A stretch of DNA of 64,000 nucleotides from Clostridiales bacterium (GTDB lineage: Bacteria > Bacillota > Clostridia > Christensenellales > Pumilibacteraceae), in assembly GCA_029070965.1 (NCBI GenBank), contig JAIEBI010000061.1, forward strand, positions 1-64,000. Direction: 5' to 3'. The notes under the pieces are model-generated. The model saw only the letters and a list, made by a program, of their open reading frames with translations, was not told the origin of the DNA and searched no databases. The translations under genes and the position numbers were made by a program. This document shows positions 1 to 64,000 of this stretch, in pieces; within the stretch, counting starts at the first letter, position 1, and each line of letters starts with the position of its first letter.

Positions 1-271
1 GTTTTTATTATGGAAACATTATTTGCATAAGGCTAAAAATTTTTCGGTTGAGTGATAAATTTCAATTTAGTGCAAATGTTCGTTTTAGGATACGACTGCT
101 CCACCGCCCTATTATTGTTTGATATTCGGCGCGAAGTTCGCTAGGCGCTCGGCGTAGCCGAAGCCCGCCCGCGCAGTCCGCGGGCAACCCGCTTATTTGT
201 AGTTAGTATTCAGAAAAACTTTCAATAATTTGTCCGTGCGTACATCCCCACGAAACGCTAATAATTATCTA
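1..271. other. Gene-free left edge with GC-rich hairpins
   Basis: No convincing reading frame. The stretch at about 130-195 is GC-rich and full of short inverted repeats (for example CTCGGCGTAGCCGA and CCGCGCAGTCCGCGG), unlike the AT-rich flanks. A 28-nt segment at 80-107 resembles one at 1007-1034, so the XRE/zinc-ribbon pair lies between two imperfect direct repeats. Function unknown. Confidence 0.4.
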
Positions 272-472
272 TTAACAGTTTTCAAAGAATTCGTCAAATG
301 ATACTTCGAACACTTTGACCAATTTAATTATATAGCTCGCCTTCGGCTCATTTACCGAACGCTCCCAGTAATCAATAGCCTTTTGACTGACGCCTATCAG
401 CTTGCCCAATTGCATTTGCGAAAGGCCTTTTTCCAAACGGAGTTCTTTTATTCTCTCCCCTATTTTCGCCAT
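272..472 (-). CDS. XRE-family helix-turn-helix regulator, 66 aa
   Basis: A minimal Cro/CI-type repressor consisting of a single five-helix HTH domain. It begins MAKIGERIKELRLEKGLSQ, followed by a recognition-helix region around VSQKAIDYWERS and a closing helix around SFDEFFENC. There is no sensor or dimerisation domain, so it probably acts as a small DNA-binding switch. It is divergent from the zinc-ribbon membrane gene at 563, and the 90-bp gap holds two related palindromes, one inside the spacer of the divergent promoter. Repression of that neighbour and autoregulation are the natural inference. The family call is firm; the target is inferred. Confidence 0.85.
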   Translation of the reverse strand: MAKIGERIKELRLEKGLSQMQLGKLIGVSQKAIDYWERSVNEPKASYIIKLVKVFEVSFDEFFENC

Positions 473-483
473 ACTATTATTTT

Positions 484-534
484 AGAAGAAATCTTCTCAA
501 AATACTTGACAAAGAAGATTTCTTCTTGTAGAAT
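484..534 (+). promoter_or_regulatory. Promoter with two palindromic operators
   Basis: A near-consensus promoter reads TTGACA at 506-511, 17-bp spacer, TAGAAT at 529-534, driving the gene at 563. The spacer contains the palindrome AGAAGATTTCTTCT (513-526). Its exact reverse complement, AGAAGAAATCTTCT, lies at 484-497, with centres 29 bp apart. This is the expected geometry for repression by the adjacent XRE protein, since binding at 513-526 would block RNA polymerase. Confidence 0.75.
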
Positions 535-562
535 ATTATCAAAAAATTATAGGAGAAACACT

Positions 563-958
563 ATGAAATACTGTACATACTGCGGAAAGCAATTAGCTGA
601 CGAAGCTGCATTTTGTGTGAGTTGCGGTCGCGCCATCGGCACAACTCATGACACAATTTGTAACCAACAAGGAACTTCCGCAAAAGAAATACAATGCCAA
701 AATACACAATTAAACAGCACAACTCATGACCGACAAGAAACCTCTGCATTAAAAACCATTGCAAAAGTATTTATGATTATAGGCTGCATAGCAACCGCCG
801 GTTACCTTTTAATTCCACTTTGCTGGACTATTCCGATGACGGTACATTATTTTAATGCAGTTAAAAACAATAAATACGTAGGCACCGGATTTAAAGTATG
901 CACATTAATATTTGTAAGTCTTATCGCCGGAATAATTATGCTGTGCGATAAAGATTAA
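563..958 (+). CDS. Zinc-ribbon membrane protein, 131 aa
   Basis: The product starts MKYCTYCGKQLADEAAFCVSCG, a two-CxxC zinc ribbon of the zinc_ribbon_2 type, followed by a polar Gln/Thr-rich linker (residues about 30-70) and two hydrophobic helices (about 72-92 and 112-128). The frame is open further upstream, but the ATG at 563 is preceded by AGGAGAAACACT and by the promoter at 506-534, so it is the start. Such proteins are common small membrane proteins of Firmicutes with no assigned function. The divergent XRE regulator and its operators suggest this gene is the regulated target. Confidence 0.75.
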   Translation: MKYCTYCGKQLADEAAFCVSCGRAIGTTHDTICNQQGTSAKEIQCQNTQLNSTTHDRQETSALKTIAKVFMIIGCIATAGYLLIPLCWTIPMTVHYFNAVKNNKYVGTGFKVCTLIFVSLIAGIIMLCDKD

Positions 959-1039
959 TAAATTGTAATTACATTACAACAATTTAACTGTAATTATTAG
1001 GTACATTCGTTTTAGATTGCTACTACTCCACCACGAATT

Positions 1040-1064
1040 AGCACCGAGTAATCGGTGCTTTTTT
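1040..1064 (+). terminator. Intrinsic terminator
   Basis: The stem AGCACCGA/TCGGTGCT with loop GTAA is followed by six T. It lies downstream of the zinc-ribbon gene. Confidence 0.8.
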
Positions 1065-1113
1065 CGTAGTGAAGATAAGCGTAGAAAAATGAGAACTCGC
1101 GCAATAACGCCAT

Positions 1114-1142
1114 TTGACACTTTATGTCCGATATGATATAAT
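1114..1142 (+). promoter_or_regulatory. Consensus promoter for the DUF1349 gene
   Basis: TTGACA (1114-1119), exactly 17 bp, then TATAAT (1137-1142): a perfect match to the housekeeping sigma consensus. Transcription should start near 1149, giving a leader of about 12 nt that contains AGGCGG as ribosome binding site. Confidence 0.85.
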
Positions 1143-1160
1143 CGGCATAGGCGGTAAATT

Positions 1161-1766
1161 ATGGATATTAAAAAATTCAAATGGACGCGCGAGCCTCAAC
1201 AATACAAAATATTCGACGATAGAATAGAAATCGTTACAAAGCCGTTTACCGACTTATGGCAACGAACGTACTATCATTTTCGCAACGACAACGCGCCCGT
1301 ATTCCAAATGGAAACAGATGAACAGTTTTTCAGTTTTGTCGTAAAGACCGAATTTCATGAAAGTCATCACCGCTTTGACCAATGCGGCGTCGTAATGTAC
1401 TTAGACAGCGATACTTGGTTAAAGGCATCCGTCGAATTTGAAAATGAAAAATTTCAGCATTTAGGCAGCGTCGTCACAAACAACGGTTATTCCGATTGGG
1501 CTACAACCGAAATAAGCTCCGATATAAAAACGGTATGGTATAGATTCAGCCGTCGCGGTGACGATTATTGCGTAGAATGTTCATTCGACGGCATAACGTA
1601 TCACCAAATGCGTATTTGCCATATCTTTAAAGGCAACGGAAAAATCGCTTTCGGCATATACGCTTGCTCTCCCGAAAATTCTTCGTTTAAGGCTGTATTT
1701 TCCGATTTCGAGTTAACGGAATGTCAGTGGAAAGCGCACGACGGACAAAAGCCCGATAAAGAATAA
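1161..1766 (+). CDS. DUF1349 (concanavalin-like) protein, 201 aa
   Basis: The sequence matches the DUF1349 family, cytosolic beta-sandwich proteins of the concanavalin A-like lectin/glucanase fold. Recognisable segments are the opening FKWTREP, the central QCGVVMYLDSDTWLKASVEFE, then TVWYRFSRRGDDYCVECSFDG and the closing FGIYACSPE. The length is normal for the family (about 190-200 aa). No signal peptide is seen. The biochemical role of the family is not established; carbohydrate binding is suggested only by the fold. It is transcribed alone from the consensus promoter upstream. Confidence 0.75.
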   Translation: MDIKKFKWTREPQQYKIFDDRIEIVTKPFTDLWQRTYYHFRNDNAPVFQMETDEQFFSFVVKTEFHESHHRFDQCGVVMYLDSDTWLKASVEFENEKFQHLGSVVTNNGYSDWATTEISSDIKTVWYRFSRRGDDYCVECSFDGITYHQMRICHIFKGNGKIAFGIYACSPENSSFKAVFSDFELTECQWKAHDGQKPDKE

Positions 1767-1821
1767 ATATTCACCTACCCCGCTATATACAAATCCAATA
1801 TAAAGCATTAACAATTTTTTA

Positions 1822-1850
1822 TTGCTTTTAATTTTTTATTTTGTTATACT
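1822..1850 (+). promoter_or_regulatory. Promoter
   Basis: TTGCTT (1822-1827), 17 bp, TATACT (1845-1850), ahead of the membrane gene starting at 1873. Confidence 0.6.
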
Positions 1851-1872
1851 TTGTATTATAAGGCGGTGGTTT

Positions 1873-2316
1873 ATGAAAGAAGTAATCGCACAACGGGATA
1901 AAAGTTTTTTCTGGATTGTAGCAGCTGTGGGACTTATAAGTTTGACCGGCAGCATTTTGGGGCTGATTTATATTCCGAAATTTCGGTGGTTTTACATATT
2001 CGGTATATCTGCAATGGGATTTGTAACACTCGTCGGAACAATCGGGTTATGTCTTCCCAAATGGGCTATTATCAAGGAGTCCAACACCATTATTATTCAT
2101 AACGGATTTCGCGGGTTTAAAAAGAAACCGTTACCAATATCCGATATTGTCTATGCGAAAGTTCAAGAGTTCCCGCAACAAAGCAAGGTCAAGCAAAACG
2201 GAAATATAATTCTGACGATAAAAAGCGAAAACTCATCGACAAAAGATATTGTTGTTATCCAAATAAAAAACACTGCCGAAGTTGTACAAAAACTTAACTT
2301 GCTAATACAACAGTAA
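1873..2316 (+). CDS. Membrane protein with two TM helices, 147 aa
   Basis: The start is set at the ATG at 1873, preceded by AGGCGGTGG, because the promoter at 1822-1850 lies inside the longer possible frame. Two hydrophobic helices (residues about 12-33 and 41-63) form a hairpin. They are followed by a cytosolic C-terminal domain of about 80 residues that alternates short beta strands (WAIIKESNTIIIHNGFRG, then KKPLPISDIVYAKV). This layout resembles bacterial PH-like membrane proteins, but I do not recognise a specific family. No partner gene is evident. Confidence 0.55.
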   Translation: MKEVIAQRDKSFFWIVAAVGLISLTGSILGLIYIPKFRWFYIFGISAMGFVTLVGTIGLCLPKWAIIKESNTIIIHNGFRGFKKKPLPISDIVYAKVQEFPQQSKVKQNGNIILTIKSENSSTKDIVVIQIKNTAEVVQKLNLLIQQ

Positions 2317-2451
2317 AATCATTCTCTGAAAATTATTTCAATTTGTTTTGGATATTACTACCCACCAAGCAAAGGCAACAATATTATGACTGCTGAATTA
2401 GTGACAAAACGCGTTTTACGTTCTCGAAAAGACGAGCACAGCGTGCGCAAT

Positions 2452-2490
2452 AAAAAACGAGCATACCGAATGGTATGCTCGTTTTATTTT
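2452..2490. terminator. Bidirectional terminator
   Basis: The stem ACGAGCATACC/GGTATGCTCGT has an A-run before it and a T-run after it, placed between convergent genes ending at 2316 and 2512. It can serve both strands. Confidence 0.8.
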
Positions 2491-2511
2491 ATTGTAATCT
2501 TAACATTGTGT

Positions 2512-4515
2512 TTACGCTTCTGCGGCTTCGGCAGAAGGTGCCATATCTGGAACGATATCTTCTTCTACGTCGGCGTCGGTAGCGTTGTAGTATTTGTTGA
2601 TATCAAGCTGCAAAAGCGCAAGCGACACGACGTTTAGCGGCAGTACGGGGAACAGCACGCCGAAAACTATTGCCAAGATATTTCTGTTTTTGACGTTCAG
2701 TTGAAGACCTGCTTCGTTATATTTTTCCGCAAGCGCCTTGTACTTTTTGTTAAGGATGAAAATTGCGGCAAACGGAACAAAGCATGCCAAAGCCCACAGC
2801 ACGGCGGTCTTTTTGCTTTGCAGTATAGATTTAAGCTTGTGGAACATAAAGCCTGCCCATATAAAGCCGAATATAAATCCGGAAAGAATGGAGAGCGCAA
2901 TTTGTACAAACAGTATTTCTTGCTTTTCGGGCTTGGCTTCGGGCGCGGTTTCGTACGCGGAAATGTCGAGTGCGGGGTTCATTTTTTTGAACTCGCGCGC
3001 CACCTCTTTGGGCGAGAAATCTTTGGGCATCTTGCATGCAAAGAAGAATCCGAGCAAACACGACGCGGTAACTATAAACGGTACAATGGTTATGCCGAAA
3101 TTGAATACTTGGCTTTGCGAAACCTTCATCATTTCCGCAGCGACCTGAGCCGCCGAAATAATAACCTCCTTTTCGACTCCGTTTTCTATTACGGTGCGAA
3201 TAGTGGATTCCGCCCAAACAAAGTTGCCGCCCGTGGTAAAGAATATATTTTTAAGTATGTCATAAACGCCGTACGACGCGATAGCGCCTATAACGCTTGT
3301 GCAAAAAGCCTGTGCAGCAAAGTACATTGAGCTGTGGTTTTGTTTTGTCAGCCTTTCCTCGACTGCGGAAATTTGCGACGGTATCACCATCGGCATCATG
3401 AAGAACGAGCCGATAGCCCAGCTTGCCGCCACACCGCCTGCGCATGATATTATGTACTGCACGAGCTTGTTGTCGCCGCACATAAGCTTAGAGCTGAAAA
3501 AGAATGCCAGTATTGCGACGCCGAACGAGAGCAAGCAGGTTTGGTATGTAAAGCGTATGCCCTTTTTGGCTTTCAGCTTTTGGAACAGGTATAGCATAAC
3601 CGGCACGGGCGCAAAAGCGAACGTATTGCAAAGCGTGATTTCCCAGCCTGTAAAGCCCATACCGCCTTTTAGCAGTGTATTCATAGAAACAAGGAACATT
3701 TGCAGTCCGAAGAATGCGCAGCAATCTACGACAAGCCAACGGCGGAAAATCCTGTTTTTAAACGTTATGGAAAGCGACTGCGGCAAGGAAATTTTTTCCT
3801 GTTTTTCCGCGCCGTCGTTTTCGGGATAGCCGTACTTTTTCCCTTCCTTTATCATGAACAAAGGGATAAGCATAGTGAACATTACCGGCAAAAGCAAGAA
3901 CACGAATTTGTCGATGCCCCAACCGAGGTTTTCGTTCAGCACACCCAATATAAGCGGGACCAGCGCATATACCAATACATAAGAAATGGTATCGAAGAAC
4001 GACTTGAATGCCGACACCCTGATGCGCTGAGCAGTCGACGTGCAAACATTGCTCAAGCTTCCGTAAAAGCAAATCAAGCACATCGTGTACGACGCAAAGA
4101 ATATAAGCGACATTACAGTAAACCATATTGAGTTGCCGAGCTGCGCGGATTCCGCAACGCCGAATACAGGATACCAGCAAAGCGCAAAAGACACTACCAT
4201 CGGAATGAATGCAATCGCTATAGGCGGGCGACGACGGCCCCAGCGCGTATTAAGGTTGTCCGTAATAGACGCAAACGGCACGTCGATAATGCCGTCGAAA
4301 ACCTTGCCGAGTATCAGCAGGATGGGAAACAGAGCCGGCAATACCAAGCATACATGCCCCAGTATTGTTTGTCCTGCCGGATTGATGCCTGTAAATCCGG
4401 CGGGATTGAGCGCGTCGGAATAGTAAGCGCCCATCAACACCATTAAGAGATTCGGACCGAATCCCGAAGCGGCGTAAAGCACTTCCTTCCATTTTTTGTT
4501 GAGAGATTGTACCAC
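2512..4515 (-). CDS. GPH-family sugar:cation symporter, 667 aa
   Basis: A major-facilitator transporter of the glycoside-pentoside-hexuronide:cation symporter type (MFS_2). It has about 12 membrane helices over residues 1-510 and the characteristic early loop KVFDGIIDVPFASITDNLNTRWGRRRP is visible in parts (DGIIDVPFASITDN; TRWGRRRPP). Typical members are 450-500 aa; this one carries about 130 extra C-terminal residues with three or four further hydrophobic segments and an acidic alanine-rich tail. The start is the GTG at 4515 behind CAAGGAGAAAG. The substrate cannot be read from sequence and no sugar-catabolic gene is adjacent. Confidence 0.8.
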   Translation of the reverse strand: MVQSLNKKWKEVLYAASGFGPNLLMVLMGAYYSDALNPAGFTGINPAGQTILGHVCLVLPALFPILLILGKVFDGIIDVPFASITDNLNTRWGRRRPPIAIAFIPMVVSFALCWYPVFGVAESAQLGNSIWFTVMSLIFFASYTMCLICFYGSLSNVCTSTAQRIRVSAFKSFFDTISYVLVYALVPLILGVLNENLGWGIDKFVFLLLPVMFTMLIPLFMIKEGKKYGYPENDGAEKQEKISLPQSLSITFKNRIFRRWLVVDCCAFFGLQMFLVSMNTLLKGGMGFTGWEITLCNTFAFAPVPVMLYLFQKLKAKKGIRFTYQTCLLSFGVAILAFFFSSKLMCGDNKLVQYIISCAGGVAASWAIGSFFMMPMVIPSQISAVEERLTKQNHSSMYFAAQAFCTSVIGAIASYGVYDILKNIFFTTGGNFVWAESTIRTVIENGVEKEVIISAAQVAAEMMKVSQSQVFNFGITIVPFIVTASCLLGFFFACKMPKDFSPKEVAREFKKMNPALDISAYETAPEAKPEKQEILFVQIALSILSGFIFGFIWAGFMFHKLKSILQSKKTAVLWALACFVPFAAIFILNKKYKALAEKYNEAGLQLNVKNRNILAIVFGVLFPVLPLNVVSLALLQLDINKYYNATDADVEEDIVPDMAPSAEAAEA

Positions 4516-4693
4516 GTTCTTTCTCCTTGGTTAATGTCGTGTGTGTGGTTTGTAACGACAATGTGTTAGCATTATGTATGATATACCTATCTCACCGTTA
4601 TGTCAATAAATTTAACACGACTTTTCTTTTTTATCGACAAATTTTAATACGCCCCTACCGAATTATTTTAATCATATTCTTATCATATTTATA

Positions 4694-4721
4694 TTGACTT
4701 TTTAAAATCGTCTTATATAAT
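4694..4721 (+). promoter_or_regulatory. Promoter 6 bp from start codon (leaderless)
   Basis: TTGACT (4694-4699), 16 bp, TATAAT (4716-4721), then only 6 nt to the ATG at 4728. Transcription would begin at or next to the start codon, and there is no ribosome binding site. Confidence 0.7.
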
Positions 4722-4727
4722 ATAATT

Positions 4728-5210
4728 ATGAACTGCAAGATTATTGACAAACAGGCGTTTTACGTCCTCGAAAAGACAAGCAGGCACAGCGTGCTGGGCG
4801 GCGAAAACAACGCGAGCGTGCCCGCATTTTGGGCGCAGTGTCATAGCGACGGAACGATAGACAAGCTTATCCGCGGCGCAAGTGACAAAGCGCTTATGTT
4901 CGGCATTTGCTACGAGCAAAAAGGCGACGATACTTTTGACTATTCCGTTGCGGTGTTATGCGACGAGAATACACCCACATCCGACGGGTTCAAAAAGACT
5001 TTAATCCCCGCGCGAACGTGGGCGGTGTTCGAGTGCGTGGGCGCAATGCCGCAAGCCATTCAGCAAGCTTGGCGCGAGATTACAACCGAATTCTTTCCGA
5101 CGTCAAACTACCGTCCCACCGGTGAATTCGATATCGAAGTTTATCCCGACGGAGATACCGATTCGAGCGACTACAAAAGCGAAATTTGGATATCCGTTCA
5201 AAAATGCTGA
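4728..5210 (+). CDS. GyrI-like effector-binding protein, 160 aa
   Basis: A stand-alone GyrI-like/AraC effector-binding domain (SHS2 duplication), without a DNA-binding domain. Supporting segments are the opening strand KIIDKQAFYVLEKTSRHS, the middle FGICYEQKGDDTFDYSVAV, and the typical RTWAVFECVGAMPQAIQQAW followed by FDIEVYPDGD near the C terminus. Family members bind small hydrophobic or cationic ligands; some hydrolyse them or inhibit gyrase. The ligand here is unknown. It heads a plus-strand run of four closely spaced genes (4728-6583). Confidence 0.8.
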   Translation: MNCKIIDKQAFYVLEKTSRHSVLGGENNASVPAFWAQCHSDGTIDKLIRGASDKALMFGICYEQKGDDTFDYSVAVLCDENTPTSDGFKKTLIPARTWAVFECVGAMPQAIQQAWREITTEFFPTSNYRPTGEFDIEVYPDGDTDSSDYKSEIWISVQKC

Positions 5211-5224
5211 TATAGGAGTAGACT

Positions 5225-5401
5225 ATGGAAGACGAAAAAAAGACCCCGATTTTTGATTTTGACGATACGGGATTAGACGAACGTATTAGCAACACCGCAA
5301 AACTGATTGCGGACTTTGCACGGGACAACCTCGACAAAAAGCTTGCCGACGAAATCATGAACGATTTGGCGGGAATGATTGACAATAAGGAAGATAAATG
5401 A
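5225..5401 (+). CDS. Small acidic protein, 58 aa, unknown
   Basis: The frame begins MEDEKKTPIFDFDDTGLDER and ends in DNKEDK. The ATG at 5225 has a good ribosome binding site (AGGAG at 5215). It lies 14 nt after the GyrI-like gene and just before a membrane-protein gene. The product is acidic and mostly helical, with no membrane segment or recognised domain. The strong ribosome binding site and tight spacing argue that it is translated. Confidence 0.55.
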   Translation: MEDEKKTPIFDFDDTGLDERISNTAKLIADFARDNLDKKLADEIMNDLAGMIDNKEDK

Positions 5402-5410
5402 AATTCGGCT

Positions 5411-5860
5411 ATGAAGCTACGTGAACACAAATTCGGTTTTGATGTTTGGGCGGCAGTATTGTTCTTGATAATAATGCTGCCAAATATAATTTGGTTTTTC
5501 GTCCCCGCGCCCCGCGATATTTTGCGTAACGCATCAAAAACGGAAATACTCGATATTTTCGCCACGGTGTTTCAGGTGCTTACTTTGGCAACGCTGTGCG
5601 CGATTAAAAACACCACAGCAAAAAAGATTAGCCTTTCACCCTGCGTTATTATATCCGCCGCGTCTTGCTTGGCGTACTACGTTGCTTGGGTCATGTATTA
5701 TTGCGGCATAGCCAACGGCGGGATTTTTGTTTGCCTATGTATATTCCCCTGCGGCGCGTTTATGCTGTACGCAATCGATCGCAAAAACTTTATAGCGATA
5801 ATCCCCATTACGGTTTTTGCCGTACTGCACTTTATTTCCACCGCAATCAATTTTTTATAG
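5411..5860 (+). CDS. Four-helix membrane protein, 149 aa
   Basis: Four hydrophobic helices (residues about 12-32, 47-66, 74-95 and 104-145, the last region possibly two helices) separated by short loops give a small polytopic membrane protein. I do not recognise the family. It lies 9 nt after the small acidic gene and 12 nt before the 2H phosphoesterase gene, so it is probably cotranscribed with both. The ribosome binding site is weak and the start could be translationally coupled to the TGA at 5399. Confidence 0.6.
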   Translation: MKLREHKFGFDVWAAVLFLIIMLPNIIWFFVPAPRDILRNASKTEILDIFATVFQVLTLATLCAIKNTTAKKISLSPCVIISAASCLAYYVAWVMYYCGIANGGIFVCLCIFPCGAFMLYAIDRKNFIAIIPITVFAVLHFISTAINFL

Positions 5861-5872
5861 GGACAATTATAG

Positions 5873-6583
5873 ATGGAAACATTCAAAGAGTTTTCGGATA
5901 GAATTAATTCGTTTCAAAAAAAGGAGCTCAATTTGGGCGGCAATGACTTTATAGTCAGCCCGTCCGTTGCGCATAAGGTAAACGCCGATAACACCTTTAA
6001 AGACTTTTACGGCGATACCGTGGTTTTTGATTTGGACGATGACGTAAAAGCCGAGCTGACCGAATACACCGATTTACTATACAGCACCGTGCCGCAATGC
6101 TTTTGCGACAGACTGATACCGCACACCTTTCACATGACCTTGCACGACCTTAGCAATTCCCCGATTTTGAGCGAAGTCGCGGAGCAAGTGTTTTTAAACG
6201 AACTAAAAATACTGCAAATTAAAAGCGAACTGAAAAAACTCAAACACGCAAAGATAACACTAAAAAGCACGTACGTGTTCAATATGGTAAATACCAGTTT
6301 GGTGTTAGGACTATGCCCCGCTACCGAAAACGATTACAACGCGATTATGGAATTGTATTCTATTATTGACGGTGTAAAAAAACTGCCGTACCCTTTTACG
6401 CCGCATATAACGCTGGCGTATTACAATGCGAATGGGTTTAGCGCAAGCGCGGCAAAAAGCCTTGAAAATATCGTAAACAAAATCAACTCAAAAATCAATA
6501 TGAAGTTATCACTCACCGACCTATATTACCAAAAGTTTACAAGTATGAACAACTATGTGGACATAATAAATTTATTAAAGTAA
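5873..6583 (+). CDS. 2H phosphoesterase superfamily protein, 236 aa
   Basis: Contains the two HxTx signatures that define the 2H (LigT/2'-5' RNA ligase-like) fold: HMTL within PHTFHMTLHDL (about residues 84-94) and HITL within PFTPHITLAYY (about 178-188). The family cleaves or forms 2',5'-phosphodiester or cyclic phosphate bonds in RNA or nucleotides; the specific substrate cannot be told. No signal peptide, so cytosolic. It is the last gene of the run beginning at 4728. The superfamily call is secure; the biochemical role is not. Confidence 0.75.
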   Translation: METFKEFSDRINSFQKKELNLGGNDFIVSPSVAHKVNADNTFKDFYGDTVVFDLDDDVKAELTEYTDLLYSTVPQCFCDRLIPHTFHMTLHDLSNSPILSEVAEQVFLNELKILQIKSELKKLKHAKITLKSTYVFNMVNTSLVLGLCPATENDYNAIMELYSIIDGVKKLPYPFTPHITLAYYNANGFSASAAKSLENIVNKINSKINMKLSLTDLYYQKFTSMNNYVDIINLLK

Positions 6584-6592
6584 CCTAAACAT

Positions 6593-6620
6593 TTGACAAA
6601 CGATTTTACAGTGGTATACT
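6593..6620 (+). promoter_or_regulatory. Promoter 6 bp from start codon (leaderless)
   Basis: TTGACA (6593-6598), 16 bp, TATACT (6615-6620), then 6 nt to the ATG at 6627, without a ribosome binding site. Confidence 0.7.
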
Positions 6621-6626
6621 TAAATC

Positions 6627-6938
6627 ATGGATTACGTATTAGATGTTATTTTCGGCGTTTTGTTGGAGCTGACAAAACAGCTTAAACCAAACTGCAAACT
6701 CAAAAAATGGCAGGAAGTAATTCTTATTATTTTGAGCGTATTGTTGTTGCTTTCCTCAATCGGCTGTTTAATTGCGGGCGTGCATATTTTGAGCGCCGTC
6801 CCCGGGTATAAGACAGTCGGCAAGATTTTGCTTGCAGTCGGCATTTGTCTGATTGTACTGCAATGCGTAACGTACGCCGTTTTGATAGGCAAACACCTTA
6901 AAACCCAAAGAGATACGCCGCCAAAATCTGACGAATAA
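6627..6938 (+). CDS. Small membrane protein, 103 aa
   Basis: A charged amphipathic N-terminal segment is followed by two long hydrophobic helices (residues about 33-53 and 65-87), then a short basic tail ending PPKSDE. The family is not recognised. It stands alone between a near-consensus promoter and a terminator-like hairpin, and appears to be translated from a leaderless transcript. Confidence 0.6.
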   Translation: MDYVLDVIFGVLLELTKQLKPNCKLKKWQEVILIILSVLLLLSSIGCLIAGVHILSAVPGYKTVGKILLAVGICLIVLQCVTYAVLIGKHLKTQRDTPPKSDE

Positions 6939-6960
6939 ATTAAAATAATACCTATTATAA

Positions 6961-6999
6961 AAATGTTACATAATCTTAGTTATGTGGCATTTTTTATTG
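6961..6999 (+). terminator. Probable terminator
   Basis: The stem ATGTTACATAA/TTATGTGGCAT (two G-U pairs) is followed by TTTTT. It lies downstream of the small membrane gene. Confidence 0.6.
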
Positions 7000-7252
7000 T
7001 TTTTAAATATATATGTTATTAAGTGCGGGATAAACGGTAAAAATCAAAGCGGTAAGTTGTATAATTGCTTTGGTAATCATTTTGATTCGAGGAGCATTTT
7101 TGCCCGCTTGCGAGAGCAAAAATACGACAACGACAAATTTGGTGTAATACCCCGCTGCTTGCAGCGGAATTCACGTGCGAAGCACGCGAGCCCAGAGATG
7201 TGCAAAACAGCTCTGGGGTATAATACCTAATTTACTGAGAGGACATATTCCA
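7000..7252. other. Hairpin-rich non-coding stretch before the ADH gene
   Basis: No gene seen. The stretch contains successive short hairpins: TTTTTGC/GCAAAAA (about 7096-7121), CCGCTGCTTGCAGCGG (about 7151-7166), CGTGCGAAGCACG (about 7174-7186) and CCCAGAG/CTCTGGG (about 7191-7217). It ends with GAGAGGA, the ribosome binding site for the ADH gene at 7253. It could be a structured leader or a degenerate repeat. I match no known riboswitch. Confidence 0.4.
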
Positions 7253-8452
7253 ATGAACATATTCAACAAACTCTATTGCAGGACTTTTCAATTTGTATTT
7301 AAGGTGGCGCTGCCCATTTTGCCGTACAGGCAACCCGAAATATTAAAGTCGGTCGAGGACGTCCCCGCCGTACTTAAAGACAAGAACATAGACAAAGTGT
7401 TTATAGTGACCGACGGCGGCGTTATGAAATGCGGACTTGTGGACGGACTTACCGCTGCGCTTTCCGCCGCGGGTATCGGTTACAGCATTTACGACAAGAC
7501 AATGCCCAACCCGACCATAGCCGCAGTTGAAGAAGCGCGCGCTATGTACATTGCCGACGGCGGCAAAGCCATAATCGCCGTAGGCGGCGGTAGCCCTATG
7601 GATCTTGCCAAAGCCGTGGGCGCACGTATCGCCCGCCCCAAAAAGAGCATAAAAGCTATGGCGGGCATTTTGCACGTACACAAAAAGCTGCCGCTACTCA
7701 TTGCCGTTCCGACCACTGCGGGTACGGGCAGCGAAACGACTATCGCCTCAGTCATCACCGACGGCGAAACGCACCGCAAGTTTGCGATTAACGATTTTCC
7801 GCTCATTCCGCGCTACGCCGTACTCGACTACAAACTGACGTTAGGTTTACCCAAGACGATAACGGCGTACACCGGTATGGACGCGCTCACCCACGCCGTG
7901 GAAGCGTTTATCGGGCGCTCCACCACCAAGGACACGCGCCGCAACGCCATAGAGGCGGTCAAGCTTGTTCACGACAATCTTAAAACGTGCTACGACGAGC
8001 CCACAAACGCCGACGCGCGGCGCAATATGCTGTTTGCAGCGCACTACGCGGGCATAGCGTTTACAAAAAGCTACGTGGGTTACGTACACGCCGTGGCGCA
8101 CTCGCTCAGCGGAAAGTACGGACTTGCGCACGGGCTCACCTGCTCTGTGCTGCTGCCCGTCGTGCTGGAAAGCTACGGCAAATCGGCGCACAAAAAGCTG
8201 GCTATACTCGCCCGCGAAATCGGCTTAGCGGACAAGTCAGACAGCAAGCAAGCTGCGGCGGATAAGTTTATTAAATGGGTATACTCTATGAACGATTACC
8301 TTGGTATTCCTCGCGGGTTTGCCGAAATAAAGGACGAGGATATCGACCAAATGTCCAAGTACGCCGCCAAGGAAGGTAATCCGCTGTACCCCGTTCCCAA
8401 GCTGTTCTCACGCAAACAGCTTAAACAACTCTACTACAAGGTAAAGCTATAA
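7253..8452 (+). CDS. Iron-containing alcohol dehydrogenase, 399 aa
   Basis: A group III metal-dependent alcohol dehydrogenase, NAD(P)H-linked, interconverting an aldehyde and an alcohol. The cofactor motif GGGSPMD lies at about residues 111-117, followed by PTTAGTGSETT. The metal-binding region follows in the order D.LTHAVEAF, then HAVAHSLSGKYGLAHG, supplying the Asp and His ligands. The ATG at 7253 is chosen because GAGAGGA precedes it and family N termini begin there. The aldehyde dehydrogenase gene follows after 10 nt, so the pair probably reduces acyl or aldehyde intermediates during fermentation or detoxifies aldehydes. Confidence 0.9.
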   Translation: MNIFNKLYCRTFQFVFKVALPILPYRQPEILKSVEDVPAVLKDKNIDKVFIVTDGGVMKCGLVDGLTAALSAAGIGYSIYDKTMPNPTIAAVEEARAMYIADGGKAIIAVGGGSPMDLAKAVGARIARPKKSIKAMAGILHVHKKLPLLIAVPTTAGTGSETTIASVITDGETHRKFAINDFPLIPRYAVLDYKLTLGLPKTITAYTGMDALTHAVEAFIGRSTTKDTRRNAIEAVKLVHDNLKTCYDEPTNADARRNMLFAAHYAGIAFTKSYVGYVHAVAHSLSGKYGLAHGLTCSVLLPVVLESYGKSAHKKLAILAREIGLADKSDSKQAAADKFIKWVYSMNDYLGIPRGFAEIKDEDIDQMSKYAAKEGNPLYPVPKLFSRKQLKQLYYKVKL

Positions 8453-8462
8453 GGTGACTACA

Positions 8463-9827
8463 ATGAACACAATAGAACAAATAGTAAAAGCGCAACGCGA
8501 ATACTTTAACGCACAAAACACTCTGTCCGTAGCTACGCGGCTGAAATACCTTAAATCGCTCAAATCCACAATCAAGGCGCGCGAGCAGGATATATTAGAC
8601 GCGCTCAAATCCGACCTAAATAAATCGGCATCCGAATCGTACATGGTGGAAATAGGCATGGTGCTTGAAGAACTGTCCTACGTAATCAAGCACGTCAAAA
8701 AATGGGCAAAGCCGTCCCGCCGCGGAACACCGCTTGCACAGTTTCCGTCCAAGAGCTACGTGCTGCCCTCGCCATACGGCGTAACGCTTGTTATAGCGCC
8801 GTGGAACTACCCATTTCTGCTCGCTATGCAGCCGCTTGTCGATTCCATTTCTGCGGGCAATACGGTGGTGCTTAAACCGTCGCGCGCATCAGCGCAAACC
8901 AGCCGAGTAATTAAAGAGATAGTCGAGTCGGTATTCCCGCCCGAATACGTCACCTGCGTTTACGGCGAAAGTGCAAACGCCGAGGTGCTGGACTGCAAAT
9001 ACGATTACATATTCTTTACGGGCGGCGCCGAGGTGGGCAAAAAGGTGTACGAGGCGGCAAGCCGCAACCTTACCCCCGTCACGCTCGAGCTGGGCGGCAA
9101 AAGCCCCACCGTCGTGGACGAAACGGCAAAGATCGACCTTGCGGCAAAGCGCATAGTTTTCGGCAAGCTGCTCAACGCGGGACAGACCTGCATTGCGCCA
9201 GACTACATTGTGGCGCACAAATCGATTGCCGACAAGCTTGTGGAATGCATGAAAAAGCACATCAACAAGTTATATCCCGACGCACTCAACTGCGAGTACT
9301 TCGGCAAGATAATCAGCGAACGCCACTATAACCGCGTAAAGAATTTGATTAGCGGCAATATTGCTTACGGCGGCGGATACAATGACGAGCTTCAAAAAAT
9401 AGAGCCTACTATTATTTACCCCGCAACGCTTGACGACAACGCAATGCAGGAAGAAATTTTCGGACCCGTAATGCCAGTACTCACCTATTCAAACGACGCC
9501 GAACTTAACGCAATACTGGACGCCCACCCCACGCCGCTTGCGTTCTACCTGTTTACAAGCAAAAAGAAAAACGAAAAGAAATTGATGGGGCGCGTAGCAT
9601 TCGGCGGCGGTTGCGTAAACGACGTTATTATGCACATTGCCACGTCAAAAATGCCGTTCGGCGGCGTTGGCACTTCGGGCATAGGCAGCTACCACGGCAA
9701 GACAGGCTTTATGACTTTTTCGCACTGCAAGTCCATACTCAAAAAATCCACCAAGCTTGACCTGCCCATACGCTACTCGCCTTACTCAAAATTCAAAGAC
9801 AAGCTTGTGCGCTTCTTTATGAAATAG
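8463..9827 (+). CDS. Aldehyde dehydrogenase, class 3-like, 454 aa
   Basis: An NAD(P)+-dependent aldehyde dehydrogenase of the ALDH3 type. The general base Glu209 lies in VTLELGGKSP and the catalytic Cys243 in NAGQTCIAP, exactly the numbering of animal class 3 enzymes. The C terminus (SPYSKFKDKLVRFFMK) is amphipathic and may associate with membrane, as in fatty-aldehyde enzymes. The ATG at 8463 is preferred over the in-frame GTG at 8454 because AAGGTGA sits 5 nt before it. It is cotranscribed with the alcohol dehydrogenase and followed by a terminator. Confidence 0.9.
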   Translation: MNTIEQIVKAQREYFNAQNTLSVATRLKYLKSLKSTIKAREQDILDALKSDLNKSASESYMVEIGMVLEELSYVIKHVKKWAKPSRRGTPLAQFPSKSYVLPSPYGVTLVIAPWNYPFLLAMQPLVDSISAGNTVVLKPSRASAQTSRVIKEIVESVFPPEYVTCVYGESANAEVLDCKYDYIFFTGGAEVGKKVYEAASRNLTPVTLELGGKSPTVVDETAKIDLAAKRIVFGKLLNAGQTCIAPDYIVAHKSIADKLVECMKKHINKLYPDALNCEYFGKIISERHYNRVKNLISGNIAYGGGYNDELQKIEPTIIYPATLDDNAMQEEIFGPVMPVLTYSNDAELNAILDAHPTPLAFYLFTSKKKNEKKLMGRVAFGGGCVNDVIMHIATSKMPFGGVGTSGIGSYHGKTGFMTFSHCKSILKKSTKLDLPIRYSPYSKFKDKLVRFFMK

Positions 9828-9832
9828 GCTAA

Positions 9833-9858
9833 AAATGCGGCAACAGCCGCATTTTTTA
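9833..9858 (+). terminator. Intrinsic terminator
   Basis: The stem AATGCGGC/GCCGCATT with loop AACA and a T-run closes the ADH-ALDH unit. Confidence 0.85.
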
Positions 9859-9868
9859 TTGCAATCTA

Positions 9869-9897
9869 TTGACAACGACCAGACAGCATGATATATT
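9869..9897 (+). promoter_or_regulatory. Promoter for pnuC
   Basis: TTGACA (9869-9874), 17 bp, TATATT (9892-9897), then 10 nt to the ATG at 9908. The predicted leader is only about 3 nt and has no ribosome binding site. Confidence 0.7.
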
Positions 9898-9907
9898 ATC
9901 TTAGCAA

Positions 9908-10651
9908 ATGAAAAACCCGTTTAAAGCATTAAATAAATTCGATATATGTTTGTGGGTAGCGGCATTTACCGCTATTATTCTCACGTTCTTTTTGATAGGC
10001 TCAAACGATTATATGACGCTTGTTTCGTCTATAACCGGCATAACGATGCTTATGTTTATCGTCAAGGGCAACGTTGTGGGTCAGTTTTTGACCGTAATTT
10101 TTTCGGTGTGCTACGGCATAGTAGCGTACTTTACAAAATACTACGGCGAGATGATAACCTATCTCGGTATGAGTACGCCGGCGGCAATCTACGCGATAGT
10201 AACTTGGTTGCGCCATCCGTACAAGGACAGTTCAAGCATATCCATTGCCAAGCTCAACGCAAAAAAAGTAAGCATAGTAGGCGTAATTTCCGCCGTCGTC
10301 ACGGTGGCGTTCTACTTTATACTGCGCGCACTCGGCACAACCAATTTGGCAGTCAGCACCGTATCTGTCGCACTGAGCATGATAGCGGCATGCTTTACTA
10401 TCCTGCGCAGCCCGTTTTACGGACTTGCATACGCCTGCAACGATATTGTGCGTATAGCTTTGTGGGCAATGGTCGCCGCAAACAATATTTCGTGTTTGCC
10501 TATAATAGTATGCTTTTCACTGTTCTTTATTTACGATACGTACGGATTTATCAACTGGATGAGAATGCGCAAAAAGCAAACCGCCGACGAAACGCAGACA
10601 CCCAAAAAAGCGGACCCCGAATCTACGCCGCAACAAACGGAAAATATTTAA
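9908..10651 (+). CDS. pnuC: PnuC-type nicotinamide riboside transporter, 247 aa
   Basis: A membrane protein with about seven helices of the PnuC family, facilitating uptake of nicotinamide riboside or a related pyridine precursor for NAD synthesis. Family marks are the segment KGNVVGQFLTVIFSVCYG in helices 2-3 and NDIVRIALWAM in a late helix, where PnuC substrate-binding Asn and Trp residues occur. A soluble Lys/Glu-rich tail of about 30 residues follows the last helix. It is monocistronic, with its own promoter. Family assignment is good; the exact vitamin (PnuC versus PnuT/PnuX) is less certain. Confidence 0.8.
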   Translation: MKNPFKALNKFDICLWVAAFTAIILTFFLIGSNDYMTLVSSITGITMLMFIVKGNVVGQFLTVIFSVCYGIVAYFTKYYGEMITYLGMSTPAAIYAIVTWLRHPYKDSSSISIAKLNAKKVSIVGVISAVVTVAFYFILRALGTTNLAVSTVSVALSMIAACFTILRSPFYGLAYACNDIVRIALWAMVAANNISCLPIIVCFSLFFIYDTYGFINWMRMRKKQTADETQTPKKADPESTPQQTENI

Positions 10652-10674
10652 TTTACTTAATTGCGTTAAAACGG

Positions 10675-10703
10675 TTGATTTTTAAATATACTTATGCTAT
10701 ACT
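10675..10703 (+). promoter_or_regulatory. Promoter for tRNA-Glu
   Basis: TTGATT (10675-10680), 17 bp, TATACT (10698-10703), about 8 bp upstream of the expected start and 13 bp from the mature tRNA. Confidence 0.75.
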
Positions 10704-10716
10704 TACAAAGTAATGA

Positions 10717-10791
10717 GCCACTATAGTCTAGAGGTTAGGACGTTGGCCTCTCACGCCGAAGACCCGGGTTCGATTCCCGGTGGTGGTGCCA
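10717..10791 (+). tRNA. tRNA-Glu (anticodon CTC)
   Basis: A 75-nt cloverleaf with encoded CCA. The acceptor GCCACTA pairs with TGGTGGT (10781-10787), the discriminator is G. The anticodon stem TTGGC/GCCGA encloses the loop CTCTCAC, so the anticodon is CTC (GAG codon). The T arm is CCGGG-TTCGATT-CCCGG. The 3' 17 nt (10773-10789) recur as an exact inverted copy at 10831-10847, beyond the terminator. Confidence 0.92.
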
Positions 10792-10847
10792 CAAAAAAGA
10801 CATATGCATCCGCATATGTCTTTTTTGTTAGCACCACCACCGGGAAT
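10773..10847. repeat. 34-bp inverted repeat including the tRNA 3' end
   Basis: The outer arms (10773-10789 and 10831-10847) are exact inverted copies of the tRNA 3' end; the inner arms are the terminator stem. Together they form a near-continuous palindrome of 75 nt, interrupted only by 1 and 2 unpaired bases at the junction. Confidence 0.85.
10791..10828 (+). terminator. Terminator of tRNA-Glu
   Basis: A perfect 17-bp stem (10791-10807 with 10812-10828), loop ATCC, ending in six T. The stem starts at the last base of the encoded CCA. Confidence 0.9.
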
Positions 10848-11027
10848 GGAGTGCGGCAGTTGCACAGCAATAATACCGAATTATCTCACAATCAACATAA
10901 AAGCTATTATTATTGCTCCGCTTGCAGCCGCACGGTTCGGACGCTTGCGCGTAGCGCAAAGGTCGCCCGCGCTGTTCGCGGGCATTCCCGCGTGGTGTGT
11001 GCCCCACCCCGCGAATGGAGTGCGACA
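10831..11027. repeat. Structured non-coding block with direct repeats
   Basis: No gene. A segment of about 28 nt at 10831-10858 recurs with few changes at 11000-11027 (both contain GAATGGAGTGCG). Between them lies an imperfect inverted repeat (about 10851-10875 with 10908-10933) starting GTGCGGC and ending GCCGCAC. The block lies between the tRNA terminator and the clpX terminator. It may be a decayed or mobile repeat unit. Confidence 0.6.
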
Positions 11028-11071
11028 AAATTCGCCGCGCGGTGTGCGTAACCATTTATATATCTCTTATT

Positions 11072-11105
11072 CAAAAAACTCCCACCGATAAGTGGGAGTT
11101 TAATT
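11072..11105 (-). terminator. Terminator downstream of clpX
   Basis: The stem AACTCCCAC/GTGGGAGTT (11077-11085 with 11092-11100) has an A-run on its left, which gives a T-tract on the minus strand. Confidence 0.8.
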
Positions 11106-11111
11106 TTTGTT

Positions 11112-12407
11112 TTACGCCGCGTCTTTTATTACTTTTGGCGGAGCGGAATTCTTGATTGTGTCCGAAGTGACGATTATCTTTTTTATCGTCTTGTCGGACG
11201 GGACTTTGTACATAATGTCGAGCATTGCGTTTTCCACAATGGTGCGCAGTCCCCTTGCGCCTGTGTGCAGTGATATTGCCTTGTCGGCTATTGCGGTGAG
11301 AGCGCTTTCGTCAAACTCTAACTGAACGCCGTCCAAGTCCAACAGCTTAACGTACTGCTTGACTATCGCGTTTTTCGGCTCTGTCAGTACGCGCACAAGG
11401 TCTTCCGATTTAAGGTCTTTAAGCGCGACGGTAACAGGCACGCGCCCGACAAGCTCGGGTATTAGCCCGAATTTGATAAGATCCTGCGGCTGGACCTGTG
11501 GCAGCATAGCGTCGGGATCGGTCGCCTCGCTGTGCAACACGCCGCCGAATCCGATACGCGATTTGCCAAGTCTATCGGCAACAATCTTGTCTAAACCTAC
11601 AAACGCGCCGCCGAGTATGAACAGCACGTTAGTGGTGTCCATATGGATAAATTCCTGTTGCGGGTGTTTGCGCCCGCCGTTGGGCGGAATACTCGATATA
11701 GTGCTTTCTATTATTTTGAGCAGTGACTGCTGAACGCCCTCGCCCGACACGTCGCGCGTGATGGAAACGTTTTCGCTTTTGCGCGCAATCTTATCCACCT
11801 CGTCGATATAGATAATGCCGCGCTCGGCTGCCGTAACGTCGTAATCGGCGTTCTTTATGAGCCTGAGCAAAATGTTTTCCACATCCTCGCCTACGTACCC
11901 CGCTTCGGTGAGCGTGGTGGCGTCCACCATTGCGAATGGAACTTTAAGGATTTTGGATAGAGTTTGCGCAAGCAAGGTTTTGCCGCAGCCCGACGGTCCG
12001 AACATCAAAATATTGCTCTTGTTAAGCTCCACGCCGTCGCCTGTATTGCGCTCGGCAATCGTGCGCTCCTCGTCGCGGCGCTTGTCCTTTTGCGCATTTC
12101 TAAGGTTGTAATTAACGCGCTTATAGTGATTGTACACCGCCACCGACAGCACGCGCTTGGCTTCGTCCTGCCCGATAATATACTTATCCAGCTCGGATTT
12201 AAGCTGTTCGGGCGGCAATAGCGCCACTGAGTCGGGTGTGCCGTGATTGTTTTCGGCGAGCTGGTCGCGGCAAATTTCCACGCACTCCTCGCAAATATAC
12301 ACGCCGTCGCCCGGGGCGGCAATCAAATGCTCAACCTTGGATTCAGGTCTGCCGCAAAACGAGCAGCAAGGTTCGTCGTTATTCATGTTATTATTCTTTT
12401 TCGCCAT
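11112..12407 (-). CDS. clpX: ClpX, ATPase subunit of ClpXP protease, 431 aa
   Basis: The AAA+ unfoldase that recognises tagged proteins and feeds them to ClpP. The N-terminal C4 zinc-binding domain reads CCSFCG with a second pair in ICEECVEIC. Walker A is GPSGCGKT (about residue 136), followed by the pore-loop motif GYVGEDVE, Walker [12 protein letters not shown], and the sensor region with arginine-rich loops. Length is typical. The ribosome binding site GGAGG precedes the ATG. It is the last gene of a tig-clpP-clpX unit, 60 nt after clpP, and ends at a terminator. Confidence 0.97.
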
Positions 12408-12467
12408 ATTTATGAACCTCCTCCGTCATTAGTTTTCTTTTGTGGCAGTTTGGTCGTTTGTTGTTAA

Positions 12468-13076
12468 TTATATGCGTTTTTCAACAATACCGTCAATCAA
12501 ACCGTACGCCTTGGCTTCCTCGGCGAACATATAGTTGTCGCGGTCTACGTCGCGCTCTATGCGTTCAAGCGGCTGATTGCAGTTTTTGGCAAGTATCATA
12601 TTCATACGCTTCTTAACGCGGAGAATGTGCTGTGCGGTAATCGCTATATCGCTCGCCTGACCCTGCGCGCCGCCCGAAGGTTGGTGAATCATTATCTCGC
12701 TGTTTGGAAGCGCAAACCGCTTGCCCTTGGCGCCGCTGGACAGCAGGAACGCGCCCATGCTCGCAGCCATACCGACGCATATTGTTTCCACGTCGCACTT
12801 GATATAATTCATTGTGTCGTAGATTGCCATGCCCGCCGTAACAGAGCCGCCGGGGCTGTTGATATACAGCGAAATGTCCTTGTCCTCGCCCTTGCTTTCC
12901 AAATACATAAGCTGAGCCACGACAAGGTCGGCGGTCACGTCTGTAACCTCGCCCGTCAAGAACACAACGCGGTCCTCTAATAGGCGCGAAAATATGTCGT
13001 ACGAACGTTCGCCGCGGTTGGTTTGCTCGACAACCATAGGCACAAGATCGTTGGTGATAAATTTGAATTTGTTCAT
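12468..13076 (-). CDS. clpP: ClpP serine protease subunit, 202 aa
   Basis: The peptidase subunit of ClpXP/ClpCP, forming a double heptamer in the cytosol. The catalytic triad is visible as Ser106 in GMAASMGA, His131 in MIHQPSGG and Asp180 in DVDRDNY. The oxyanion-side motif SPGGSVTAG is present. Length and order are standard. The gene is 25 nt after tig and 60 nt before clpX, the widespread bacterial arrangement for folding and quality control. Confidence 0.97.
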
Positions 13077-13101
13077 AATTTCTCCGAATTGGATTTATTT
13101 A

Positions 13102-14484
13102 TTACTCGCCGTCTTTTTTGTCTTCGGTTGCTTTTTTAGCAGTTGTTTTCTTTGCAGTAGTCTTTTTTGCCGCCGGCTTTTCCTCGGCTTTGGTTTCGCT
13201 CTCTTCAAGCACAAACTCGTTGGCGGTAAGCAAAAGGTCGAAGAACTTGTCGGTCAGCATGTCGTTGTAGGCGTATTCCTCAACAGTGCCGCCGTTGTGA
13301 TGCACAACGTGTTCAAGCTCGGCTCTGACCGAAGGGTCGCGCAGCTTTTGCTTGACCTCTTCCTCCGAAACGTCCAAGCCCTCTGCCTTAATGATGGCAC
13401 GCATTACTTGGCGCATCTTGATGTTGCGGGTTGCGGGCTCCTTGCGATCGGCGCGGAACTGTTCAACCGACGAATTGCTGTATTTAAGGTAGTCCTCCGG
13501 CTTGATGCCGTACGCAGCCATTTGATGCTCGAACTCGTGGTACATTCTGTCCACTTCGGCATTGACGATAGCTTCGGGAATATCGCACTCGGCGTTGTCG
13601 CTAACCTGACGCATAACGGCGTCGATACGCGCGTTGCGCTGACGGTCGGCCGCCGCGCTTTCGAGATTGGAACGGATACCTGCCTTGAACGCTTCCACGC
13701 TGTCGTATCTGCCGCGTTCCTTAACCCAATCCTCGGTAAGCTCTGGAATTTCCTCCACCAATACGTCGTTGACCTTTACGTGGAAAACGGCGTCCTTGCC
13801 TTTGAGGTTTTCCGCGTGGTAGTCGTCGGGGAACTTGACTTTTACGTCGCGCTCCTCACCCTTGACCGCGCCCACAAGACCGTCTTCGAATCCGGGGATA
13901 AACGCGCCGCTGCCCAGTTTAAGCTCGTGATTGTCGGCTTTGCCGCCCTCAAACTCCACACCGTCCACAGTGCCGACGTAGTCGATTACGGTGATGTTGC
14001 CGAGCTCGGCGGGCTTGTCCGTAGAAACGCTTCTCGCGCTCTGGGCAAGCTCTGCCTTGACGCGGTTTTCCACGTCTTGCTCGGTTACATTATACTCAAT
14101 CTTGGGCAATTTAATACCTTTATATTCACCGAGCTTGACTTCGGGGTAAAGCGTGACCTTGATGGTGAACGCAAACGCTTCGCCCTCGCCTGCCTTGTCG
14201 AACGTTACGTCGGGCTGACCGAACACTTCAAGCTCCGGATGCTCATTTAATTGCTCGCGGTATACGCGGTTTAAGCAGTAGTCCACTGCGGCGTCAAAGA
14301 ACACGCCCGCGCCGTAGTGCATCTCGATAAACTTGCGCGGCGCCTTGCCGGGGCGAAAGCCCGCAATTTTATACTTGCCCTTGGTGCGGTTGTAAGCGTT
14401 TTCTATTTCCGCCTCCCATTCCTCGGGAGTGAGCGCGATTTTAAAAGACGCTTCGTTCTTTTCCAGTTGTAAATTTGACTTCAT
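13102..14484 (-). CDS. tig: Trigger factor with lysine-rich tail, 460 aa
   Basis: A ribosome-bound chaperone with peptidyl-prolyl isomerase activity. The ribosome-docking segment GFRPGKAPRKFIEM is at about residues 43-56, the FKBP-type domain at about 150-240 (TVIDYVGTVDGVEFEGG), and the C-terminal chaperone arms follow. After about residue 430 it carries a low-complexity tail of AAKKTTAKKTTAKK type, longer than in most trigger factors and of histone-H1-like composition. Such a tail could strengthen contact with ribosomal RNA, which is inference. It is the first gene of tig-clpP-clpX. Confidence 0.95.
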   Translation of the reverse strand: MKSNLQLEKNEASFKIALTPEEWEAEIENAYNRTKGKYKIAGFRPGKAPRKFIEMHYGAGVFFDAAVDYCLNRVYREQLNEHPELEVFGQPDVTFDKAGEGEAFAFTIKVTLYPEVKLGEYKGIKLPKIEYNVTEQDVENRVKAELAQSARSVSTDKPAELGNITVIDYVGTVDGVEFEGGKADNHELKLGSGAFIPGFEDGLVGAVKGEERDVKVKFPDDYHAENLKGKDAVFHVKVNDVLVEEIPELTEDWVKERGRYDSVEAFKAGIRSNLESAAADRQRNARIDAVMRQVSDNAECDIPEAIVNAEVDRMYHEFEHQMAAYGIKPEDYLKYSNSSVEQFRADRKEPATRNIKMRQVMRAIIKAEGLDVSEEEVKQKLRDPSVRAELEHVVHHNGGTVEEYAYNDMLTDKFFDLLLTANEFVLEESETKAEEKPAAKKTTAKKTTAKKATEDKKDGE

Positions 14485-14578
14485 ATGTTCCTCCGAAATG
14501 AATTCACAGTTTTATAAATTAGGTTAAAAACCCGTAACCATACTATTTTATCACGATAGACTAAATATGTCAAACAAA

Positions 14579-14613
14579 ACAATTCCGAATTCCGAATTCA
14601 TAATTCCGAATTC
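14579..14613. repeat. AATTCCGAATTC-type dispersed repeat
   Basis: Tandem units of AATTCCG/AATTC type immediately 5' of the rqcH promoter. It is one member of a family of AT-rich repeats found about eight times in the window. It is open in frame with rqcH but lies upstream of its promoter, so it is not coding. Confidence 0.6.
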
Positions 14614-14642
14614 TTTACAAAACTACTATTTTATGCTACACT
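14614..14642 (+). promoter_or_regulatory. rqcH promoter (leaderless transcript)
   Basis: TTTACA (14614-14619), 17 bp, TACACT (14637-14642), then 8 nt to the ATG at 14651. No ribosome binding site is visible. Confidence 0.65.
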
Positions 14643-14650
14643 ATTTTTGT

Positions 14651-16327
14651 ATGCCTAAGGACGCGCTTACGATTTTCCGCGCCGCCGAGGAACTGGATAT
14701 CCTTGTGGGCGGCAGAATAGACAAGGTGACGATGCCCAACCCCGACACCGTTATTTTGCTGTTCCATACTAAGAATGGAAATCACCGATTGCTGCTGTCC
14801 TGCAATCCGTCGCTGCCACGCGCGCACATAACAACGCTCGGCTACAAAAGTCCCGAAACGGCTACCGGCACGCTTATGTACTTCCGCAAACGCCTGACGG
14901 GCGCGGTGCTTACCGCCGTCGAAAAGGACAGGTGCGAGCGAATGATAAGCTTTGAATTTTCGGCGCTTGACGAATTACGAGAACGTGTTTTTTACAGTCT
15001 GAAAGCGGAGCTGACCGGCAAGTGCGCCAACATAGTGTTCGTAGAGCAGGACGGAATTATCGGCAACTCCCTGCGCAGGATTTCCGCCGAGGCGGACGGC
15101 AAACGCGCCGTATTTGCAGGCTTGGAGTACCGCCCGCCCAACCCGACGGGAAGGGTCGGTGTATTTAACAAAGACGAGCTAAAAGCCCGTGTAATGCAAA
15201 TGAGCGGCATGAGCACGCGCGCCGCAGTAAACAAGTGCGTGGCGGGGCTTGCTTTGTCCACCGTGGACGAGGTGTTTTTCAGGCTCGGCATTAAGGACGA
15301 GGACAATCCGTCACCCGACGCCGTGGACAAGTTTTGCGATTATGCGCAAAGCCTTTACGACTGCCCCGCTTCCCCCGCCGTCGCGTTTGACGGCAACGGC
15401 AAACCTATTGATTACTTTGTCGTGCCGTACCAAACGATAGCGGGCAAGGTCAAGCGCTTTGCCACCCTAAACGAGGCTATGGACGAATACTATTCGGCGC
15501 TGTTCCAAACGGCGGACTTTAACGCGTACGTCAAACCGTTGCGCGCGGCGGTAAAGAACGCCACGACAAAAAACAAAAAGAGACTTGCCGACGCCACACA
15601 AAAGATTGCCGAAAGCGAGCATGCCGACGAAGACAGGATTTTGGGCGATCTTATTACCGCAAACATTTACAGAATAAAGCGCGGCGACCGTAGCGTGACG
15701 GTGGATAACTTTTACGACGAAAACGGCGGTCAAATTACTATCGAACTGGACGTAACCAAAAACGCACAGCAAAACGCCGCCGCCCACTACAAGGCGTACA
15801 ACAAAAAGAAAAAAGCGGCGGTATACGCCGCCGAAGCGCTTAAACAAGCAACCGACGCGCTGGACGTGTTAAATCGCATATCCACCGAATTGGATATGTG
15901 TACGGAAAAGACCGAGCTGGACGAGGTGCGCGCCGAGCTGATATCGCTCGGCTACATCAAGCCAGACAAAAAGCGCAAAAAGGAAAAGCCGATACAGTCG
16001 TATCCGTACGCATTTGACGTAGAGTGCGTTACACTGCTTGTAGGCAAGAACAGCGCGCAAAACGACAGAATAACAAGATCCGCCGCCCGCACCGACACTT
16101 GGTTGCACGTTAAGAGCGCACACGGCAGTCACGCCGTGCTCAAAACGCCGTCCCCTACCGACAGTCAGCTGACGCGCGCCGCCGAAATCTGCGCGTATTA
16201 CAGCAGCGTGCGGTCGTCGCAAAACGTAGCCGTAGACTACACGCTTATTAAATACGTGTTCCCCCACGGCGGCGGCAAAGTAGATTACAAGGAATACAAA
16301 ACGGTTTACGTAAATCCCAAACAATAA
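14651..16327 (+). CDS. rqcH: RqcH (NFACT family), ribosome quality control, 558 aa
   Basis: A homologue of bacterial RqcH/eukaryotic Rqc2, which binds the stalled 50S subunit with peptidyl-tRNA and directs alanine tailing of the nascent chain. It has an NFACT-N domain (residues about 1-250, starting MPKDALTIFRAAEELD), a helical/coiled-coil middle (about 290-430), and a C-terminal NFACT-R domain with LVGKNSAQNDRITR and TWLHVKSAHGSHAV. The ATG at 14651 is chosen over the earlier in-frame ATG at 14567 because that extension encodes only the AATTCCG repeat and the promoter. Divergent from tig. Confidence 0.9.
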   Translation: MPKDALTIFRAAEELDILVGGRIDKVTMPNPDTVILLFHTKNGNHRLLLSCNPSLPRAHITTLGYKSPETATGTLMYFRKRLTGAVLTAVEKDRCERMISFEFSALDELRERVFYSLKAELTGKCANIVFVEQDGIIGNSLRRISAEADGKRAVFAGLEYRPPNPTGRVGVFNKDELKARVMQMSGMSTRAAVNKCVAGLALSTVDEVFFRLGIKDEDNPSPDAVDKFCDYAQSLYDCPASPAVAFDGNGKPIDYFVVPYQTIAGKVKRFATLNEAMDEYYSALFQTADFNAYVKPLRAAVKNATTKNKKRLADATQKIAESEHADEDRILGDLITANIYRIKRGDRSVTVDNFYDENGGQITIELDVTKNAQQNAAAHYKAYNKKKKAAVYAAEALKQATDALDVLNRISTELDMCTEKTELDEVRAELISLGYIKPDKKRKKEKPIQSYPYAFDVECVTLLVGKNSAQNDRITRSAARTDTWLHVKSAHGSHAVLKTPSPTDSQLTRAAEICAYYSSVRSSQNVAVDYTLIKYVFPHGGGKVDYKEYKTVYVNPKQ

Positions 16328-16329
16328 AT

Positions 16330-16364
16330 AAATCCACTCGGCAACTGCCAAGTGGATTTTTCTT
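16330..16364 (+). terminator. Terminator of rqcH
   Basis: The stem AAATCCACTCGGC/GCCAAGTGGATTT with a T-rich tail. It could also serve the convergent serpin gene. Confidence 0.8.
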
Positions 16365-16388
16365 TGTTATATATTTTACGGATAGCAT

Positions 16389-17729
16389 TTAGATATTATT
16401 TACCACGCCCGAAAATAGCGTTACGTTTTGCCAATCTGTAATGATAAAGCCGAAAGCTTTGTCTACGATATAGTCTTGTTGGATAATAATATTCTCAGAC
16501 GGCATGGCAGTGGCGTCCATTCCTATCACCGTTACCGCCGCACCCTCTATGCCCTTTTTATCAACGGTAAGGTCGGTAACGTGCTGCACCTTAGCGCAAT
16601 AACACGGTTCATCCGAAAGAGTGGAAAAATCACATGCGGAACCGAAAAGCAAATTGATATCGAATTTATCTTGTAAAAGACCTTTAATATCCTCGTCGTA
16701 CGCGCATTTGTATTCGGGAAACAGCACGCGCGTTTCATAGTGCACGTTATTAGCCGCGTCATACGCGTTGTAGTTTGTTATCGCATTGACGGCGGCGATA
16801 TTTTCCGCAGTAAATACTTGGTTTATCGAATTATTTTCCTTTGGCAATATAAACTTGATTTTGTAGCCGTCACGGCTTGTTGTATAAAAAGTCGTAAAGG
16901 TATCGAATTCCACTGCTTTGCCGTCGTTGTAGTAGCCTTGCAATAGCTCAGTGTTCTTTTTAGACCCGTCATTTGCCGTAAACTCAAAGGTGCCGTCCGC
17001 AAAGGGCAAATCTCTGCCTTCGTCGTCCCATACAGTTTTGAGATAAACGGTGTTGATAAGCGCAAATAGCGTTTCCTCCGACAGCTGAAAATCCTTGTCT
17101 ATAAGCCCTTTGGTTTGCTTGCTTACAAAGTCGCGCACCGCCTTGTTTGCCTCGGCGTTGTTATGTTCGAAATCAGCCGAATACGAATATGCATAATAGT
17201 CGTTCGACAAGCAATCTATGCAAGGCTGCTTTACTTCGGTGCCGTCGTTTACCCAAATGGAATTTGACAAATCGAGTAGACTTCTTACGTCGCCATTGTT
17301 AGATTTATACTCTACTTCGAGCGAGCGGTACAGCGTGGAAAAATGCGATTTAAGCTGATTGCGCGTAACGCCCAATGCGTTTAATATTTCTTGCCTCGTA
17401 TCACCTGCGGCACATTCCGACGCAAGCGAAAGCGCCATATACACCGATATGGGCGACACGGTAAAATTGTCTTGTTTTTTGTAATCCTTATACGCGTACG
17501 CCGCGAAATCGGCCGCAAATGCTTCTACGCTTTGTTTAAACGCCTTGTAGTCGTCCGCAACAAGCGCCGAATATTCCACCCGCTCAACTGCTTTGGGTGC
17601 GCCCAAAAGCTCGCTTTTTCCGACGGTATCGCCACTTCCTTTTGTCGTTCCGCCGCCGCAAGCCGCAAATGACAGCGAACAAGCCGCCGCACAAATAGCG
17701 GCTACAATGCTTTTTAATTTTGTTTTCAC
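16389..17729 (-). CDS. Serpin lipoprotein 1, 446 aa
   Basis: A secreted, lipid-anchored serine protease inhibitor. The signal peptide ends in a lipobox (SLSFAAC, Cys about 23), followed by a Gly-rich linker and a complete serpin domain. The reactive-centre hinge reads KKGIEGAAVTVIGMDA (close to the inhibitory consensus GTEAAAxT), followed by the closing AFGFIITD and TLFSGVV. The start is GTG behind GGAGGG. Residues from about 200 to 410 are identical to the neighbouring paralogue, whereas the loop tail (ATAMPSEN versus NAMPPEN) and the N-terminal half differ. The target is probably an extracytoplasmic or host protease, by inference. Confidence 0.9.
   Translation of the reverse strand: MKTKLKSIVAAICAAACSLSFAACGGGTTKGSGDTVGKSELLGAPKAVERVEYSALVADDYKAFKQSVEAFAADFAAYAYKDYKKQDNFTVSPISVYMALSLASECAAGDTRQEILNALGVTRNQLKSHFSTLYRSLEVEYKSNNGDVRSLLDLSNSIWVNDGTEVKQPCIDCLSNDYYAYSYSADFEHNNAEANKAVRDFVSKQTKGLIDKDFQLSEETLFALINTVYLKTVWDDEGRDLPFADGTFEFTANDGSKKNTELLQGYYNDGKAVEFDTFTTFYTTSRDGYKIKFILPKENNSINQVFTAENIAAVNAITNYNAYDAANNVHYETRVLFPEYKCAYDEDIKGLLQDKFDINLLFGSACDFSTLSDEPCYCAKVQHVTDLTVDKKGIEGAAVTVIGMDATAMPSENIIIQQDYIVDKAFGFIITDWQNVTLFSGVVNNI
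16564..16964. repeat. 401-bp perfect repeat shared by the two serpins
   Basis: Bases 16564-16964 are identical, base for base, to 18015-18415. Flanking parts of the same two genes differ at many positions including synonymous ones. This indicates gene conversion or a very recent partial exchange. Confidence 0.95.
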
Positions 17730-17839
17730 GATATTACCCTCCTACAAATATAACGTTGCAAGCCGTCGATTTACTCACTGCTTCTACATGTTACGCTGTT
17801 TTTGTGCGGGCGTATTACCAAGCGCGAAACGGTTAGGAT

Positions 17840-19225
17840 TTAGATATTATTTACCACGCCCGAAAACAGCGTTGTATCGTGACTGTCGGTAATGACAAAC
17901 CCAAAGGCTTTATTAACAACATAGTCTTGTTGGATAATAATATTCTCCGGCGGCATGGCATTGGCGTCCATTCCTATCACCGTTACCGCAGCACCCTCTA
18001 TGCCCTTTTTGTCGACGGTAAGGTCGGTAACGTGCTGCACCTTAGCGCAATAACACGGTTCATCCGAAAGAGTGGAAAAATCACATGCGGAACCGAAAAG
18101 CAAATTGATATCGAATTTATCTTGTAAAAGACCTTTAATATCCTCGTCGTACGCGCATTTGTATTCGGGAAACAGCACGCGCGTTTCATAGTGCACGTTA
18201 TTAGCCGCGTCATACGCGTTGTAGTTTGTTATCGCATTGACGGCGGCGATATTTTCCGCAGTAAATACTTGGTTTATCGAATTATTTTCCTTTGGCAATA
18301 TAAACTTGATTTTGTAGCCGTCACGGCTTGTTGTATAAAAAGTCGTAAAGGTATCGAATTCCACTGCTTTGCCGTCGTTGTAGTAGCCTTGCAATAGCTC
18401 AGTGTTCTTTTTAGATCCGTCATTTGCCGTAAACTCAAAGGTGCCGTCCGCATAGGGTAAATCGTCGCCACCGTCGTTCCATACCGTTTTCAGATACAAG
18501 GTATTTATAAGCGCAAACAACGTGTATTCCGACAGCTGAAAATCCTTGTCTATAAGTCCTCTGGTTTGCTCGCTTACAAAGTCGCGCACAGCCTTATTCG
18601 CCTCGGCATTGTTATGCTCGAAATCCGCCGAATACGAATATGCGTAATAATCGTTCGACAAAGAATTTATACACGGCTGTTTAACTTCCGTACCATCGTT
18701 GACCCAAATGGAATTAGACAAATCGAGTAGACTTCTTATTTCGTCCTTGTAGGATTTATGCTCCACCTCTAACGAGCGGTACAGCGTGGAAAAATGAGTT
18801 GTCAGCTGCTCGCGCGTAACGCCCAAGGCGTTTAAAATTTCTTGCCTCGTATCGCCTGCGGAACATTCCGACGCAAGCGCAAGCGCCATATATACCGATA
18901 TGGGCGACACGGTAAAATTGCCCTGCTTATTATAATCCTCGTACGCGTACGCCGAAAAACGCGCGGCAAAATTTTCCACTTCGTTTTTGAATGCCTTATA
19001 GCCGTCCGTAGTGAGCGCCGAATAATTCACACGCTCGACCGCTTTGGGCGCGCCCAAAAGTGAGCTTTGTCCGACGGTTCCGTCATCTATCGGATCGCCG
19101 ACGCCCGCCGTATTTCCGCCGCCCGTCGAACCTCCTTTAATCGTTCCGCCGCCGCATGCCGCAACGGACAGCGCGCAAGCACCTGCACAAATAGCGGCTA
19201 TAATGCTTTTTAATTTTGTTTTCAC
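17840..19225 (-). CDS. Serpin lipoprotein 2, 461 aa
   Basis: The paralogue upstream of serpin 1 in transcription order, separated by 110 nt. The true start is the GTG at 19225, preceded by GGAGGG as in the sister gene; a longer frame upstream adds 16 residues that do not fit a signal peptide. The lipobox is LSVAAC, followed by a longer Gly/Asp-rich linker (about residues 24-50). The hinge KKGIEGAAVTVIGMDA is identical to serpin 1. It differs near the scissile region and in the first half. It is predicted to be a surface-anchored protease inhibitor. Serpins are uncommon in Firmicutes, so acquisition by transfer is possible. Confidence 0.9.
   Translation of the reverse strand: MKTKLKSIIAAICAGACALSVAACGGGTIKGGSTGGGNTAGVGDPIDDGTVGQSSLLGAPKAVERVNYSALTTDGYKAFKNEVENFAARFSAYAYEDYNKQGNFTVSPISVYMALALASECSAGDTRQEILNALGVTREQLTTHFSTLYRSLEVEHKSYKDEIRSLLDLSNSIWVNDGTEVKQPCINSLSNDYYAYSYSADFEHNNAEANKAVRDFVSEQTRGLIDKDFQLSEYTLFALINTLYLKTVWNDGGDDLPYADGTFEFTANDGSKKNTELLQGYYNDGKAVEFDTFTTFYTTSRDGYKIKFILPKENNSINQVFTAENIAAVNAITNYNAYDAANNVHYETRVLFPEYKCAYDEDIKGLLQDKFDINLLFGSACDFSTLSDEPCYCAKVQHVTDLTVDKKGIEGAAVTVIGMDANAMPPENIIIQQDYVVNKAFGFVITDSHDTTLFSGVVNNI
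18015..18415. repeat. Second copy of the 401-bp serpin repeat
   Basis: Direct repeat of 16564-16964, offset by 1451 bp. Recombination between the copies would delete or duplicate one serpin unit. Confidence 0.95.
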
Positions 19226-19275
19226 GATATTCCCTCCTATAAATACAACGTTGCAATGCGCTATTTTACTCACTA

Positions 19276-19977
19276 TTAACTGACATATAGTTTGTACAAT
19301 GCGACGGACACGGCGACTGACAGATTCAGACTGTCCACCTTTTCTGACTGTTCTATGCGCACGGCGCTGTATTTTGCATAATCTTCGGGCAAACCCGTCG
19401 CCTCGTTGCCGAAAACGAGCGAGTATTTTTTGTTTGCGTCAAAGCTCGTTTTTCCAAACGGACTGCCGTTAAGCATAAACGGCATTATTATTCTATCGCC
19501 ATATTTAGCTATGTATTGCTCGAAAGAGTCGAACAGCTCGACATTTATCCCGAATACCGCGCCCATGCTGGCACGCACCGTTTTAGGGTCGAAGTTGTCC
19601 ACGGCGGGACGGATTATAATTAAGTCGGCGCAATCAAACGCCGCAACGTCGCGCATAATCGTGCCCAAATTTCCGCTGTTGGACGGGTTTACTAGCACCA
19701 CGTGGTGGCGGTCTGCGTTTGCGCTTGTCACAAACTTGTTAAACTCGCCTATCACGTAACAGTTCTCTTTGGGGCTGAGTATATTGAACGCCTTTTCGCT
19801 TTCTACCACAGGGATACCAAGCGACTTAGCCTTATCTACTACCGCCGTAACCTCCGACTTTGGCGAAACGTAAACGCACCGCGCACACTCCGCGCGGCGG
19901 TTTAATAATTCCATTGTAACCGTCGCACCAAGTGCGTAAGATATATCGTCGCTTTTTTTGTATTTCTTTACCGCCAT
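19276..19977 (-). CDS. SpoU/TrmH-family RNA methyltransferase, 233 aa
   Basis: A SAM-dependent 2'-O-ribose methyltransferase of tRNA or rRNA with the trefoil-knot (SPOUT) fold. The three motifs are NPSNSGNLGTIMRD (about residue 97), LVFGNEATGLP (about 187) and DSLNLSVAVSVALY near the C terminus. The N-terminal part is a short substrate-binding domain. The modified nucleotide cannot be deduced. It lies after the terminator at 20001-20031 on the same strand, with its own ribosome binding site AAGGAAG. Confidence 0.85.
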   Translation of the reverse strand: MAVKKYKKSDDISYALGATVTMELLNRRAECARCVYVSPKSEVTAVVDKAKSLGIPVVESEKAFNILSPKENCYVIGEFNKFVTSANADRHHVVLVNPSNSGNLGTIMRDVAAFDCADLIIIRPAVDNFDPKTVRASMGAVFGINVELFDSFEQYIAKYGDRIIMPFMLNGSPFGKTSFDANKKYSLVFGNEATGLPEDYAKYSAVRIEQSEKVDSLNLSVAVSVALYKLYVS

Positions 19978-20000
19978 AAAGCTTCCTTTTTATGCAAAAC

Positions 20001-20031
20001 AAAAAACCGCGCAAACGCGCGGCATTTTATG
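20001..20031 (-). terminator. Terminator at the end of the pyr run
   Basis: The stem CCGCGC/GCGCGG (20007-20012 with 20017-20022) is followed on the minus strand by six T. Confidence 0.85.
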
Positions 20032-20035
20032 TTAT

Positions 20036-20356
20036 TTACGCTACTATTACCCAAATTAAACCGAACACCGCCAGCGCGAACAGCACGCCCATTATGACGG
20101 CGTTTATTATTGCCGCTTTGTACGCGGGATCGCGGTGGTTGATTTTCTTTGAAAACAGCACCATACAGCAACGCGCAACCGACAGTCCCGAACCCAATGC
20201 GTAGGCAATGAATCCGGCAAGCAGTACGCCGTCCACGGTGCACAGCCCGACGATAAGCAATATTACGCCGACAAGCATGACAAGGTCGCAAACCTGTCGC
20301 AAGCCGAACGGTGTAAAATATCTTACGAATACGTTTTTCTTTCTTTTAACAGCCAT
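20036..20356 (-). CDS. Small membrane protein, 106 aa
   Basis: A basic N terminus (MAVKRKKN) and three hydrophobic helices (residues about 23-43, 44-64 and 84-105). The family is not recognised. It resembles the next upstream gene (20391-20717) in size, basic start and helix number, so the two may be distant paralogues. It is 34 nt from that gene and just before the terminator, making it the likely last gene of the pyrimidine transcript. Confidence 0.6.
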   Translation of the reverse strand: MAVKRKKNVFVRYFTPFGLRQVCDLVMLVGVILLIVGLCTVDGVLLAGFIAYALGSGLSVARCCMVLFSKKINHRDPAYKAAIINAVIMGVLFALAVFGLIWVIVA

Positions 20357-20390
20357 GATTTTTCCTATTTAATAATATGATTAGATTTGA

Positions 20391-20717
20391 TTAGAATAAT
20401 GCAATCAGCGCCGAAACAAGTCCGAACACGATAAGCACAGCAAAGATTATCCAAGCAATGAACCAGCCTGTGCTCTTGTTGCGGGCATGACGGTACGACA
20501 GAATGACCGGTACAAACATAGCGAGTATAAAGCACAGCGTCTGCACCCACGAGCAAAGCGTTGTAATCCAACCACCCCAGTCAAGCCAACCGCCAATCCA
20601 TCTAATAGAGTACGAAACCAGCATAGCTATTCCGATAGCGACAACCAGCCAAAACGCAAACTTGTTGAGCGAAATGCCGTTACCCGAGCTTGATGTTCTT
20701 CTTGTTCTTTTTGCCAT
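20391..20717 (-). CDS. Small membrane protein, 108 aa
   Basis: The N terminus is basic and Ser-rich (MAKRTRRTSSSG). Three hydrophobic segments follow (residues about 20-40, 53-73 and 86-107) with a Trp-rich loop (GGWLDWGGW). No recognised family. It begins 21 nt after pyrE and is probably cotranscribed with it. A role in pyrimidine metabolism is not indicated by sequence; position alone links them. Confidence 0.6.
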   Translation of the reverse strand: MAKRTRRTSSSGNGISLNKFAFWLVVAIGIAMLVSYSIRWIGGWLDWGGWITTLCSWVQTLCFILAMFVPVILSYRHARNKSTGWFIAWIIFAVLIVFGLVSALIALF

Positions 20718-20738
20718 AATTATTATTACCTCTTACAG

Positions 20739-21314
20739 TTATTTTAATCCCTTAGACCCCGGTTTGACCGCCGCAGTGCCTTGCTTGCACATAGGACATT
20801 GCTCGGGGTGATAGGTCTTTACGTCTATTGTAAGCAGCGATTCGTTGGGAACGCCGAAATCCACCTTGCCGCCGCTGCGGTCCACAACCTCCGCTACCGC
20901 GACGACCGTGCTTCCCAGCCTGCCGATAAGGTCTATAACCTCTTGTACCGACCCGCCGGTTGTTACCACGTTTTCCGCGACTATTACTCTACTGCCCTTT
21001 TTGAGTTCGAAGCCGCGACGGAGCGCAAAGTTTCCGTCCTTTTCGCGTTCGGCAAACATATTGGGTAGTCCAAGCTGCTTGCCTAACTCGTAGCCGAAAA
21101 TGATTGCGCCCACTGCGGGCGAAACGACTACGTCGGCATTGTACTTTTTCACCTTGTCTGCCGCCATAGCACAAAGCTTTTGAGCTATTTCGGCGTTTTC
21201 AAAGAGCTTGGCGCACTGCATATACGTATCGCTGTGCAATCCCGAAGTGAGAATGAAATGCCCTTTAAGCACCGCTCCCGACTCCTCAAACAATTGCATT
21301 ACGTTTTCAGTCAA
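20739..21314 (-). CDS. pyrE: Orotate phosphoribosyltransferase, 191 aa
   Basis: Converts orotate and PRPP to OMP. The PRPP loop reads VIVAENVVTTGGS (consensus VEDVxTTGGS; here Asn replaces the first Asp), and the N terminus has GHFILTSGLHSDTY. The TTG at 21314 is proposed as start: it lies 8 nt after GGAGG and gives a family-typical N terminus (M)TENVMQLFEESG. An ATG at 21344 lacks a ribosome binding site, and the ATG at 21299 is a second alternative. The TTG start overlaps the end of pyrD by 8 nt. Confidence 0.88.
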   Translation of the reverse strand: MTENVMQLFEESGAVLKGHFILTSGLHSDTYMQCAKLFENAEIAQKLCAMAADKVKKYNADVVVSPAVGAIIFGYELGKQLGLPNMFAEREKDGNFALRRGFELKKGSRVIVAENVVTTGGSVQEVIDLIGRLGSTVVAVAEVVDRSGGKVDFGVPNESLLTIDVKTYHPEQCPMCKQGTAAVKPGSKGLK

Positions 21315-22215
21315 CCCTAAGTCCTCCGACAAGAGATTGTACATCCGTTATATTATCACGTTCGCAAAGATTTGTCAACTCATTTAGTATATTTATAGCC
21401 GCATACGGCTCGAAAATATTTGCCGTACCCACCTGCACCGCCGCCGCGCCGCAAAGCATAAATTCGGCGGCGTCCGTGCCGCTTACTATTCCGCCCATGC
21501 CTATTATGGGAATGTTCACCGCCTTGTAGCTATTATAAACCATTCTAAGCGCAATGGGCTTGACCGCCGGTCCCGACAGTCCGCCGGTAACGGCGTTGAG
21601 CACGGGACGGCGGGTTTTGTAATCCACCGCCATTGCCGCAACGGTATTTATAAGGCTTATCGCATCCGCGCCCGCATTTTGCGCCGCAAGCGCGTTTTTG
21701 GATATATCGGCAACATTGGGCGTAAGCTTGACTATAAGCGGTTTTTTGCACACAGGCCTTACCGCCTTTACTATATGCTCTACGCCGTCGGGGTCTACTC
21801 CGAACGCCATTCCACCCTTTTTTACGTTGGGACATGATATATTCAGTTCTATCATATCCACGTCGGTGTCGCTTAACAGTTGCACAATGCGCACGTAATC
21901 GGCCTCGCTACTGCCCGCGGCGTTTGCTATCACCACCGCGCCCGTGCTTTTCATAAACGGCAGTTCGTTTTGAATAAAGTATTCCACACCACAATTTTGC
22001 AAGCCAACACTGTTGAGCATACCGGACGGAGTTTCCGCAATCCGCACAGGCTGATTGCCCTGCCGCGGTTCAAGCGTCAAGCCCTTGGAGCATATGCCGC
22101 CCAAAAGACCTACGTCGTAAAAATTGTTGTATTCCCTGCCGAACCCAAACGTGCCCGACGCCGTTATTATGGGGTTTTTAAACTGCACGCCAGCTATTGT
22201 CGTTTTCATGTTCAT
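21307..22215 (-). CDS. pyrD: Dihydroorotate dehydrogenase, catalytic subunit, 302 aa
   Basis: A class 1B enzyme: an FMN barrel that oxidises dihydroorotate and passes electrons to PyrK and NAD+. Visible marks are ASGTFGFGREY near the N terminus, ELNISCPNVKKGG (about residue 125), the catalytic-loop region, and MGGIVSGTDAAEF near the C terminus. The ATG overlaps the pyrK stop codon by 4 nt, consistent with coupled translation of a two-subunit complex. Confidence 0.95.
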   Translation of the reverse strand: MNMKTTIAGVQFKNPIITASGTFGFGREYNNFYDVGLLGGICSKGLTLEPRQGNQPVRIAETPSGMLNSVGLQNCGVEYFIQNELPFMKSTGAVVIANAAGSSEADYVRIVQLLSDTDVDMIELNISCPNVKKGGMAFGVDPDGVEHIVKAVRPVCKKPLIVKLTPNVADISKNALAAQNAGADAISLINTVAAMAVDYKTRRPVLNAVTGGLSGPAVKPIALRMVYNSYKAVNIPIIGMGGIVSGTDAAEFMLCGAAAVQVGTANIFEPYAAINILNELTNLCERDNITDVQSLVGGLRVD

Positions 22216-22970
22216 AGCACAATATCCTCCAACGGGAATACCGGACCGTCCGCACAGGCGCGCAACAGCTTTTTCTCGCCGTCAATCATTATATTGACCG
22301 AACACACAAGGCAGGCGCCTACACCGCAACCCATGCGCTGTTCCATACTGGCATAGCCGATTGTGCCGTGCTGTTTGCAATAGCTTTGCGCCATCTTCAT
22401 CATTCCGTGCGCGCCGCACACGTACAGTACATCGGGCGAAGCTTCGGCTAATAAATCGGTAGGAAAACCGTGGTGGCCGTAGCTGCCGTCGTCCGTGCAG
22501 TACATTACGTGGTTACACACTTTGTCAAAGTCGTTTTTGTACACGCCCATTGCGGCAGCGTTACGAAAGCCGAGTAGCGCCGTAACATTGAGCGTAGGAT
22601 TATCCTCGGCTATTTTGAGTAGCGGCGCACAGCCCGTGCCGCCGCCGAGCAGTACGATATTTGTTTTGTCGGGTAAAACAGGAAAACCGTTGCCGAGCGG
22701 CAATATCGCGTCAAACTTATCGCCCGCCTTTTGCGTTACAAAGGCATGCGTGCCTTCACCGACGTCCGCTATTATAAACGTTATTGTACGCTCGTCGCTT
22801 TTGTACACGCAAATGGGACGGCGCAAGGACTTGTTAGGCACCTTAATATGCGCGAACTGTCCCGCGGCAATATACGGTAATGCCGTTTCGCTTGCCGCTT
22901 CTACGCGGTAAACGCTTCCGTCAAAACATTCTATTTTGGATATTGTAAGCTGAGCCACAACAGGTTTCAT
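22212..22970 (-). CDS. pyrK: PyrK, electron-transfer subunit of PyrD, 252 aa
   Basis: The FAD and [2Fe-2S] subunit that links PyrD to NAD+. The flavin-binding strand is RRPICVYK, the nucleotide motif GGGTGCAPLL, and the C-terminal cluster binds through cysteines in MGCGVGACLVC and a later RACADGPVF. The length is standard. It lies between pyrF (14 nt) and pyrD (4-nt overlap). Confidence 0.95.
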   Translation of the reverse strand: MKPVVAQLTISKIECFDGSVYRVEAASETALPYIAAGQFAHIKVPNKSLRRPICVYKSDERTITFIIADVGEGTHAFVTQKAGDKFDAILPLGNGFPVLPDKTNIVLLGGGTGCAPLLKIAEDNPTLNVTALLGFRNAAAMGVYKNDFDKVCNHVMYCTDDGSYGHHGFPTDLLAEASPDVLYVCGAHGMMKMAQSYCKQHGTIGYASMEQRMGCGVGACLVCSVNIMIDGEKKLLRACADGPVFPLEDIVL

Positions 22971-22984
22971 TTGTTATATTCCTT

Positions 22985-23869
22985 TTACTTGCCAAGCGCG
23001 CTTTTCAAGTCCTCGCGCATAGCGATTGCACTTTCCCGCGCCGCTTCGTAATACGAAAGACCTTTGTACTTGTCTGTCTTGTACGCGGCTATTATTCCGC
23101 GCGAATTGTTGACTATCGCGCCCCTGCCGTGCTCGTCAAACGACGCCGCGGCGTCCTTGCCCTTGCCGCCCTGCGCGCCGTATCCCGGGACGAGGAAAAA
23201 CACTGATTTAAACTGATTTCTGAGTGCGCGCGCCTCGTCTGGGTTTGTCGCGCCGACAACTGCGCCCACTGCGCTGTATCCGTACTTGCCTATCGTGCTT
23301 TGTCCCCATTCGGCAATAAGCTCGCCCACGCGGATATACAGCGGTTTGCCGTCCGACACAATCAAGTTTTGCAGCTGTGCCGCCGACGGATTGGACATAC
23401 GCGCCAGCACGAATATACCTTTGCCGTCAGCTTTGCAAACGTCGGTGAACGGTTTAATTCCGTCATACCCCGGGTACGGATTGACGGTGATATAATCATA
23501 CAAACCGCTTTTAAGATACGCCGCGGCATACGCTTCGGCAGTGCTGCCTATATCGTTGCGCTTGACGTCCGCCATTACAATCAACCCGTTCTTTTTGGCG
23601 TAAGCGGCAGTTTGCTCCATAGCGCGCACGCCGTAATACGAATACAATTCGTAAAACGCCGATTGGATTTTTACGGCGGGAACGACGTCCTTTATTTTGT
23701 CTATAATGCGGCAGTTGAATTCGGTAATAGCTTGTGCCGCGCTCTCGCTATCTGTGGCGCACTTACTGAGCTGTTCGGGCAAATATTCAAGCCGCGGATC
23801 GAGCCCCGCAACCGTCGGATTGCCCAAGGCTTCTATTCTCTCTATGAGCGTATCGGTTATGTTTATCAC
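22985..23869 (-). CDS. pyrF: Orotidine 5'-phosphate decarboxylase, type 2, 294 aa
   Basis: Decarboxylates OMP to UMP. This is the long (about 300 aa) PyrF subfamily, with TVAGLDPRLEYLP at the N terminus and the catalytic Lys/Asp cluster in VMADVKRNDIGSTAEAYA (about residue 97). The phosphate-binding region contains SAVGAVVGATNP and VPGYGAQGG. The ATG overlaps the pyrC stop codon (23866-23869). Confidence 0.95.
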   Translation of the reverse strand: MINITDTLIERIEALGNPTVAGLDPRLEYLPEQLSKCATDSESAAQAITEFNCRIIDKIKDVVPAVKIQSAFYELYSYYGVRAMEQTAAYAKKNGLIVMADVKRNDIGSTAEAYAAAYLKSGLYDYITVNPYPGYDGIKPFTDVCKADGKGIFVLARMSNPSAAQLQNLIVSDGKPLYIRVGELIAEWGQSTIGKYGYSAVGAVVGATNPDEARALRNQFKSVFFLVPGYGAQGGKGKDAAASFDEHGRGAIVNNSRGIIAAYKTDKYKGLSYYEAARESAIAMREDLKSALGK

Positions 23870-25131
23870 AGCGATTTAAGCTCTCCTTTTACTATTACCT
23901 GCGTTATTTTTCCGCTGAGCTTCCAACCGTCGAATAGCGAGTTTTTGCCCTTGGATTTGAACTGCGCTGCGTCCACAACGTATTCGGCGTCGGGGTCGAT
24001 AATAACTATATCGGCGCGCGCGCCCTGCTCTATCCTGCCGCGATCGGTAAGACCCAAAATGCGCGACGGCTCGTAGCTCATAAGCCGACATAGGTCGGAC
24101 GGCTTGATTGTGTCCGTAAGCACCAAATTCGTGTATGCAACCGAGAACGCGGTTTCCAGCCCCACTGTGCCGAAGGGCGCATAGTCGAATTCCACGTTCT
24201 TTTCGTCAAAGCTGTGCGGCGCATGGTCGGTAGCTATAACGTCTATCGTGCCGTCCTTAATGCCCTCAATAATAGCCTCGACGTCGCTTTCCTCGCGGAG
24301 CGGCGGATTGATTTTCGCGTTGGTATTGTACGACAAAATTTCGTCGTCGGTCGCTCCAAAGTAGTGCGGGCATGTTTCGCAAGTAACGCGAACGCCACGC
24401 GCCTTTGCCGCACGTATTATATCCACCGATTCGGCGGTGGACACATGGCAAATATGTATGCGCGCGCCCGCCTCCTCGGCGAGCAAAACGTCGCGTGCAA
24501 CAGCCGCGCTTTCCGCCGCGCGCGGAATTCCGCGCAGTCCGCATATAGTGGCGTTGTCGCCGTCGTTTACCACGCCGCCTGCCGATATACTCTTGTCCTC
24601 GCTGTGCGACAACAACGGCAAGTTAAACGTTTTTGCATATTTGAGCGCATTGAGCATTACCGCGCCGTTACTCACCGGTATGCCGTCGTCGGACACCGCA
24701 ATCGCGCCCGCAGCCTTCATTTTGCCGTATTCACAAAGCTCTACGCCCTTTTGTCCGCGCGTTATGCACCCGACGGGAAAAACGTCGGCATTACCTGCTT
24801 TGCCGCTCTTTTCGCGCACGTACGAAACCATAGCGGCATTGTCGAGTGGCGGCACGGTATTAGGCATGCAGCACACTGTTGTGAACCCGCCCGCAAGCGC
24901 GGTGGCGCTTCCGCTTTGTATATCCTCTTTGTGTGTTTGCCCCGGGTCGCGCAAATGACAATGCATGTCTATAAATCCCGGGAATACAAGCTTGCCGTCG
25001 CAGTCTATAACCTCGTCGCTCGGATATTCAATATTGGGCGCGAGCAGCTTGATAATTCCTTCGTCTATAAGGACGTCCGTTTGTTGCATTCCGTCCTTGT
25101 TTACTACAGTTGCGTGTTTAAGTAATATCAT
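23866..25131 (-). CDS. pyrC: Dihydroorotase, class I, 421 aa
   Basis: Closes carbamoyl-aspartate to dihydroorotate. The binuclear zinc amidohydrolase marks are DMHCHLRDPGQTHKED (about residue 58), the later metal ligands in HSEDKSI and HICHVSTAESV, and the catalytic Asp in IATDHAPHS. Length fits the bacterial class I enzymes that act alone or with PyrB. It overlaps pyrB by 4 nt and pyrF by 4 nt. Confidence 0.95.
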   Translation of the reverse strand: MILLKHATVVNKDGMQQTDVLIDEGIIKLLAPNIEYPSDEVIDCDGKLVFPGFIDMHCHLRDPGQTHKEDIQSGSATALAGGFTTVCCMPNTVPPLDNAAMVSYVREKSGKAGNADVFPVGCITRGQKGVELCEYGKMKAAGAIAVSDDGIPVSNGAVMLNALKYAKTFNLPLLSHSEDKSISAGGVVNDGDNATICGLRGIPRAAESAAVARDVLLAEEAGARIHICHVSTAESVDIIRAAKARGVRVTCETCPHYFGATDDEILSYNTNAKINPPLREESDVEAIIEGIKDGTIDVIATDHAPHSFDEKNVEFDYAPFGTVGLETAFSVAYTNLVLTDTIKPSDLCRLMSYEPSRILGLTDRGRIEQGARADIVIIDPDAEYVVDAAQFKSKGKNSLFDGWKLSGKITQVIVKGELKSL

Positions 25132-26048
25132 AGTCTATTATCCCCATTAACAAGCAAGTCCAGCATTGCCATTCGCACGGCAACGCCGTTGGTCACTTGC
25201 TCAACAATCATGCTGTTTATTCCGTCGGCTACGTCGCCCGATATTTCCGAGCCGCGGTTGATAGGTCCCGGATGCATTACTATACAATCGTCCGAGCAAA
25301 GCTCCAACCGCTTTTGCGTAACGCCGTAGTATTCGTGGTATTCCTCCTGCGTGGAAAAATACGCGCCGTCCATGCGCTCACGCTGCACGCGCAGCGGTAT
25401 AACTATATTGGCGCCGTGTATTGCTTTGTCAAAGTCCGTTTCCACGTCGCAACCCAAGCCGTCAATTCCGCAAGGAAGCAGCGAGTACGGCGCGCAAACC
25501 GTTACCGACGCTCCCAGCATTCCGAATAATATCGCGTCGCTACGCGCAACCCGCGAATGCTTGATGTCGCCCACAATGACAACCTTTTTGCCGTCGACGT
25601 TGCCGAAATGCCGTTTCGCCGTAAGTCCGTCGAGTAGCGCCTGCGACGGGTGTTCGTTCATACCGTCGCCCGCGTTGATAACAGAGGCGTTGACGGTTTC
25701 GGCAAGCAGCTTGCTACTGCCCGCCACCGAGTGCCGAATTACAATGACGTCCGTTTTGAGCGCGTCCAGCGTCCTACCCGTATCCACAAGCGATTCACCC
25801 TTTTGCACGGACGACGTAGATACCGTTATGCTGTTTGTAGAAGCGCCGAGATTTTTTGCCGCGGTCTCAAACGAATTGCGCGTGCGCGTGGAATTTTCGT
25901 AAAACAGCGTGGTAACACTTTTGCCGCGCAGCGCGCTGCTCTTTTCCCCACGGTCAATCATGTCGCGCATAACGTTTGCGGTGGATAGTATTTCGTTTAT
26001 CTCCGCTCGCGTCAGGTCCTTGATGCCTAAGATATCCTTACGTTTCAT
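25128..26048 (-). CDS. pyrB: Aspartate carbamoyltransferase, 306 aa
   Basis: The committed step, carbamoyl phosphate plus aspartate to carbamoyl-aspartate. The carbamoyl-phosphate site is FYENSTRTRNSFE (about residue 49), the second is HPSQALLDGLT, and the aspartate side has PLRVQRERM. No pyrI regulatory subunit gene is present. It starts only 9 nt after rluD, leaving no room for the PyrR-dependent attenuator that precedes pyrB in Bacillus; pyrR and pyrP are also absent. Confidence 0.95.
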   Translation of the reverse strand: MKRKDILGIKDLTRAEINEILSTANVMRDMIDRGEKSSALRGKSVTTLFYENSTRTRNSFETAAKNLGASTNSITVSTSSVQKGESLVDTGRTLDALKTDVIVIRHSVAGSSKLLAETVNASVINAGDGMNEHPSQALLDGLTAKRHFGNVDGKKVVIVGDIKHSRVARSDAILFGMLGASVTVCAPYSLLPCGIDGLGCDVETDFDKAIHGANIVIPLRVQRERMDGAYFSTQEEYHEYYGVTQKRLELCSDDCIVMHPGPINRGSEISGDVADGINSMIVEQVTNGVAVRMAMLDLLVNGDNRL

Positions 26049-26057
26049 TGTATCTCC

Positions 26058-26957
26058 TTAGCCTTTTGCTCTGAGCTTGTCCAGTATTTGTACAAAATCG
26101 GTTGGCTCGGGCGCAGTGAAAGTCATACGCTCAGCCGAACGCGGGTGCTCCAAAGTAAGCACTGCCGAATGAAGCAGCTGCCCGCTTGCGCCGAGACTGC
26201 TTCCGCCGTACAGCACGTCGCACGACACAGGATGATGCAGGTACGCCGAATGTACGCGTATCTGGTGCGTCCTGCCCGTACAAAGCTCAAACTCCACGTA
26301 GCAGTTTGATTTGTACCGCTCCATTACTCTATATTTTGTTACGGCGCGTCTACCGTCAGGCACAACCGCCATTTTGAGCCTGTTCTTTTTGTCCCTGCCG
26401 ATAGGCGCGTCCACCGTGCCGGTATCGCTCTTTAAGTTTCCGTCAAGCACGGCGTGGTACAGCTTTTTTACGGTATGCGCCGCAAACTGCTCGCCGAGCG
26501 CCGCGTGGGCGCTGTCGGTTTTTGCTATCACAATAAGCCCCGTCGTGTCCTTGTCCAGCCTATGAACTATGCCCGCGCGCACCGCGCCGTAACAGCAAGA
26601 AAGCCGCTCGCCGTACTTGTACACAAGCGCGTTGACGAGCGTGCCGCTTTTGTTGCCCGCCCCGGGGTGAACAACAAGATTGCGCTGTTTATTTATTACC
26701 GCTATATCGTCGTCTTCGTACACGATATCGAGCGGAATGTCCTGAGGAATGATATTCCCGTCACTTTCCGCTTCGTCCTCGAACGACACGCTGTCGCCCG
26801 TTTTGACTATCTGTCCCGCCTTGAACGCCGGTACCCCGCCGATCAAAACACTGCCGCCGTCAATCAACTTTTTTATGTGCGAGCGCGATATATCCGTTTC
26901 GTCGGAAAGGAACACGTCCAATCTCGCGCCGCCCTCGGTGCAGTAAACAGTAGTCAT
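26058..26957 (-). CDS. RluD-type 23S rRNA pseudouridine synthase, 299 aa
   Basis: An N-terminal S4 RNA-binding domain (residues about 10-60) is followed by a pseudouridine synthase domain with the catalytic Asp in VHRLDKDTTGLIV (about 133-145) and GRTHQIRVH. It is the counterpart of Bacillus YlyB, which likewise lies between lspA and pyr genes. The target uridines (RluD-like 1911/1915/1917 or another site) cannot be fixed. The ATG shares one base with the lspA stop codon (TGATG). Confidence 0.9.
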   Translation of the reverse strand: MTTVYCTEGGARLDVFLSDETDISRSHIKKLIDGGSVLIGGVPAFKAGQIVKTGDSVSFEDEAESDGNIIPQDIPLDIVYEDDDIAVINKQRNLVVHPGAGNKSGTLVNALVYKYGERLSCCYGAVRAGIVHRLDKDTTGLIVIAKTDSAHAALGEQFAAHTVKKLYHAVLDGNLKSDTGTVDAPIGRDKKNRLKMAVVPDGRRAVTKYRVMERYKSNCYVEFELCTGRTHQIRVHSAYLHHPVSCDVLYGGSSLGASGQLLHSAVLTLEHPRSAERMTFTAPEPTDFVQILDKLRAKG

Positions 26958-27796
26958 CAGTCGCCGCCTCCGTCGCTTGCCGAGCTTTCGGTAGCATTGT
27001 CGTCGTCGGCTACACCGTCGCCTATATGTTCAGAACTGTCGGTTAACGTATTTTCGGAAATTGTATCTTTGTTTTCGTCAGTCGTTTGTTCGTCGGCAGT
27101 AGCCCCATCGTCACTACTTTCCGCCTGAGCCGTCGAATGTCGCACCGCATCTGACAACCTAACTTCACCTGTCGGCTCGGAATCGATTGTGAACTCGATT
27201 TTCTTTTTGTCGTGATCGCGATACAAAAACAAAAAGTAAAACACAATCAGTAGTACGCCGGTGACAAGCGCGACGTCCGCTATATTAAATATATACGCCC
27301 ACGTCTTACTACCCGCGATAGTAAGCCCGAAGTATTCAAACTCTATAAAGTCACGCACGTAACCGAGCACCATGCGGTCTATACAGTTGCCCATAGCGCC
27401 CGCAACAAACAGCGCCACCGCTATACGAAAAACTTTGCTCTTGCCCTTGTTGCGTATAAGTACGAGTATAAACGCGACGGACGCCGCTACGGCAAAAACA
27501 CAAAAGAAAATACGCGCGCCGATGTTACCCATCCAGCTGCGCAGCCAACTCGACCCGAACGCCGCCGCATAGTTATGCACCTTGTGCGCATTCAAAAAGT
27601 ACGGAATCATCGGCACGGTTGTGTCAAATTCCAAAAAGTTTTCCACCAGCGATTTGGCAACAAGGTCGATGATAAAAACGGATATCATTACTATCCATTC
27701 CATCTTGGCTACTTTTAAGTAGTTGAATACCTTGATTGCCGTGCGCTTTATAAAAGCCCCAAACGCTTTGACTTTGTTTTTAAAACCGCTTGCCAC
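26957..27796 (-). CDS. lspA: Lipoprotein signal peptidase with acidic tail, 279 aa
   Basis: The aspartyl protease that removes signal peptides from prolipoproteins; the two serpins and other lipoproteins here are its likely substrates. Four membrane helices are present, with the catalytic residues in HNYAAAFG and GNCIDRMVLGYVRDFIEF. The family is normally about 150-170 aa. This protein has about 35 extra N-terminal residues and an acidic Ser/Thr/Asp/Glu tail of about 90 residues that looks disordered and cytosolic. The GTG start shares its G with the sepF stop (TAGTG). Confidence 0.92.
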   Translation of the reverse strand: MASGFKNKVKAFGAFIKRTAIKVFNYLKVAKMEWIVMISVFIIDLVAKSLVENFLEFDTTVPMIPYFLNAHKVHNYAAAFGSSWLRSWMGNIGARIFFCVFAVAASVAFILVLIRNKGKSKVFRIAVALFVAGAMGNCIDRMVLGYVRDFIEFEYFGLTIAGSKTWAYIFNIADVALVTGVLLIVFYFLFLYRDHDKKKIEFTIDSEPTGEVRLSDAVRHSTAQAESSDDGATADEQTTDENKDTISENTLTDSSEHIGDGVADDDNATESSASDGGGD

Positions 27797-28344
27797 TAAC
27801 TGTCGCTCTCCGGTTTAAGCACGTCCATGGTATCGGGAGTAATCAAAAACAGGTTGCGCCGCACGGTGATAACCCTGTCGCCCAGCGCGTACGCCGCGCC
27901 CGAGGTGAAGTCCATAAGCCGCTGCGCGTCAGGCGATTCGGAAATGGGATCCAAGTCCACAAGAGCAGGCTCGCCGCGCCGAAGGTATGCAATAAGCTGC
28001 TCAACGTCCGCAGTTGTGCGCGGACGGTAAATAACGAATTTTTTATTTAGCTGCGCCGCAATGCCGTCCGCCGTTGTGGGGAGCGGCTTTGCTTTGGATT
28101 GCTTGGCTGTATTTTGGGGCGCTGTGCTGTAAATTTGTGTAGGGTTGTTCAGGCTTTGTTCGGTGCGTTGCGCCGCGTCGGACGCGGGAACGGGCGCAGT
28201 ATACTGCGGCGCACCGCCGTTTTGCACGGGGCGTGACCCAATGTAGTTTCCGTACGCGTCATGCGTATCCTCGTAGTATTCGAGCCCGCCGTTGTAGTTG
28301 CTCGAATTCCGTAAAAAGTTTTCAAAAAAATCGTCGTTTGCCAT
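27796..28344 (-). CDS. sepF: SepF cell-division protein, 182 aa
   Basis: An FtsZ-ring organiser of Gram-positive bacteria that tethers FtsZ to membrane. A short amphipathic N-terminal segment (DDFFENFLRN) could bind membrane. It is followed by a Gln/Ala/Pro-rich linker (residues about 30-95) and the conserved C-terminal SepF core: FVIYRPRTTADVEQLIAYLR, PALVDLDPI, MDFTSGAAYAL and FLITPDTMDV. It lies 1 nt after yggS, the usual yggS(ylmE)-sepF(ylmF) pair of Firmicutes. Confidence 0.93.
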   Translation of the reverse strand: MANDDFFENFLRNSSNYNGGLEYYEDTHDAYGNYIGSRPVQNGGAPQYTAPVPASDAAQRTEQSLNNPTQIYSTAPQNTAKQSKAKPLPTTADGIAAQLNKKFVIYRPRTTADVEQLIAYLRRGEPALVDLDPISESPDAQRLMDFTSGAAYALGDRVITVRRNLFLITPDTMDVLKPESDS

Positions 28345-28345
28345 G

Positions 28346-29017
28346 TTATACCCCTACCTTATATGTACGCGCACCAAACAGTGCGGAGCCTATCCTTACC
28401 ATATTACTGCCGAAATAGATAGCGCGCTCGTAGTCGCCGCTCATGCCGACGGACAGTATATCGAAGTTTGTTTTGTCTCGTGCAAGCGTTTCGTAAAGAT
28501 CGCGTAGCTTGCGGTAAACGCCGTCGCTTGCACCTATCGGCGGCACCGCCATAAGTCCACGCACCCGCACGCCGTTTAAGTTTTGCACATACTCGTTAAG
28601 CGCTTGCGCGCTGTCCAAGTCCGCGCCCGTTTTGGTTTGTTCGTCCGCAACGTTGACCTCGATTAAAACGTCTTGCGTTACACCGCGTTTTACCGCCAGC
28701 CGCGATATTTCGTCAGCCAAAGCCTGCGAATTTACCGACTGAACGAGCGACACGCTTCCCACAAGGTATTTTGCCTTGTTGGTCTGTAAAGTGCCGATAA
28801 AGTGCCAATTAGCGGGTTTTACGGCGTCGCGCTTAGCTAAATACTCTTGAACACGGTTTTCGCCTATGTCAGTAATGCCGCTTTCCAGCGCGATATTGAT
28901 GACCTCGGGCGGAACGGTTTTGGTCGCCCCGACAACGGTGACGGGCACGCCCGCCGCCGCACGCGCAACATTGCTCAATACCGTCTGTATATTGCGTTTG
29001 ATATCGCTTGAATGCAC
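28346..29017 (-). CDS. YggS-type PLP homeostasis protein, 223 aa
   Basis: A pyridoxal phosphate-binding barrel protein of the YggS/YlmE/PROSC family that influences vitamin B6 and amino-acid balance without a known catalytic reaction. The PLP lysine lies in VGATKTVPPEVI, followed by GENRVQEYLAK, WHFIGTLQTNKAKYL and the phosphate-binding GMSGDYERAI. The start is GTG at 29017 with GAGG upstream. It heads the ten-gene run down to pyrE, behind the promoter at 29038-29066. Confidence 0.92.
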   Translation of the reverse strand: MHSSDIKRNIQTVLSNVARAAAGVPVTVVGATKTVPPEVINIALESGITDIGENRVQEYLAKRDAVKPANWHFIGTLQTNKAKYLVGSVSLVQSVNSQALADEISRLAVKRGVTQDVLIEVNVADEQTKTGADLDSAQALNEYVQNLNGVRVRGLMAVPPIGASDGVYRKLRDLYETLARDKTNFDILSVGMSGDYERAIYFGSNMVRIGSALFGARTYKVGV

Positions 29018-29037
29018 GCTCTACCTCGCCGACTATA

Positions 29038-29066
29038 ATTATACTACAAAACCGTTAGTAAATCAA
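29038..29066 (-). promoter_or_regulatory. Promoter of the yggS-to-pyrE run
   Basis: On the minus strand, TTGATT (29066-29061), 17 bp, TATAAT (29043-29038), about 21 bp before the yggS GTG. No pyrimidine-type attenuator is visible after it. Confidence 0.75.
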
Positions 29067-29079
29067 CTGTTTTTAATTC

Positions 29080-30189
29080 TTAATTATTCTTTATATCGAT
29101 TACGACAAACTCCGACACGCAGCCGATTTTGAACTTGAACGCCCAGTCGGCTATACCCGACGTGACGATAAAGTTTGTATTGCCCCGCTTTTCCGTGCCG
29201 TACACTCTGTCGTTAAGTCCGAATATGTCGCTTATCAATCCTATTGGTATCATTTGTCCGCCGTGCGTGTGTCCGGACAAAACCAAATCCACATTCGCCT
29301 TGCTTTCCGACGCGTAGTCCGTGGGCTGATGATTTATTACTATACTGTATTTGTCTTTATCGATACCGCCCACCAAATCGCCGATATCTTCCCTACCGCC
29401 GCCGCGTTCAAGCTCGGACTTGTCGTTGCGCCCGATTACGTAAAAATCGCCGCAGTCGGCTATATCGTCTTGCAAAACGGTAACGTCGTTTTTTGTAAGC
29501 TCGGAAATAAGGTCGTCGCCGGTGTAGCCGCGCCCCGAATTGTCGTAATATCCCTTGTCGTGATTACCGAACGCGTAATATACGCCGTACGTGGTTTTTA
29601 GCTTGCCGAGCGCCTTGCACGCGTCTACCATATCCTTGCGCGAGGTGTCGTCGTCAACAAAGTCCCCCGCTATTACGACGATATCGGGATTGTAGCTTTG
29701 CATTTGCTTTACGTACTTGTTAAGCTCCGCGCCGCTGAAAGTCGTGCCCACATGCGAATCGGCAAACATTACAATGCGAAGGTTTACATTCTTGTCGGTA
29801 TAAACGGTGTAGCGCGTTACCCAAACGTTGTTGGCAAGCGCGAACCCTACGGTCAAATATATAAACGCCGTAACAACCGCCACACAGCTTGACAGCCTGA
29901 ATAAACGCTTACCCGAAAGCTTTTTGACTATGTAAAACAACAAGTCGGCAATAAGCCAAAACACTGTTAAGTGAATAACAACTATCGCCGCATTTACGTA
30001 ACCGAGCAGCGCGCAAAAAAACAGCACGACAATCAGCACAGCACACACGGCAGTGAATATACGCAAACGCTTTTTGTACTTGGGCACAAGCCGATTTTCC
30101 GCAGGCAAAAGCCGATAAACGCGGTTGCACAAATACCCGAACCCCGCCGCAAAAGCTATTATAGCAATACCGAAAATAAGTACCCACAT
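29080..30189 (-). CDS. Membrane metallophosphoesterase, 369 aa
   Basis: A YkuE/YaeI-like phosphoesterase with an N-terminal membrane part of four helices (residues about 1-125) and an exposed calcineurin-like domain. Metal ligands occur in ADSHVG, AGDFVDD, FGNHD, INHQP and LSGHTHGGQM in the canonical order. Related proteins hydrolyse lipid or surface phosphates; the substrate here is unknown. The stop codon merges with an AATTAAGAATT-type repeat. The GTG or ATG at 30189 has no strong ribosome binding site. Confidence 0.88.
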   Translation of the reverse strand: MWVLIFGIAIIAFAAGFGYLCNRVYRLLPAENRLVPKYKKRLRIFTAVCAVLIVVLFFCALLGYVNAAIVVIHLTVFWLIADLLFYIVKKLSGKRLFRLSSCVAVVTAFIYLTVGFALANNVWVTRYTVYTDKNVNLRIVMFADSHVGTTFSGAELNKYVKQMQSYNPDIVVIAGDFVDDDTSRKDMVDACKALGKLKTTYGVYYAFGNHDKGYYDNSGRGYTGDDLISELTKNDVTVLQDDIADCGDFYVIGRNDKSELERGGGREDIGDLVGGIDKDKYSIVINHQPTDYASESKANVDLVLSGHTHGGQMIPIGLISDIFGLNDRVYGTEKRGNTNFIVTSGIADWAFKFKIGCVSEFVVIDIKNN

Positions 30190-30268
30190 ATTGATAATAT
30201 AATATCAAAAATACATGATATTGTCAACGCAAAAAGCGGTGAGCCTTACGCCCACCACCTATTGCTTA

Positions 30269-32668
30269 TTAGTCGTTATATCGTATCATGCCGTCAGTAC
30301 ATACGACTGTGTGGCGTACGCTATTATCACCCCAATATAAATCTCTTGAAATATTTTTCCATTCATCAATAGTTCCGTTGAACGTTATGATAATTAAATT
30401 ATCGCAATCCTTTAATGCCCGCATACCAATACTCTTTACGCTGTTCGGTATCTCTATGCTCGTTAAACTACTGCAACCGGAGAATGCATAACTCCCAATA
30501 CTCGTCACGCTGTTCGGTATCTCTATGCTCGTTAAACTACTGCAACCGGAGAATGCATAACTCCCAATACTCGTCACGCTGTTCGGTATCTCTATGCTCG
30601 TTAAGCTACTGCAAGATGCGAATGCCCTCATACCGATGCTCGTCACACTGGTCGGTATCTCTATGCTCGTTAAGCTACTGCAATTCCAGAATGCTTCATC
30701 CCCGATACTTGTGACTGAGTTCGGTATCTCTATGCTTGTTAAACCGATGCAATTATGAAATGCTTCACAAGCAATAGTCAGTGTCCCTTGCTTTATCGTA
30801 TATGTTTTCGGTATTGTAAGTAATTGTGTTTCTATTAAATGCTTTCCGATATACAACACCCCATCTTCCCAATTACTTGCATTATTGGAATATGCCGTAC
30901 CCGAAAATGCACTATCTCCGATCATCATAACTGAATCTGGTATTGTAATGCTCGTCACACCAATACAACCGTAGAATGCATAACTCGATATTTTGCTCAC
31001 GCCATCAGGAATAACAAGTTGTCCGGTTATCACTTCTCTGTTTATAGTCAACATCTTACCGCTTGTACCATTCAACATAATACTGCTCAAACCATCTATA
31101 CCACACCAATCCGCTATATCGCCGGCATAGGTAATGCGCGTAAAACTACTGCATCCTTTGAATGCATCATACCCTATACTCGTTACACTGTTCGGTATCT
31201 CTATGATCGTTAAGCCACTGCAATCTTCGAATGCAGAACTACCGATACTCACCACACTATTCGGCATCTTTATGCTCGTTAAGCTACTGCAATCTTCGAA
31301 TGCAGAACTACCGATACTCGTTACACCATCCGGTATCTTTACGTTCTTTAAGCTACTGCAACCATTAAATGTACTAATCTCGATACTCGTCACACCGCTT
31401 GGTATTTCTATACTCATTAAGCTACTGCAACCCTCGAATGCACTACTCTTAATACTCGTAACCGAGTTCGGTACATATATGCTCGTTAACCTATTGCAAT
31501 TCTGGAATGCATGACTCCCGATAAGTGTCACGCTGTTCGGTATAACTATGCTCGTTAAGCCACTGCAACCATTAAATGCAAAACTCCCGATAACCGTCAC
31601 ACTGTTCGGTATAGTTATACTCGCTAAACCGGGGCAACTACTGAATGCACCGCTCCCGATATACGTTAGACTGTTCGATAGTTCTACACTCTTTAAACTT
31701 AAGCAACCGCGAAATGCGTCCCACCGAATGTCAGTCACACTGTCAGGTATTTCTATGCTCGTTAAACCGAAGCAACCCTCGAACGCCGATTGCCCGATAC
31801 TCGTAATCGAGTTCGGTATCTCTATACTCCTTAATAAATCGCATAAATAGAATGCTCTATATCCTATACTCATCACACTACCGTCGGTAGGAATAACACT
31901 GTTTTTACACCCTACAACTAGCTCTTTGTTGTCGGTATCTATTACACAATTTCCCGCGCTGTGATATTTGGGATTCCTATTTTGCACCGTGATATTCATT
32001 AAAGTACTGCACTCACCGAATGCACCGCCATCGATTTTTGTGACCGAGCTGGAAATATTTACGCTCGTTAAAGCGAGGCAACCGCGAAATGCGTCACTAT
32101 GAATACTAGTCACACTGTTGGGTATAGTTATACTCCTAAAACTATTACAATTAAGGAATGCCTCATACTTGATATCCAAAACAGGCTTATCATTATACGT
32201 TTCAGGTATCATTATATTCGTATCAGTTGCTTCGCCTATGCCTATAACGGAATATCCTATCACTTCGTCACTATATTCGAAAAAACCGACCTTTTCATTA
32301 ATTTCCTCATACTGCAAACCGTATGTTATCGGCGCATCTGGCGAATAACAGCCGCATACAGAACACACAAAGTTGACGTAGTCATGTTCGCCCGTCGCGG
32401 GGTGATTTTCCGACTTGCGCGTGTCGGTTTCCTCACAATACTCGCATTTAGCCGTTTCCGTGCCGTCGTCTACGCACGTCGCGTCATTATTGTATACATA
32501 ATCGACGTAACTATGGGTATGCGACTTATCACTATCGCTACCGCCACTGTTACCGCTATTTTCACCGTCGCTACCGCCACACGCGACAAGACACACTGCA
32601 CACAGTACGGCGATAATTATTGTAGTTATAACAAGCCACAGTCTTTTTGTAATAAACGCTTTTTCCAT
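30269..32668 (-). CDS. BspA-like leucine-rich-repeat lipoprotein, 799 aa
   Basis: The signal peptide ends in the lipobox CLVAC (Cys about 30), followed by a Gly/Ser-rich linker, a cysteine-containing module (residues about 48-110, with CEYCEETD and FVCSVCGCYS), then about 24 LRR_5 (BspA-type) repeats of 23 residues such as SIEIPNSVTSIGSYAFSGC. BspA-like proteins are surface adhesins or ligand-binding scaffolds. Two repeat units are exact 69-bp tandem copies (30461-30529, 30530-30598). The ribosome binding site GGGAGGAG precedes the ATG, and a structured leader precedes that. Confidence 0.92.
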   Translation of the reverse strand: MEKAFITKRLWLVITTIIIAVLCAVCLVACGGSDGENSGNSGGSDSDKSHTHSYVDYVYNNDATCVDDGTETAKCEYCEETDTRKSENHPATGEHDYVNFVCSVCGCYSPDAPITYGLQYEEINEKVGFFEYSDEVIGYSVIGIGEATDTNIMIPETYNDKPVLDIKYEAFLNCNSFRSITIPNSVTSIHSDAFRGCLALTSVNISSSVTKIDGGAFGECSTLMNITVQNRNPKYHSAGNCVIDTDNKELVVGCKNSVIPTDGSVMSIGYRAFYLCDLLRSIEIPNSITSIGQSAFEGCFGLTSIEIPDSVTDIRWDAFRGCLSLKSVELSNSLTYIGSGAFSSCPGLASITIPNSVTVIGSFAFNGCSGLTSIVIPNSVTLIGSHAFQNCNRLTSIYVPNSVTSIKSSAFEGCSSLMSIEIPSGVTSIEISTFNGCSSLKNVKIPDGVTSIGSSAFEDCSSLTSIKMPNSVVSIGSSAFEDCSGLTIIEIPNSVTSIGYDAFKGCSSFTRITYAGDIADWCGIDGLSSIMLNGTSGKMLTINREVITGQLVIPDGVSKISSYAFYGCIGVTSITIPDSVMMIGDSAFSGTAYSNNASNWEDGVLYIGKHLIETQLLTIPKTYTIKQGTLTIACEAFHNCIGLTSIEIPNSVTSIGDEAFWNCSSLTSIEIPTSVTSIGMRAFASCSSLTSIEIPNSVTSIGSYAFSGCSSLTSIEIPNSVTSIGSYAFSGCSSLTSIEIPNSVKSIGMRALKDCDNLIIITFNGTIDEWKNISRDLYWGDNSVRHTVVCTDGMIRYND

Positions 32669-32688
32669 TTTTTCTCCTCCCTTGAACT

Positions 32689-32826
32689 AAAAATGCGCTC
32701 CAACTATGGAGCGCAAATCAAATAGCACACTCCATAATTGTTGTCACACAACCCAAACTAATAGGATAAATGGAAGCACTACTATTTGCATATAGCACTC
32801 CTACTAGTATATTAAGTTGTGTGACA
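32689..32826 (-). promoter_or_regulatory. Structured 5' leader of the BspA-like gene
   Basis: The predicted RNA starts near 32826 with a perfect 11-bp stem (TGTCACACAAC with GTTGTGTGACA, 32816-32826 with 32742-32752). Nested inside is a stem ACTAGTAGGA/TCCTATTAGT. Just before the ribosome binding site comes a 9-bp hairpin TGCGCTCCA/TGGAGCGCA (32715-32694) followed by five T, which resembles an intrinsic terminator. The layout is that of an attenuator, but no known riboswitch class is recognised. Confidence 0.55.
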
Positions 32827-32831
32827 CTTAT

Positions 32832-32860
32832 ACGATACCAAATATTTGAGCAAAAGTCAA
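32832..32860 (-). promoter_or_regulatory. Probable promoter of the BspA-like gene
   Basis: On the minus strand TTGACT (32860-32855), 17 bp, TATCGT (32837-32832). The -10 is weak, but the implied start coincides with the first base of the leader stem. Confidence 0.5.
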
Positions 32861-32875
32861 TAATATTTTTAAAAA

Positions 32876-32945
32876 AACAAGCATCCCCACTGCAAATAGT
32901 GAGGATGCTTGACCTTATTATTTAATTCTGAATTATTAATATTTA
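32876..32945 (-). terminator. ddh terminator plus AT-rich repeat
   Basis: The hairpin AAGCATCC...GGATGCTT contains the inner loop region CACTGCAAATAGTG and has a T-run on the minus strand; a TTAATTCTGAATTATTAAT repeat adjoins it. It is a structural twin of 34122-34207. Confidence 0.8.
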
Positions 32946-33010
32946 AGTCTTTATCTCCCCGCCTCGAACTTGGTATAGTACTCGACCGTGTTTTTAATCC
33001 TCTACGCGGA

Positions 33011-33988
33011 TTACAGCAAATGCTTGCGCATGTCGTCGGGAGTGCCGGCAAACAGTGCGGACGGAGGAACGTCAAACACCGTAATGCAACCGCGGGCGCC
33101 GTTGTCGAACAAACGCTTTACTGCACGGGCATACGCAAGCAGCACACCGGACGTAAAGTGCGAATTGCTGTCCAGCTTGATATTGAGTTCAAGCAAGCTC
33201 TTGTATTCTTCGGTATTGTTGCCGCTACGCAATACAAATCCGCCGTGCGGCATTTGTTTGTGGTCGCGCTCAAACTCCTCTTCGGAGATAAAGTGTACCA
33301 CCGTGTCGTAATCGGCAAAATAGTTGGGCATATTCTTTATTTCCGCCTCGATTGTCGCACAATCCGCCCCGTTTTCCGCCACTACAAAGCATTCGCGCAA
33401 ATGTTTTTCGCGCGTAGATAACGCAGGTTGTTCGCCGCTGCGCACGCGTTCGATAGCCGTATCGCGCGGCACGGTGTACTGCACGCCGCGCTTGACGCCC
33501 GCCACTCTGCGGATCGCGTCGCTGTGCCCTTGGCTAACGCCCTTGCCCCAAAACGTGTAGTCCGCGCCGTTAGGCAAAAACGCATTAAACAACGCGCGGC
33601 TCAAACTGAACAGACCGGGATCCCACCCCGCCGAAATCAGTCCCAAATGGGAACTCGCCTTTGCCGCCTTATCTACTGCCGCAAAGTGCGTAGGAATATT
33701 TGCGTGCGTGTCAAAGCTGTCCACCACGTTAAACAGCTTTACCGCCGCGGGAGTCTGCTCGGGCAAATCTGTTGCCGACCCCGAACACAGCAACAAAACG
33801 TCTATTTTGTCCGTCCACTTTTCCATGTCGGACGCGCTCGCCACCGCGACGCCTTTGGGCGCCTGCGCCGCCACGACTTGCGGACGGCGCGAAAAGATTA
33901 CTTTCAACTGTACGTCGGGGAAGTTTGGCAGATTGTCCGCCACCGCTTTGCCTAAGTTGCCCCAACCGTAAATACCGATATGTATCAT
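33011..33988 (-). CDS. ddh: meso-Diaminopimelate D-dehydrogenase, 325 aa
   Basis: An NADPH-dependent enzyme making meso-DAP directly from tetrahydrodipicolinate and ammonia. The dinucleotide motif GIYGWGNLGKAV is at the very N terminus, and the substrate-side segments SAGWDPGLFSL, DYTFWGKGVSQGHSDAI and HFTSGVLLAYARA match the family. The ATG at 33988 behind CAGGAGAG is chosen; a longer frame adds 13 unsupported residues. It is monocistronic between two twin terminators. dapL and dapF also occur in the window, so two routes to meso-DAP seem to coexist. Confidence 0.93.
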   Translation of the reverse strand: MIHIGIYGWGNLGKAVADNLPNFPDVQLKVIFSRRPQVVAAQAPKGVAVASASDMEKWTDKIDVLLLCSGSATDLPEQTPAAVKLFNVVDSFDTHANIPTHFAAVDKAAKASSHLGLISAGWDPGLFSLSRALFNAFLPNGADYTFWGKGVSQGHSDAIRRVAGVKRGVQYTVPRDTAIERVRSGEQPALSTREKHLRECFVVAENGADCATIEAEIKNMPNYFADYDTVVHFISEEEFERDHKQMPHGGFVLRSGNNTEEYKSLLELNIKLDSNSHFTSGVLLAYARAVKRLFDNGARGCITVFDVPPSALFAGTPDDMRKHLL

Positions 33989-34121
33989 TGTGCTACTCTC
34001 CTGATTTTTACTCGGCTGCATTATCAACTTTTTGATTACCGATGATTGCTTAAATTATATATGATTTGCTCTCGTTTGTAAAGCAGCACACGATATGTTT
34101 TGTCAATCATTTTTTGTAGGC

Positions 34122-34207
34122 AAAAAACGAGCGTTCCCACTACAAATAGTGAGAACGCTCGGTCTTGTTATTTAATTCTGCATTCTTAATTCTTAATTCT
34201 GAATTAA
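34122..34207 (-). terminator. hydA terminator plus AT-rich repeat
   Basis: The hairpin CGAGCGTTC...GAACGCTCG has an inner CACTACAAATAGTG and a T-run on the minus strand, joined to tandem AATTCTTAATTCTG units that begin at the hydA stop codon. Stem bases covary with those of the twin at 32876-32945 while the loop is conserved. Confidence 0.85.
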
Positions 34208-35949
34208 TACCTGTCGCGCTTGACGTACGTGGTGTGCAGAACCTCGTGCGCCTTGTGGCTGTTGGGTTCGCCGAAGTATTCCTTGTACAGGGTCTTTACA
34301 ATCGGATTTTCGTGGGACTTTCTGAGCACGTCCTTTTTGTCCTTTTTGTAAAGCACGCCGGCACGGGTCTTGGCTACGTCCACAAGATTGCGGGTCTGCG
34401 AATCGACGATGGGCTGACCGCCGCCGTTTACACAGCCGCCGGGGCAAGCCATAATCTCGATAAAGTGATACTTGCTCTTGCCCGCTTTAATCTCGTCCAT
34501 AAGCTTACGCGCGTTGCCCAGTCCGCTTGCTACGGCAATATTGATTTGCTTGCCGTTAAGCGTGACCGACGCTTCCTTTATGCCCTTGGTGCCGCGTACG
34601 GCCTTAAAATCGATATTGTCGAGCGTCTTGCCCGTTGCGACCTCGGCAACAGTGCGGAGCGCCGCTTCCATAACGCCGCCGGTAGCGCCGAAGATAAGAC
34701 CTGCGGTACTGCCCTTTCCGATCGGGTTGTCAAACTCGGTCTTGGGATCGAGCTTGGAGAAGTTGATGCCGTAATTCTTTATCATACGCGCAAGCTCTCT
34801 TGTGGTGAGCGACGCGTCGATATCGGGCACGCCCGCTGCGCTTTGGTCGTCGCGGGTAAGCTCGAACTTTTTGGCAATGCACGGCATAATGGTTACGACA
34901 GCCAAATTTTTGGGATCGATGCCCATCTTTTCGGCGTAGTACGTTTTCATTATCGCGCCGAACATTTGCTGCGGCGATTTGCACGAGGAAAGATTAGGCA
35001 GCAATTCGGGATAGTTGTACTCGATAAACCTAATCCAGCCCGCGCTGCACGACGTAATCATAGGCAGCACAGCCTTCGGGTTGTTGAGCCTACCGAGGAA
35101 CTCGGTGCCTTCCTCCATAATGGTCATGTCCGCCGCCATATCCACATCGAACACCTTGTCAAAGCCTATCGCTTTGAGTGCGGCAACCATTTTGCCCTCG
35201 GTGTCCGTGCCGATGGGATAGCCGAACTCCTCGCCGAGCGCGGCGCGTACCGACGGCGCGGTGCCGACGATAACGGTTTTGCTCGGGTCGGCAAGAAGCT
35301 TTTCGACCTCGGAAATGCTGTCCTTTTCGCGCAACGCGCCCGTAGGACAAACGTTGATGCACTGACCGCACGCTACGCACGGCACGTCGTTAAGCGACTT
35401 GCCGAACGGGCTTGCAATCTTGGTGGCGAAGCCGCGGTTGCCGGCGTCGATAACGCCGACAGTTTGAACCTTATTGCACACGGCGACGCAACGACGGCAA
35501 AGTATGCACTTGTTGTTGTCGCGCACAAGGTACGGCGTAGCGTCGTCCACGTTGTAATCGTTCATTTCGCCGTTGTACTTGGCGTAGTCGCAGCCGTATT
35601 CGGTGGCGAGGGTTTGAAGCTCGCACTTGCCGCTGCGCACACAGCTGAGGCATTCCTTGTGGTGGTTGCTGAGCATAAGCTCGAGCGTGATTTTGCGCGA
35701 AGCTCTTACTTTGGGCGTGTTGGTGAATACTTCCATACCCTCGGCTACGACGGTGGAGCACGCCGTCATAAGCTTGCGGTTGTTCTTTATTTCAACTACG
35801 CAAACGCGGCAACTGCTTTCGTTGCAAAGGTCTTTCATGTAGCACAGCGTGGGAATATTAAATCCCGCCTTGATCGCCGCGTCCAATATGCGTGTGCCCT
35901 CGGGAACGGTTACGGGCACGCCGTTGACTTTTAAATTTACGTTTTTCAT
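34204..35949 (-). CDS. hydA: [FeFe]-hydrogenase catalytic subunit, 581 aa
   Basis: Carries the H-cluster that makes or oxidises H2. N-terminal [2Fe-2S] domain (residues about 1-75), His-Cys [4Fe-4S] segment, two [4Fe-4S] ferredoxin motifs (CILCRRCVAVC and CVACGQCINVC), then the H-cluster motifs TSCSAGW (about 298), MPCIAKKFE (about 354) and EIMACPGGCVNGGGQP (about 497). The modular layout is that of HydA of trimeric electron-bifurcating hydrogenases. It is last in the hydC-hydB-hydA transcript. Maturation genes (hydE, hydF, hydG) are not in the window. Confidence 0.96.
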   Translation of the reverse strand: MKNVNLKVNGVPVTVPEGTRILDAAIKAGFNIPTLCYMKDLCNESSCRVCVVEIKNNRKLMTACSTVVAEGMEVFTNTPKVRASRKITLELMLSNHHKECLSCVRSGKCELQTLATEYGCDYAKYNGEMNDYNVDDATPYLVRDNNKCILCRRCVAVCNKVQTVGVIDAGNRGFATKIASPFGKSLNDVPCVACGQCINVCPTGALREKDSISEVEKLLADPSKTVIVGTAPSVRAALGEEFGYPIGTDTEGKMVAALKAIGFDKVFDVDMAADMTIMEEGTEFLGRLNNPKAVLPMITSCSAGWIRFIEYNYPELLPNLSSCKSPQQMFGAIMKTYYAEKMGIDPKNLAVVTIMPCIAKKFELTRDDQSAAGVPDIDASLTTRELARMIKNYGINFSKLDPKTEFDNPIGKGSTAGLIFGATGGVMEAALRTVAEVATGKTLDNIDFKAVRGTKGIKEASVTLNGKQINIAVASGLGNARKLMDEIKAGKSKYHFIEIMACPGGCVNGGGQPIVDSQTRNLVDVAKTRAGVLYKKDKKDVLRKSHENPIVKTLYKEYFGEPNSHKAHEVLHTTYVKRDRY

Positions 35950-35976
35950 ATATCTATTATCTCCTATTTCCCCAAA

Positions 35977-37848
35977 TTATTTGCTGATAGCACCTTTCGG
36001 GCATTTAGAAGCACATACGCCGCACTTGATACACTTTTTGGGATCGATAGTGTGCGTTTGCTTGACAGTGCCGGAAATAGCCTTGACGGGACAGTTGCGC
36101 GCGCAGATCGTACAGCCGATACATTTCTCCGGATCGACCTTGTAGCTGACAAGCGCTTTGCACACGCCCGCGGGGCATTTGCCGTTGCAGTGCGCTTCGT
36201 ACTCGTCGCGGAAATAACGAAGCGTGGACAGCACGGGGTTGGGAGCGGTTTGACCAAGTCCGCACAGCGAGTTGTCTTTTATGTAGTAGCAAAGCTCTTC
36301 CATCTTGTCGAGGTCTTCGAGCGTCGCCTCGCCTTTCGTGACCTTGTCGAGCATTTCCAAAAGGCGCTTGTTGCCGATACGGCAAGGCGTGCATTTTCCG
36401 CACGACTCGTCCACGGTGAATTCAAGGAAGAATTTGGCGATATCGACCATGCAGTTGTCCTCGTCCATGACGATAAGACCGCCGCTGCCCATCATCGAGC
36501 CGATAGCCATAAGGTTGTCGTAGTCGATGGGCGTGTCGATAAGCGAGGACGGAATGCAGCCGCCGGACGGGCCGCCGGTCTGCGCGGCTTTGAACTTTTT
36601 GCCGTTGGGGCAGCCGCCGCCGATATCCTCGACGATAGTGCGGAGCGTGGTGCCCATGGGAATTTCCACAAGACCGACGTTTTCCAGCTTGCCGCCGAGC
36701 GCGAACACCTTGGTGCCCTTGCTCTTTTCGGTGCCGACCGACGCGAACCAGTCCGCGCCGTTGAGTATGATTTGAGTAATGTTGCCGTACGTTTCTACGT
36801 TGTTGATAAGCGTGGGTTTGCCGAACAAGCCCTTAATCGCGGGGAACGGCGGACGTTGACGGGGTTCGCCGCGCTTGCCTTCCGCGGAGTTCAAAAGCGC
36901 CGTTTCCTCGCCGCACACGAACGCGCCCGCGCCCAAGCGAAGCTCGAGATCGAACTTTTTGCCAAGGCCCATAACGTTGTCGCCCAGTATGCCGTACTCG
37001 CGCGCCTGCTTGATAGCGACCTCCAAACGGTGAACGGCTATCGGGTACTCGGCACGAACGTAAATAACGCCATGCTCCGCGCCTACCGCATAGCCCGCAA
37101 TCATCATCGCTTCGATAACGGCGTGAGGGTCGCCTTCCAAAAGCGAACGGTCCATGAACGCGCCGGGGTCGCCCTCGTCGGCGTTACATGCAACGTACTT
37201 TTCGGTGCCCTGCGCGTCGTGAGTGAACTGCCATTTCATGCCGGTGGAGAAGCCCGCACCGCCGCGGCCGCGCAAGCCGCTCTTTTTAACCTCGTCGATA
37301 ACCTGTTGCTGAGTCATTGTGGTTACCGCTTTTTCGTAAGCTTTGTAACCGTCGGTAGCAAGGTACTCGTCGATGTTTTCGGGATCGATAACGCCGCAGT
37401 TACGCAGCACTACGCGGCGCTGGCTGCGGTAAAAGTCTGTGTCGTTAATGGATTTAAGCTGACCGTGAATGTCCTTCTCCGCGTGAAGAAGCCTTTCGAC
37501 AGGCTGACCGCCTATAATGTGCTGCTCGACGATTTCCTTTGCGTCGTCCGGCTTTAAATGCGTATAGAACGAACCGTCGGGATATACGACCGCGATGGGA
37601 CCCTTGGAGCAAAGTCCGAAGCAGCCAGTCATAATAACCTTGACCTCGTCTTGAAGTCCGTGCTCTTTAAGCAACGAAATAAAGTTATCGTGCAAAATTT
37701 TGCTGTTGCCCGACGTGCAGCCTGTGCCGCCGCAAACAAGTATCGACTTACGCGGCTGACCTGCCGAAACCTTTGCACCTTCCGCGCGCTCGGTAATCAT
37801 CGGTTTAAGACGATCGCGAATTTCCTGTAATTGCTGTAAAGTTTTCAT
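35977..37848 (-). CDS. hydB: Hydrogenase NADH-binding subunit HydB, 623 aa
   Basis: A NuoF-like flavoprotein that splits electrons between NAD(H) and ferredoxin. Domain order: N-terminal thioredoxin-like [2Fe-2S] (CGGTGCTSGNSK and GCFGLCSKGP), the FMN/NADH core (GRGGAGFSTGMKW, about residue 215, and CNADEGDPGAFMDR), the NuoF [4Fe-4S] site SCGKCTPCR, and two C-terminal ferredoxin motifs CIGCTICARNC and CIKCGVCASKC. The ATG at 37848 fits the family; the frame extends 47 codons further upstream into hydC and is not a gene start. Confidence 0.95.
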   Translation of the reverse strand: MKTLQQLQEIRDRLKPMITERAEGAKVSAGQPRKSILVCGGTGCTSGNSKILHDNFISLLKEHGLQDEVKVIMTGCFGLCSKGPIAVVYPDGSFYTHLKPDDAKEIVEQHIIGGQPVERLLHAEKDIHGQLKSINDTDFYRSQRRVVLRNCGVIDPENIDEYLATDGYKAYEKAVTTMTQQQVIDEVKKSGLRGRGGAGFSTGMKWQFTHDAQGTEKYVACNADEGDPGAFMDRSLLEGDPHAVIEAMMIAGYAVGAEHGVIYVRAEYPIAVHRLEVAIKQAREYGILGDNVMGLGKKFDLELRLGAGAFVCGEETALLNSAEGKRGEPRQRPPFPAIKGLFGKPTLINNVETYGNITQIILNGADWFASVGTEKSKGTKVFALGGKLENVGLVEIPMGTTLRTIVEDIGGGCPNGKKFKAAQTGGPSGGCIPSSLIDTPIDYDNLMAIGSMMGSGGLIVMDEDNCMVDIAKFFLEFTVDESCGKCTPCRIGNKRLLEMLDKVTKGEATLEDLDKMEELCYYIKDNSLCGLGQTAPNPVLSTLRYFRDEYEAHCNGKCPAGVCKALVSYKVDPEKCIGCTICARNCPVKAISGTVKQTHTIDPKKCIKCGVCASKCPKGAISK

Positions 37849-37877
37849 ATAAATATGTAACTCCTTATTCCCTTTCG

Positions 37878-38345
37878 TTAAGCGTTGTTGTACTTGGCAA
37901 GAATTTCGTCCACGCTGTCTTCCGTGACCTTGCCGTAAACTTCGCCGTTGACGGTAAGCACCGGCGCCAAACCGCAGCAGCCTATGCAACGCGTTGCTTC
38001 CAGCGTGAATCTGCCGTCGGACGTGGTATGTCCGGGCTCGACGCTCAAAAGCCTGCTGAACTTGTCTATAACGCCGCCGCTACCCTTTACGTAGCACGCC
38101 GTTCCCAAGCACACGGCAATCTTGATTTGTCCCGGTTGCTCCAAACGGAACTGCGAATAGAACGTGGCTATTCCGTATACCGTAGCAAGCGGCACGCCGA
38201 AGTAATCGGCAATCTTGAGCTGGACTTCAAGCGGCAAATAGCCGTAAATGTCCTGCGCTTTTTGCATCGCCATCATGACGGGACCGGGAACGTCTTTCAG
38301 ACTTTCCAGCACCGCGGCGAACTGCATATCTTTTTCGTCGGTCAT
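37878..38345 (-). CDS. hydC: Hydrogenase subunit HydC (NuoE-like), 155 aa
   Basis: A thioredoxin-fold [2Fe-2S] subunit. A helical N-terminal part has YGYLPLEVQLKIADYFGVP; the four cluster cysteines lie in CLGTACYVKGS and CIGCCGLAP. It is first of hydC-hydB-hydA, 29 nt before hydB. The leader between promoter and ATG (about 90 nt) can fold into a pseudoknot. Confidence 0.95.
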   Translation of the reverse strand: MTDEKDMQFAAVLESLKDVPGPVMMAMQKAQDIYGYLPLEVQLKIADYFGVPLATVYGIATFYSQFRLEQPGQIKIAVCLGTACYVKGSGGVIDKFSRLLSVEPGHTTSDGRFTLEATRCIGCCGLAPVLTVNGEVYGKVTEDSVDEILAKYNNA

Positions 38346-38383
38346 TATTTATGCTCCTTTCGTAAGAATTTAACGATTTTTTA

Positions 38384-38434
38384 GGGCGAAGATAATTTTC
38401 GGCACAACAGCCGTACGGGTTCGCCCACCCGCAC
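38384..38434 (-). promoter_or_regulatory. Pseudoknot-capable leader of hydCBA
   Basis: Reading the minus strand: hairpin CGGGT/ACCCG (38431-38427, 38420-38416) with loop GGGCGA, a second hairpin CGGC/GCCG (38413-38410, 38403-38400), then TTCGCCC (38390-38384), which complements the first loop. This forms an H-type pseudoknot close to the predicted 5' end. No known riboswitch is recognised. Confidence 0.5.
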
Positions 38435-38440
38435 TGTTAA

Positions 38441-38469
38441 ATTATAGCATACACAAATTATATTTACAA
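38441..38469 (-). promoter_or_regulatory. Promoter of hydCBA
   Basis: Minus strand TTGTAA (38469-38464), 17 bp, TATAAT (38446-38441), predicted start near 38434. Confidence 0.75.
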
Positions 38470-38591
38470 GCGGTAAAAGATAGTTTTTGTTAAAGTTCGC
38501 CACTGCTAACCACATTATATTGTGCCGTAAGATAATAGCGTTGAGTTTTTTCGGTCGGCAAAAACGTTCGGTCCCCGCTCCCAGCAAACAA

Positions 38592-38625
38592 AAACGGGAC
38601 GGCATATCGCCGTCCCGTTTTTGAA
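38592..38625 (-). terminator. Terminator of the small lipoprotein gene
   Basis: The stem ACGGGACGGC/GCCGTCCCGT with A- and T-runs on both sides can act in either direction. Confidence 0.85.
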
Positions 38626-38642
38626 TCGATATTATTATATGA

Positions 38643-39014
38643 TTAGTTGTAGTCTGCCGCGGTTTTTACCGTGTAGCCTTCGGGCTTTTCGCCTTTCTTT
38701 ACGATAAGAGCAGTATGGCCGTCTTCTGTATATTTCCACATTTTGCCCGATTTGACGTACTTTGCCGATTCGCCTTGAACGGTAACGGTTAAATCGTCGC
38801 CGTCAACCTTGTACGTGCCGACTTTTTGTCCCAAAAGCGTAATATTGCCGTCTTTGAGTTCGTAATCGCCCATTGAGACAACCTCCTTATCACCGGTCTC
38901 CATATACATCGTATATGTTCCTTCTTCAAAGCCGTCGCCGCAGGCAATGAGGCCGAGTGCACAAGTAAGTACCAATACGAGTGCGGTTACCAATACTAAA
39001 AGTTTCTTTTTCAT
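38643..39014 (-). CDS. Small lipoprotein, 123 aa
   Basis: The signal peptide (MKKKLLVLVTALVLVLTCA) is followed by lipobox LGLIAC, and then about 95 residues of short beta strands rich in Lys, Gly and Asp (TYTMYMETGD, DGNITLLGQKVGTYKVDG). It resembles the simple lipocalin-like or immunoreactive lipoproteins common in gut Clostridia. No catalytic motif; function unknown. The ribosome binding site GGAGGAG is strong, and the leader forms a 5'-terminal hairpin. Confidence 0.75.
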   Translation of the reverse strand: MKKKLLVLVTALVLVLTCALGLIACGDGFEEGTYTMYMETGDKEVVSMGDYELKDGNITLLGQKVGTYKVDGDDLTVTVQGESAKYVKSGKMWKYTEDGHTALIVKKGEKPEGYTVKTAADYN

Positions 39015-39025
39015 GTTTCTCCTCC

Positions 39026-39073
39026 GTACATAAAATTTTTGTGCTATGTGAAAAAATTTAGCACATTATGTAC
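39026..39073 (-). promoter_or_regulatory. 5'-terminal hairpin in lipoprotein leader
   Basis: The outer stem GTACATAA/TTATGTAC (39073-39066 with 39033-39026) and inner stem TGTGCTA/TAGCACA (39065-39059 with 39046-39040) enclose the first 48 nt of the predicted mRNA, leaving the ribosome binding site free. Confidence 0.6.
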
Positions 39074-39079
39074 TCATTT

Positions 39080-39108
39080 ATTATATCAAGTCCTATAAGG
39101 CTCGTCAA
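39080..39108 (-). promoter_or_regulatory. Promoter of the small lipoprotein gene
   Basis: Minus strand TTGACG (39108-39103), 17 bp, TATAAT (39085-39080). The predicted start near 39073 is the first base of the hairpin. Confidence 0.8.
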
Positions 39109-39166
39109 GCCTTTTTAAACTAAAAATAATACAAAAAAGTACTACGCCAAATCAGTGTTGCGCTTA

Positions 39167-40099
39167 TTATAAGTCCAACGGCTCGTCGTCATCAAACTCT
39201 TCCTTGTCGAGTATCATAGCAAGCTTTTTGCCTATTTTGCAAAACTTGATATCATCGCCCCTATCGTAATAATCCTCCGTATATGCCGAATATTCGTTTT
39301 CGCCGTCGGTGATTTCTACCATATACACCACCTTGGTTACCCTGTTGTTGACGGTTGTGGTGCTTGCCACGTCGCATGACAAAACTTTTCCGTCCAAAGC
39401 GTCGCGCTTTTTCTTTTTGCTCACGCCCAAGCCCATTGATATTTTTTGGCGTAATACGGTTACTAAAAGCGCAATCAATATCGTGCCGCCGAACAGGCAA
39501 AAGCACACTATTGCACCCACAAAAATACCGATAAAAGCAAACACCATTATCATAAAGAAATCGGTCATTAAAAAGCCGAAAAACAGCCAGCCGAAAACCT
39601 TTTGCGTGGTCGTAGAGTTTTTGTAACGATTGCCCGATTGCCGACTGATATATTCGGCTTGCTTAATTTTGTTGTCGTAGCCGCGCGAGGTATTTGTATC
39701 GGAATGCCGACTATACTCTTTTTTCTTTTGTCCGCCGCTTATGCTGTCAACTCCGCCCCCGACGTCTTTTACCTCGTCACCGTCGTCTTCGACCTCTACC
39801 CACTCGCTCTCATCGTCGTCTACGGATTCCCACTCGTCGTCGTTCTTTTTGACCTCGGCTTTGCTTTTACCGCAGTTTGCGGATTTTTTACCGTCGGATA
39901 AATCGAGCTTGCCCGTCATCATAAGAACAAGCCCTACGACAACAAGGGCAAACATGGTAACGGGTATGCCCGCCGTTAGCACAAGCCCGCCGATATTATA
40001 CGCCGTTTCATTGTCCGTAAGGCTACCGCCGATAAGCAATCCCATGCCGAGCACAATCGGCACGAATACTAACATACTCATTAAACGCAGTTTTTTCAT
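39167..40099 (-). CDS. Membrane protein with acidic linker, 310 aa
   Basis: Helices at residues about 7-29 and 36-62, an acidic Asp/Glu/Ser-rich stretch (about 80-120, with DDDESEWVEVEDDGDE), two further helices (about 165-215), then a C-terminal domain of about 95 residues starting at RDALDGKVLSCDVAS that looks beta-rich. The ATG at 40099 is preferred because a near-consensus promoter ends 6 nt before it. I do not recognise the family. Its promoter is back-to-back with that of the ZIP transporter gene. Confidence 0.6.
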   Translation of the reverse strand: MKKLRLMSMLVFVPIVLGMGLLIGGSLTDNETAYNIGGLVLTAGIPVTMFALVVVGLVLMMTGKLDLSDGKKSANCGKSKAEVKKNDDEWESVDDDESEWVEVEDDGDEVKDVGGGVDSISGGQKKKEYSRHSDTNTSRGYDNKIKQAEYISRQSGNRYKNSTTTQKVFGWLFFGFLMTDFFMIMVFAFIGIFVGAIVCFCLFGGTILIALLVTVLRQKISMGLGVSKKKKRDALDGKVLSCDVASTTTVNNRVTKVVYMVEITDGENEYSAYTEDYYDRGDDIKFCKIGKKLAMILDKEEFDDDEPLDL

Positions 40100-40105
40100 A
40101 AGCAC

Positions 40106-40134
40106 ATTATATAGCATTTATAGATAAATTGCAA
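40106..40134 (-). promoter_or_regulatory. Promoter 6 bp from start codon (leaderless)
   Basis: Minus strand TTGCAA (40134-40129), 17 bp, TATAAT (40111-40106), then 6 nt to the ATG whose first base is 40099. Confidence 0.75.
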
Positions 40135-40217
40135 TGAATTTGCATATATCCCCTATCAATGCTTGCATTTGCGCATTATATAGGCTATTATAGTTAAGTA
40201 CGATAAGGAAAACACAA

Positions 40218-41078
40218 ATGCAATACTTGGCGATTATTATAATTACTTTTATATCGGGCGTGGTCGGCACGGGCTTGGGCGGCGTTGTGGGCGCGATACT
40301 CAAACGCGACAGCAACAAGATTGTCAGCCTGCTACTGTCCTTTGCCGCCGGCATAATGCTTGCCGTGGTGTGCTTTGACCTTATGAGCGAGCCCATAGAA
40401 ATGATGCGCGAAGGCAAGCTCGATTGGTCAACGCCGCTGATAGTGGTTGCCGCGGTAATAGTCGGGTACGGCGTGGTGTATTTGCTAAACTACGCAATAG
40501 ACAAGCGCACCAATCACGAGGTAACGCACATTGACGAAAACCACCCGTCAACCGCCGACGACCTTGACGAGCTTATCCACTCCAACCACTACGAATCGCA
40601 CAAAAACAACAAGTCCAACCTGTTTGTGGCGGGACTTGTAATGATGACCGCAATCGCCCTACACAACCTGCCCGAGGGTATGGTAATCGGCGCGTCGTAC
40701 GCTATAACGCCAAACATTGTTGCCAACCTGTTTTCGGGCAGCGGGTTTATTATGGCTATCGTTATCGGACTGCACAATATCCCCGAGGGCATGGCTGTTT
40801 CCGTACCGCTTATTTCGGGCGGCATGAGCAAAACCAAATCGGTGTTACTAACCGCGCTCAGCGGACTGCCCACCGTGTTCGGCGCGCTTATCGGGTTTGC
40901 GCTGGGCGGCATAAACGACATAATGCTCACGCTGTCGCTCGGCTTTGCAAGCGGCGCAATGCTGTACGTGGTGTTCGGCGAGCTACTGCCCGAATCCATA
41001 CTTATGTGGAAAAGCAAGCTACCCGCCCTATCGCTGTTTATCGGCGTGCTTGCGGGATTTTTGCTCGTAATGTTTTAA
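40218..41078 (+). CDS. ZIP-family metal transporter, 286 aa
   Basis: A ZupT/GufA-like divalent metal importer (zinc, possibly iron or manganese) with eight helices. The metal-site motifs are HNLPEGMVIG (about residue 152) and HNIPEGMAVS (about 191). A charged cytosolic loop of about 40 residues between helices 3 and 4 carries His residues. AAGGAAA precedes the ATG. It is monocistronic, followed by the hairpin-containing repeat unit at 41081-41250. Confidence 0.9.
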   Translation: MQYLAIIIITFISGVVGTGLGGVVGAILKRDSNKIVSLLLSFAAGIMLAVVCFDLMSEPIEMMREGKLDWSTPLIVVAAVIVGYGVVYLLNYAIDKRTNHEVTHIDENHPSTADDLDELIHSNHYESHKNNKSNLFVAGLVMMTAIALHNLPEGMVIGASYAITPNIVANLFSGSGFIMAIVIGLHNIPEGMAVSVPLISGGMSKTKSVLLTALSGLPTVFGALIGFALGGINDIMLTLSLGFASGAMLYVVFGELLPESILMWKSKLPALSLFIGVLAGFLLVMF

Positions 41079-41080
41079 AC

Positions 41081-41250
41081 TAATTCAGAATTAAGAATGC
41101 AGAATGCAGAATTATTTACAACAATTAAAAAAAGTTTGGTCTGATTGGTTCAGCCAAACTATTTTTAATTTACTTTATAAGAGCGGCGAAGCCGCATTAA
41201 GTCAATCCTTATTTTTAATTCTGAATTCTTAATTCTTCATTCTTAATTCC
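41081..41250. repeat. MITE-like unit with AT-rich inverted ends
   Basis: The left end (41081-41114) is built of AATTCAGAATTAAGAATGC-type units and the right end (41214-41250) of their reverse complement. The 100-bp interior holds a terminator hairpin AGTTTGG/CCAAACT with T-run (about 41127-41157) and a small GCGGC/GCCGC hairpin. The right end supplies the last six codons and stop of the nfnB-like gene. Confidence 0.6.
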
Positions 41251-42617
41251 CTATCTATTTGCTCGGCGGCGTCCTTGCCCGCGCCCATAGCGAGTATGAC
41301 CGTTGCCGCGCCCGTAACCGCGTCGCCGCCCGCGTACACCATGTCGCGGGTGGTTTTGCCGTTTTCGTCGGTTATTATGCCGCCCCACTTTTGCACGTCT
41401 ATGCCCGCCGTGGTGTTCTTGATAAGCGGATTTGGACTTGTGCCGATTGCGGCAATAACGGTGTCCACCTCCAACTCGAATTCGCTGTTAGGTATGGGCA
41501 CCGGCCTACGCCTACCCGACGCGTCGGGCTCGCCCAATTCCATTTTTTGGCACAACAATGCGCGCACGTTTTTATGCTCGTCGCCCAGTACCTCCACAGG
41601 CGCGGTAAGCATCATAAACTCGACGCCCTCCTCTTTGGCGTGCTCAACCTCTTCTTTGCGCGCAGGCAGCTCCGCCTCGCTGCGACGGTATACAAGCACC
41701 ACGCGCTCGGCGCCCAGCCGCAGTGCGCAGCGCGTGGCGTCCATAGCAACGTTGCCGCCGCCCACTACCGCAACCGCCTTGCTGTGCTTTATGGGCGTGT
41801 CGGAATCGCTCCTGTACGCCTTCATAAGATTGACGCGGGTAAGAAACTCGTTGGCGGAATACACGCCCTTTAAGTCCTCGCCCTTTATCTTCATAAAGTT
41901 GGGCAGTCCCGCGCCGCTGCCTATAAACATCGCCTCGTAGCCGTCGTCGAACAGCTCGTCGACAAGCAGCGTTCTGCCTATTACGGTGTTGACCTCGAAT
42001 TTAACGCCGCGAGCCTTTAAGTTTTCTATCTCGTCCGCCACTATCTTTTTGGGCAAGCGGAATTCGGGTATGCCGTACACCAGCACACCGCCCGCGGTAT
42101 GTAATGCCTCGAACACCGTAACCTCGTACCCGCGCGAACTGAGCTCGCCCGCACACGAAAGTCCTGCGGGGCCCGAACCGACAACCGCAACCTTGTGACC
42201 GTTGCTTCGGGGCTTGTTCACGCTGGCCGATTTATGAGCGTTGTGGTAGTCTGCTACAAACCGTTCCAGCCTGCCGATTGCAACGGGTTCGCCGTTTTTG
42301 CCGCGCACGCACTTGCTTTCGCACTGCGTTTCCTGCGGGCATACCCTGCCGCACACGGCGGCAAGCGAACTGGACTTGGCTATAACTTGGTACGCGCCCT
42401 CGTAGTCGCCGTCCTTGATTTTTTGGATAAACGCGGGAATATCTATGCCGACGGGACAACCGCTTTGGCAGGGCTTATTTTTGCAGTTTAAACAGCGCTC
42501 GGCCTCGTCGCACGCTTGCTGCTCGGTATAACCCAATGCCACCTCGTCAAAGTTTCTTGCGCGTACTTTGGGGTTCTGCACAGGCATTTTGTTCTTTTGT
42601 TTGGATAAGTTAGCCAT
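41229..42617 (-). CDS. nfnB: NfnB-like NADPH oxidoreductase subunit, 462 aa
   Basis: A GltD-like flavoprotein (often named glutamate synthase small chain or gltA) that, next to an NfnA-like partner, is best read as the large subunit of NADH-dependent ferredoxin:NADP+ oxidoreductase. Two Fe-S clusters are bound by CLNCKNKPCQSGC and CGRVCPQETQCESKC; the FAD site is GSGPAGLSCAGEL and the NADPH site GGGNVAMDATRCAL. Its final residues ELRMKN are encoded by a dispersed AT-rich repeat. It lies 5 nt after nfnA. Confidence 0.88.
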   Translation of the reverse strand: MANLSKQKNKMPVQNPKVRARNFDEVALGYTEQQACDEAERCLNCKNKPCQSGCPVGIDIPAFIQKIKDGDYEGAYQVIAKSSSLAAVCGRVCPQETQCESKCVRGKNGEPVAIGRLERFVADYHNAHKSASVNKPRSNGHKVAVVGSGPAGLSCAGELSSRGYEVTVFEALHTAGGVLVYGIPEFRLPKKIVADEIENLKARGVKFEVNTVIGRTLLVDELFDDGYEAMFIGSGAGLPNFMKIKGEDLKGVYSANEFLTRVNLMKAYRSDSDTPIKHSKAVAVVGGGNVAMDATRCALRLGAERVVLVYRRSEAELPARKEEVEHAKEEGVEFMMLTAPVEVLGDEHKNVRALLCQKMELGEPDASGRRRPVPIPNSEFELEVDTVIAAIGTSPNPLIKNTTAGIDVQKWGGIITDENGKTTRDMVYAGGDAVTGAATVILAMGAGKDAAEQIDRELRMKN

Positions 42618-42622
42618 ATCGA

Positions 42623-43462
42623 TTATTTCCCCGCTTTAAACAAGTTGCAAGCTTTATCGTACGCATGCCGCTCGAATTCGGCATACATTTTGCCGCGCTC
42701 GATAGCCTCGTCAAAGTCCACTTTATGACCGTCGAAGTCAGGCCCGTCCACGCACGCAAATTTCATTTCCCCGCCGACGGTAAGCCTGCACCCGCCGCAC
42801 ATGCCAGTGCCGTCTATCATAATGGGGTTCATAGACACGACTGTCTTTATGCCGTACTGCTCGGTCAGCTTGCACACAAATTTCATCATGACAAGCGGTC
42901 CGATTGCTATAACCTCGTCGTACTCGTTGCCTTGCTCTATAAGCGTTTTGAGCGCGTCGGTGACAAGTCCCTTCTCTCCCGCCGAGCCGTCGTCGCTCAT
43001 AAGCACAAGCTTGTCGGAAACTTTGTCAAACTCGTCACGCAATATAACTAAATCCTTGTTGCGGAAACCGATTACCGAATGCACTGTCGCGCCGTTATTG
43101 TGCAACGCCTTTGCCGTGGGGTACGCTATTGCACAGCCCACGCCGCCGCCGATAACCGCCACTTTTTTAAGTCCGTCAAGCTCGGTGGGATTGCCAAGCG
43201 GTCCCACAAAATCGCAAATGCTATCGCCGGCATTAAGCCTGTTGAGCTTGTGCGTAGTCCCGCCGACTATTTGGAAAATTATCGTCACAGTGCCTTTGTC
43301 GCCGTCGTAGTCGGCAATGGTGAGCGGAATGCGCTCGCCTTCCTCGTCCACGCGCAGAATGATAAACATTCCCGCCTTCGCCTTTTTGGCGACGCGCGGC
43401 GCGTCTATTACCATGCGCGTTACGGTGGGATTGAGTTGTTGCTTTTCGAGTATCTTGTACAT
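42623..43462 (-). CDS. nfnA: NfnA-like ferredoxin-NADP reductase subunit, 279 aa
   Basis: The small subunit with FAD and [2Fe-2S] cofactors. Marks are RIPLTIADYD for FAD, GGGVGCAIAYPTAKAL for NAD(H), and the cluster cysteines in GTGMCGGCRLTVGG and KFACVDGPDFDGHKVDF. The ATG at 43462 behind AGAGGAAAAA is preferred to an upstream in-frame codon. With NfnB it would exchange electrons between NADH, NADPH and reduced ferredoxin by flavin bifurcation. Domain layout resembles PyrK, but the GltD-like partner fixes the assignment. Confidence 0.9.
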   Translation of the reverse strand: MYKILEKQQLNPTVTRMVIDAPRVAKKAKAGMFIILRVDEEGERIPLTIADYDGDKGTVTIIFQIVGGTTHKLNRLNAGDSICDFVGPLGNPTELDGLKKVAVIGGGVGCAIAYPTAKALHNNGATVHSVIGFRNKDLVILRDEFDKVSDKLVLMSDDGSAGEKGLVTDALKTLIEQGNEYDEVIAIGPLVMMKFVCKLTEQYGIKTVVSMNPIMIDGTGMCGGCRLTVGGEMKFACVDGPDFDGHKVDFDEAIERGKMYAEFERHAYDKACNLFKAGK

Positions 43463-43534
43463 TGATTTTTCCTCTTGTAAATATTGTACCACAAGCACGG
43501 CGCAATATCAAGCGTTACGCTCATCTATACAAAA

Positions 43535-44257
43535 TTAAGACAACGCCGAAATAACACTAACCACAAACTGCACGTTTACGTACCTAATATACGACAGCAC
43601 CGTTTGCGATTGCGGCGGATTGTATTCGCACGATAAAACAGCCGATTTCAGCTTGGTTGACTTGGCGTTTTCCGCTAAACCGCGCAGCTTGCCAACCGCG
43701 CTTGATACGGCGTACTCGGCAGCGGACTCCGTTATGTTACCCCTGTCCAGCTCGGTTGACGCAGCAGACACAACGGAAAACCATTCGCCCGTCAGGTATT
43801 CGATTACCGCCTTGTCCCCGCTTGCGTAATTGCCGCCATGTAAATTAAGCGAAAAGTAAAACGAATCGGCGTTTACAGTTACCAGCGTTTTTACGTCCGA
43901 CTCCTTATTGTACACCGCGGCGACTATTTTGTACTTGCCGTCGTTGTATACGTAGCCGGCGCCGCCGCGGTCCATAGCGCTTTTTGCGGCAACCGCGCAT
44001 TGCGTTCTATCCTCCGTTTCCGCAGTGCATAAAAAGTAGTACGTTTTGCCGCCGATAGCCGTCGACGCGGACGCACCCACGCTTTTGCTGCCGCCCACGC
44101 GCGGCAAAAACACGACAAGCAAGCATATAGCGGCGGTTAAAAGCAACAGCACGGAAATGAGAATGCCCGCCGATTTCCTTGCGCCGCCACGCCTGCGGTT
44201 TGAGCTCTTGCGCCCACCGCGCTGTATTATGTACGCGTCGTTTTCACTGTATCTCAT
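43535..44257 (-). CDS. Single-pass protein, possible SPOR domain, 240 aa
   Basis: A basic cytosolic head (RKSSNRRRGGARKS), one membrane helix (residues about 29-50), then an exterior domain. Residues about 70-125 (KTYYFLCTAETED, then AKSAMDRGGAGYVYNDGKYKIVAAVYN) resemble a SPOR-type peptidoglycan-binding fold, which typically binds denuded glycan at division or spore septa. The rest is helical. It lies 72 nt upstream of nfnA on the same strand, and its start is divergent from the DUF6062 gene. Confidence 0.55.
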   Translation of the reverse strand: MRYSENDAYIIQRGGRKSSNRRRGGARKSAGILISVLLLLTAAICLLVVFLPRVGGSKSVGASASTAIGGKTYYFLCTAETEDRTQCAVAAKSAMDRGGAGYVYNDGKYKIVAAVYNKESDVKTLVTVNADSFYFSLNLHGGNYASGDKAVIEYLTGEWFSVVSAASTELDRGNITESAAEYAVSSAVGKLRGLAENAKSTKLKSAVLSCEYNPPQSQTVLSYIRYVNVQFVVSVISALS

Positions 44258-44290
44258 ACCCTTGCCTTTTTGCGCGAATTGTGCTATAAT

Positions 44291-44320
44291 TTACGAAGTA
44301 ATAGTTACGATTACTCGTAA
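44291..44320. promoter_or_regulatory. Palindrome between divergent genes
   Basis: TTACGAAGTAAT (44291-44302) and ATTACTCGTAA (44310-44320) form an inverted repeat with one bulged base; a third TTACGA copy lies at 44305. It is placed in the 89-bp divergent promoter region and could be a regulator site. Confidence 0.4.
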
Positions 44321-44346
44321 TACTATATTTTACTATCGGGGAATAT

Positions 44347-45012
44347 ATGCAATACCAAATCCAGACACTGCCCATTTGGGACGCGTACAAAGCGCATAAC
44401 GGCTGTCCGTTGTGCGCAATATTCAATGACCGCGAAAAGAGAGTTGTCGGCCAATACCTTGCCGAAAACGTTATGGATCCCGATTTCCGTTCGGCGTCTA
44501 ACCGCATAGGATTTTGCCCCGACCACATACGCCAAATGTACGCGGGACAAAACAAGCTTGGTCTTGCGTTGCAGCTGGAAACGCGTGCCGCCGAATTGGC
44601 AAAGCTGCTAAGCAAAGCGCCTACCGACAAAAAATCGGCAAAAAAAACGGCGGCTTTGATAGAAGACCACCGCGGTTGCGTTATTTGCAATGCACTTGCC
44701 GAGCCTATGGATAGGTACTACATGACGATAGCGGCTATGTACTTGAACGAGCGCGAATTCCCCGAGCTGTTTAAGTCCGCACACCATTGTCTGAAACACG
44801 CGGCAAAGCTGTACGACGCGGCGGCGTACGCGGGCAAAAGCGTAAAAGAATATTTGTCCGATTTGACCGCAGGAATAAGGCGCGACCTTAAACGCACCGA
44901 AAGTGAAATGCGCGCCTTTGCCGATTGCTTTGATTTTCGCAACAGCGGCAGTAAGCCCGACGCGCAAGCCATTCCCCGCGCTATCGGCGTGTTGATTACC
45001 GATAAGCTGTAA
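44347..45012 (+). CDS. DUF6062 cysteine-rich protein, 221 aa
   Basis: Matches the DUF6062 family of Clostridia: two duplicated Cys/His modules, CPLCAIF...FCPDHIRQM (residues about 20-62) and CVICNAL...HHCLKHAAKL (about 116-152), each giving a probable zinc site. The rest is helical. GGGGAATAT precedes the ATG. Function is not known. It stands alone between the divergent SPOR-like gene and the 6S RNA. Confidence 0.75.
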   Translation: MQYQIQTLPIWDAYKAHNGCPLCAIFNDREKRVVGQYLAENVMDPDFRSASNRIGFCPDHIRQMYAGQNKLGLALQLETRAAELAKLLSKAPTDKKSAKKTAALIEDHRGCVICNALAEPMDRYYMTIAAMYLNEREFPELFKSAHHCLKHAAKLYDAAAYAGKSVKEYLSDLTAGIRRDLKRTESEMRAFADCFDFRNSGSKPDAQAIPRAIGVLITDKL

Positions 45013-45109
45013 TCTATTATCCCCGCCTTTTACGGGCGCATTAGCATAAAATATCGCTGTTGTCAATAGGTTTTTCAAAAATATTCTTGGGAAAATTTTT
45101 CTTTTACCA

Positions 45110-45138
45110 TTGATATTAGCGCACAGCTCGTATATACT
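45110..45138 (+). promoter_or_regulatory. Promoter of the 6S RNA gene
   Basis: TTGATA (45110-45115), 17 bp, TATACT (45133-45138); predicted start near 45145. Confidence 0.8.
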
Positions 45139-45144
45139 ATAAGT

Positions 45145-45343
45145 ACATCCTGCGGTGTACGAGATGACGCCTAATTTATAACCTCAACTACTAAAAGGGA
45201 TGGCGGAGTATGCTTGTATTATGTCAGGCCTCAGTAATTTTACGCAAGTAAGCAGGGGAAGACAGACGACGGCATCAGCCAACCCACCTGCCATTAGGCG
45301 GGTTTGAATTCGGCTATATCTGCGGCACAGGCGGGATTTTTTT
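45145..45343 (+). ncRNA. ssrS: 6S RNA
   Basis: A non-coding stretch of about 199 nt with its own promoter. The 5' end (ATCCTGCGGTGTACGAGATG) pairs with the 3' end (CTGCGGCACAGGCGGGAT) to form the closing stem of 6S RNA, followed directly by a T-run. The 3' half carries a stem-loop CCACCTGCC/GGCGGGTTTG and the interior is poorly paired, as expected for the bubble that mimics an open promoter and sequesters sigma-A RNA polymerase. Recognised from consensus features; a covariance search would confirm it. Confidence 0.78.
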
Positions 45344-45361
45344 ATGCAGTGTATTTATACG

Positions 45362-45390
45362 AAAGCCGCAATCGATGTTGCGGCTTTTTG
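45362..45390 (+). terminator. Terminator after 6S RNA
   Basis: The stem AAAGCCGCAA/TTGCGGCTTT with T5GT4 tail on the plus strand, also between convergent units. Confidence 0.8.
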
Positions 45391-45392
45391 TT

Positions 45393-47480
45393 TTATTTGC
45401 GGATTTCTCTTATCCACGAGCGGTGGGAAGAATTGACTATAAAGCTTTCGGCAACTATTGCGCGCTCGGCCATTGTTGCGGCGGGGCTTATAAAGTTGTT
45501 TAAATAATATTCCAAGAACGACAAAAAGTGCTTTTTGTCCCCTATTCTTTCCGCCGCGCGGATATGCTGCGCAACCGCTTCATAGGGTAAATTATCGTCC
45601 TTGTACAACGTGTCCAAAACACGCATAGAGTGCACTACGTCGTCTATTTTGTACAAGAACACCGCAAGCGTTAGCAAAAAGTCGTCATCCGATCCCAGCT
45701 TGTACACGTCGCGTTCCAGCGCCACGTTGCGGGCGCGAGACTTGGTTATATACATACCGTACCGTGCGCCGCTGTAATATGCGCTTTTTTTGCGCTTTAA
45801 CTTTTTCAGCAGTCCGATACTGCGCTTGGACGACGCCTTTGTGCCGACTACGGCAACAAGCGCGGCGTATTTGTCGTCGCTTTTAATCGCTTGGTATATA
45901 TGGTAGTAGTTGCGAGCGCATTCCGAAAAATTGCCGAGCATCAAGTGCGCTTCCGCGCAAACGCTGTAACCGTACTCGTTATCGGGACGGAGCTTTTTGT
46001 ATTCCTCGGCATAACGCGCGACGGCGTAATATTCGTTGAGCAGCGATTCGATTTCTATCAGCAACAACAACGCGGGTAGGTACGCATTGTCCAGCTCGCG
46101 TGACTTTTCCGCAAACTGCCGAGCCTGCCAAAGCCTGTGCGAATTATATTCGATATGCGCAAGGTAGTACCAATACTGCTCGTAATGCTCCTTTGCGGGA
46201 TGTGCGTTGAGCGCCGCGACAGCTCTTTCGTAATCGCCAAGCTCGATATAACACGACGCTTCGTCAAACAAGTTTTCGTACAGTCCGAATCGGGTCGACA
46301 GCACGTTGTATGCCGCAGCCGCAGCGGAAAAATCCATTACCGCCACAGAGCATTCGGCGTACTTGACATGCGCCACGGGATCGTCTGGACGGAGCTTGCG
46401 CATTTGCGTGGCAATCTCCAAAGCCTTGTCCGCTTGCTTGACAAGCAAGTACAAGTCTATAAGCCGCACGTACGGACCGGCATAAAACGCGTCTTTTTCT
46501 TTCAGCGCTTCGGTCATCAGCTTGATAGCCGATTGATAATCGCTGCGCGCGCAAAATATTTCGGCGGCGTTATCGTACACCGACCATGCTCTTGACAGCT
46601 CGCCTATGTCGGTAACAGCCTTGGCTTGTTCCACAGCCGCCAAATAATCGCCGAGCGCTCGGTCGATATCGCCGATACAGTGGTACGCATACCCGCGCCG
46701 TGAGTATGCGCGAAGACGTTGTGCCGCGTCGGTCGAATTTTCTATTATCATTGTTTGGCGGGCAATATTGTTTTGCTCGTCCGTCTTGTTGGGGTCGTAA
46801 ACGTACGCATCGCCGCCGTGCGCTTCTACCTCAATCTCGGTTAGCGTGTCGTCCGCTTTGCCGTAGTCGATCATTCCGAAATCGGCTATTATCGCAGTTA
46901 CCTTGCCGTCCGCCGTCATACCCGCATAGCAATTATATTTGCCGTCTCCCCAGCCGGTGGAAAACACCGCGTAACGACTGCCGTATAATTCTATTTCGGC
47001 ATGAGTTTGTCCGTCCAGCACAATAAGCCCCGCAAGCGGCGGCACCTCGTCCTTTATGTGCGCGCTGTACTTTTTATACCCCTGCTCGTCCGCAAAACAG
47101 CACACGCCCGACGGAATGGCTATACCGCCCGCGCCAACCTGCGTTGCAAGCGTTATCAGCGCTTCATTGCTAATAAGCGGCCTCCATTCGGTAGCCTTTT
47201 CCTCATTGAACCTGAGCCCCGCGTACGCCACGCGTTCGCCGCCATCGGTCATGCAACCGCAAAAAAACGGGAATGCGATAAGTCCGCATTCCACGCTGAA
47301 CGGCGCATAAGTATGCGCGTCGGAGTATCCGTCGAACATTACAATCTTGCCGCTTACCTGAATAAAATCGTATTCGGTGTACGACAGCTTAACGCCGCCC
47401 GCGCAGTGCGCGGACATAACCGTGCCGAAATCGATGGGCGCGGTTATGCGGCTTTTGGGGATTTTGATCGTAATTTTCAC
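45393..47480 (-). CDS. DUF4241-TPR fusion protein, 695 aa
   Basis: The N-terminal part (residues about 1-215) matches DUF4241, ending in the typical YAVFSTGWGDGKYNCYAG and AIIADFGMID. From about residue 255 to the end are TPR-like helical pairs (about ten), for example AYHCIGDIDRALGDYLAAVE and CYIELGDYERAVAAL. No signal peptide or membrane segment is seen. DUF4241 is found in bacterial immunity-type and uncharacterised proteins; TPRs mediate protein contacts. It starts 20 nt after dapL and is probably cotranscribed. Confidence 0.65.
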   Translation of the reverse strand: MKITIKIPKSRITAPIDFGTVMSAHCAGGVKLSYTEYDFIQVSGKIVMFDGYSDAHTYAPFSVECGLIAFPFFCGCMTDGGERVAYAGLRFNEEKATEWRPLISNEALITLATQVGAGGIAIPSGVCCFADEQGYKKYSAHIKDEVPPLAGLIVLDGQTHAEIELYGSRYAVFSTGWGDGKYNCYAGMTADGKVTAIIADFGMIDYGKADDTLTEIEVEAHGGDAYVYDPNKTDEQNNIARQTMIIENSTDAAQRLRAYSRRGYAYHCIGDIDRALGDYLAAVEQAKAVTDIGELSRAWSVYDNAAEIFCARSDYQSAIKLMTEALKEKDAFYAGPYVRLIDLYLLVKQADKALEIATQMRKLRPDDPVAHVKYAECSVAVMDFSAAAAAYNVLSTRFGLYENLFDEASCYIELGDYERAVAALNAHPAKEHYEQYWYYLAHIEYNSHRLWQARQFAEKSRELDNAYLPALLLLIEIESLLNEYYAVARYAEEYKKLRPDNEYGYSVCAEAHLMLGNFSECARNYYHIYQAIKSDDKYAALVAVVGTKASSKRSIGLLKKLKRKKSAYYSGARYGMYITKSRARNVALERDVYKLGSDDDFLLTLAVFLYKIDDVVHSMRVLDTLYKDDNLPYEAVAQHIRAAERIGDKKHFLSFLEYYLNNFISPAATMAERAIVAESFIVNSSHRSWIREIRK

Positions 47481-47500
47481 TGATTATTTTTATTGTGTTT

Positions 47501-48703
47501 CTACTTGACGATTTTAAACGTGAGCTTATCCCTGACCTCGACAAACTCCTTCCAGAACACCTCGAACCGCCTTACCGCTTCCTCGGTGCGCTCCTTGGTG
47601 TTGAACGAAGTAAGCCTTATCCAGCCGTCGCCGTTTTTGCCGAACCCACTGCCTGGGGTGCAAACAAGCCGCGCCTTCTTTAAAAGATAGTCAAAGAACT
47701 CCCACGAGTCAATTCCGCAGTAAAACCATATATACGGCGCGTTTTTGCCGCCGGTATATTCTATTTTAAGCTCGTCGAACTTTCTCGTAATTATTTTGGC
47801 ATTGCTCTTGTAGGTTGCTACCATATGCTTGCAGTCCTCGTACCCGCCGCGAAGCATGCTCTCGCCCATTCGCTGAACAACGTACGACGTGCCGTTGAAC
47901 TTGATAGCCTGACGGTGTAACCACATACGGTTGAGCGGCGAGCTCATAGGTATAACCGTCCAGCCGCACCGAACGCCCGTAAAGCCCGCCATCTTTGAGA
48001 ACGAGCAAAACTCCACCGCGCAATCGCGTGCGCCCACTACCTCGAATATAGACCGAGCTATGCCGTTACCCTCTATGTACGCTTCGTAAGCTGCGTCGTA
48101 AAGTATGACCGCCTTGTTTTCCAAAGCGTAGTCAACCCACGCCTTTAACTGCTCCACGGTGTACGCCGCGCCCGTCGGGTTGTTGGGCGAACACAAATAT
48201 ATGATATCCGCCTTGACCTTTTTGGGCGGCATTGCCAAAAAACCGTTTTCGCGCGTCGCGTCGCAATACACTATTTTGCGCCCGTCCAGCACGTTTGCGT
48301 CCACGTACGCGGGATACACGGGATCGGGTATAAGCACTACGTTGTCCTCGTCGAACAGGTCCAAAAAATTACCTATGCCGTTTTTTGCGCCGTCGGTAAC
48401 AAACACCTCGTCGGCATTTATGCTGACCTTGCGCATTTTGTAGTAATCAACTATGGCGTTCTTTAAAAACGGATAGCCGTCGTACGGACCGTAGCCGCGA
48501 AATCCCGCGCTGGTGCTTAAATCCATGCCCGCCGCCTTGCACGCGTCCACAGCCTTGGACGACAACGGAAGCGTTACGTCCCCTATTCCGAGACTTATCA
48601 CGTCGGAATTAGGAAAATCGGCGTTGTACTTTTGCACACGCCGCGACACCTCGGCGAACAAATAATTCTCTTTCAGGTTTTTAAAATTCTTGTTGAGTTT
48701 CAT
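47501..48703 (-). CDS. dapL: LL-diaminopimelate aminotransferase, 400 aa
   Basis: A PLP enzyme turning tetrahydrodipicolinate and glutamate into LL-DAP in one step. Family marks: NYLFAEVSRRVQKY at the N terminus, GIGDVTLPL, GYGPYDGYPFLKNAI, CSPNNPTGA and the PLP lysine in FCSFSKMAGFTGVRCGW. Its product is the substrate of DapF, which is fused to CarB two genes upstream. It lies 11 nt after pyrG. Confidence 0.93.
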   Translation of the reverse strand: MKLNKNFKNLKENYLFAEVSRRVQKYNADFPNSDVISLGIGDVTLPLSSKAVDACKAAGMDLSTSAGFRGYGPYDGYPFLKNAIVDYYKMRKVSINADEVFVTDGAKNGIGNFLDLFDEDNVVLIPDPVYPAYVDANVLDGRKIVYCDATRENGFLAMPPKKVKADIIYLCSPNNPTGAAYTVEQLKAWVDYALENKAVILYDAAYEAYIEGNGIARSIFEVVGARDCAVEFCSFSKMAGFTGVRCGWTVIPMSSPLNRMWLHRQAIKFNGTSYVVQRMGESMLRGGYEDCKHMVATYKSNAKIITRKFDELKIEYTGGKNAPYIWFYCGIDSWEFFDYLLKKARLVCTPGSGFGKNGDGWIRLTSFNTKERTEEAVRRFEVFWKEFVEVRDKLTFKIVK

Positions 48704-48714
48704 TTTTTCCCTCT

Positions 48715-50331
48715 TTATTTGCGATTAGCCTTGTACGTTTTTGCAGATGCAATAAACTCGCGGAAAATAGGCTGAGGCTTGGCCGGACGGGATTTGAATT
48801 CGGGATGATACTGCACGCCCAAGTAGAAAAGATTGTTTGTGATTTCCACCGCTTCCACAAGGTTGCCGTCGGGCGATATGCCGCACAGCGTAAGCCCCGC
48901 GTTTTGCATTTGCTCGCGCATTGCGTTGCTGAACTCGTATCTGTGGCGGTGCCGTTCCATTACCGATTGCACGCCGATGCCGTAACACTTTTCCAGCTTT
49001 GTGTTAGGCTGTATAACGCATTCGTACGCGCCCAATCGCATTGTGCCGCCCGTGTTTTCGCAACCGATTTGGTCCTCCATAATGTCTATGACCTTGTGCT
49101 GCGACGCAGGATCGAACTCGCGCGAGGACGCGTCGGCAAGCCCGAGAACGTTGCGCGCGTACTCTATAACCGCTATTTGCATACCCAAACATATGCCGAA
49201 ATACGGCTTGTTGTTCTCGCGGCAGTATTTGGCTGCCATTATCATTCCTTCTATGCCGCGGTCGCCAAACCCACCGGGGACGATTATGCCGTCCGCACCG
49301 TCAAGATAGTAGGCTACCGTGATGTCGGTAAGCTTTTCGGCGTCCACCCATTTAAGGTCGATTTTTACTCCGTTGTGTATTCCTGCGTGCGTCAGCGCTT
49401 CCGCTACCGATAAATACGCGTCGTACATTTGCACGTACTTGCCGACAAGCATAATCGTAACGGAGCCATTGCGCGCCTTTGCCATCTCCACCATTGCCCG
49501 CCATTCGTCAAGCTTCGGCGCTGTATCGGGAAGATTGAGCTCGCGCGTTACTATATCGCCTATGCCGCTGTCCAATAGCTGCAACGGCACTTCGTACAAC
49601 AGGTCGGCGTCGCGGTTTTCTATTACGCAATCGGGCTCGACGTTACATGACAGCGCAAGCCGCTCTTTGAGCTTTTTGTCTATCGGCTGACTCGTGCGCA
49701 GCACTACGATATTTGGCGAAATACCGAGCGAACGCAACGTTTTGACGGAATGCTGCGTGGGCTTGGTTTTGACCTCGCCGCTCGAGGTAAGCGTGGGCGC
49801 AAGCGTTACGTGAACAAACAAGCAGTTTTCCCTGCCGACGTCGTTGCTCACCTGCCGAATGGCCTCGATAAAAGGAAGACTTTCGATATCGCCAACCGTG
49901 CCGCCGATTTCGGTTATCACGACGTCCGCGTCAATCTTTTTGCCGACCGAATAAATAAACTTCTTTATTTGGTTGGTTATGTGCGGAATTACCTGAACTG
50001 TTTCGCCGTTGTACACGCCGTCGCGCTCGTTTTGCAACACCGTGCTGTAAACCTTGCCCGTGGTGAGATTGGAAAACTTGTTAAGATTTTCGTCTATAAA
50101 CCGCTCGTAATGCCCGAGGTCGAGGTCGGTTTCCGCGCCGTCCTCCGTTACGAAAACCTCGCCGTGCTGAAACGGACTCATAGTCCCCGGGTCAACGTTG
50201 ATATAAGGGTCGAGCTTTTGCGCAATAACCTTTAACCCCTTGGATTTGAGTATCAATCCAAGACTTGCCGCCGTTATACCCTTTCCCAGTCCGGACACCA
50301 CGCCGCCCGTAACAAAAATATACTTTTCCAT
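48715..50331 (-). CDS. pyrG: CTP synthase, 538 aa
   Basis: Aminates UTP to CTP using glutamine. The N-terminal synthetase domain begins [20 protein letters not shown] and has [16 protein letters not shown]; the C-terminal class I amidotransferase has the catalytic Cys in [13 protein letters not shown] and the His-Glu pair in [11 protein letters not shown]. Full length. It has a promoter of its own in the 93-bp gap after carB-dapF. No G-rich start site or pyrG-type attenuator is evident. Confidence 0.97.
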
Positions 50332-50360
50332 TGCTTACTCCGATTGTATTTACAAATTAC

Positions 50361-50389
50361 ATTATACCGCAAATGCGAACGCTGTGCAA
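50361..50389 (-). promoter_or_regulatory. Promoter of pyrG-dapL
   Basis: Minus strand TTGCAC (50389-50384), 17 bp, TATAAT (50366-50361), about 30 bp before the pyrG ATG. Confidence 0.7.
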
Positions 50390-50424
50390 CAATTAATCGC
50401 CGATTACCCGATTAATTCTATTTT

Positions 50425-53400
50425 TTACAGCCGCACAGTGCCGCGGAAAACCTCGCATGCCTCGCCGGTAAGGTACACCGCTTCGTCGGTATAGCGAATA
50501 ATAAGCTCGCCGCCGGGGAGGCGTACCGATATGTCGGTATCCTTGTCGCACCTGCCGTTGAGCACAGCCGCAACCGCCGCCGCGCACGCGCCGCTGCCGC
50601 ACGCCATTGTTTCGCCCGTGCCGCGCTCGTACACGCGTAGCTTTAAGTGCGTCCTGTCTATTATCTGCATAAATCCGACGTTGACGCCCTCGGGGAACAA
50701 CGACGTGTTTTGCCCGATTGCAATACCTATACCCTGTACGTCGCAGTTTTGCACGTCCGGCACAATCAACGTACAGTGCGGATTGCCCATTGAGGTGCAC
50801 GTAATATTAAACTTGCCGAGCGGCGTATCTATTTCCCTATCTATAATCTTGTCGCCCGCAAGGCGCACGGGCACTGCTTTGGGATTGAGCTTAACCGCAC
50901 CCATATCGACCTTGACCGAATTTACCTTGCCGTCGCGTGCGAACAGCTTTAACTTTTTCACGCCGGACAGCGTATCAACCGTTATATCCAGCTTGTCGGT
51001 CTTGCCGTTGTCGTAAAGGTACTTGCCCACGCAACGTATGCCGTTGCCGCACATTTTGCCCTCCGAGCCGTCGGAGTTGAACATGCGCATTTTTGCGTCG
51101 CATGTTTCGGACGGATAGATAAATATAACGCCGTCCCCGCCCACGCTGAAATGCCTGTCCGAAAGATTGACGGCAACCGATTCCATGTTGTTTATCGGTT
51201 TGGTCAGGCAATCCACGTAAATATAATCGTTGCCGCAGCCGTGCATCTTGACAAAATGCAACCGCTGGCGCTCTGTGCGCATATCGTTTATGTCCACAAG
51301 CTCGGTGTTGTACTGACTGTAACGGCTCTTTAACGCGCGCGCCAAGGCGTTTGCCGTGTCGATAGCCGTAAGGCACGGTATACCGCGCGCAACCGATCTA
51401 CGCCGCAAACGCACGTCGTCGTGCGTGGGAATCCTGCCGCGCGTGGAGGTGGAAACAAGATAATCAATCTTGCCCGAATTTAACAGCGACATAGTGTTTT
51501 CGCGCGGCGCTTCGGAAAGCTTGTCTACAACCGTCACGCTCATTCCCGAACGACGTATAACATCCGCCGTGCCCGCCGTGGCGTACAAATCAAATCCAAG
51601 CTCGTAATAGTTTTTGGCGACGCCTACGATTTCCGCCTTGTCCGAATCGCGTACAGTCATAAGTATGCCGCCACGCCGCTTCATTTTGTAGCCCGCCGCG
51701 ACTAACCCCTTGTACAGGGCTTCGTCCAGCGTTTTGCCTATGCCGAGCACCTCGCCCGTCGATTTCATTTCGGGGCCTAAGTGCGTGTCGAGGTCGGTCA
51801 GTTTTTCAAACGAGAAGATGGGTACCTTAACGGCAACGTACGGCGCAGACGGATAAAGCCCCGTGCCGTAGCCAAGCTTTTTGAGCTTTTTGCCGACCAT
51901 ACACTCGGTGGCAAGCTTTATCATAGGCACGCCCGTAACCTTGGATATGTACGGTATGGTGCGCGAAGAACGCGGGTTGACCTCTATTACGTAAATCTTT
52001 CCGTCGCTTATTATGTACTGAATGTTGACAAGCCCTTTGGTGTTGAGCGCCGTTGCGAGCTTGCGCGTATAATCGATAATCTCTTCCTTGTTCTTGTCCG
52101 ATATATTTTGCGACGGGTACACGGCTATCGAATCGCCGCTGTGTATGCCCGCCCGCTCTATATGCTCCATTATTCCCGGGATAAGGATATCCTCGCCGTC
52201 GCAAATGGCGTCAACCTCGATTTCCGTGCCCATAACGTACTTGTCTATAAGCACTACGTTGTCGGGATTGCCGTCGAGGATTATTTTCATGTATTCCTTT
52301 ACGTCGTCGTCCGAAAAGGCTATTATCATGTTTTGCCCGCCCAAAACATATGACGGGCGCAAAAGCACGGGATAACCGAGCGCATTGCCCGCTTTGAGCG
52401 CTTGCTCTGTGGTCTTGACGGTGTGACCTTGCGGGCGCGCTATGCCGAGCTGTTCGAGCAATGCGTCAAACCGCTCCCTGTCCTCCGCCGCGTCAATGGA
52501 GTCGGCGGGCGTGCCCAAAATTCGCACTCCCATTTCTGATAAATGCTTTGTCAGCTTGATAGCCGTTTGTCCACCGAACGCCACCACCACGCCGTACGGG
52601 CGTTCTGTCGATATAACGTTGTCCACGTCCTCGTCGGTGAGCGGCTCGAAGTACAGCCTGTCCGCCGTGTCGAAATCGGTGGACACCGTTTCGGGATTGT
52701 TGTTGACTATGGCGACGTCGTAACCGAGCTCTTTAAGCTCCCACACGCAGTGTACGGACGCGTAGTCGAATTCTATGCCCTGTCCTATGCGGATAGGTCC
52801 CGAGCCAAAGACTATAACGCGCTTACGGCCGGTATTGCGCTCCTCTATAAATTCCTTGGCCTCGTTTTCGTCGTCGTAGGTGGAATAGAAATACGGCGTT
52901 TCCGCCTTGAACTCGGCGGCGCATGTATCCACCGTTTTGAACACAGCGCGGCGGTGCATGGGAAGGTCGTTGCCGCATATTTCTTTGAGCGCGCTGTCGG
53001 GATAGCCCAAACGCTTGCCCAGCATATATTCCTTTTTGGTTATTTGTCTATTCGCAATATCGCACTCAAAGTCGACAAGGTTTTGCAGTTTGCACAAAAA
53101 CCACTTGTCGATCTTGGTTATTTCGGAAATTTTATCTACGCCTATACCGCGCTTTAACGCCTCGTAAATTATAAACAGGCGGTAGTCGGTAGCGGGCATG
53201 AGCTTATTCAAAATTTGCTCGTCGGTCATTTGAGCATAGTGCGTGTTATTGAGCGTTGTTTGCCCTATCGCGCCGCGCACAGCCTTTAACAGTCCCGCCT
53301 CGAAGCACGGCGCAATAGCCATAACCTCGCCCGTCGCCTTCATTTGCGTGCCTAACGTGCGCTTGGCGTACACGAACTTGTCGAACGGCCACTTGGGCAG

Positions 53401-54468
53401 CTTGACAACGCAGTAGTCAATAGCAGGCTCGAAACAAGCACATGTCTTGCCCGTAACGGCGTTTTGTATTTCGTCGAGAGTATAGCCGAGCGCAATGAGC
53501 GTAGCTACCTTGGCAATGGGATATCCCGTCGCCTTGGACGCGAGCGCGGACGAACGCGACACTCTGGGGTTGACCTCTATAACGGCATATTCGCTTGACT
53601 CGGGATTGAGCGCAAATTGACAGTTGCACCCGCCCTCTATTTGCAAATGCGTAATAATGTCGAGCGCAGCGGTACGCAGCATTTGATAGTCCTTGTCGGA
53701 CAAAGTCATTGTGGGCGCAACCACTATGCTGTCGCCGGTGTGTATGCCTACGGGGTCGAAGTTTTCCATCGAGCAAACGGTAATTACGTTGCCAATACGG
53801 TCGCGCATAACCTCGAACTCAATTTCCTTCCAGCCGTAAATGCTCTTTTCGATAAGCGTTTGGTGTATAGGCGAAAGCTCCAAGCCGCCGCGCGCTATCT
53901 CGCGCAATTCCTTTTCGTTTTCGGCAATGCCGCCGCCAGCGCCGCCGAGAGTGAATGCGGGACGAACTATAACGGGATAGCCAATCGAATTGGCAAAAGC
54001 GACCGCCGCGTCAACGTCGGTAACGACGTCGGACGGAACGCACGGCTGGTTTATTTCCAGCATCGACTGCTTGAACAGCTCTCTATCCTCGGCACGGTCG
54101 ATAGTGTCCGGCTTGACGCCGAGTAAGCGCACACCGTGCTCGCACAAAAATCCCGATTTGGCAAGCTCCATAGACAGTGTGAGTCCCGTCTGCCCGCCAA
54201 GCCCGGGGAGAATACTATCCGGCTTTTCTTTGAGGATAATGCGCTCCAAGGTGGGTATGGTAAGCGGCTCTATGTAAATAGCGTCCGCCATTGCCTTGTC
54301 GGTCATTATCGTCGCGGGGTTGGAATTGACAAGCACAACCTCTATCTTGCGGCTTTTGAGCGTGCGGCACGCCTGCGTACCCGCATAGTCGAACTCCGCC
54401 GCTTGCCCTATCGTTATAGGCCCCGAACCGATTACGAGAACCTTTTTAATACTTTTATCTCTCGGCAT
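50425..54468 (-). CDS. carB-dapF: CarB-DapF fusion, 1347 aa
   Basis: One uninterrupted frame. Residues 1-1069 are a complete carbamoyl-phosphate synthase large subunit: two ATP-grasp halves (GSGPITIGQAAEFDYAG; GSGPIRIGQGIEFDYAS), oligomerisation region, and the C-terminal allosteric MGS-like domain (LYATAGTADVIRRSG). Residues about 1070-1347 are a complete diaminopimelate epimerase, starting LHFVKMHGCGNDYIYVD, with the two catalytic Cys in KMCGNGIRC and MACGSGACAAAV. The junction is short (NDMRTERQR) and a TTG codon there (about 51261) could restart translation. CarB needs CarA, whose gene overlaps by 14 nt. No frameshift or stop is seen at the junction. Confidence 0.92.
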   Translation of the reverse strand: MPRDKSIKKVLVIGSGPITIGQAAEFDYAGTQACRTLKSRKIEVVLVNSNPATIMTDKAMADAIYIEPLTIPTLERIILKEKPDSILPGLGGQTGLTLSMELAKSGFLCEHGVRLLGVKPDTIDRAEDRELFKQSMLEINQPCVPSDVVTDVDAAVAFANSIGYPVIVRPAFTLGGAGGGIAENEKELREIARGGLELSPIHQTLIEKSIYGWKEIEFEVMRDRIGNVITVCSMENFDPVGIHTGDSIVVAPTMTLSDKDYQMLRTAALDIITHLQIEGGCNCQFALNPESSEYAVIEVNPRVSRSSALASKATGYPIAKVATLIALGYTLDEIQNAVTGKTCACFEPAIDYCVVKLPKWPFDKFVYAKRTLGTQMKATGEVMAIAPCFEAGLLKAVRGAIGQTTLNNTHYAQMTDEQILNKLMPATDYRLFIIYEALKRGIGVDKISEITKIDKWFLCKLQNLVDFECDIANRQITKKEYMLGKRLGYPDSALKEICGNDLPMHRRAVFKTVDTCAAEFKAETPYFYSTYDDENEAKEFIEERNTGRKRVIVFGSGPIRIGQGIEFDYASVHCVWELKELGYDVAIVNNNPETVSTDFDTADRLYFEPLTDEDVDNVISTERPYGVVVAFGGQTAIKLTKHLSEMGVRILGTPADSIDAAEDRERFDALLEQLGIARPQGHTVKTTEQALKAGNALGYPVLLRPSYVLGGQNMIIAFSDDDVKEYMKIILDGNPDNVVLIDKYVMGTEIEVDAICDGEDILIPGIMEHIERAGIHSGDSIAVYPSQNISDKNKEEIIDYTRKLATALNTKGLVNIQYIISDGKIYVIEVNPRSSRTIPYISKVTGVPMIKLATECMVGKKLKKLGYGTGLYPSAPYVAVKVPIFSFEKLTDLDTHLGPEMKSTGEVLGIGKTLDEALYKGLVAAGYKMKRRGGILMTVRDSDKAEIVGVAKNYYELGFDLYATAGTADVIRRSGMSVTVVDKLSEAPRENTMSLLNSGKIDYLVSTSTRGRIPTHDDVRLRRRSVARGIPCLTAIDTANALARALKSRYSQYNTELVDINDMRTERQRLHFVKMHGCGNDYIYVDCLTKPINNMESVAVNLSDRHFSVGGDGVIFIYPSETCDAKMRMFNSDGSEGKMCGNGIRCVGKYLYDNGKTDKLDITVDTLSGVKKLKLFARDGKVNSVKVDMGAVKLNPKAVPVRLAGDKIIDREIDTPLGKFNITCTSMGNPHCTLIVPDVQNCDVQGIGIAIGQNTSLFPEGVNVGFMQIIDRTHLKLRVYERGTGETMACGSGACAAAVAAVLNGRCDKDTDISVRLPGGELIIRYTDEAVYLTGEACEVFRGTVRL

Positions 54469-55546
54469 GGTTATCCTCCATCATCTTGACAAAGCGCTCG
54501 AACAGGAATTCGGTGTCCTTGGGACCGCCGCACGCTTCGGGATGAAACTGCACGGAAAACGCAGGAGCGCACTTGTAGTCGATGCCCTCCACCGTTTTGT
54601 CGTTGGCGTTTATCATACGCACCTCGGCTATTTCATTGTTCACACTGCCCGCCTTGACGGCGTAGCCGTGGTTCTGACTGGTGACGTACGTCCTGCCGCT
54701 TACCAAGTCCTTGACGGGCTGGTTCGTGCCACGGTGGCCGTATTTGAGCTTTGTAGTAGTGGCTCCGTAGCTTAGTGCAAGCAACTGGTGTCCCAAGCAT
54801 ATGCCAAATGTCGGTATTTTGTATGTATTAAGTTTTTTAAGTTCCTCTATAACGCCGACGTTGTCCGCGGGGTCTCCGCCGCCATTAGACAGCATTATGC
54901 CGTCGGGTTTATACGCCAAAGCTTGCTCGGCGGTAGTATTGTACGGCACGCGCACTACGGAACAACCGTGCTTTATAAGCATGCGCTCGATGTTCTTTTT
55001 TGCGCCAAAATCGTACAGCACCACGCGGTACTTGTGCGCGTCGTCTATCGGGTTGATTTCGGTTGCGGCTGCGCACGAGGTTTGTTCGACGGCGGACTTT
55101 ACCTTGTATTTACGAAGTATGGCAAGCTTTTGAGGAAGGTCCTTAATGCTGTCCGTTATCATAGCGTTCATAACGCCCTGACTGCGTATCTTGCGCGTAA
55201 GCGCGCGCGTATCGACGCCGGCAATACCGACGATATTGTTCTTTTTGAGGTATTCGTTAAGCTCGCTCTCCTTGCGAAAATTGCTGCCCGCCTCGCACAG
55301 CTCGCGCACGACATAGCCGGTAAGGTACGGCTTGTCGCTTTCGGCGTCGGCTTCTATCGCGCCATAGTTGCCTATCATCGGAAAGGTTTGCGCTATTATT
55401 TGACCGTAATAGCTGGGGTCGGTTATAGAAAGCAGGTAGCCGCACATTGCGGTCGTGAACACCGCTTCGCCTATTACGGTGCCGTCGGCGCCTATCGCCG
55501 TGCCGGTATACACCGTGCCGTCTTTCATAATCAAGTATCTATCCAT
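54455..55546 (-). CDS. carA: Carbamoyl-phosphate synthase small subunit, 363 aa
   Basis: The glutaminase subunit delivering ammonia to CarB. The N-terminal CPSase domain (YLIMKDGTVYTGTAIG; TDPSYYGQIIAQTFPMIGNYG) is followed by a class I amidotransferase with catalytic Cys in FGICLGHQLLAL (about residue 250) and His/Glu in VQFHPEACGG. Length is standard. It overlaps the start of carB-dapF by 14 nt, favouring coupled synthesis of the complex, and lies 42 nt after the ANTAR gene. Confidence 0.96.
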   Translation of the reverse strand: MDRYLIMKDGTVYTGTAIGADGTVIGEAVFTTAMCGYLLSITDPSYYGQIIAQTFPMIGNYGAIEADAESDKPYLTGYVVRELCEAGSNFRKESELNEYLKKNNIVGIAGVDTRALTRKIRSQGVMNAMITDSIKDLPQKLAILRKYKVKSAVEQTSCAAATEINPIDDAHKYRVVLYDFGAKKNIERMLIKHGCSVVRVPYNTTAEQALAYKPDGIMLSNGGGDPADNVGVIEELKKLNTYKIPTFGICLGHQLLALSYGATTTKLKYGHRGTNQPVKDLVSGRTYVTSQNHGYAVKAGSVNNEIAEVRMINANDKTVEGIDYKCAPAFSVQFHPEACGGPKDTEFLFERFVKMMEDNHAER

Positions 55547-55588
55547 TTTTACCTCTGATGTTTATCGAGTGCGAGCGGCGAAAACGCG

Positions 55589-56155
55589 TCAGTTTGTTTC
55601 GTAAAGACTGAGTATTTCCATTGCCACCTTGCGGCGGGTTGCGCGCATTTCCATTGCGCGTTTTTCAATATACTTGTGCGCTTGCTCTTCGGTGTAGCCG
55701 AGCGTGCGCATAAGCGCGATTTTGGCACGCGTTACGTACTTTACGTCCTCTAACTTGGACGCAAGCTCCTCGTTTTTTGCCTTTAACAACCTCACGCGCG
55801 CGTTGGATACAAGGATTAACCGCACCGCCTCCAAAAGCTCGGTCTTGGTTACTGGCAAAGCCATCGTTATTATGCCGCAAGAATTGAGCTCGGCTTCTAT
55901 TTGCTCAGTGCTTATGCTGTTGCCTATATAAATGCCGCCACAGTCGTTGGCGTCGGCTATTGCAATGGCAAGCTCGTTGCCCTGCTCGTCGATAAGCCCG
56001 CTGTAAATTACAAACAAATCAAAAGGACGGCAAAGCGACGCACGCCGCGCTTCCGCGGCAGTCGAACAAACCACGCAATTAATCTTTTCGTGGTGTAACA
56101 CGTCCGTCAACGCGTGTTGGCGGGCAGGTGTGCTTGCGACTATAAGTGCGTCCAA
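55589..56155 (-). CDS. ANTAR-domain regulator, 188 aa
   Basis: A receiver-like N-terminal domain (residues about 1-120), a coiled-coil linker, and a C-terminal ANTAR RNA-binding domain (about 135-185: VTRAKIALMRTLGYTEEQAHKYIEKRAMEMR). At the position of the phospho-acceptor, the sequence DLFVIYSGLID lacks the usual Asp (Ser instead), so it is probably a pseudo-receiver that senses a ligand or partner rather than phosphate. ANTAR proteins prevent termination by binding twin hairpins in leader RNA. Placement between glnA and carA, and a terminator in the leader at 59086-59116, suggest control of this cluster. Confidence 0.88.
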   Translation of the reverse strand: MDALIVASTPARQHALTDVLHHEKINCVVCSTAAEARRASLCRPFDLFVIYSGLIDEQGNELAIAIADANDCGGIYIGNSISTEQIEAELNSCGIITMALPVTKTELLEAVRLILVSNARVRLLKAKNEELASKLEDVKYVTRAKIALMRTLGYTEEQAHKYIEKRAMEMRATRRKVAMEILSLYETN

Positions 56156-56208
56156 AATGCCTCCTTATAAGTTTTAAGTTATTTAAGCTTTATATTGTTT
56201 AATTTGAA

Positions 56209-57411
56209 TTATATATCCGCATGGAATTCAAAGAGTTCCCAGTCCGTCTTTAACGCCTGCTCGGCGACCGCTCTACGCTTGATCGAGCCCAAAACGTCGT
56301 CGAACACTCCCGGAATATACTTGCGCAGCCATTCGCTCTTTTCCGCAAAGTCCAACGACCTGTCTATGGAGCTGAACAAGCAGTCGGTGTACTCACGCTC
56401 CTTGCGCAAAGTGTATTTGTTTTCTATGCCCTCTCTGCCCGCCGCGAATATGAGCGCAAGCACGGTAAAGATATTGCAAGTGGAGTCGGGCGTACGTAGC
56501 ATAATATCGTTATTGTCGAAAATGCGCATTGCCGAGCCGCGGTCGGCGCTGTACGAGATTTGGAAGCCCGAACGCAAGCGGCGATAGCTGTTTTGCGTGG
56601 GGTTGGCAAAGCACGATATTTCGCGGTAGCGTTTGAGTACGCCCTCGGCAAACGCCTTGGACGCAGCTTCCGAATTTTTGCCGTTTAGCGTTATCGTCAA
56701 ATGCAGTCCGCTCCCGGGTTGACTGCCGACGGGGCGCGGCATAAACGACGCGTAAGTGCCGTTTATCGCGCACACGTTCTTTACCGCCGTCTTGAACATG
56801 ATAAAGTTGCGTGCCGCCGACGTGGGATCGGCGCTTTCAAAGTCCACTTCGTTTTGTCCCCAACCGCGCTCATGATGGGACGATATGGGTTTAAGCCCCA
56901 TGTCTTCCAAGCTCACAATAACGTCGCGCCGTAAATTTTCGCACTTATCAAAGGGCGCGCACGCGCAGTAGTCAGCGTTGTCAAACGGCACAAGGTTGTT
57001 GCCTACGTCGTCCTTGAATACGTAAAACTCGCATTCGGTTGCCACCTTGGCTTGATATCCGAGCTTGGCCAACTTGTCCACCTCGTTTTGCAACAGCGCC
57101 ATAGGGTCGCAAACGTACGGCGTGCCGTCGGGATTGGCTATGCGGCAAAACACGCTGACAACCCTGCCCGCATGAGGACGCCACGGCAGCATGGACAAAA
57201 GCGATCCGACGGGTATTATCTTTAAATCCTTGCCGCCCACGCCGGTAATCGCGCCGCTGTCTATTGCGACGCCGTTTTCAAACGCGTCCTCCAGCTGTGA
57301 CGACAGTACGGAAATGTTGCGCTGTCTGCCGAGCAAGTCGCAAAACGTGAGCTTGACAAACTTGACCTCGTTTTCCATAACGTATTCCAATAAATCGGTT
57401 TTCGAATTCAT
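56209..57411 (-). CDS. Glutamine synthetase family protein, 400 aa
   Basis: The N-terminal beta-grasp (FVKLTFCDLLGRQRNISV) and catalytic domain of the GS fold. Metal and substrate motifs are recognisable but divergent: TECEFYVF, GWGQNEVDF, GSGLHLTITL (usual GSGMHxHxSL) and ANPTQNSYRRL, LRTPDSTCNIF (usual RFPDPSANPY). It is shorter than GSI (about 440-470 aa). The ATG at 57411 follows AGGGAGGGG. Making glutamine fits the neighbouring carA, carB and pyrG, but a relaxed or different gamma-glutamyl ligase specificity is possible. Confidence 0.8.
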   Translation of the reverse strand: MNSKTDLLEYVMENEVKFVKLTFCDLLGRQRNISVLSSQLEDAFENGVAIDSGAITGVGGKDLKIIPVGSLLSMLPWRPHAGRVVSVFCRIANPDGTPYVCDPMALLQNEVDKLAKLGYQAKVATECEFYVFKDDVGNNLVPFDNADYCACAPFDKCENLRRDVIVSLEDMGLKPISSHHERGWGQNEVDFESADPTSAARNFIMFKTAVKNVCAINGTYASFMPRPVGSQPGSGLHLTITLNGKNSEAASKAFAEGVLKRYREISCFANPTQNSYRRLRSGFQISYSADRGSAMRIFDNNDIMLRTPDSTCNIFTVLALIFAAGREGIENKYTLRKEREYTDCLFSSIDRSLDFAEKSEWLRKYIPGVFDDVLGSIKRRAVAEQALKTDWELFEFHADI

Positions 57412-57431
57412 AACCCCTCCCTTTTCAGGCA

Positions 57432-59060
57432 TTACATAAACTTTTTGGCTTGACTTAATATAGCGTCTATGCGCTGTTCTCCGCCACTCGCGGCGGTGAT
57501 ATAAACCTTGATAAGCGGCTCCGTACCCGACGGTCTGATAATGAGCTTACTCCCGTCCTCCGCCTTGAACGACAGCACGTTGGATTTAGGCAGGTCGAAT
57601 TCCGTTTGCGTCATATAGTCGATTGCCTTTACTACGGGCGAGCCGTCAATGGCTTCAAGCGGGTTGCTTCTTATTGCAGCAAGCACTTCCTTCATCTTTT
57701 GCGCGCCCGAAATACCCTCGTAGGTAAACGACACCGTGCGGTGATAGTATTTGCCGTACTTGTCGTAAATGCCGTCCAAAGCGTCGCATACCGTTTTGCC
57801 TTCGGCTTTGTAGTCGGCCGCCATTTCCGCAAACAGCATACTCGCAAGCACGGCATCCTTGTCGCGCACGTACGTGCCCGAAAGATAACCGCAGCTTTCC
57901 TCGTACCCGAATACAAACCTGTCGCCCTCGCCCGCTTGCTCGAGCTTTTTGATGACCTCGCCTATATACTTAAAGCCGGTAAGAACCTCACGCACTTCGG
58001 CGCCGTAGCTTTCCGCGACGCGCGCGGCAAGGTCGGTAGTAACTATTGTCTTTACCACTACCGGATTTTTGGGCAATGCCTTACTGTGCGAGAAAATATA
58101 ATCTATAAGCAGTACGCCTATCTCGTTGCCCGTGATAAGCCTATATTCGCCGTCGCTTTGCCGCACCGCCGCGCCTAATCTATCCGCGTCGGGGTCGGTG
58201 CCTATAACGATATCGGCGTTTGTCTTTTTGGCAAGCTCTAACGCAAGCTTTAACGCATCCGCTTTTTCGGGATTGGGATACGGCGTTGTGGGAAAGTCGC
58301 CGTCGGGCTGTGCTTGCTCGCCGACGATATTAACGTTTTTAAACCCGCGCTCACCGAACATTTGCGGCACGATATACGCACCCGTGCCGTTGAGCGGCGT
58401 GTACACTATGTTTATGTCACGCTTTCCTCCCACCGACCGCGCGTACACGCTGTCCAAATACTCGCGCGTGACGTCGGCAAAAACAATTTTGCCCGCTTGT
58501 ACGGCCCCGTCAAAGTCCGCAGCTTGTACGTCGAAAATATTTACTTTTTGGATATATTCGAAAATCGCGCCCGCCGCGGCGTCGGTCACTTGACAGCCGT
58601 CGGGGCCGTAAACCTTGTAGCCGTTGAACTTGGCGGGGTTGTGGCTGGCGGTTATCATTATTCCCGCGTCGCAACCGTAATGCCGCACCATAAACGAAAG
58701 ATACGGCGTGGGCTGTAATGTTTCGGTTATGTACGCCTTAATGCCGTTTTGCGCAAGCACTGCGGCTGCATGGCGTGCAAACCTCTCGGAACAATTTCTC
58801 GAATCGTAGCTGATAGCGACCGTAGCATTGTTTTTGCGCGACGTCAAATAGTCGGCAAGACCTTGCGTTACGCCGCCTATGGTGTAAACGTTAAGCCGAT
58901 TGGTGCCCGCGCCCAAAATTCCGCGCAAGCCCGCCGTGCCAAACTCCAAATCCTTATAAAACGCTTCCTTTTTGTCGTCCGCGTCCATAGCTTCAAGCTC
59001 GGCGCGGTGCTCCCTTGCTCGGTTCAACCACTCATTAAATTTTACTTCGATAACGTCCAT
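57432..59060 (-). CDS. Alpha-phosphoglucomutase (phospho-sugar mutase), 542 aa
   Basis: Interconverts glucose-1-phosphate and glucose-6-phosphate (or a related hexose phosphate), like PgcA of Bacillus. The active-site serine is in MITASHNPAKFNGYKVYG (about residue 138), the Mg-binding loop in GTDPDADRLG, the sugar-binding loop in FGYEESCGYL, and the phosphate loop in RPSGTEPLIKVY. It is first of the cluster, with AAGGAGC before the ATG. Its stop codon overlaps an unused ATG just before the GS start. Confidence 0.92.
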   Translation of the reverse strand: MDVIEVKFNEWLNRAREHRAELEAMDADDKKEAFYKDLEFGTAGLRGILGAGTNRLNVYTIGGVTQGLADYLTSRKNNATVAISYDSRNCSERFARHAAAVLAQNGIKAYITETLQPTPYLSFMVRHYGCDAGIMITASHNPAKFNGYKVYGPDGCQVTDAAAGAIFEYIQKVNIFDVQAADFDGAVQAGKIVFADVTREYLDSVYARSVGGKRDINIVYTPLNGTGAYIVPQMFGERGFKNVNIVGEQAQPDGDFPTTPYPNPEKADALKLALELAKKTNADIVIGTDPDADRLGAAVRQSDGEYRLITGNEIGVLLIDYIFSHSKALPKNPVVVKTIVTTDLAARVAESYGAEVREVLTGFKYIGEVIKKLEQAGEGDRFVFGYEESCGYLSGTYVRDKDAVLASMLFAEMAADYKAEGKTVCDALDGIYDKYGKYYHRTVSFTYEGISGAQKMKEVLAAIRSNPLEAIDGSPVVKAIDYMTQTEFDLPKSNVLSFKAEDGSKLIIRPSGTEPLIKVYITAASGGEQRIDAILSQAKKFM

Positions 59061-59148
59061 AAAAGCTCCTTCCCTTTTTTAAAAAAGAGAAATGTATAAC
59101 ACACATACACTTCTCTTTGTGAATTTGCTATCGCGGTAAGTTTCCATC
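59061..59148 (-). promoter_or_regulatory. Leader with terminator hairpin before pgm-glnA-ANTAR
   Basis: The predicted 88-nt leader contains a 12-bp stem (59116-59105 with 59097-59086, one G-U pair), loop GTGTGTT, followed at once by a run of T, then an A-run and the pgm ribosome binding site. It is an intrinsic terminator between promoter and first gene, hence an attenuator candidate for the ANTAR protein encoded downstream. Confidence 0.65.
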
Positions 59149-59154
59149 TAAATC

Positions 59155-59183
59155 ATTCTATCAAATTATGCGCTGGATGTCAA
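59155..59183 (-). promoter_or_regulatory. Promoter of the pgm-glnA-ANTAR-car cluster
   Basis: Minus strand TTGACA (59183-59178), 17 bp, TAGAAT (59160-59155); predicted start near 59148. Confidence 0.8.
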
Positions 59184-59191
59184 GCATTTGA

Positions 59192-59455
59192 TAATTCAGA
59201 ATTCAGAATTAAGAATTAAGAATGAATGGTGGTAATAACGGAATATGTATGCGGCGGTTCGCCTAGATTTCTCCGCCCGCTGCGCTTCGGTCGAAATAAT
59301 GGGTATTTAGAGCGGCCTTTTCTTAATAGTCACGCCCACACTACCCATCACCCCGAGCAACGTCGAGGGGTCTAGGCGTTAGCCGCACAATTAATCAAAT
59401 AAAACCTTTTCATTATTTATAATTCTTAATTCTGCATTCTTAATTCTTAATTAAA
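59192..59455. repeat. MITE-like unit with AT-rich inverted ends
   Basis: No gene. The left end (59192-59226) is AATTCAGAATTCAGAATTAAG and similar; the right end (59421-59455) is the reverse-complement type. The interior carries REP-like palindromes: CGCCTAGATTTCTCCGC with CGCTTCGGTCGAAAT, and CCCCGAGCAACGTCGAGGGG with TCTAGGCG. It is a probable non-autonomous repeat between two genes. Confidence 0.6.
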
Positions 59456-59457
59456 TA

Positions 59458-59490
59458 ACAAAAACCCACCGCTCTGGGTGGGGTTTTGTT
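59458..59490 (-). terminator. Terminator of the large surface protein gene
   Basis: The stem AAACCCACC/GGTGGGGTTT, 5 bp from the stop codon, with T-run on the minus strand; AATAACA/TGTTATT extend the stem. Confidence 0.85.
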
Positions 59491-59495
59491 ATTGA

Positions 59496-62400
59496 TTAGA
59501 AGTTGTCGGGATCGAATCCGTCGTTACTCGGCGGGGTTTGCGGCCGCTGGTTGGGCGCCGATCCGGGAATGTTATTTATCGTAGGCTGCTGCGGAGGCGG
59601 CATACCCATGCCTGCATTGAGCTGCAAGCTGTTTTGCTGAGGCGCCGTTGCACCGCCGCCGAGCATCATGCCGGGATTGGCCATGCCTTGCTGTGTAGGC
59701 GGCAAGTAGCCGAACGACTGGTACTGCACACCCGACGAAAGACGCATCATCTCTTGTTCAAGCTCGGTCTCGGATTCGAGCAAGGCTTCGATTTCTCTAC
59801 GCATCTTGCGCTTTTTGGCAACTACTACGATTATGACAATGAGCAGGATCAAAAGCAGCGCCGCGCCGCCGACGATAACCCAGAACCACAGCCAGTTGGC
59901 TTCTATCCACGACATTACGTTATCCACCATATTCAAATCGGGTGCGTCGGTACATTCGACGGTAATGTCGTACGAGTAGCTTCTACCCGAAAGGTCGACG
60001 AGGTTGACGGTAATTACCGATTGCCCGCGACGGAGGAATTTAAGCAAGATGTACGGCTGTCCACCTTCCTCCGCGGAGGCGTATGCAAGATGCGCTTCGG
60101 CCTTGACGGACTGCGAGGTCTTGACCGGCGAGATAAACGTAATTACGTCTTCGGCGTCAAGATCTTCAAACCAGTCGGAGGGCTTAATCTTGATAGTAAG
60201 ATTACCTTTGTCCTTGGTGTCAAGCATGCTTGTGGTGTAAACGTACGAATCCTTGCCGTTTTTGAGTTGCGGTTTGTTGTTGGCAACGATGTTGATGGGA
60301 AGGGTGCGCTCGCGCGTCAATTCGCCCGTGCTGAACGTGACCTTGACTTGCGTGCTTACGTTTTCCATAGACGCATAGATACGCCAGTTGCCGGAGGGAT
60401 CGTCCTCGGGCTTAACAATTTTAAGGTAATTGTTGTTGCCTATCTCTTGAATATCGGAGATATCATAGCCCATGGAGTCTTCCTCGCCCAACAGGTCTTG
60501 CGCAAGAATAGTACGCGTTACGCCAAAGACGATGGGTTTGGAGGGAAGAACATCGGGAACGTTGTCGAGCGGGTTGGCTATCGTTATCGTCAACGTCAAC
60601 CGAAGCTCGATACCGTCCAAAATATTATCCTTCAAGCCGTCTTCGTAGCCTTTGTCCCAAATCTTGAACGTAATCTTTTGTGTGCCGTAAATGCCCTGTA
60701 ACGGCTGAATACGGAACTTTTGGTGCGCGGCGTCGCCGTCTACCCAGTTGACCATACATGCCGTATCGGAGTTGTACGTCGGTTCCTCCGCGCCCGTTTC
60801 CTCGTTGATTGTCGGCTCCTCGCCAAACAGGTTGGGACCGTACATATGAGGACGATTGGACGCCAGATCATCCAAACGATCGTAAACGATAATGTCGTCT
60901 ATGTAGATGTACGTGGGAGTGCGGGTGCAATTACCTTCGCTATCCCATGTCGGTACAAAGTTGTCGCCGTTGGCGTCGGTAACAAAGTCGAGAATGTTGA
61001 ATTCGGCAAATGTCGTCGTCATTTCCGCTTCGGTAGCCGTCGGGCCAATACCCATAACGGTAAGCTCGGTCTTAGCGCCCTGCTTGACGGTAGGAGCAAT
61101 GTTGCCGACCGTAAGGCGGATTGTAAGCACGCTCGTTTCCTCACCGATATACGAATCGCGGAACTTGATGGTACATACGGCAACCGCGCCACGAGTATAG
61201 GAAACGCAGGTAAACGTTATGTACGACAGTGTGGATACGTTGTACTTGTTGGTAGCCGTCTGGTACGCTACCTTAAACGCGCTTTCGTCGCCCGCGCGCA
61301 CCGTATTAACGGTGGTGCCGTCTCTTTCCATAAGGCTGTTGTCGCTGCCGGTGTTGAGCATGACGTATGCGTCCATATCGATGTCGGCGTCGTCGATGAT
61401 ATCGGACAGGTAAACGTTGAGCGGTCTATCGTTTGCCGCAAGCGTAACGTTCATTATGTATCCGATTTCCTCGTCGAGCGACAAGGTATAGTGCAAAGCT
61501 TCGGGATCGAGGCTCTTAAACGATTTGTTGCAATCGCTGCACAGCGCGGAACGCTCGTTGGTTTGGCGCACGTTTTCGGTCTTGCCGCAGTACGGGCATT
61601 TGGTGACCTTGCCGGTTTGGGCAATTTCGGGACGGTCGTTGCAAACGTTGACTATAATCTTGGTAACAGTAACTCTATCCCTGTCGTTTTTGGTGACGCC
61701 CGCAACGTTGTTTACGGCGTCGACTGCATAGATGGATACCTCTATTTGCGTAGGCTTGTTTTCAAGACCGTTTGCAGGCGGCTGACCCGTAGTGACGTTG
61801 CGCAAAATAGTGATTGTCAGCTCTTGCTTATCGCCAACGCCCTTGCAGCTTACGCTGAGTACGGGGTTGTTGGTGAGGTTGCCCATTTCGTTAGGCACGG
61901 AGTACGAATAGTCGACGTACCTGATTATTTCCTTTCCGTCGGAATCGCCTACCATATTGAGCATATCGTAGTCGTAGTACAAACCGTGGTACATATTATC
62001 CACGTCGTACAGCTTCCACGTAAGCGAATCGCCCTTAGATCCGGTAAAGCTGAGGAAATCGGAATCGCGAAGGTCCCTCGAGCCCTGAACCATGGGATAG
62101 CCCGCATTGAGCGACGAGCTTTCGGTTGCGGCAAGCTTGGAGTTGGCTACCGTCACGGCTATTTGCGCGCCCTTGCCCGTCATGGTGTTGCCGCTGTCGT
62201 AACGCTTTTTGACGATAACGTACAGCGGGATAGACGAAATGTTTGTTCCCGAACGAATGGTTGCCGCAGTGGGAACGAACAGCAACGATTTGCCGTCGTC
62301 GGACGCGGTGATGTTGAAGAACTTGGTCACATACCGTGCTTCCGCTTCGGTTCCAAAGGATTCCGACGACCCGCTACGGCTGTACAAAAGAATGTTGTTG

Positions 62401-64000
62401 CCGTTGGGGTTGTACGTAACGGCGTTCATGACGCCGGTTTCGGCATTCTCTTTGAGCAAGACGTAAACTTCTACGTTGTAGGTTGCCGAAGGTGCGGTAA
62501 CGTCGGTGTCCTTAAACAGCTTGGCGCCGTCGTTTTCGACTATGGCAATCTCCTGCGGCTCGCCCTTGTTGGCTTCCGCGTCGATGTACTGCACGTAGCT
62601 CATAACGTTTACATTCAACGGAGTGTTGGCAGGCAATACCGTAGTTACCTCGGCAGGCAAAATCTTGACCTTGATAGTGACGGTGCTCGATACTGCGCCG
62701 TGCGGGTCTTTTACGCGGAAGCTGACCGTAGCGCGCTGCTGATCGCCCTGCTTGTTGATAAAGTCGGTAGCCGTTATGGTGACCCGATTGTTTTGCGCAC
62801 TGTCCGAAGTTACGGCAGCGGTTACGACAGCGTTTTCACCGGGGTTTTCGATGTTGAATTTGCTTCCGCCCATATCGGAATAAACGTCAAGCGCGTTTAC
62901 GTCGCCGCTGTCGATATCGCGCATCAACTGACTGAGGGAAATGGACTTGGACTCGCCGTACGCAAGCGAAATAGCGTAGTTGTCGCCTTCGAGCGTAACG
63001 CCGGTAGGCAAGCCTGTGGTCTTAGCCGTGGGCGCGGACGAAATAACGTTGACGCGCACCGCAACCTCGACGTTGACGCCGTTGCCGTCGATAAGCGTTA
63101 TGGTGATTTGGGTATTTACAACACCCGAAGCGGTAACGGCCAATCGCAAATAGCCTGCCGAACGTCCGTTGCCGTAATCCTCTTGCAATGCCGACAATTC
63201 GGGGGTGGCAGTAACAAGTCCGTTGACAGTGTTCGGAATATCCGCTTTAACAATACGTAGCGTTGTGGGCGCGTCGTCGGAAGCGAGTACAAGGCAATCG
63301 CCTTCGTACGCTTCGCTGCCGTATCTGGACGTGAAGAACTTGAAGGCAGCTGCCATTTGCGCCGCACTTTGCTCGGTAAGCGTTGTTTCCGAAGAGTACG
63401 GGAATTTTAATCTCCTTTGCGTAACAATTTCGGTGTACGACACAAAGCCGCTTTGCGCGTCCTTATAGAACTGAGTGGAATCGGATGCGTACAAATAGAA
63501 GGTTTCACCCGTCTTCATTGAAACGTCTATCGCGTTTGTAGCACCGAAGGTGGCGGCATTAGCGGTAGGCGCGTCGTTACTGTACGAGCAATCAAATACT
63601 ATTCGTGCCGCCGAGCCGTTGGAATCGGCAAACGTGTAGCCGAGCTGACGCGTTTCCTTGAACGCACAATTCGCTTTGAATATAAGCGTGGTATGAGGCA
63701 ACGCGGTGTAATTGTTTTGCTGGTCGTAATATGCGCCGCCAACGTAAATATCGAACGGCAAATCAACGTTGGTCGAGCCGTAAATAAGACCGGTAAGATC
63801 GACGTAATCGGTACTGTTGTCGTCGTTAACGGGCATTACCAAATAGTCTTTGATGTACTTTTGCTCGGCGCCCAAAGCAGTCCACGCTTGATCAGCCGCC
63901 GTTGCATAGCTGGTGCCCGCAAGAATAATGTCGTCGTCCTCTAACAGCGAAGTCACGTCAACGTAGTAGGTAGAGCTGGTAGACAAATTGACTGTGTATT
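59496..64000 (-). CDS. Large single-pass surface protein (5' partial)
   Basis: The frame is open to the right edge, so the N terminus is missing; at least 1500 residues are visible. The exterior part is Thr/Val/Asp-rich with repeated beta-sandwich-like segments resembling cadherin- or Ig-like modules (for example VSFRVKDPHGAVSSTVTIKV and VLTIRLTVGNIAPTV, each ending in a linker). At 61526-61605 a zinc-ribbon motif (CPYCG then CSDC) is inserted. Near the C terminus lies one membrane helix (WLWFWVIVGGAALLLILLIV), then a charged coiled-coil stretch and a Pro/Gly/Gln/Asn/Met-rich cytosolic tail of about 110 residues. No LPXTG signal. Function unknown. Confidence 0.8.
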   Translation of the reverse strand, partial: YTVNLSTSSTYYVDVTSLLEDDDIILAGTSYATAADQAWTALGAEQKYIKDYLVMPVNDDNSTDYVDLTGLIYGSTNVDLPFDIYVGGAYYDQQNNYTALPHTTLIFKANCAFKETRQLGYTFADSNGSAARIVFDCSYSNDAPTANAATFGATNAIDVSMKTGETFYLYASDSTQFYKDAQSGFVSYTEIVTQRRLKFPYSSETTLTEQSAAQMAAAFKFFTSRYGSEAYEGDCLVLASDDAPTTLRIVKADIPNTVNGLVTATPELSALQEDYGNGRSAGYLRLAVTASGVVNTQITITLIDGNGVNVEVAVRVNVISSAPTAKTTGLPTGVTLEGDNYAISLAYGESKSISLSQLMRDIDSGDVNALDVYSDMGGSKFNIENPGENAVVTAAVTSDSAQNNRVTITATDFINKQGDQQRATVSFRVKDPHGAVSSTVTIKVKILPAEVTTVLPANTPLNVNVMSYVQYIDAEANKGEPQEIAIVENDGAKLFKDTDVTAPSATYNVEVYVLLKENAETGVMNAVTYNPNGNNILLYSRSGSSESFGTEAEARYVTKFFNITASDDGKSLLFVPTAATIRSGTNISSIPLYVIVKKRYDSGNTMTGKGAQIAVTVANSKLAATESSSLNAGYPMVQGSRDLRDSDFLSFTGSKGDSLTWKLYDVDNMYHGLYYDYDMLNMVGDSDGKEIIRYVDYSYSVPNEMGNLTNNPVLSVSCKGVGDKQELTITILRNVTTGQPPANGLENKPTQIEVSIYAVDAVNNVAGVTKNDRDRVTVTKIIVNVCNDRPEIAQTGKVTKCPYCGKTENVRQTNERSALCSDCNKSFKSLDPEALHYTLSLDEEIGYIMNVTLAANDRPLNVYLSDIIDDADIDMDAYVMLNTGSDNSLMERDGTTVNTVRAGDESAFKVAYQTATNKYNVSTLSYITFTCVSYTRGAVAVCTIKFRDSYIGEETSVLTIRLTVGNIAPTVKQGAKTELTVMGIGPTATEAEMTTTFAEFNILDFVTDANGDNFVPTWDSEGNCTRTPTYIYIDDIIVYDRLDDLASNRPHMYGPNLFGEEPTINEETGAEEPTYNSDTACMVNWVDGDAAHQKFRIQPLQGIYGTQKITFKIWDKGYEDGLKDNILDGIELRLTLTITIANPLDNVPDVLPSKPIVFGVTRTILAQDLLGEEDSMGYDISDIQEIGNNNYLKIVKPEDDPSGNWRIYASMENVSTQVKVTFSTGELTRERTLPINIVANNKPQLKNGKDSYVYTTSMLDTKDKGNLTIKIKPSDWFEDLDAEDVITFISPVKTSQSVKAEAHLAYASAEEGGQPYILLKFLRRGQSVITVNLVDLSGRSYSYDITVECTDAPDLNMVDNVMSWIEANWLWFWVIVGGAALLLILLIVIIVVVAKKRKMRREIEALLESETELEQEMMRLSSGVQYQSFGYLPPTQQGMANPGMMLGGGATAPQQNSLQLNAGMGMPPPQQPTINNIPGSAPNQRPQTPPSNDGFDPDNF

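What the first reader, a model, noticed from the sequence alone, without database searches (positions are those of the whole stretch)
10773..10847. tRNA-Glu 3' end embedded in a 34-bp inverted repeat
The last 17 nt before CA of the tRNA are copied exactly in inverted orientation beyond the terminator, so tRNA T-arm, acceptor strand and terminator form one long palindrome. If transcription passed the terminator, the RNA could fold against the tRNA and interfere with its maturation. It might also mark a past insertion at a tRNA 3' end, a common integration site.
Basis: seen in the sequence. Interest (0 to 1): 0.6.

Follow-up and report, generated by a model that had tools for sequence, protein, structure and literature searches.

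The report
Structured gene cassettes behind tRNA genes
The odd mirror copy of a tRNA end is the left arm of a roughly 200-base folded DNA element that sits behind many different tRNA genes in one genus of gut bacteria, matches whichever tRNA it sits behind, sometimes carries genes, and looks like an undescribed integron-like way of storing DNA at tRNA genes.

Summary
The 3' end of tRNA-Glu(CTC) (10773-10789) is copied exactly in inverse at 10831-10847, across a perfect 17-bp terminator hairpin. It is neither chance nor an artefact: the copy recurs in relatives, including a sequenced isolate. It is the left arm of a repeated element: tRNA-CCA | terminator | antisense copy of that tRNA's 3' strand | three strongly covarying hairpins (P1, P2, P3, with an invariant GTTCGCTA) | sense copy of the tRNA from its T-loop onward. 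A covariance model finds 12 copies in this genome and more than 150 in 17 of 20 genomes of the genus, behind at least 15 kinds of tRNA, and almost none elsewhere. The arms match the adjacent tRNA; the core does not follow the tRNA but resembles other copies in the same genome. Copies occur in tandem, displaced tRNA ends lie behind them, and some units hold genes (Mrr nuclease, HNH, Thg1-like, FtsK-like ATPase). A second core family uses the same plan. Best reading: non-autonomous, integron-like cassettes that insert at the T-loop and restore the tRNA 3' end. The enzyme is unknown. The idea of blocked tRNA maturation has no support.

The parts
10717..10791 (+). tRNA-Glu(CTC), CCA encoded; T-loop GTTCGA
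   Evidence: ARAGORN, Rfam tRNA 64 bits
10773..10789 (+). tRNA 3' segment that is copied in inverse (T-loop A58 to first C of CCA)
10791..10828 (+). element-type intrinsic terminator, 17-bp perfect stem, starts at the A of CCA
10831..10847 (-). left arm (antisense copy of the tRNA 3' strand)
   Evidence: tRNA-specific across copies
10851..10857 (+). P1 left strand GTGCGGC
   Evidence: covariation
10927..10933 (+). P1 right strand GCCGCAC
   Evidence: covariation
10935..10939 (+). GTTCG, near-invariant start of the core (GTTCGCTA in most copies; 3 bases shorter here)
10940..10963 (+). P2 hairpin (TTGCGC-GTA-GCGCAA with conserved internal loop)
   Evidence: covariation
10965..10983 (+). P3 hairpin GCCCGCG-CTGTT-CGCGGGC
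   Evidence: covariation
10842..10987 (+). whole structured element, covariance-model match 97.8 bits
10984..11003 (+). right arm: decayed sense copy of the tRNA-Glu 3' end (ATTCCCGCGTGGTGTGTGCC)
11001..11026 (-). second, older left arm with P1-like tail (GCCCCACCCCGCGAATGGAGTGCGAC), remnant of a further unit
59..189 (+). right end of a second element with an Ala-GGC-type right arm (AACCCGCTTA); its tRNA side lies beyond the contig end

Best explanation
The inverted copy is the left arm of a non-autonomous, integron-like cassette element that inserts at the T-loop of tRNA genes. A unit runs from T-loop base A58 through the tRNA 3' strand, CCA and a terminator, then either nothing or cargo genes, then an antisense arm, hairpin P1, GTTCGCTA, hairpins P2 and P3, up to the next A58. 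Insertion leaves the tRNA intact because the unit brings its own copy of the 3' end; the old 3' end is displaced behind the unit. Repeated insertion or unequal exchange builds tandem arrays. The antisense arm, P1-P3 and sense arm together would fold, as one strand, into a branched hairpin serving as the recombination site, much as attC does in integrons. Shown: anatomy, tRNA-matched arms, covarying structure, tandem units, displaced 3' ends, cargo, alternative contents at one orthologous tRNA locus. Inferred: T-loop cutting, folding as single-stranded DNA, and mobilisation in trans by a tyrosine recombinase, possibly the single XerS-like enzyme that all these genomes carry.
For: Covariance model: 12 copies in this genome, 17 of 20 genus genomes. 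Structure: 376 double-changed cells against 98 in shuffles, 94.1% of cells paired against 75%. All 46 copies with a tRNA within 170 bp follow a GTTCGA T-loop; in this genome 10 of 26 GTTCGA tRNAs but 0 of 8 GTTCAA tRNAs carry one, p = 0.04. Right arms match the own tRNA better than any other in 38 of 46; left arms match the own tRNA over 8.9 bases on average, best of 2000 permutations 6.5. Core resembles other-tRNA copies of the same genome (0.764 against 0.721, 0/500 permutations), while the same tRNA in other genomes gives only 0.722. Full displaced 3' end + CCA + old terminator: Arg-CCG in G000, whose old terminator sits directly behind the tRNA in G011. Tandem units. Cargo. Ala-CGC has three different contents in G000, G014 and G015.
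Against: No dedicated recombinase was found: G019 has 16 model matches and only the XerS-like recombinase; the XerC/D-like integrases are not linked to elements. No circular form or excision seen. attC sequence motifs are absent. Wobble pairs lean to the tRNA-sense strand (39 G.T against 20 A.C, p = 0.018), whereas attC is recombined as its bottom strand; the lean would also fit an RNA. A locus in another genus has arms of another tRNA. Only about a dozen cargo-bearing units were seen, and gene conversion or duplication could explain part of the arrays.
Confidence: 0.55

Rival explanations
1. A functional RNA. The unit is transcribed (read-through or own promoter) and the antisense arm pairs with the pre-tRNA, regulating its 3' maturation or abundance.
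For: Covarying hairpins; wobble lean towards the tRNA-sense strand; tRNA-matched antisense arm.
Against: Tandem units, displaced tRNA ends, cargo genes and absence from orthologous tRNAs; antisense match down to 4-6 bases in many copies; arm fits another tRNA in L294; core not inherited with the tRNA.
Confidence: 0.15
2. Scars of ordinary tRNA-targeting genomic islands: each unit is a leftover att region of an element with its own integrase, now lost.
For: Restored tRNA plus displaced 3' fragment is the mark of tDNA islands (PMC4383910 abstract); T-loop position.
Against: Constant ~200-bp size with the same covarying core at about 15 kinds of tRNA; scars would not keep a conserved three-hairpin structure; no linked integrase.
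Confidence: 0.15
3. Passive origin: a REP/MITE-like repeat near tRNA genes plus replication template switching at the terminator hairpin, which copies the tRNA 3' end in inverse; or a self-primed reverse transcript of the pre-tRNA.
For: The left arm is exactly what fold-back copying at the terminator would give, and it ends in the T-loop.
Against: The sense right arm, the near-constant spacing of about 125-160 bp from tRNA to core and the cargo are not explained; reverse transcriptases (PF00078) occur in only 3 of 20 genomes.
Confidence: 0.12
4. Fold-back assembly artefact.
For: Several MAG contigs end at these tRNAs.
Against: Recurs in independent assemblies with diverged sequence and in an isolate genome.
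Confidence: 0.01

Closest known systems
Integron gene cassettes with attC sites
   Same: Short folded, covarying recombination-site-like structure behind zero or more genes; arrays; cargo including nucleases; arms of the site pair with each other
   Different: Anchored at tRNA genes, arms match the individual tRNA, no integron integrase found, no attC core motif, many cargo-free units
tRNA-targeting integrative elements (tDNA genomic islands, tycheposons)
   Same: tRNA kept intact by an element-borne 3' end, displaced fragment behind it, T-loop site
   Different: About 200 bp, non-coding, one structured core used at about 15 kinds of tRNA, inverted tRNA arm, tandem arrays, no own integrase
REP/BIME and MITE repeats
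   Same: Short, palindromic, interspersed, non-autonomous
   Different: Site-bound to tRNA 3' ends with ends that change with the target; MITE ends are fixed
IS110 bridge-RNA and TnpB omega-RNA systems
   Same: Structured core next to a sequence that matches the target
   Different: No IS110 transposase in any of the 20 genomes; no transposase in the units; TnpB was not searched for

Membership tests
Integron cassettes/attC | Integron integrase (IntI) in the genome | tested here: not met
   Representatives of the two main tyrosine-recombinase groups score 62.7 and 99.1 bits against TIGR02249, cut-off 265; the rarer integrases were not scanned
Integron cassettes/attC | attC core motifs GTTRRRY / RYYYAAC | tested here: not met
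   Invariant motif is GTTCGCTA; attC motif from general knowledge, compared by eye, no formal scan
Integron cassettes/attC | Arrays of units with a folded site behind cargo | tested here: met
   (folding potential only; folding in the cell not testable here)
tDNA integrative element | Intact tRNA plus displaced tRNA 3' fragment at the far end | tested here: met
tDNA integrative element | Own tyrosine integrase next to one end | tested here: not met
   No integrase in the units examined; recombinases of the genus not linked
REP/MITE | Fixed terminal sequence independent of target | tested here: not met
   Arms follow the tRNA
IS110/bridge RNA | DEDD transposase PF01548 | tested here: not met
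   0 of 20 genomes
Known RNA family | Match to an Rfam 15 model | tested here: not met
   Only the tRNA itself reaches its gathering score
Xer-dependent mobile element (IMEX-like) | dif-like site recombined by the host Xer | not tested
   XerS-like enzyme present in all 20 genomes; dif site of this genus not determined

The most novel reading that the evidence does not exclude
A categorically new cassette-storage system: tRNA genes act as attachment sites and promoters for arrays of gene cassettes, moved through a folded single-strand site whose arms carry the address of one tRNA, served by the host's chromosome-dimer recombinase; at least two unrelated core families (A at GTTCGA tRNAs, B mainly at leucine tRNAs) share the plan.
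Probability: 0.35. Interest if true: 0.9.

Novelty: new variant of a known kind. Interest (0 to 1): 0.77.

Why it matters
If the units move, this is an integron-like gene-capture platform in gut Clostridia, spread over many tRNA genes, with defence-type cargo and a recombination site that encodes its own address. It would show how one mobile module can serve many tRNA targets without breaking them, and could offer a small programmable insertion site. If instead they are RNAs, they would be a new tRNA-linked RNA family. Either way an isolate exists in which it can be tested.

Tried and rejected
Fold-back artefact: rejected (recurrence, isolate). Known RNA family: none in Rfam. Dedicated integrase: none linked. 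Reverse transcriptase as driver: 3 of 20 genomes. IS110: 0 of 20. Phages and plasmids: blastn with one element in each collection found nothing; the single viral-contig hit lies among phage head-packaging genes, inside a small-terminase-like ORF by eye, and is a chance match; the Pelagicoccus hit was judged chance and not examined further. Strand test by wobble pairs: only a mild lean. Paper searches: nothing describing such elements.

Full report
Observation. The window has one tRNA gene, tRNA-Glu(CTC) at 10717-10791. Its segment 10773-10789 recurs exactly in inverse at 10831-10847, across a terminator with a perfect 17-bp stem. The joint hairpin folds at -82 kcal/mol, z = -10.2. The finding is confirmed as described.

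It is part of a repeat. A search of the own genome with the downstream DNA hit another locus, behind tRNA-Lys(CTT), where the flanks match tRNA-Lys instead of tRNA-Glu. In 20 genomes of the genus the same core lies about 125-162 bp behind many different tRNAs. The plan is constant: tRNA-CCA, terminator, antisense copy of the tRNA 3' strand, P1 left, about 66 A-rich bases, P1 right, GTTCGCTA, P2, P3, then a sense copy of the tRNA from its T-loop on.

Structure. A covariance model finds 12 copies in this genome and copies in 17 of 20 genus genomes. On 95 distinct copies 94.1% of pair cells are standard pairs (shuffled 75.0%), 376 cells changed on both sides (shuffled 97.5), 21 of 25 pairs show double changes, and sliding the partner by one to three columns destroys the signal. 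The alignment was fitted to the model, so the counts lean towards it, but P2 alone runs through TTGCGC/GCGCAA, TCGGCG/CGCCGA and TTGGC/GCCAA variants that are visible by eye.

Distribution. Other genera of the family: one clear copy and one marginal one in 54 genomes. Other families of the order: none in about 275 genomes. NCBI places the species in Pumilibacteraceae. Assembly error is therefore not an explanation.

tRNA specificity. Of 46 copies with a tRNA within 170 bp, all follow a GTTCGA T-loop; the core itself begins with GTTCG. The right arm fits the own tRNA better than any other in 38 of 46; most of the rest differ by one early base. The left arm fits the own tRNA over 8.9 bases on average; the best of 2000 reassignments gave 6.5. 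The longest match in the series is 17 bases, the length seen in the window. By contrast the core P2-P3 is more alike between different tRNAs of one genome (0.764) than between the same tRNA in different genomes (0.722) or unrelated pairs (0.721); 0 of 500 label shuffles reached the difference. So the core spreads or is homogenised among loci while the arms fit the tRNA.

Insertion evidence. Behind many units lies a full displaced tRNA 3' end with CCA and a different terminator. For Arg-CCG, the terminator displaced behind the unit in G000 sits directly behind the tRNA in G011: a filled and an unfilled site. At the Ala-CGC gene, taken as orthologous from shared upstream sequence, G000 has a plain terminator and a gene, G014 a cargo-free unit, and G015 a unit holding an Mrr-type nuclease gene. 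Tandem units occur at Glu, Trp, Tyr, Met and Leu tRNAs, among others.

Cargo. Between the tRNA and the right end, or between units, there are genes: Mrr_cat nuclease (L192), Thg1-like protein (L253), HNH nuclease (L231), a DNA-binding regulator with a weakly FtsK-like ATPase (L270), 23S_rRNA_IVP four-helix protein (L197), a CPCC protein and a DUF4417 protein (L191). Some genes start soon after the terminator with no clear promoter; expression from the tRNA promoter is an inference.

What moves it. Every genus genome has one XerS-like tyrosine recombinase, which is the only PF00589 match in G019, G008, G003 and G002 (in G002 only a part of the gene was found). G019 carries 16 model matches. No integrase is linked to the units; IS110 is absent and reverse transcriptases are rare. 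The enzyme is therefore unknown; Xer hijacking is a guess. The strand that folds is not settled: G.T pairs exceed A.C pairs 39 to 20 on the tRNA-sense strand (p = 0.018), which fits an RNA or the top DNA strand.

A second core. Behind Leu-TAA in this genome, and behind Leu, Thr-TGT and Arg-ACG genes in relatives, an unrelated core sits in the same plan, with an antisense arm that runs through the whole T-loop and a displaced 3' end behind. Seven copies again fold into three hairpins with 10 double-changed pairs. The plan is thus more general than one repeat.

The element in the window. Left arm 10831-10847, P1 10851-10857/10927-10933, GTTCG 10935-10939, P2 10940-10963, P3 10965-10983, decayed right arm 10984-11003, then a second, older left arm at 11001-11026. 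It lacks three bases of GTTCGCTA and its right arm is decayed, so this copy is probably old and inactive. A second right end of Ala-GGC type lies at 59-189, at the contig edge.

Known systems. The tRNA kept whole by an element-borne 3' end, with a displaced fragment behind, is the mark of tDNA islands (PMC4383910, abstract), but those are islands with their own integrase. Arrays of units with a folded site behind cargo recall integron cassettes, but no integron integrase and no attC motif was found. It works like both and meets the full definition of neither.

Verdict. The mirror copy is real and is one arm of an apparently undescribed, genus-restricted family of structured, tRNA-anchored, cassette-like elements. 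That such a family exists I hold at about 95%; integron-like mobility at about 55%.

Noticed in passing
window 59-189: Right end of another element with an Ala-GGC-type arm at the very start of the contig; the same core is next to tRNA-Ala(GGC) in G000:C43, so the contig probably starts inside an array.
   Followed up: partly
L136 213-440 (G000:C48), L297, L298, L300, L301, L305, L312, L313, L315: A second, unrelated three-hairpin core family with the same tRNA arms, mainly behind leucine tRNAs. It holds AGCGAAC, the reverse complement of the GTTCGCT of the first family; possibly chance.
   Followed up: partly
L294/L250 (genus g4, tRNA-Thr CGT): An element whose arms fit tRNA-Arg(CCG) sits behind an intact tRNA-Thr: the only clear arm/tRNA mismatch.
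   Followed up: partly
L125, L239, L280, L188, L230 and others: Another interspersed palindromic repeat (GGCGGGTGCTTG...CAAGCACCCGCCATAGTGCCA), in several cases close to the elements or cargo genes; absent from the window.
   Followed up: no
L253 936-1670 (reverse strand): Cargo gene for a Thg1-like protein (PF04446) directly behind tRNA-Ser(GGA): a tRNA-repair type enzyme stored next to a tRNA gene.
   Followed up: partly
L201-L205, L221: A XerC/D-like 295-aa recombinase family, three copies in G015, flanked by varied genes, one a possible restriction-type nuclease; not linked to the elements.
   Followed up: partly
L010, L024 and other MAG loci: Several contigs end exactly at the CCA of tRNA-Glu or close to it, as expected if arrays break assemblies here.
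   Followed up: no
L126, L143, L145: In this genome Thr-CGT, Val-GAC and Arg-ACG keep only the left arm and P1 left strand, followed by other sequence: likely decayed or replaced units.
   Followed up: no
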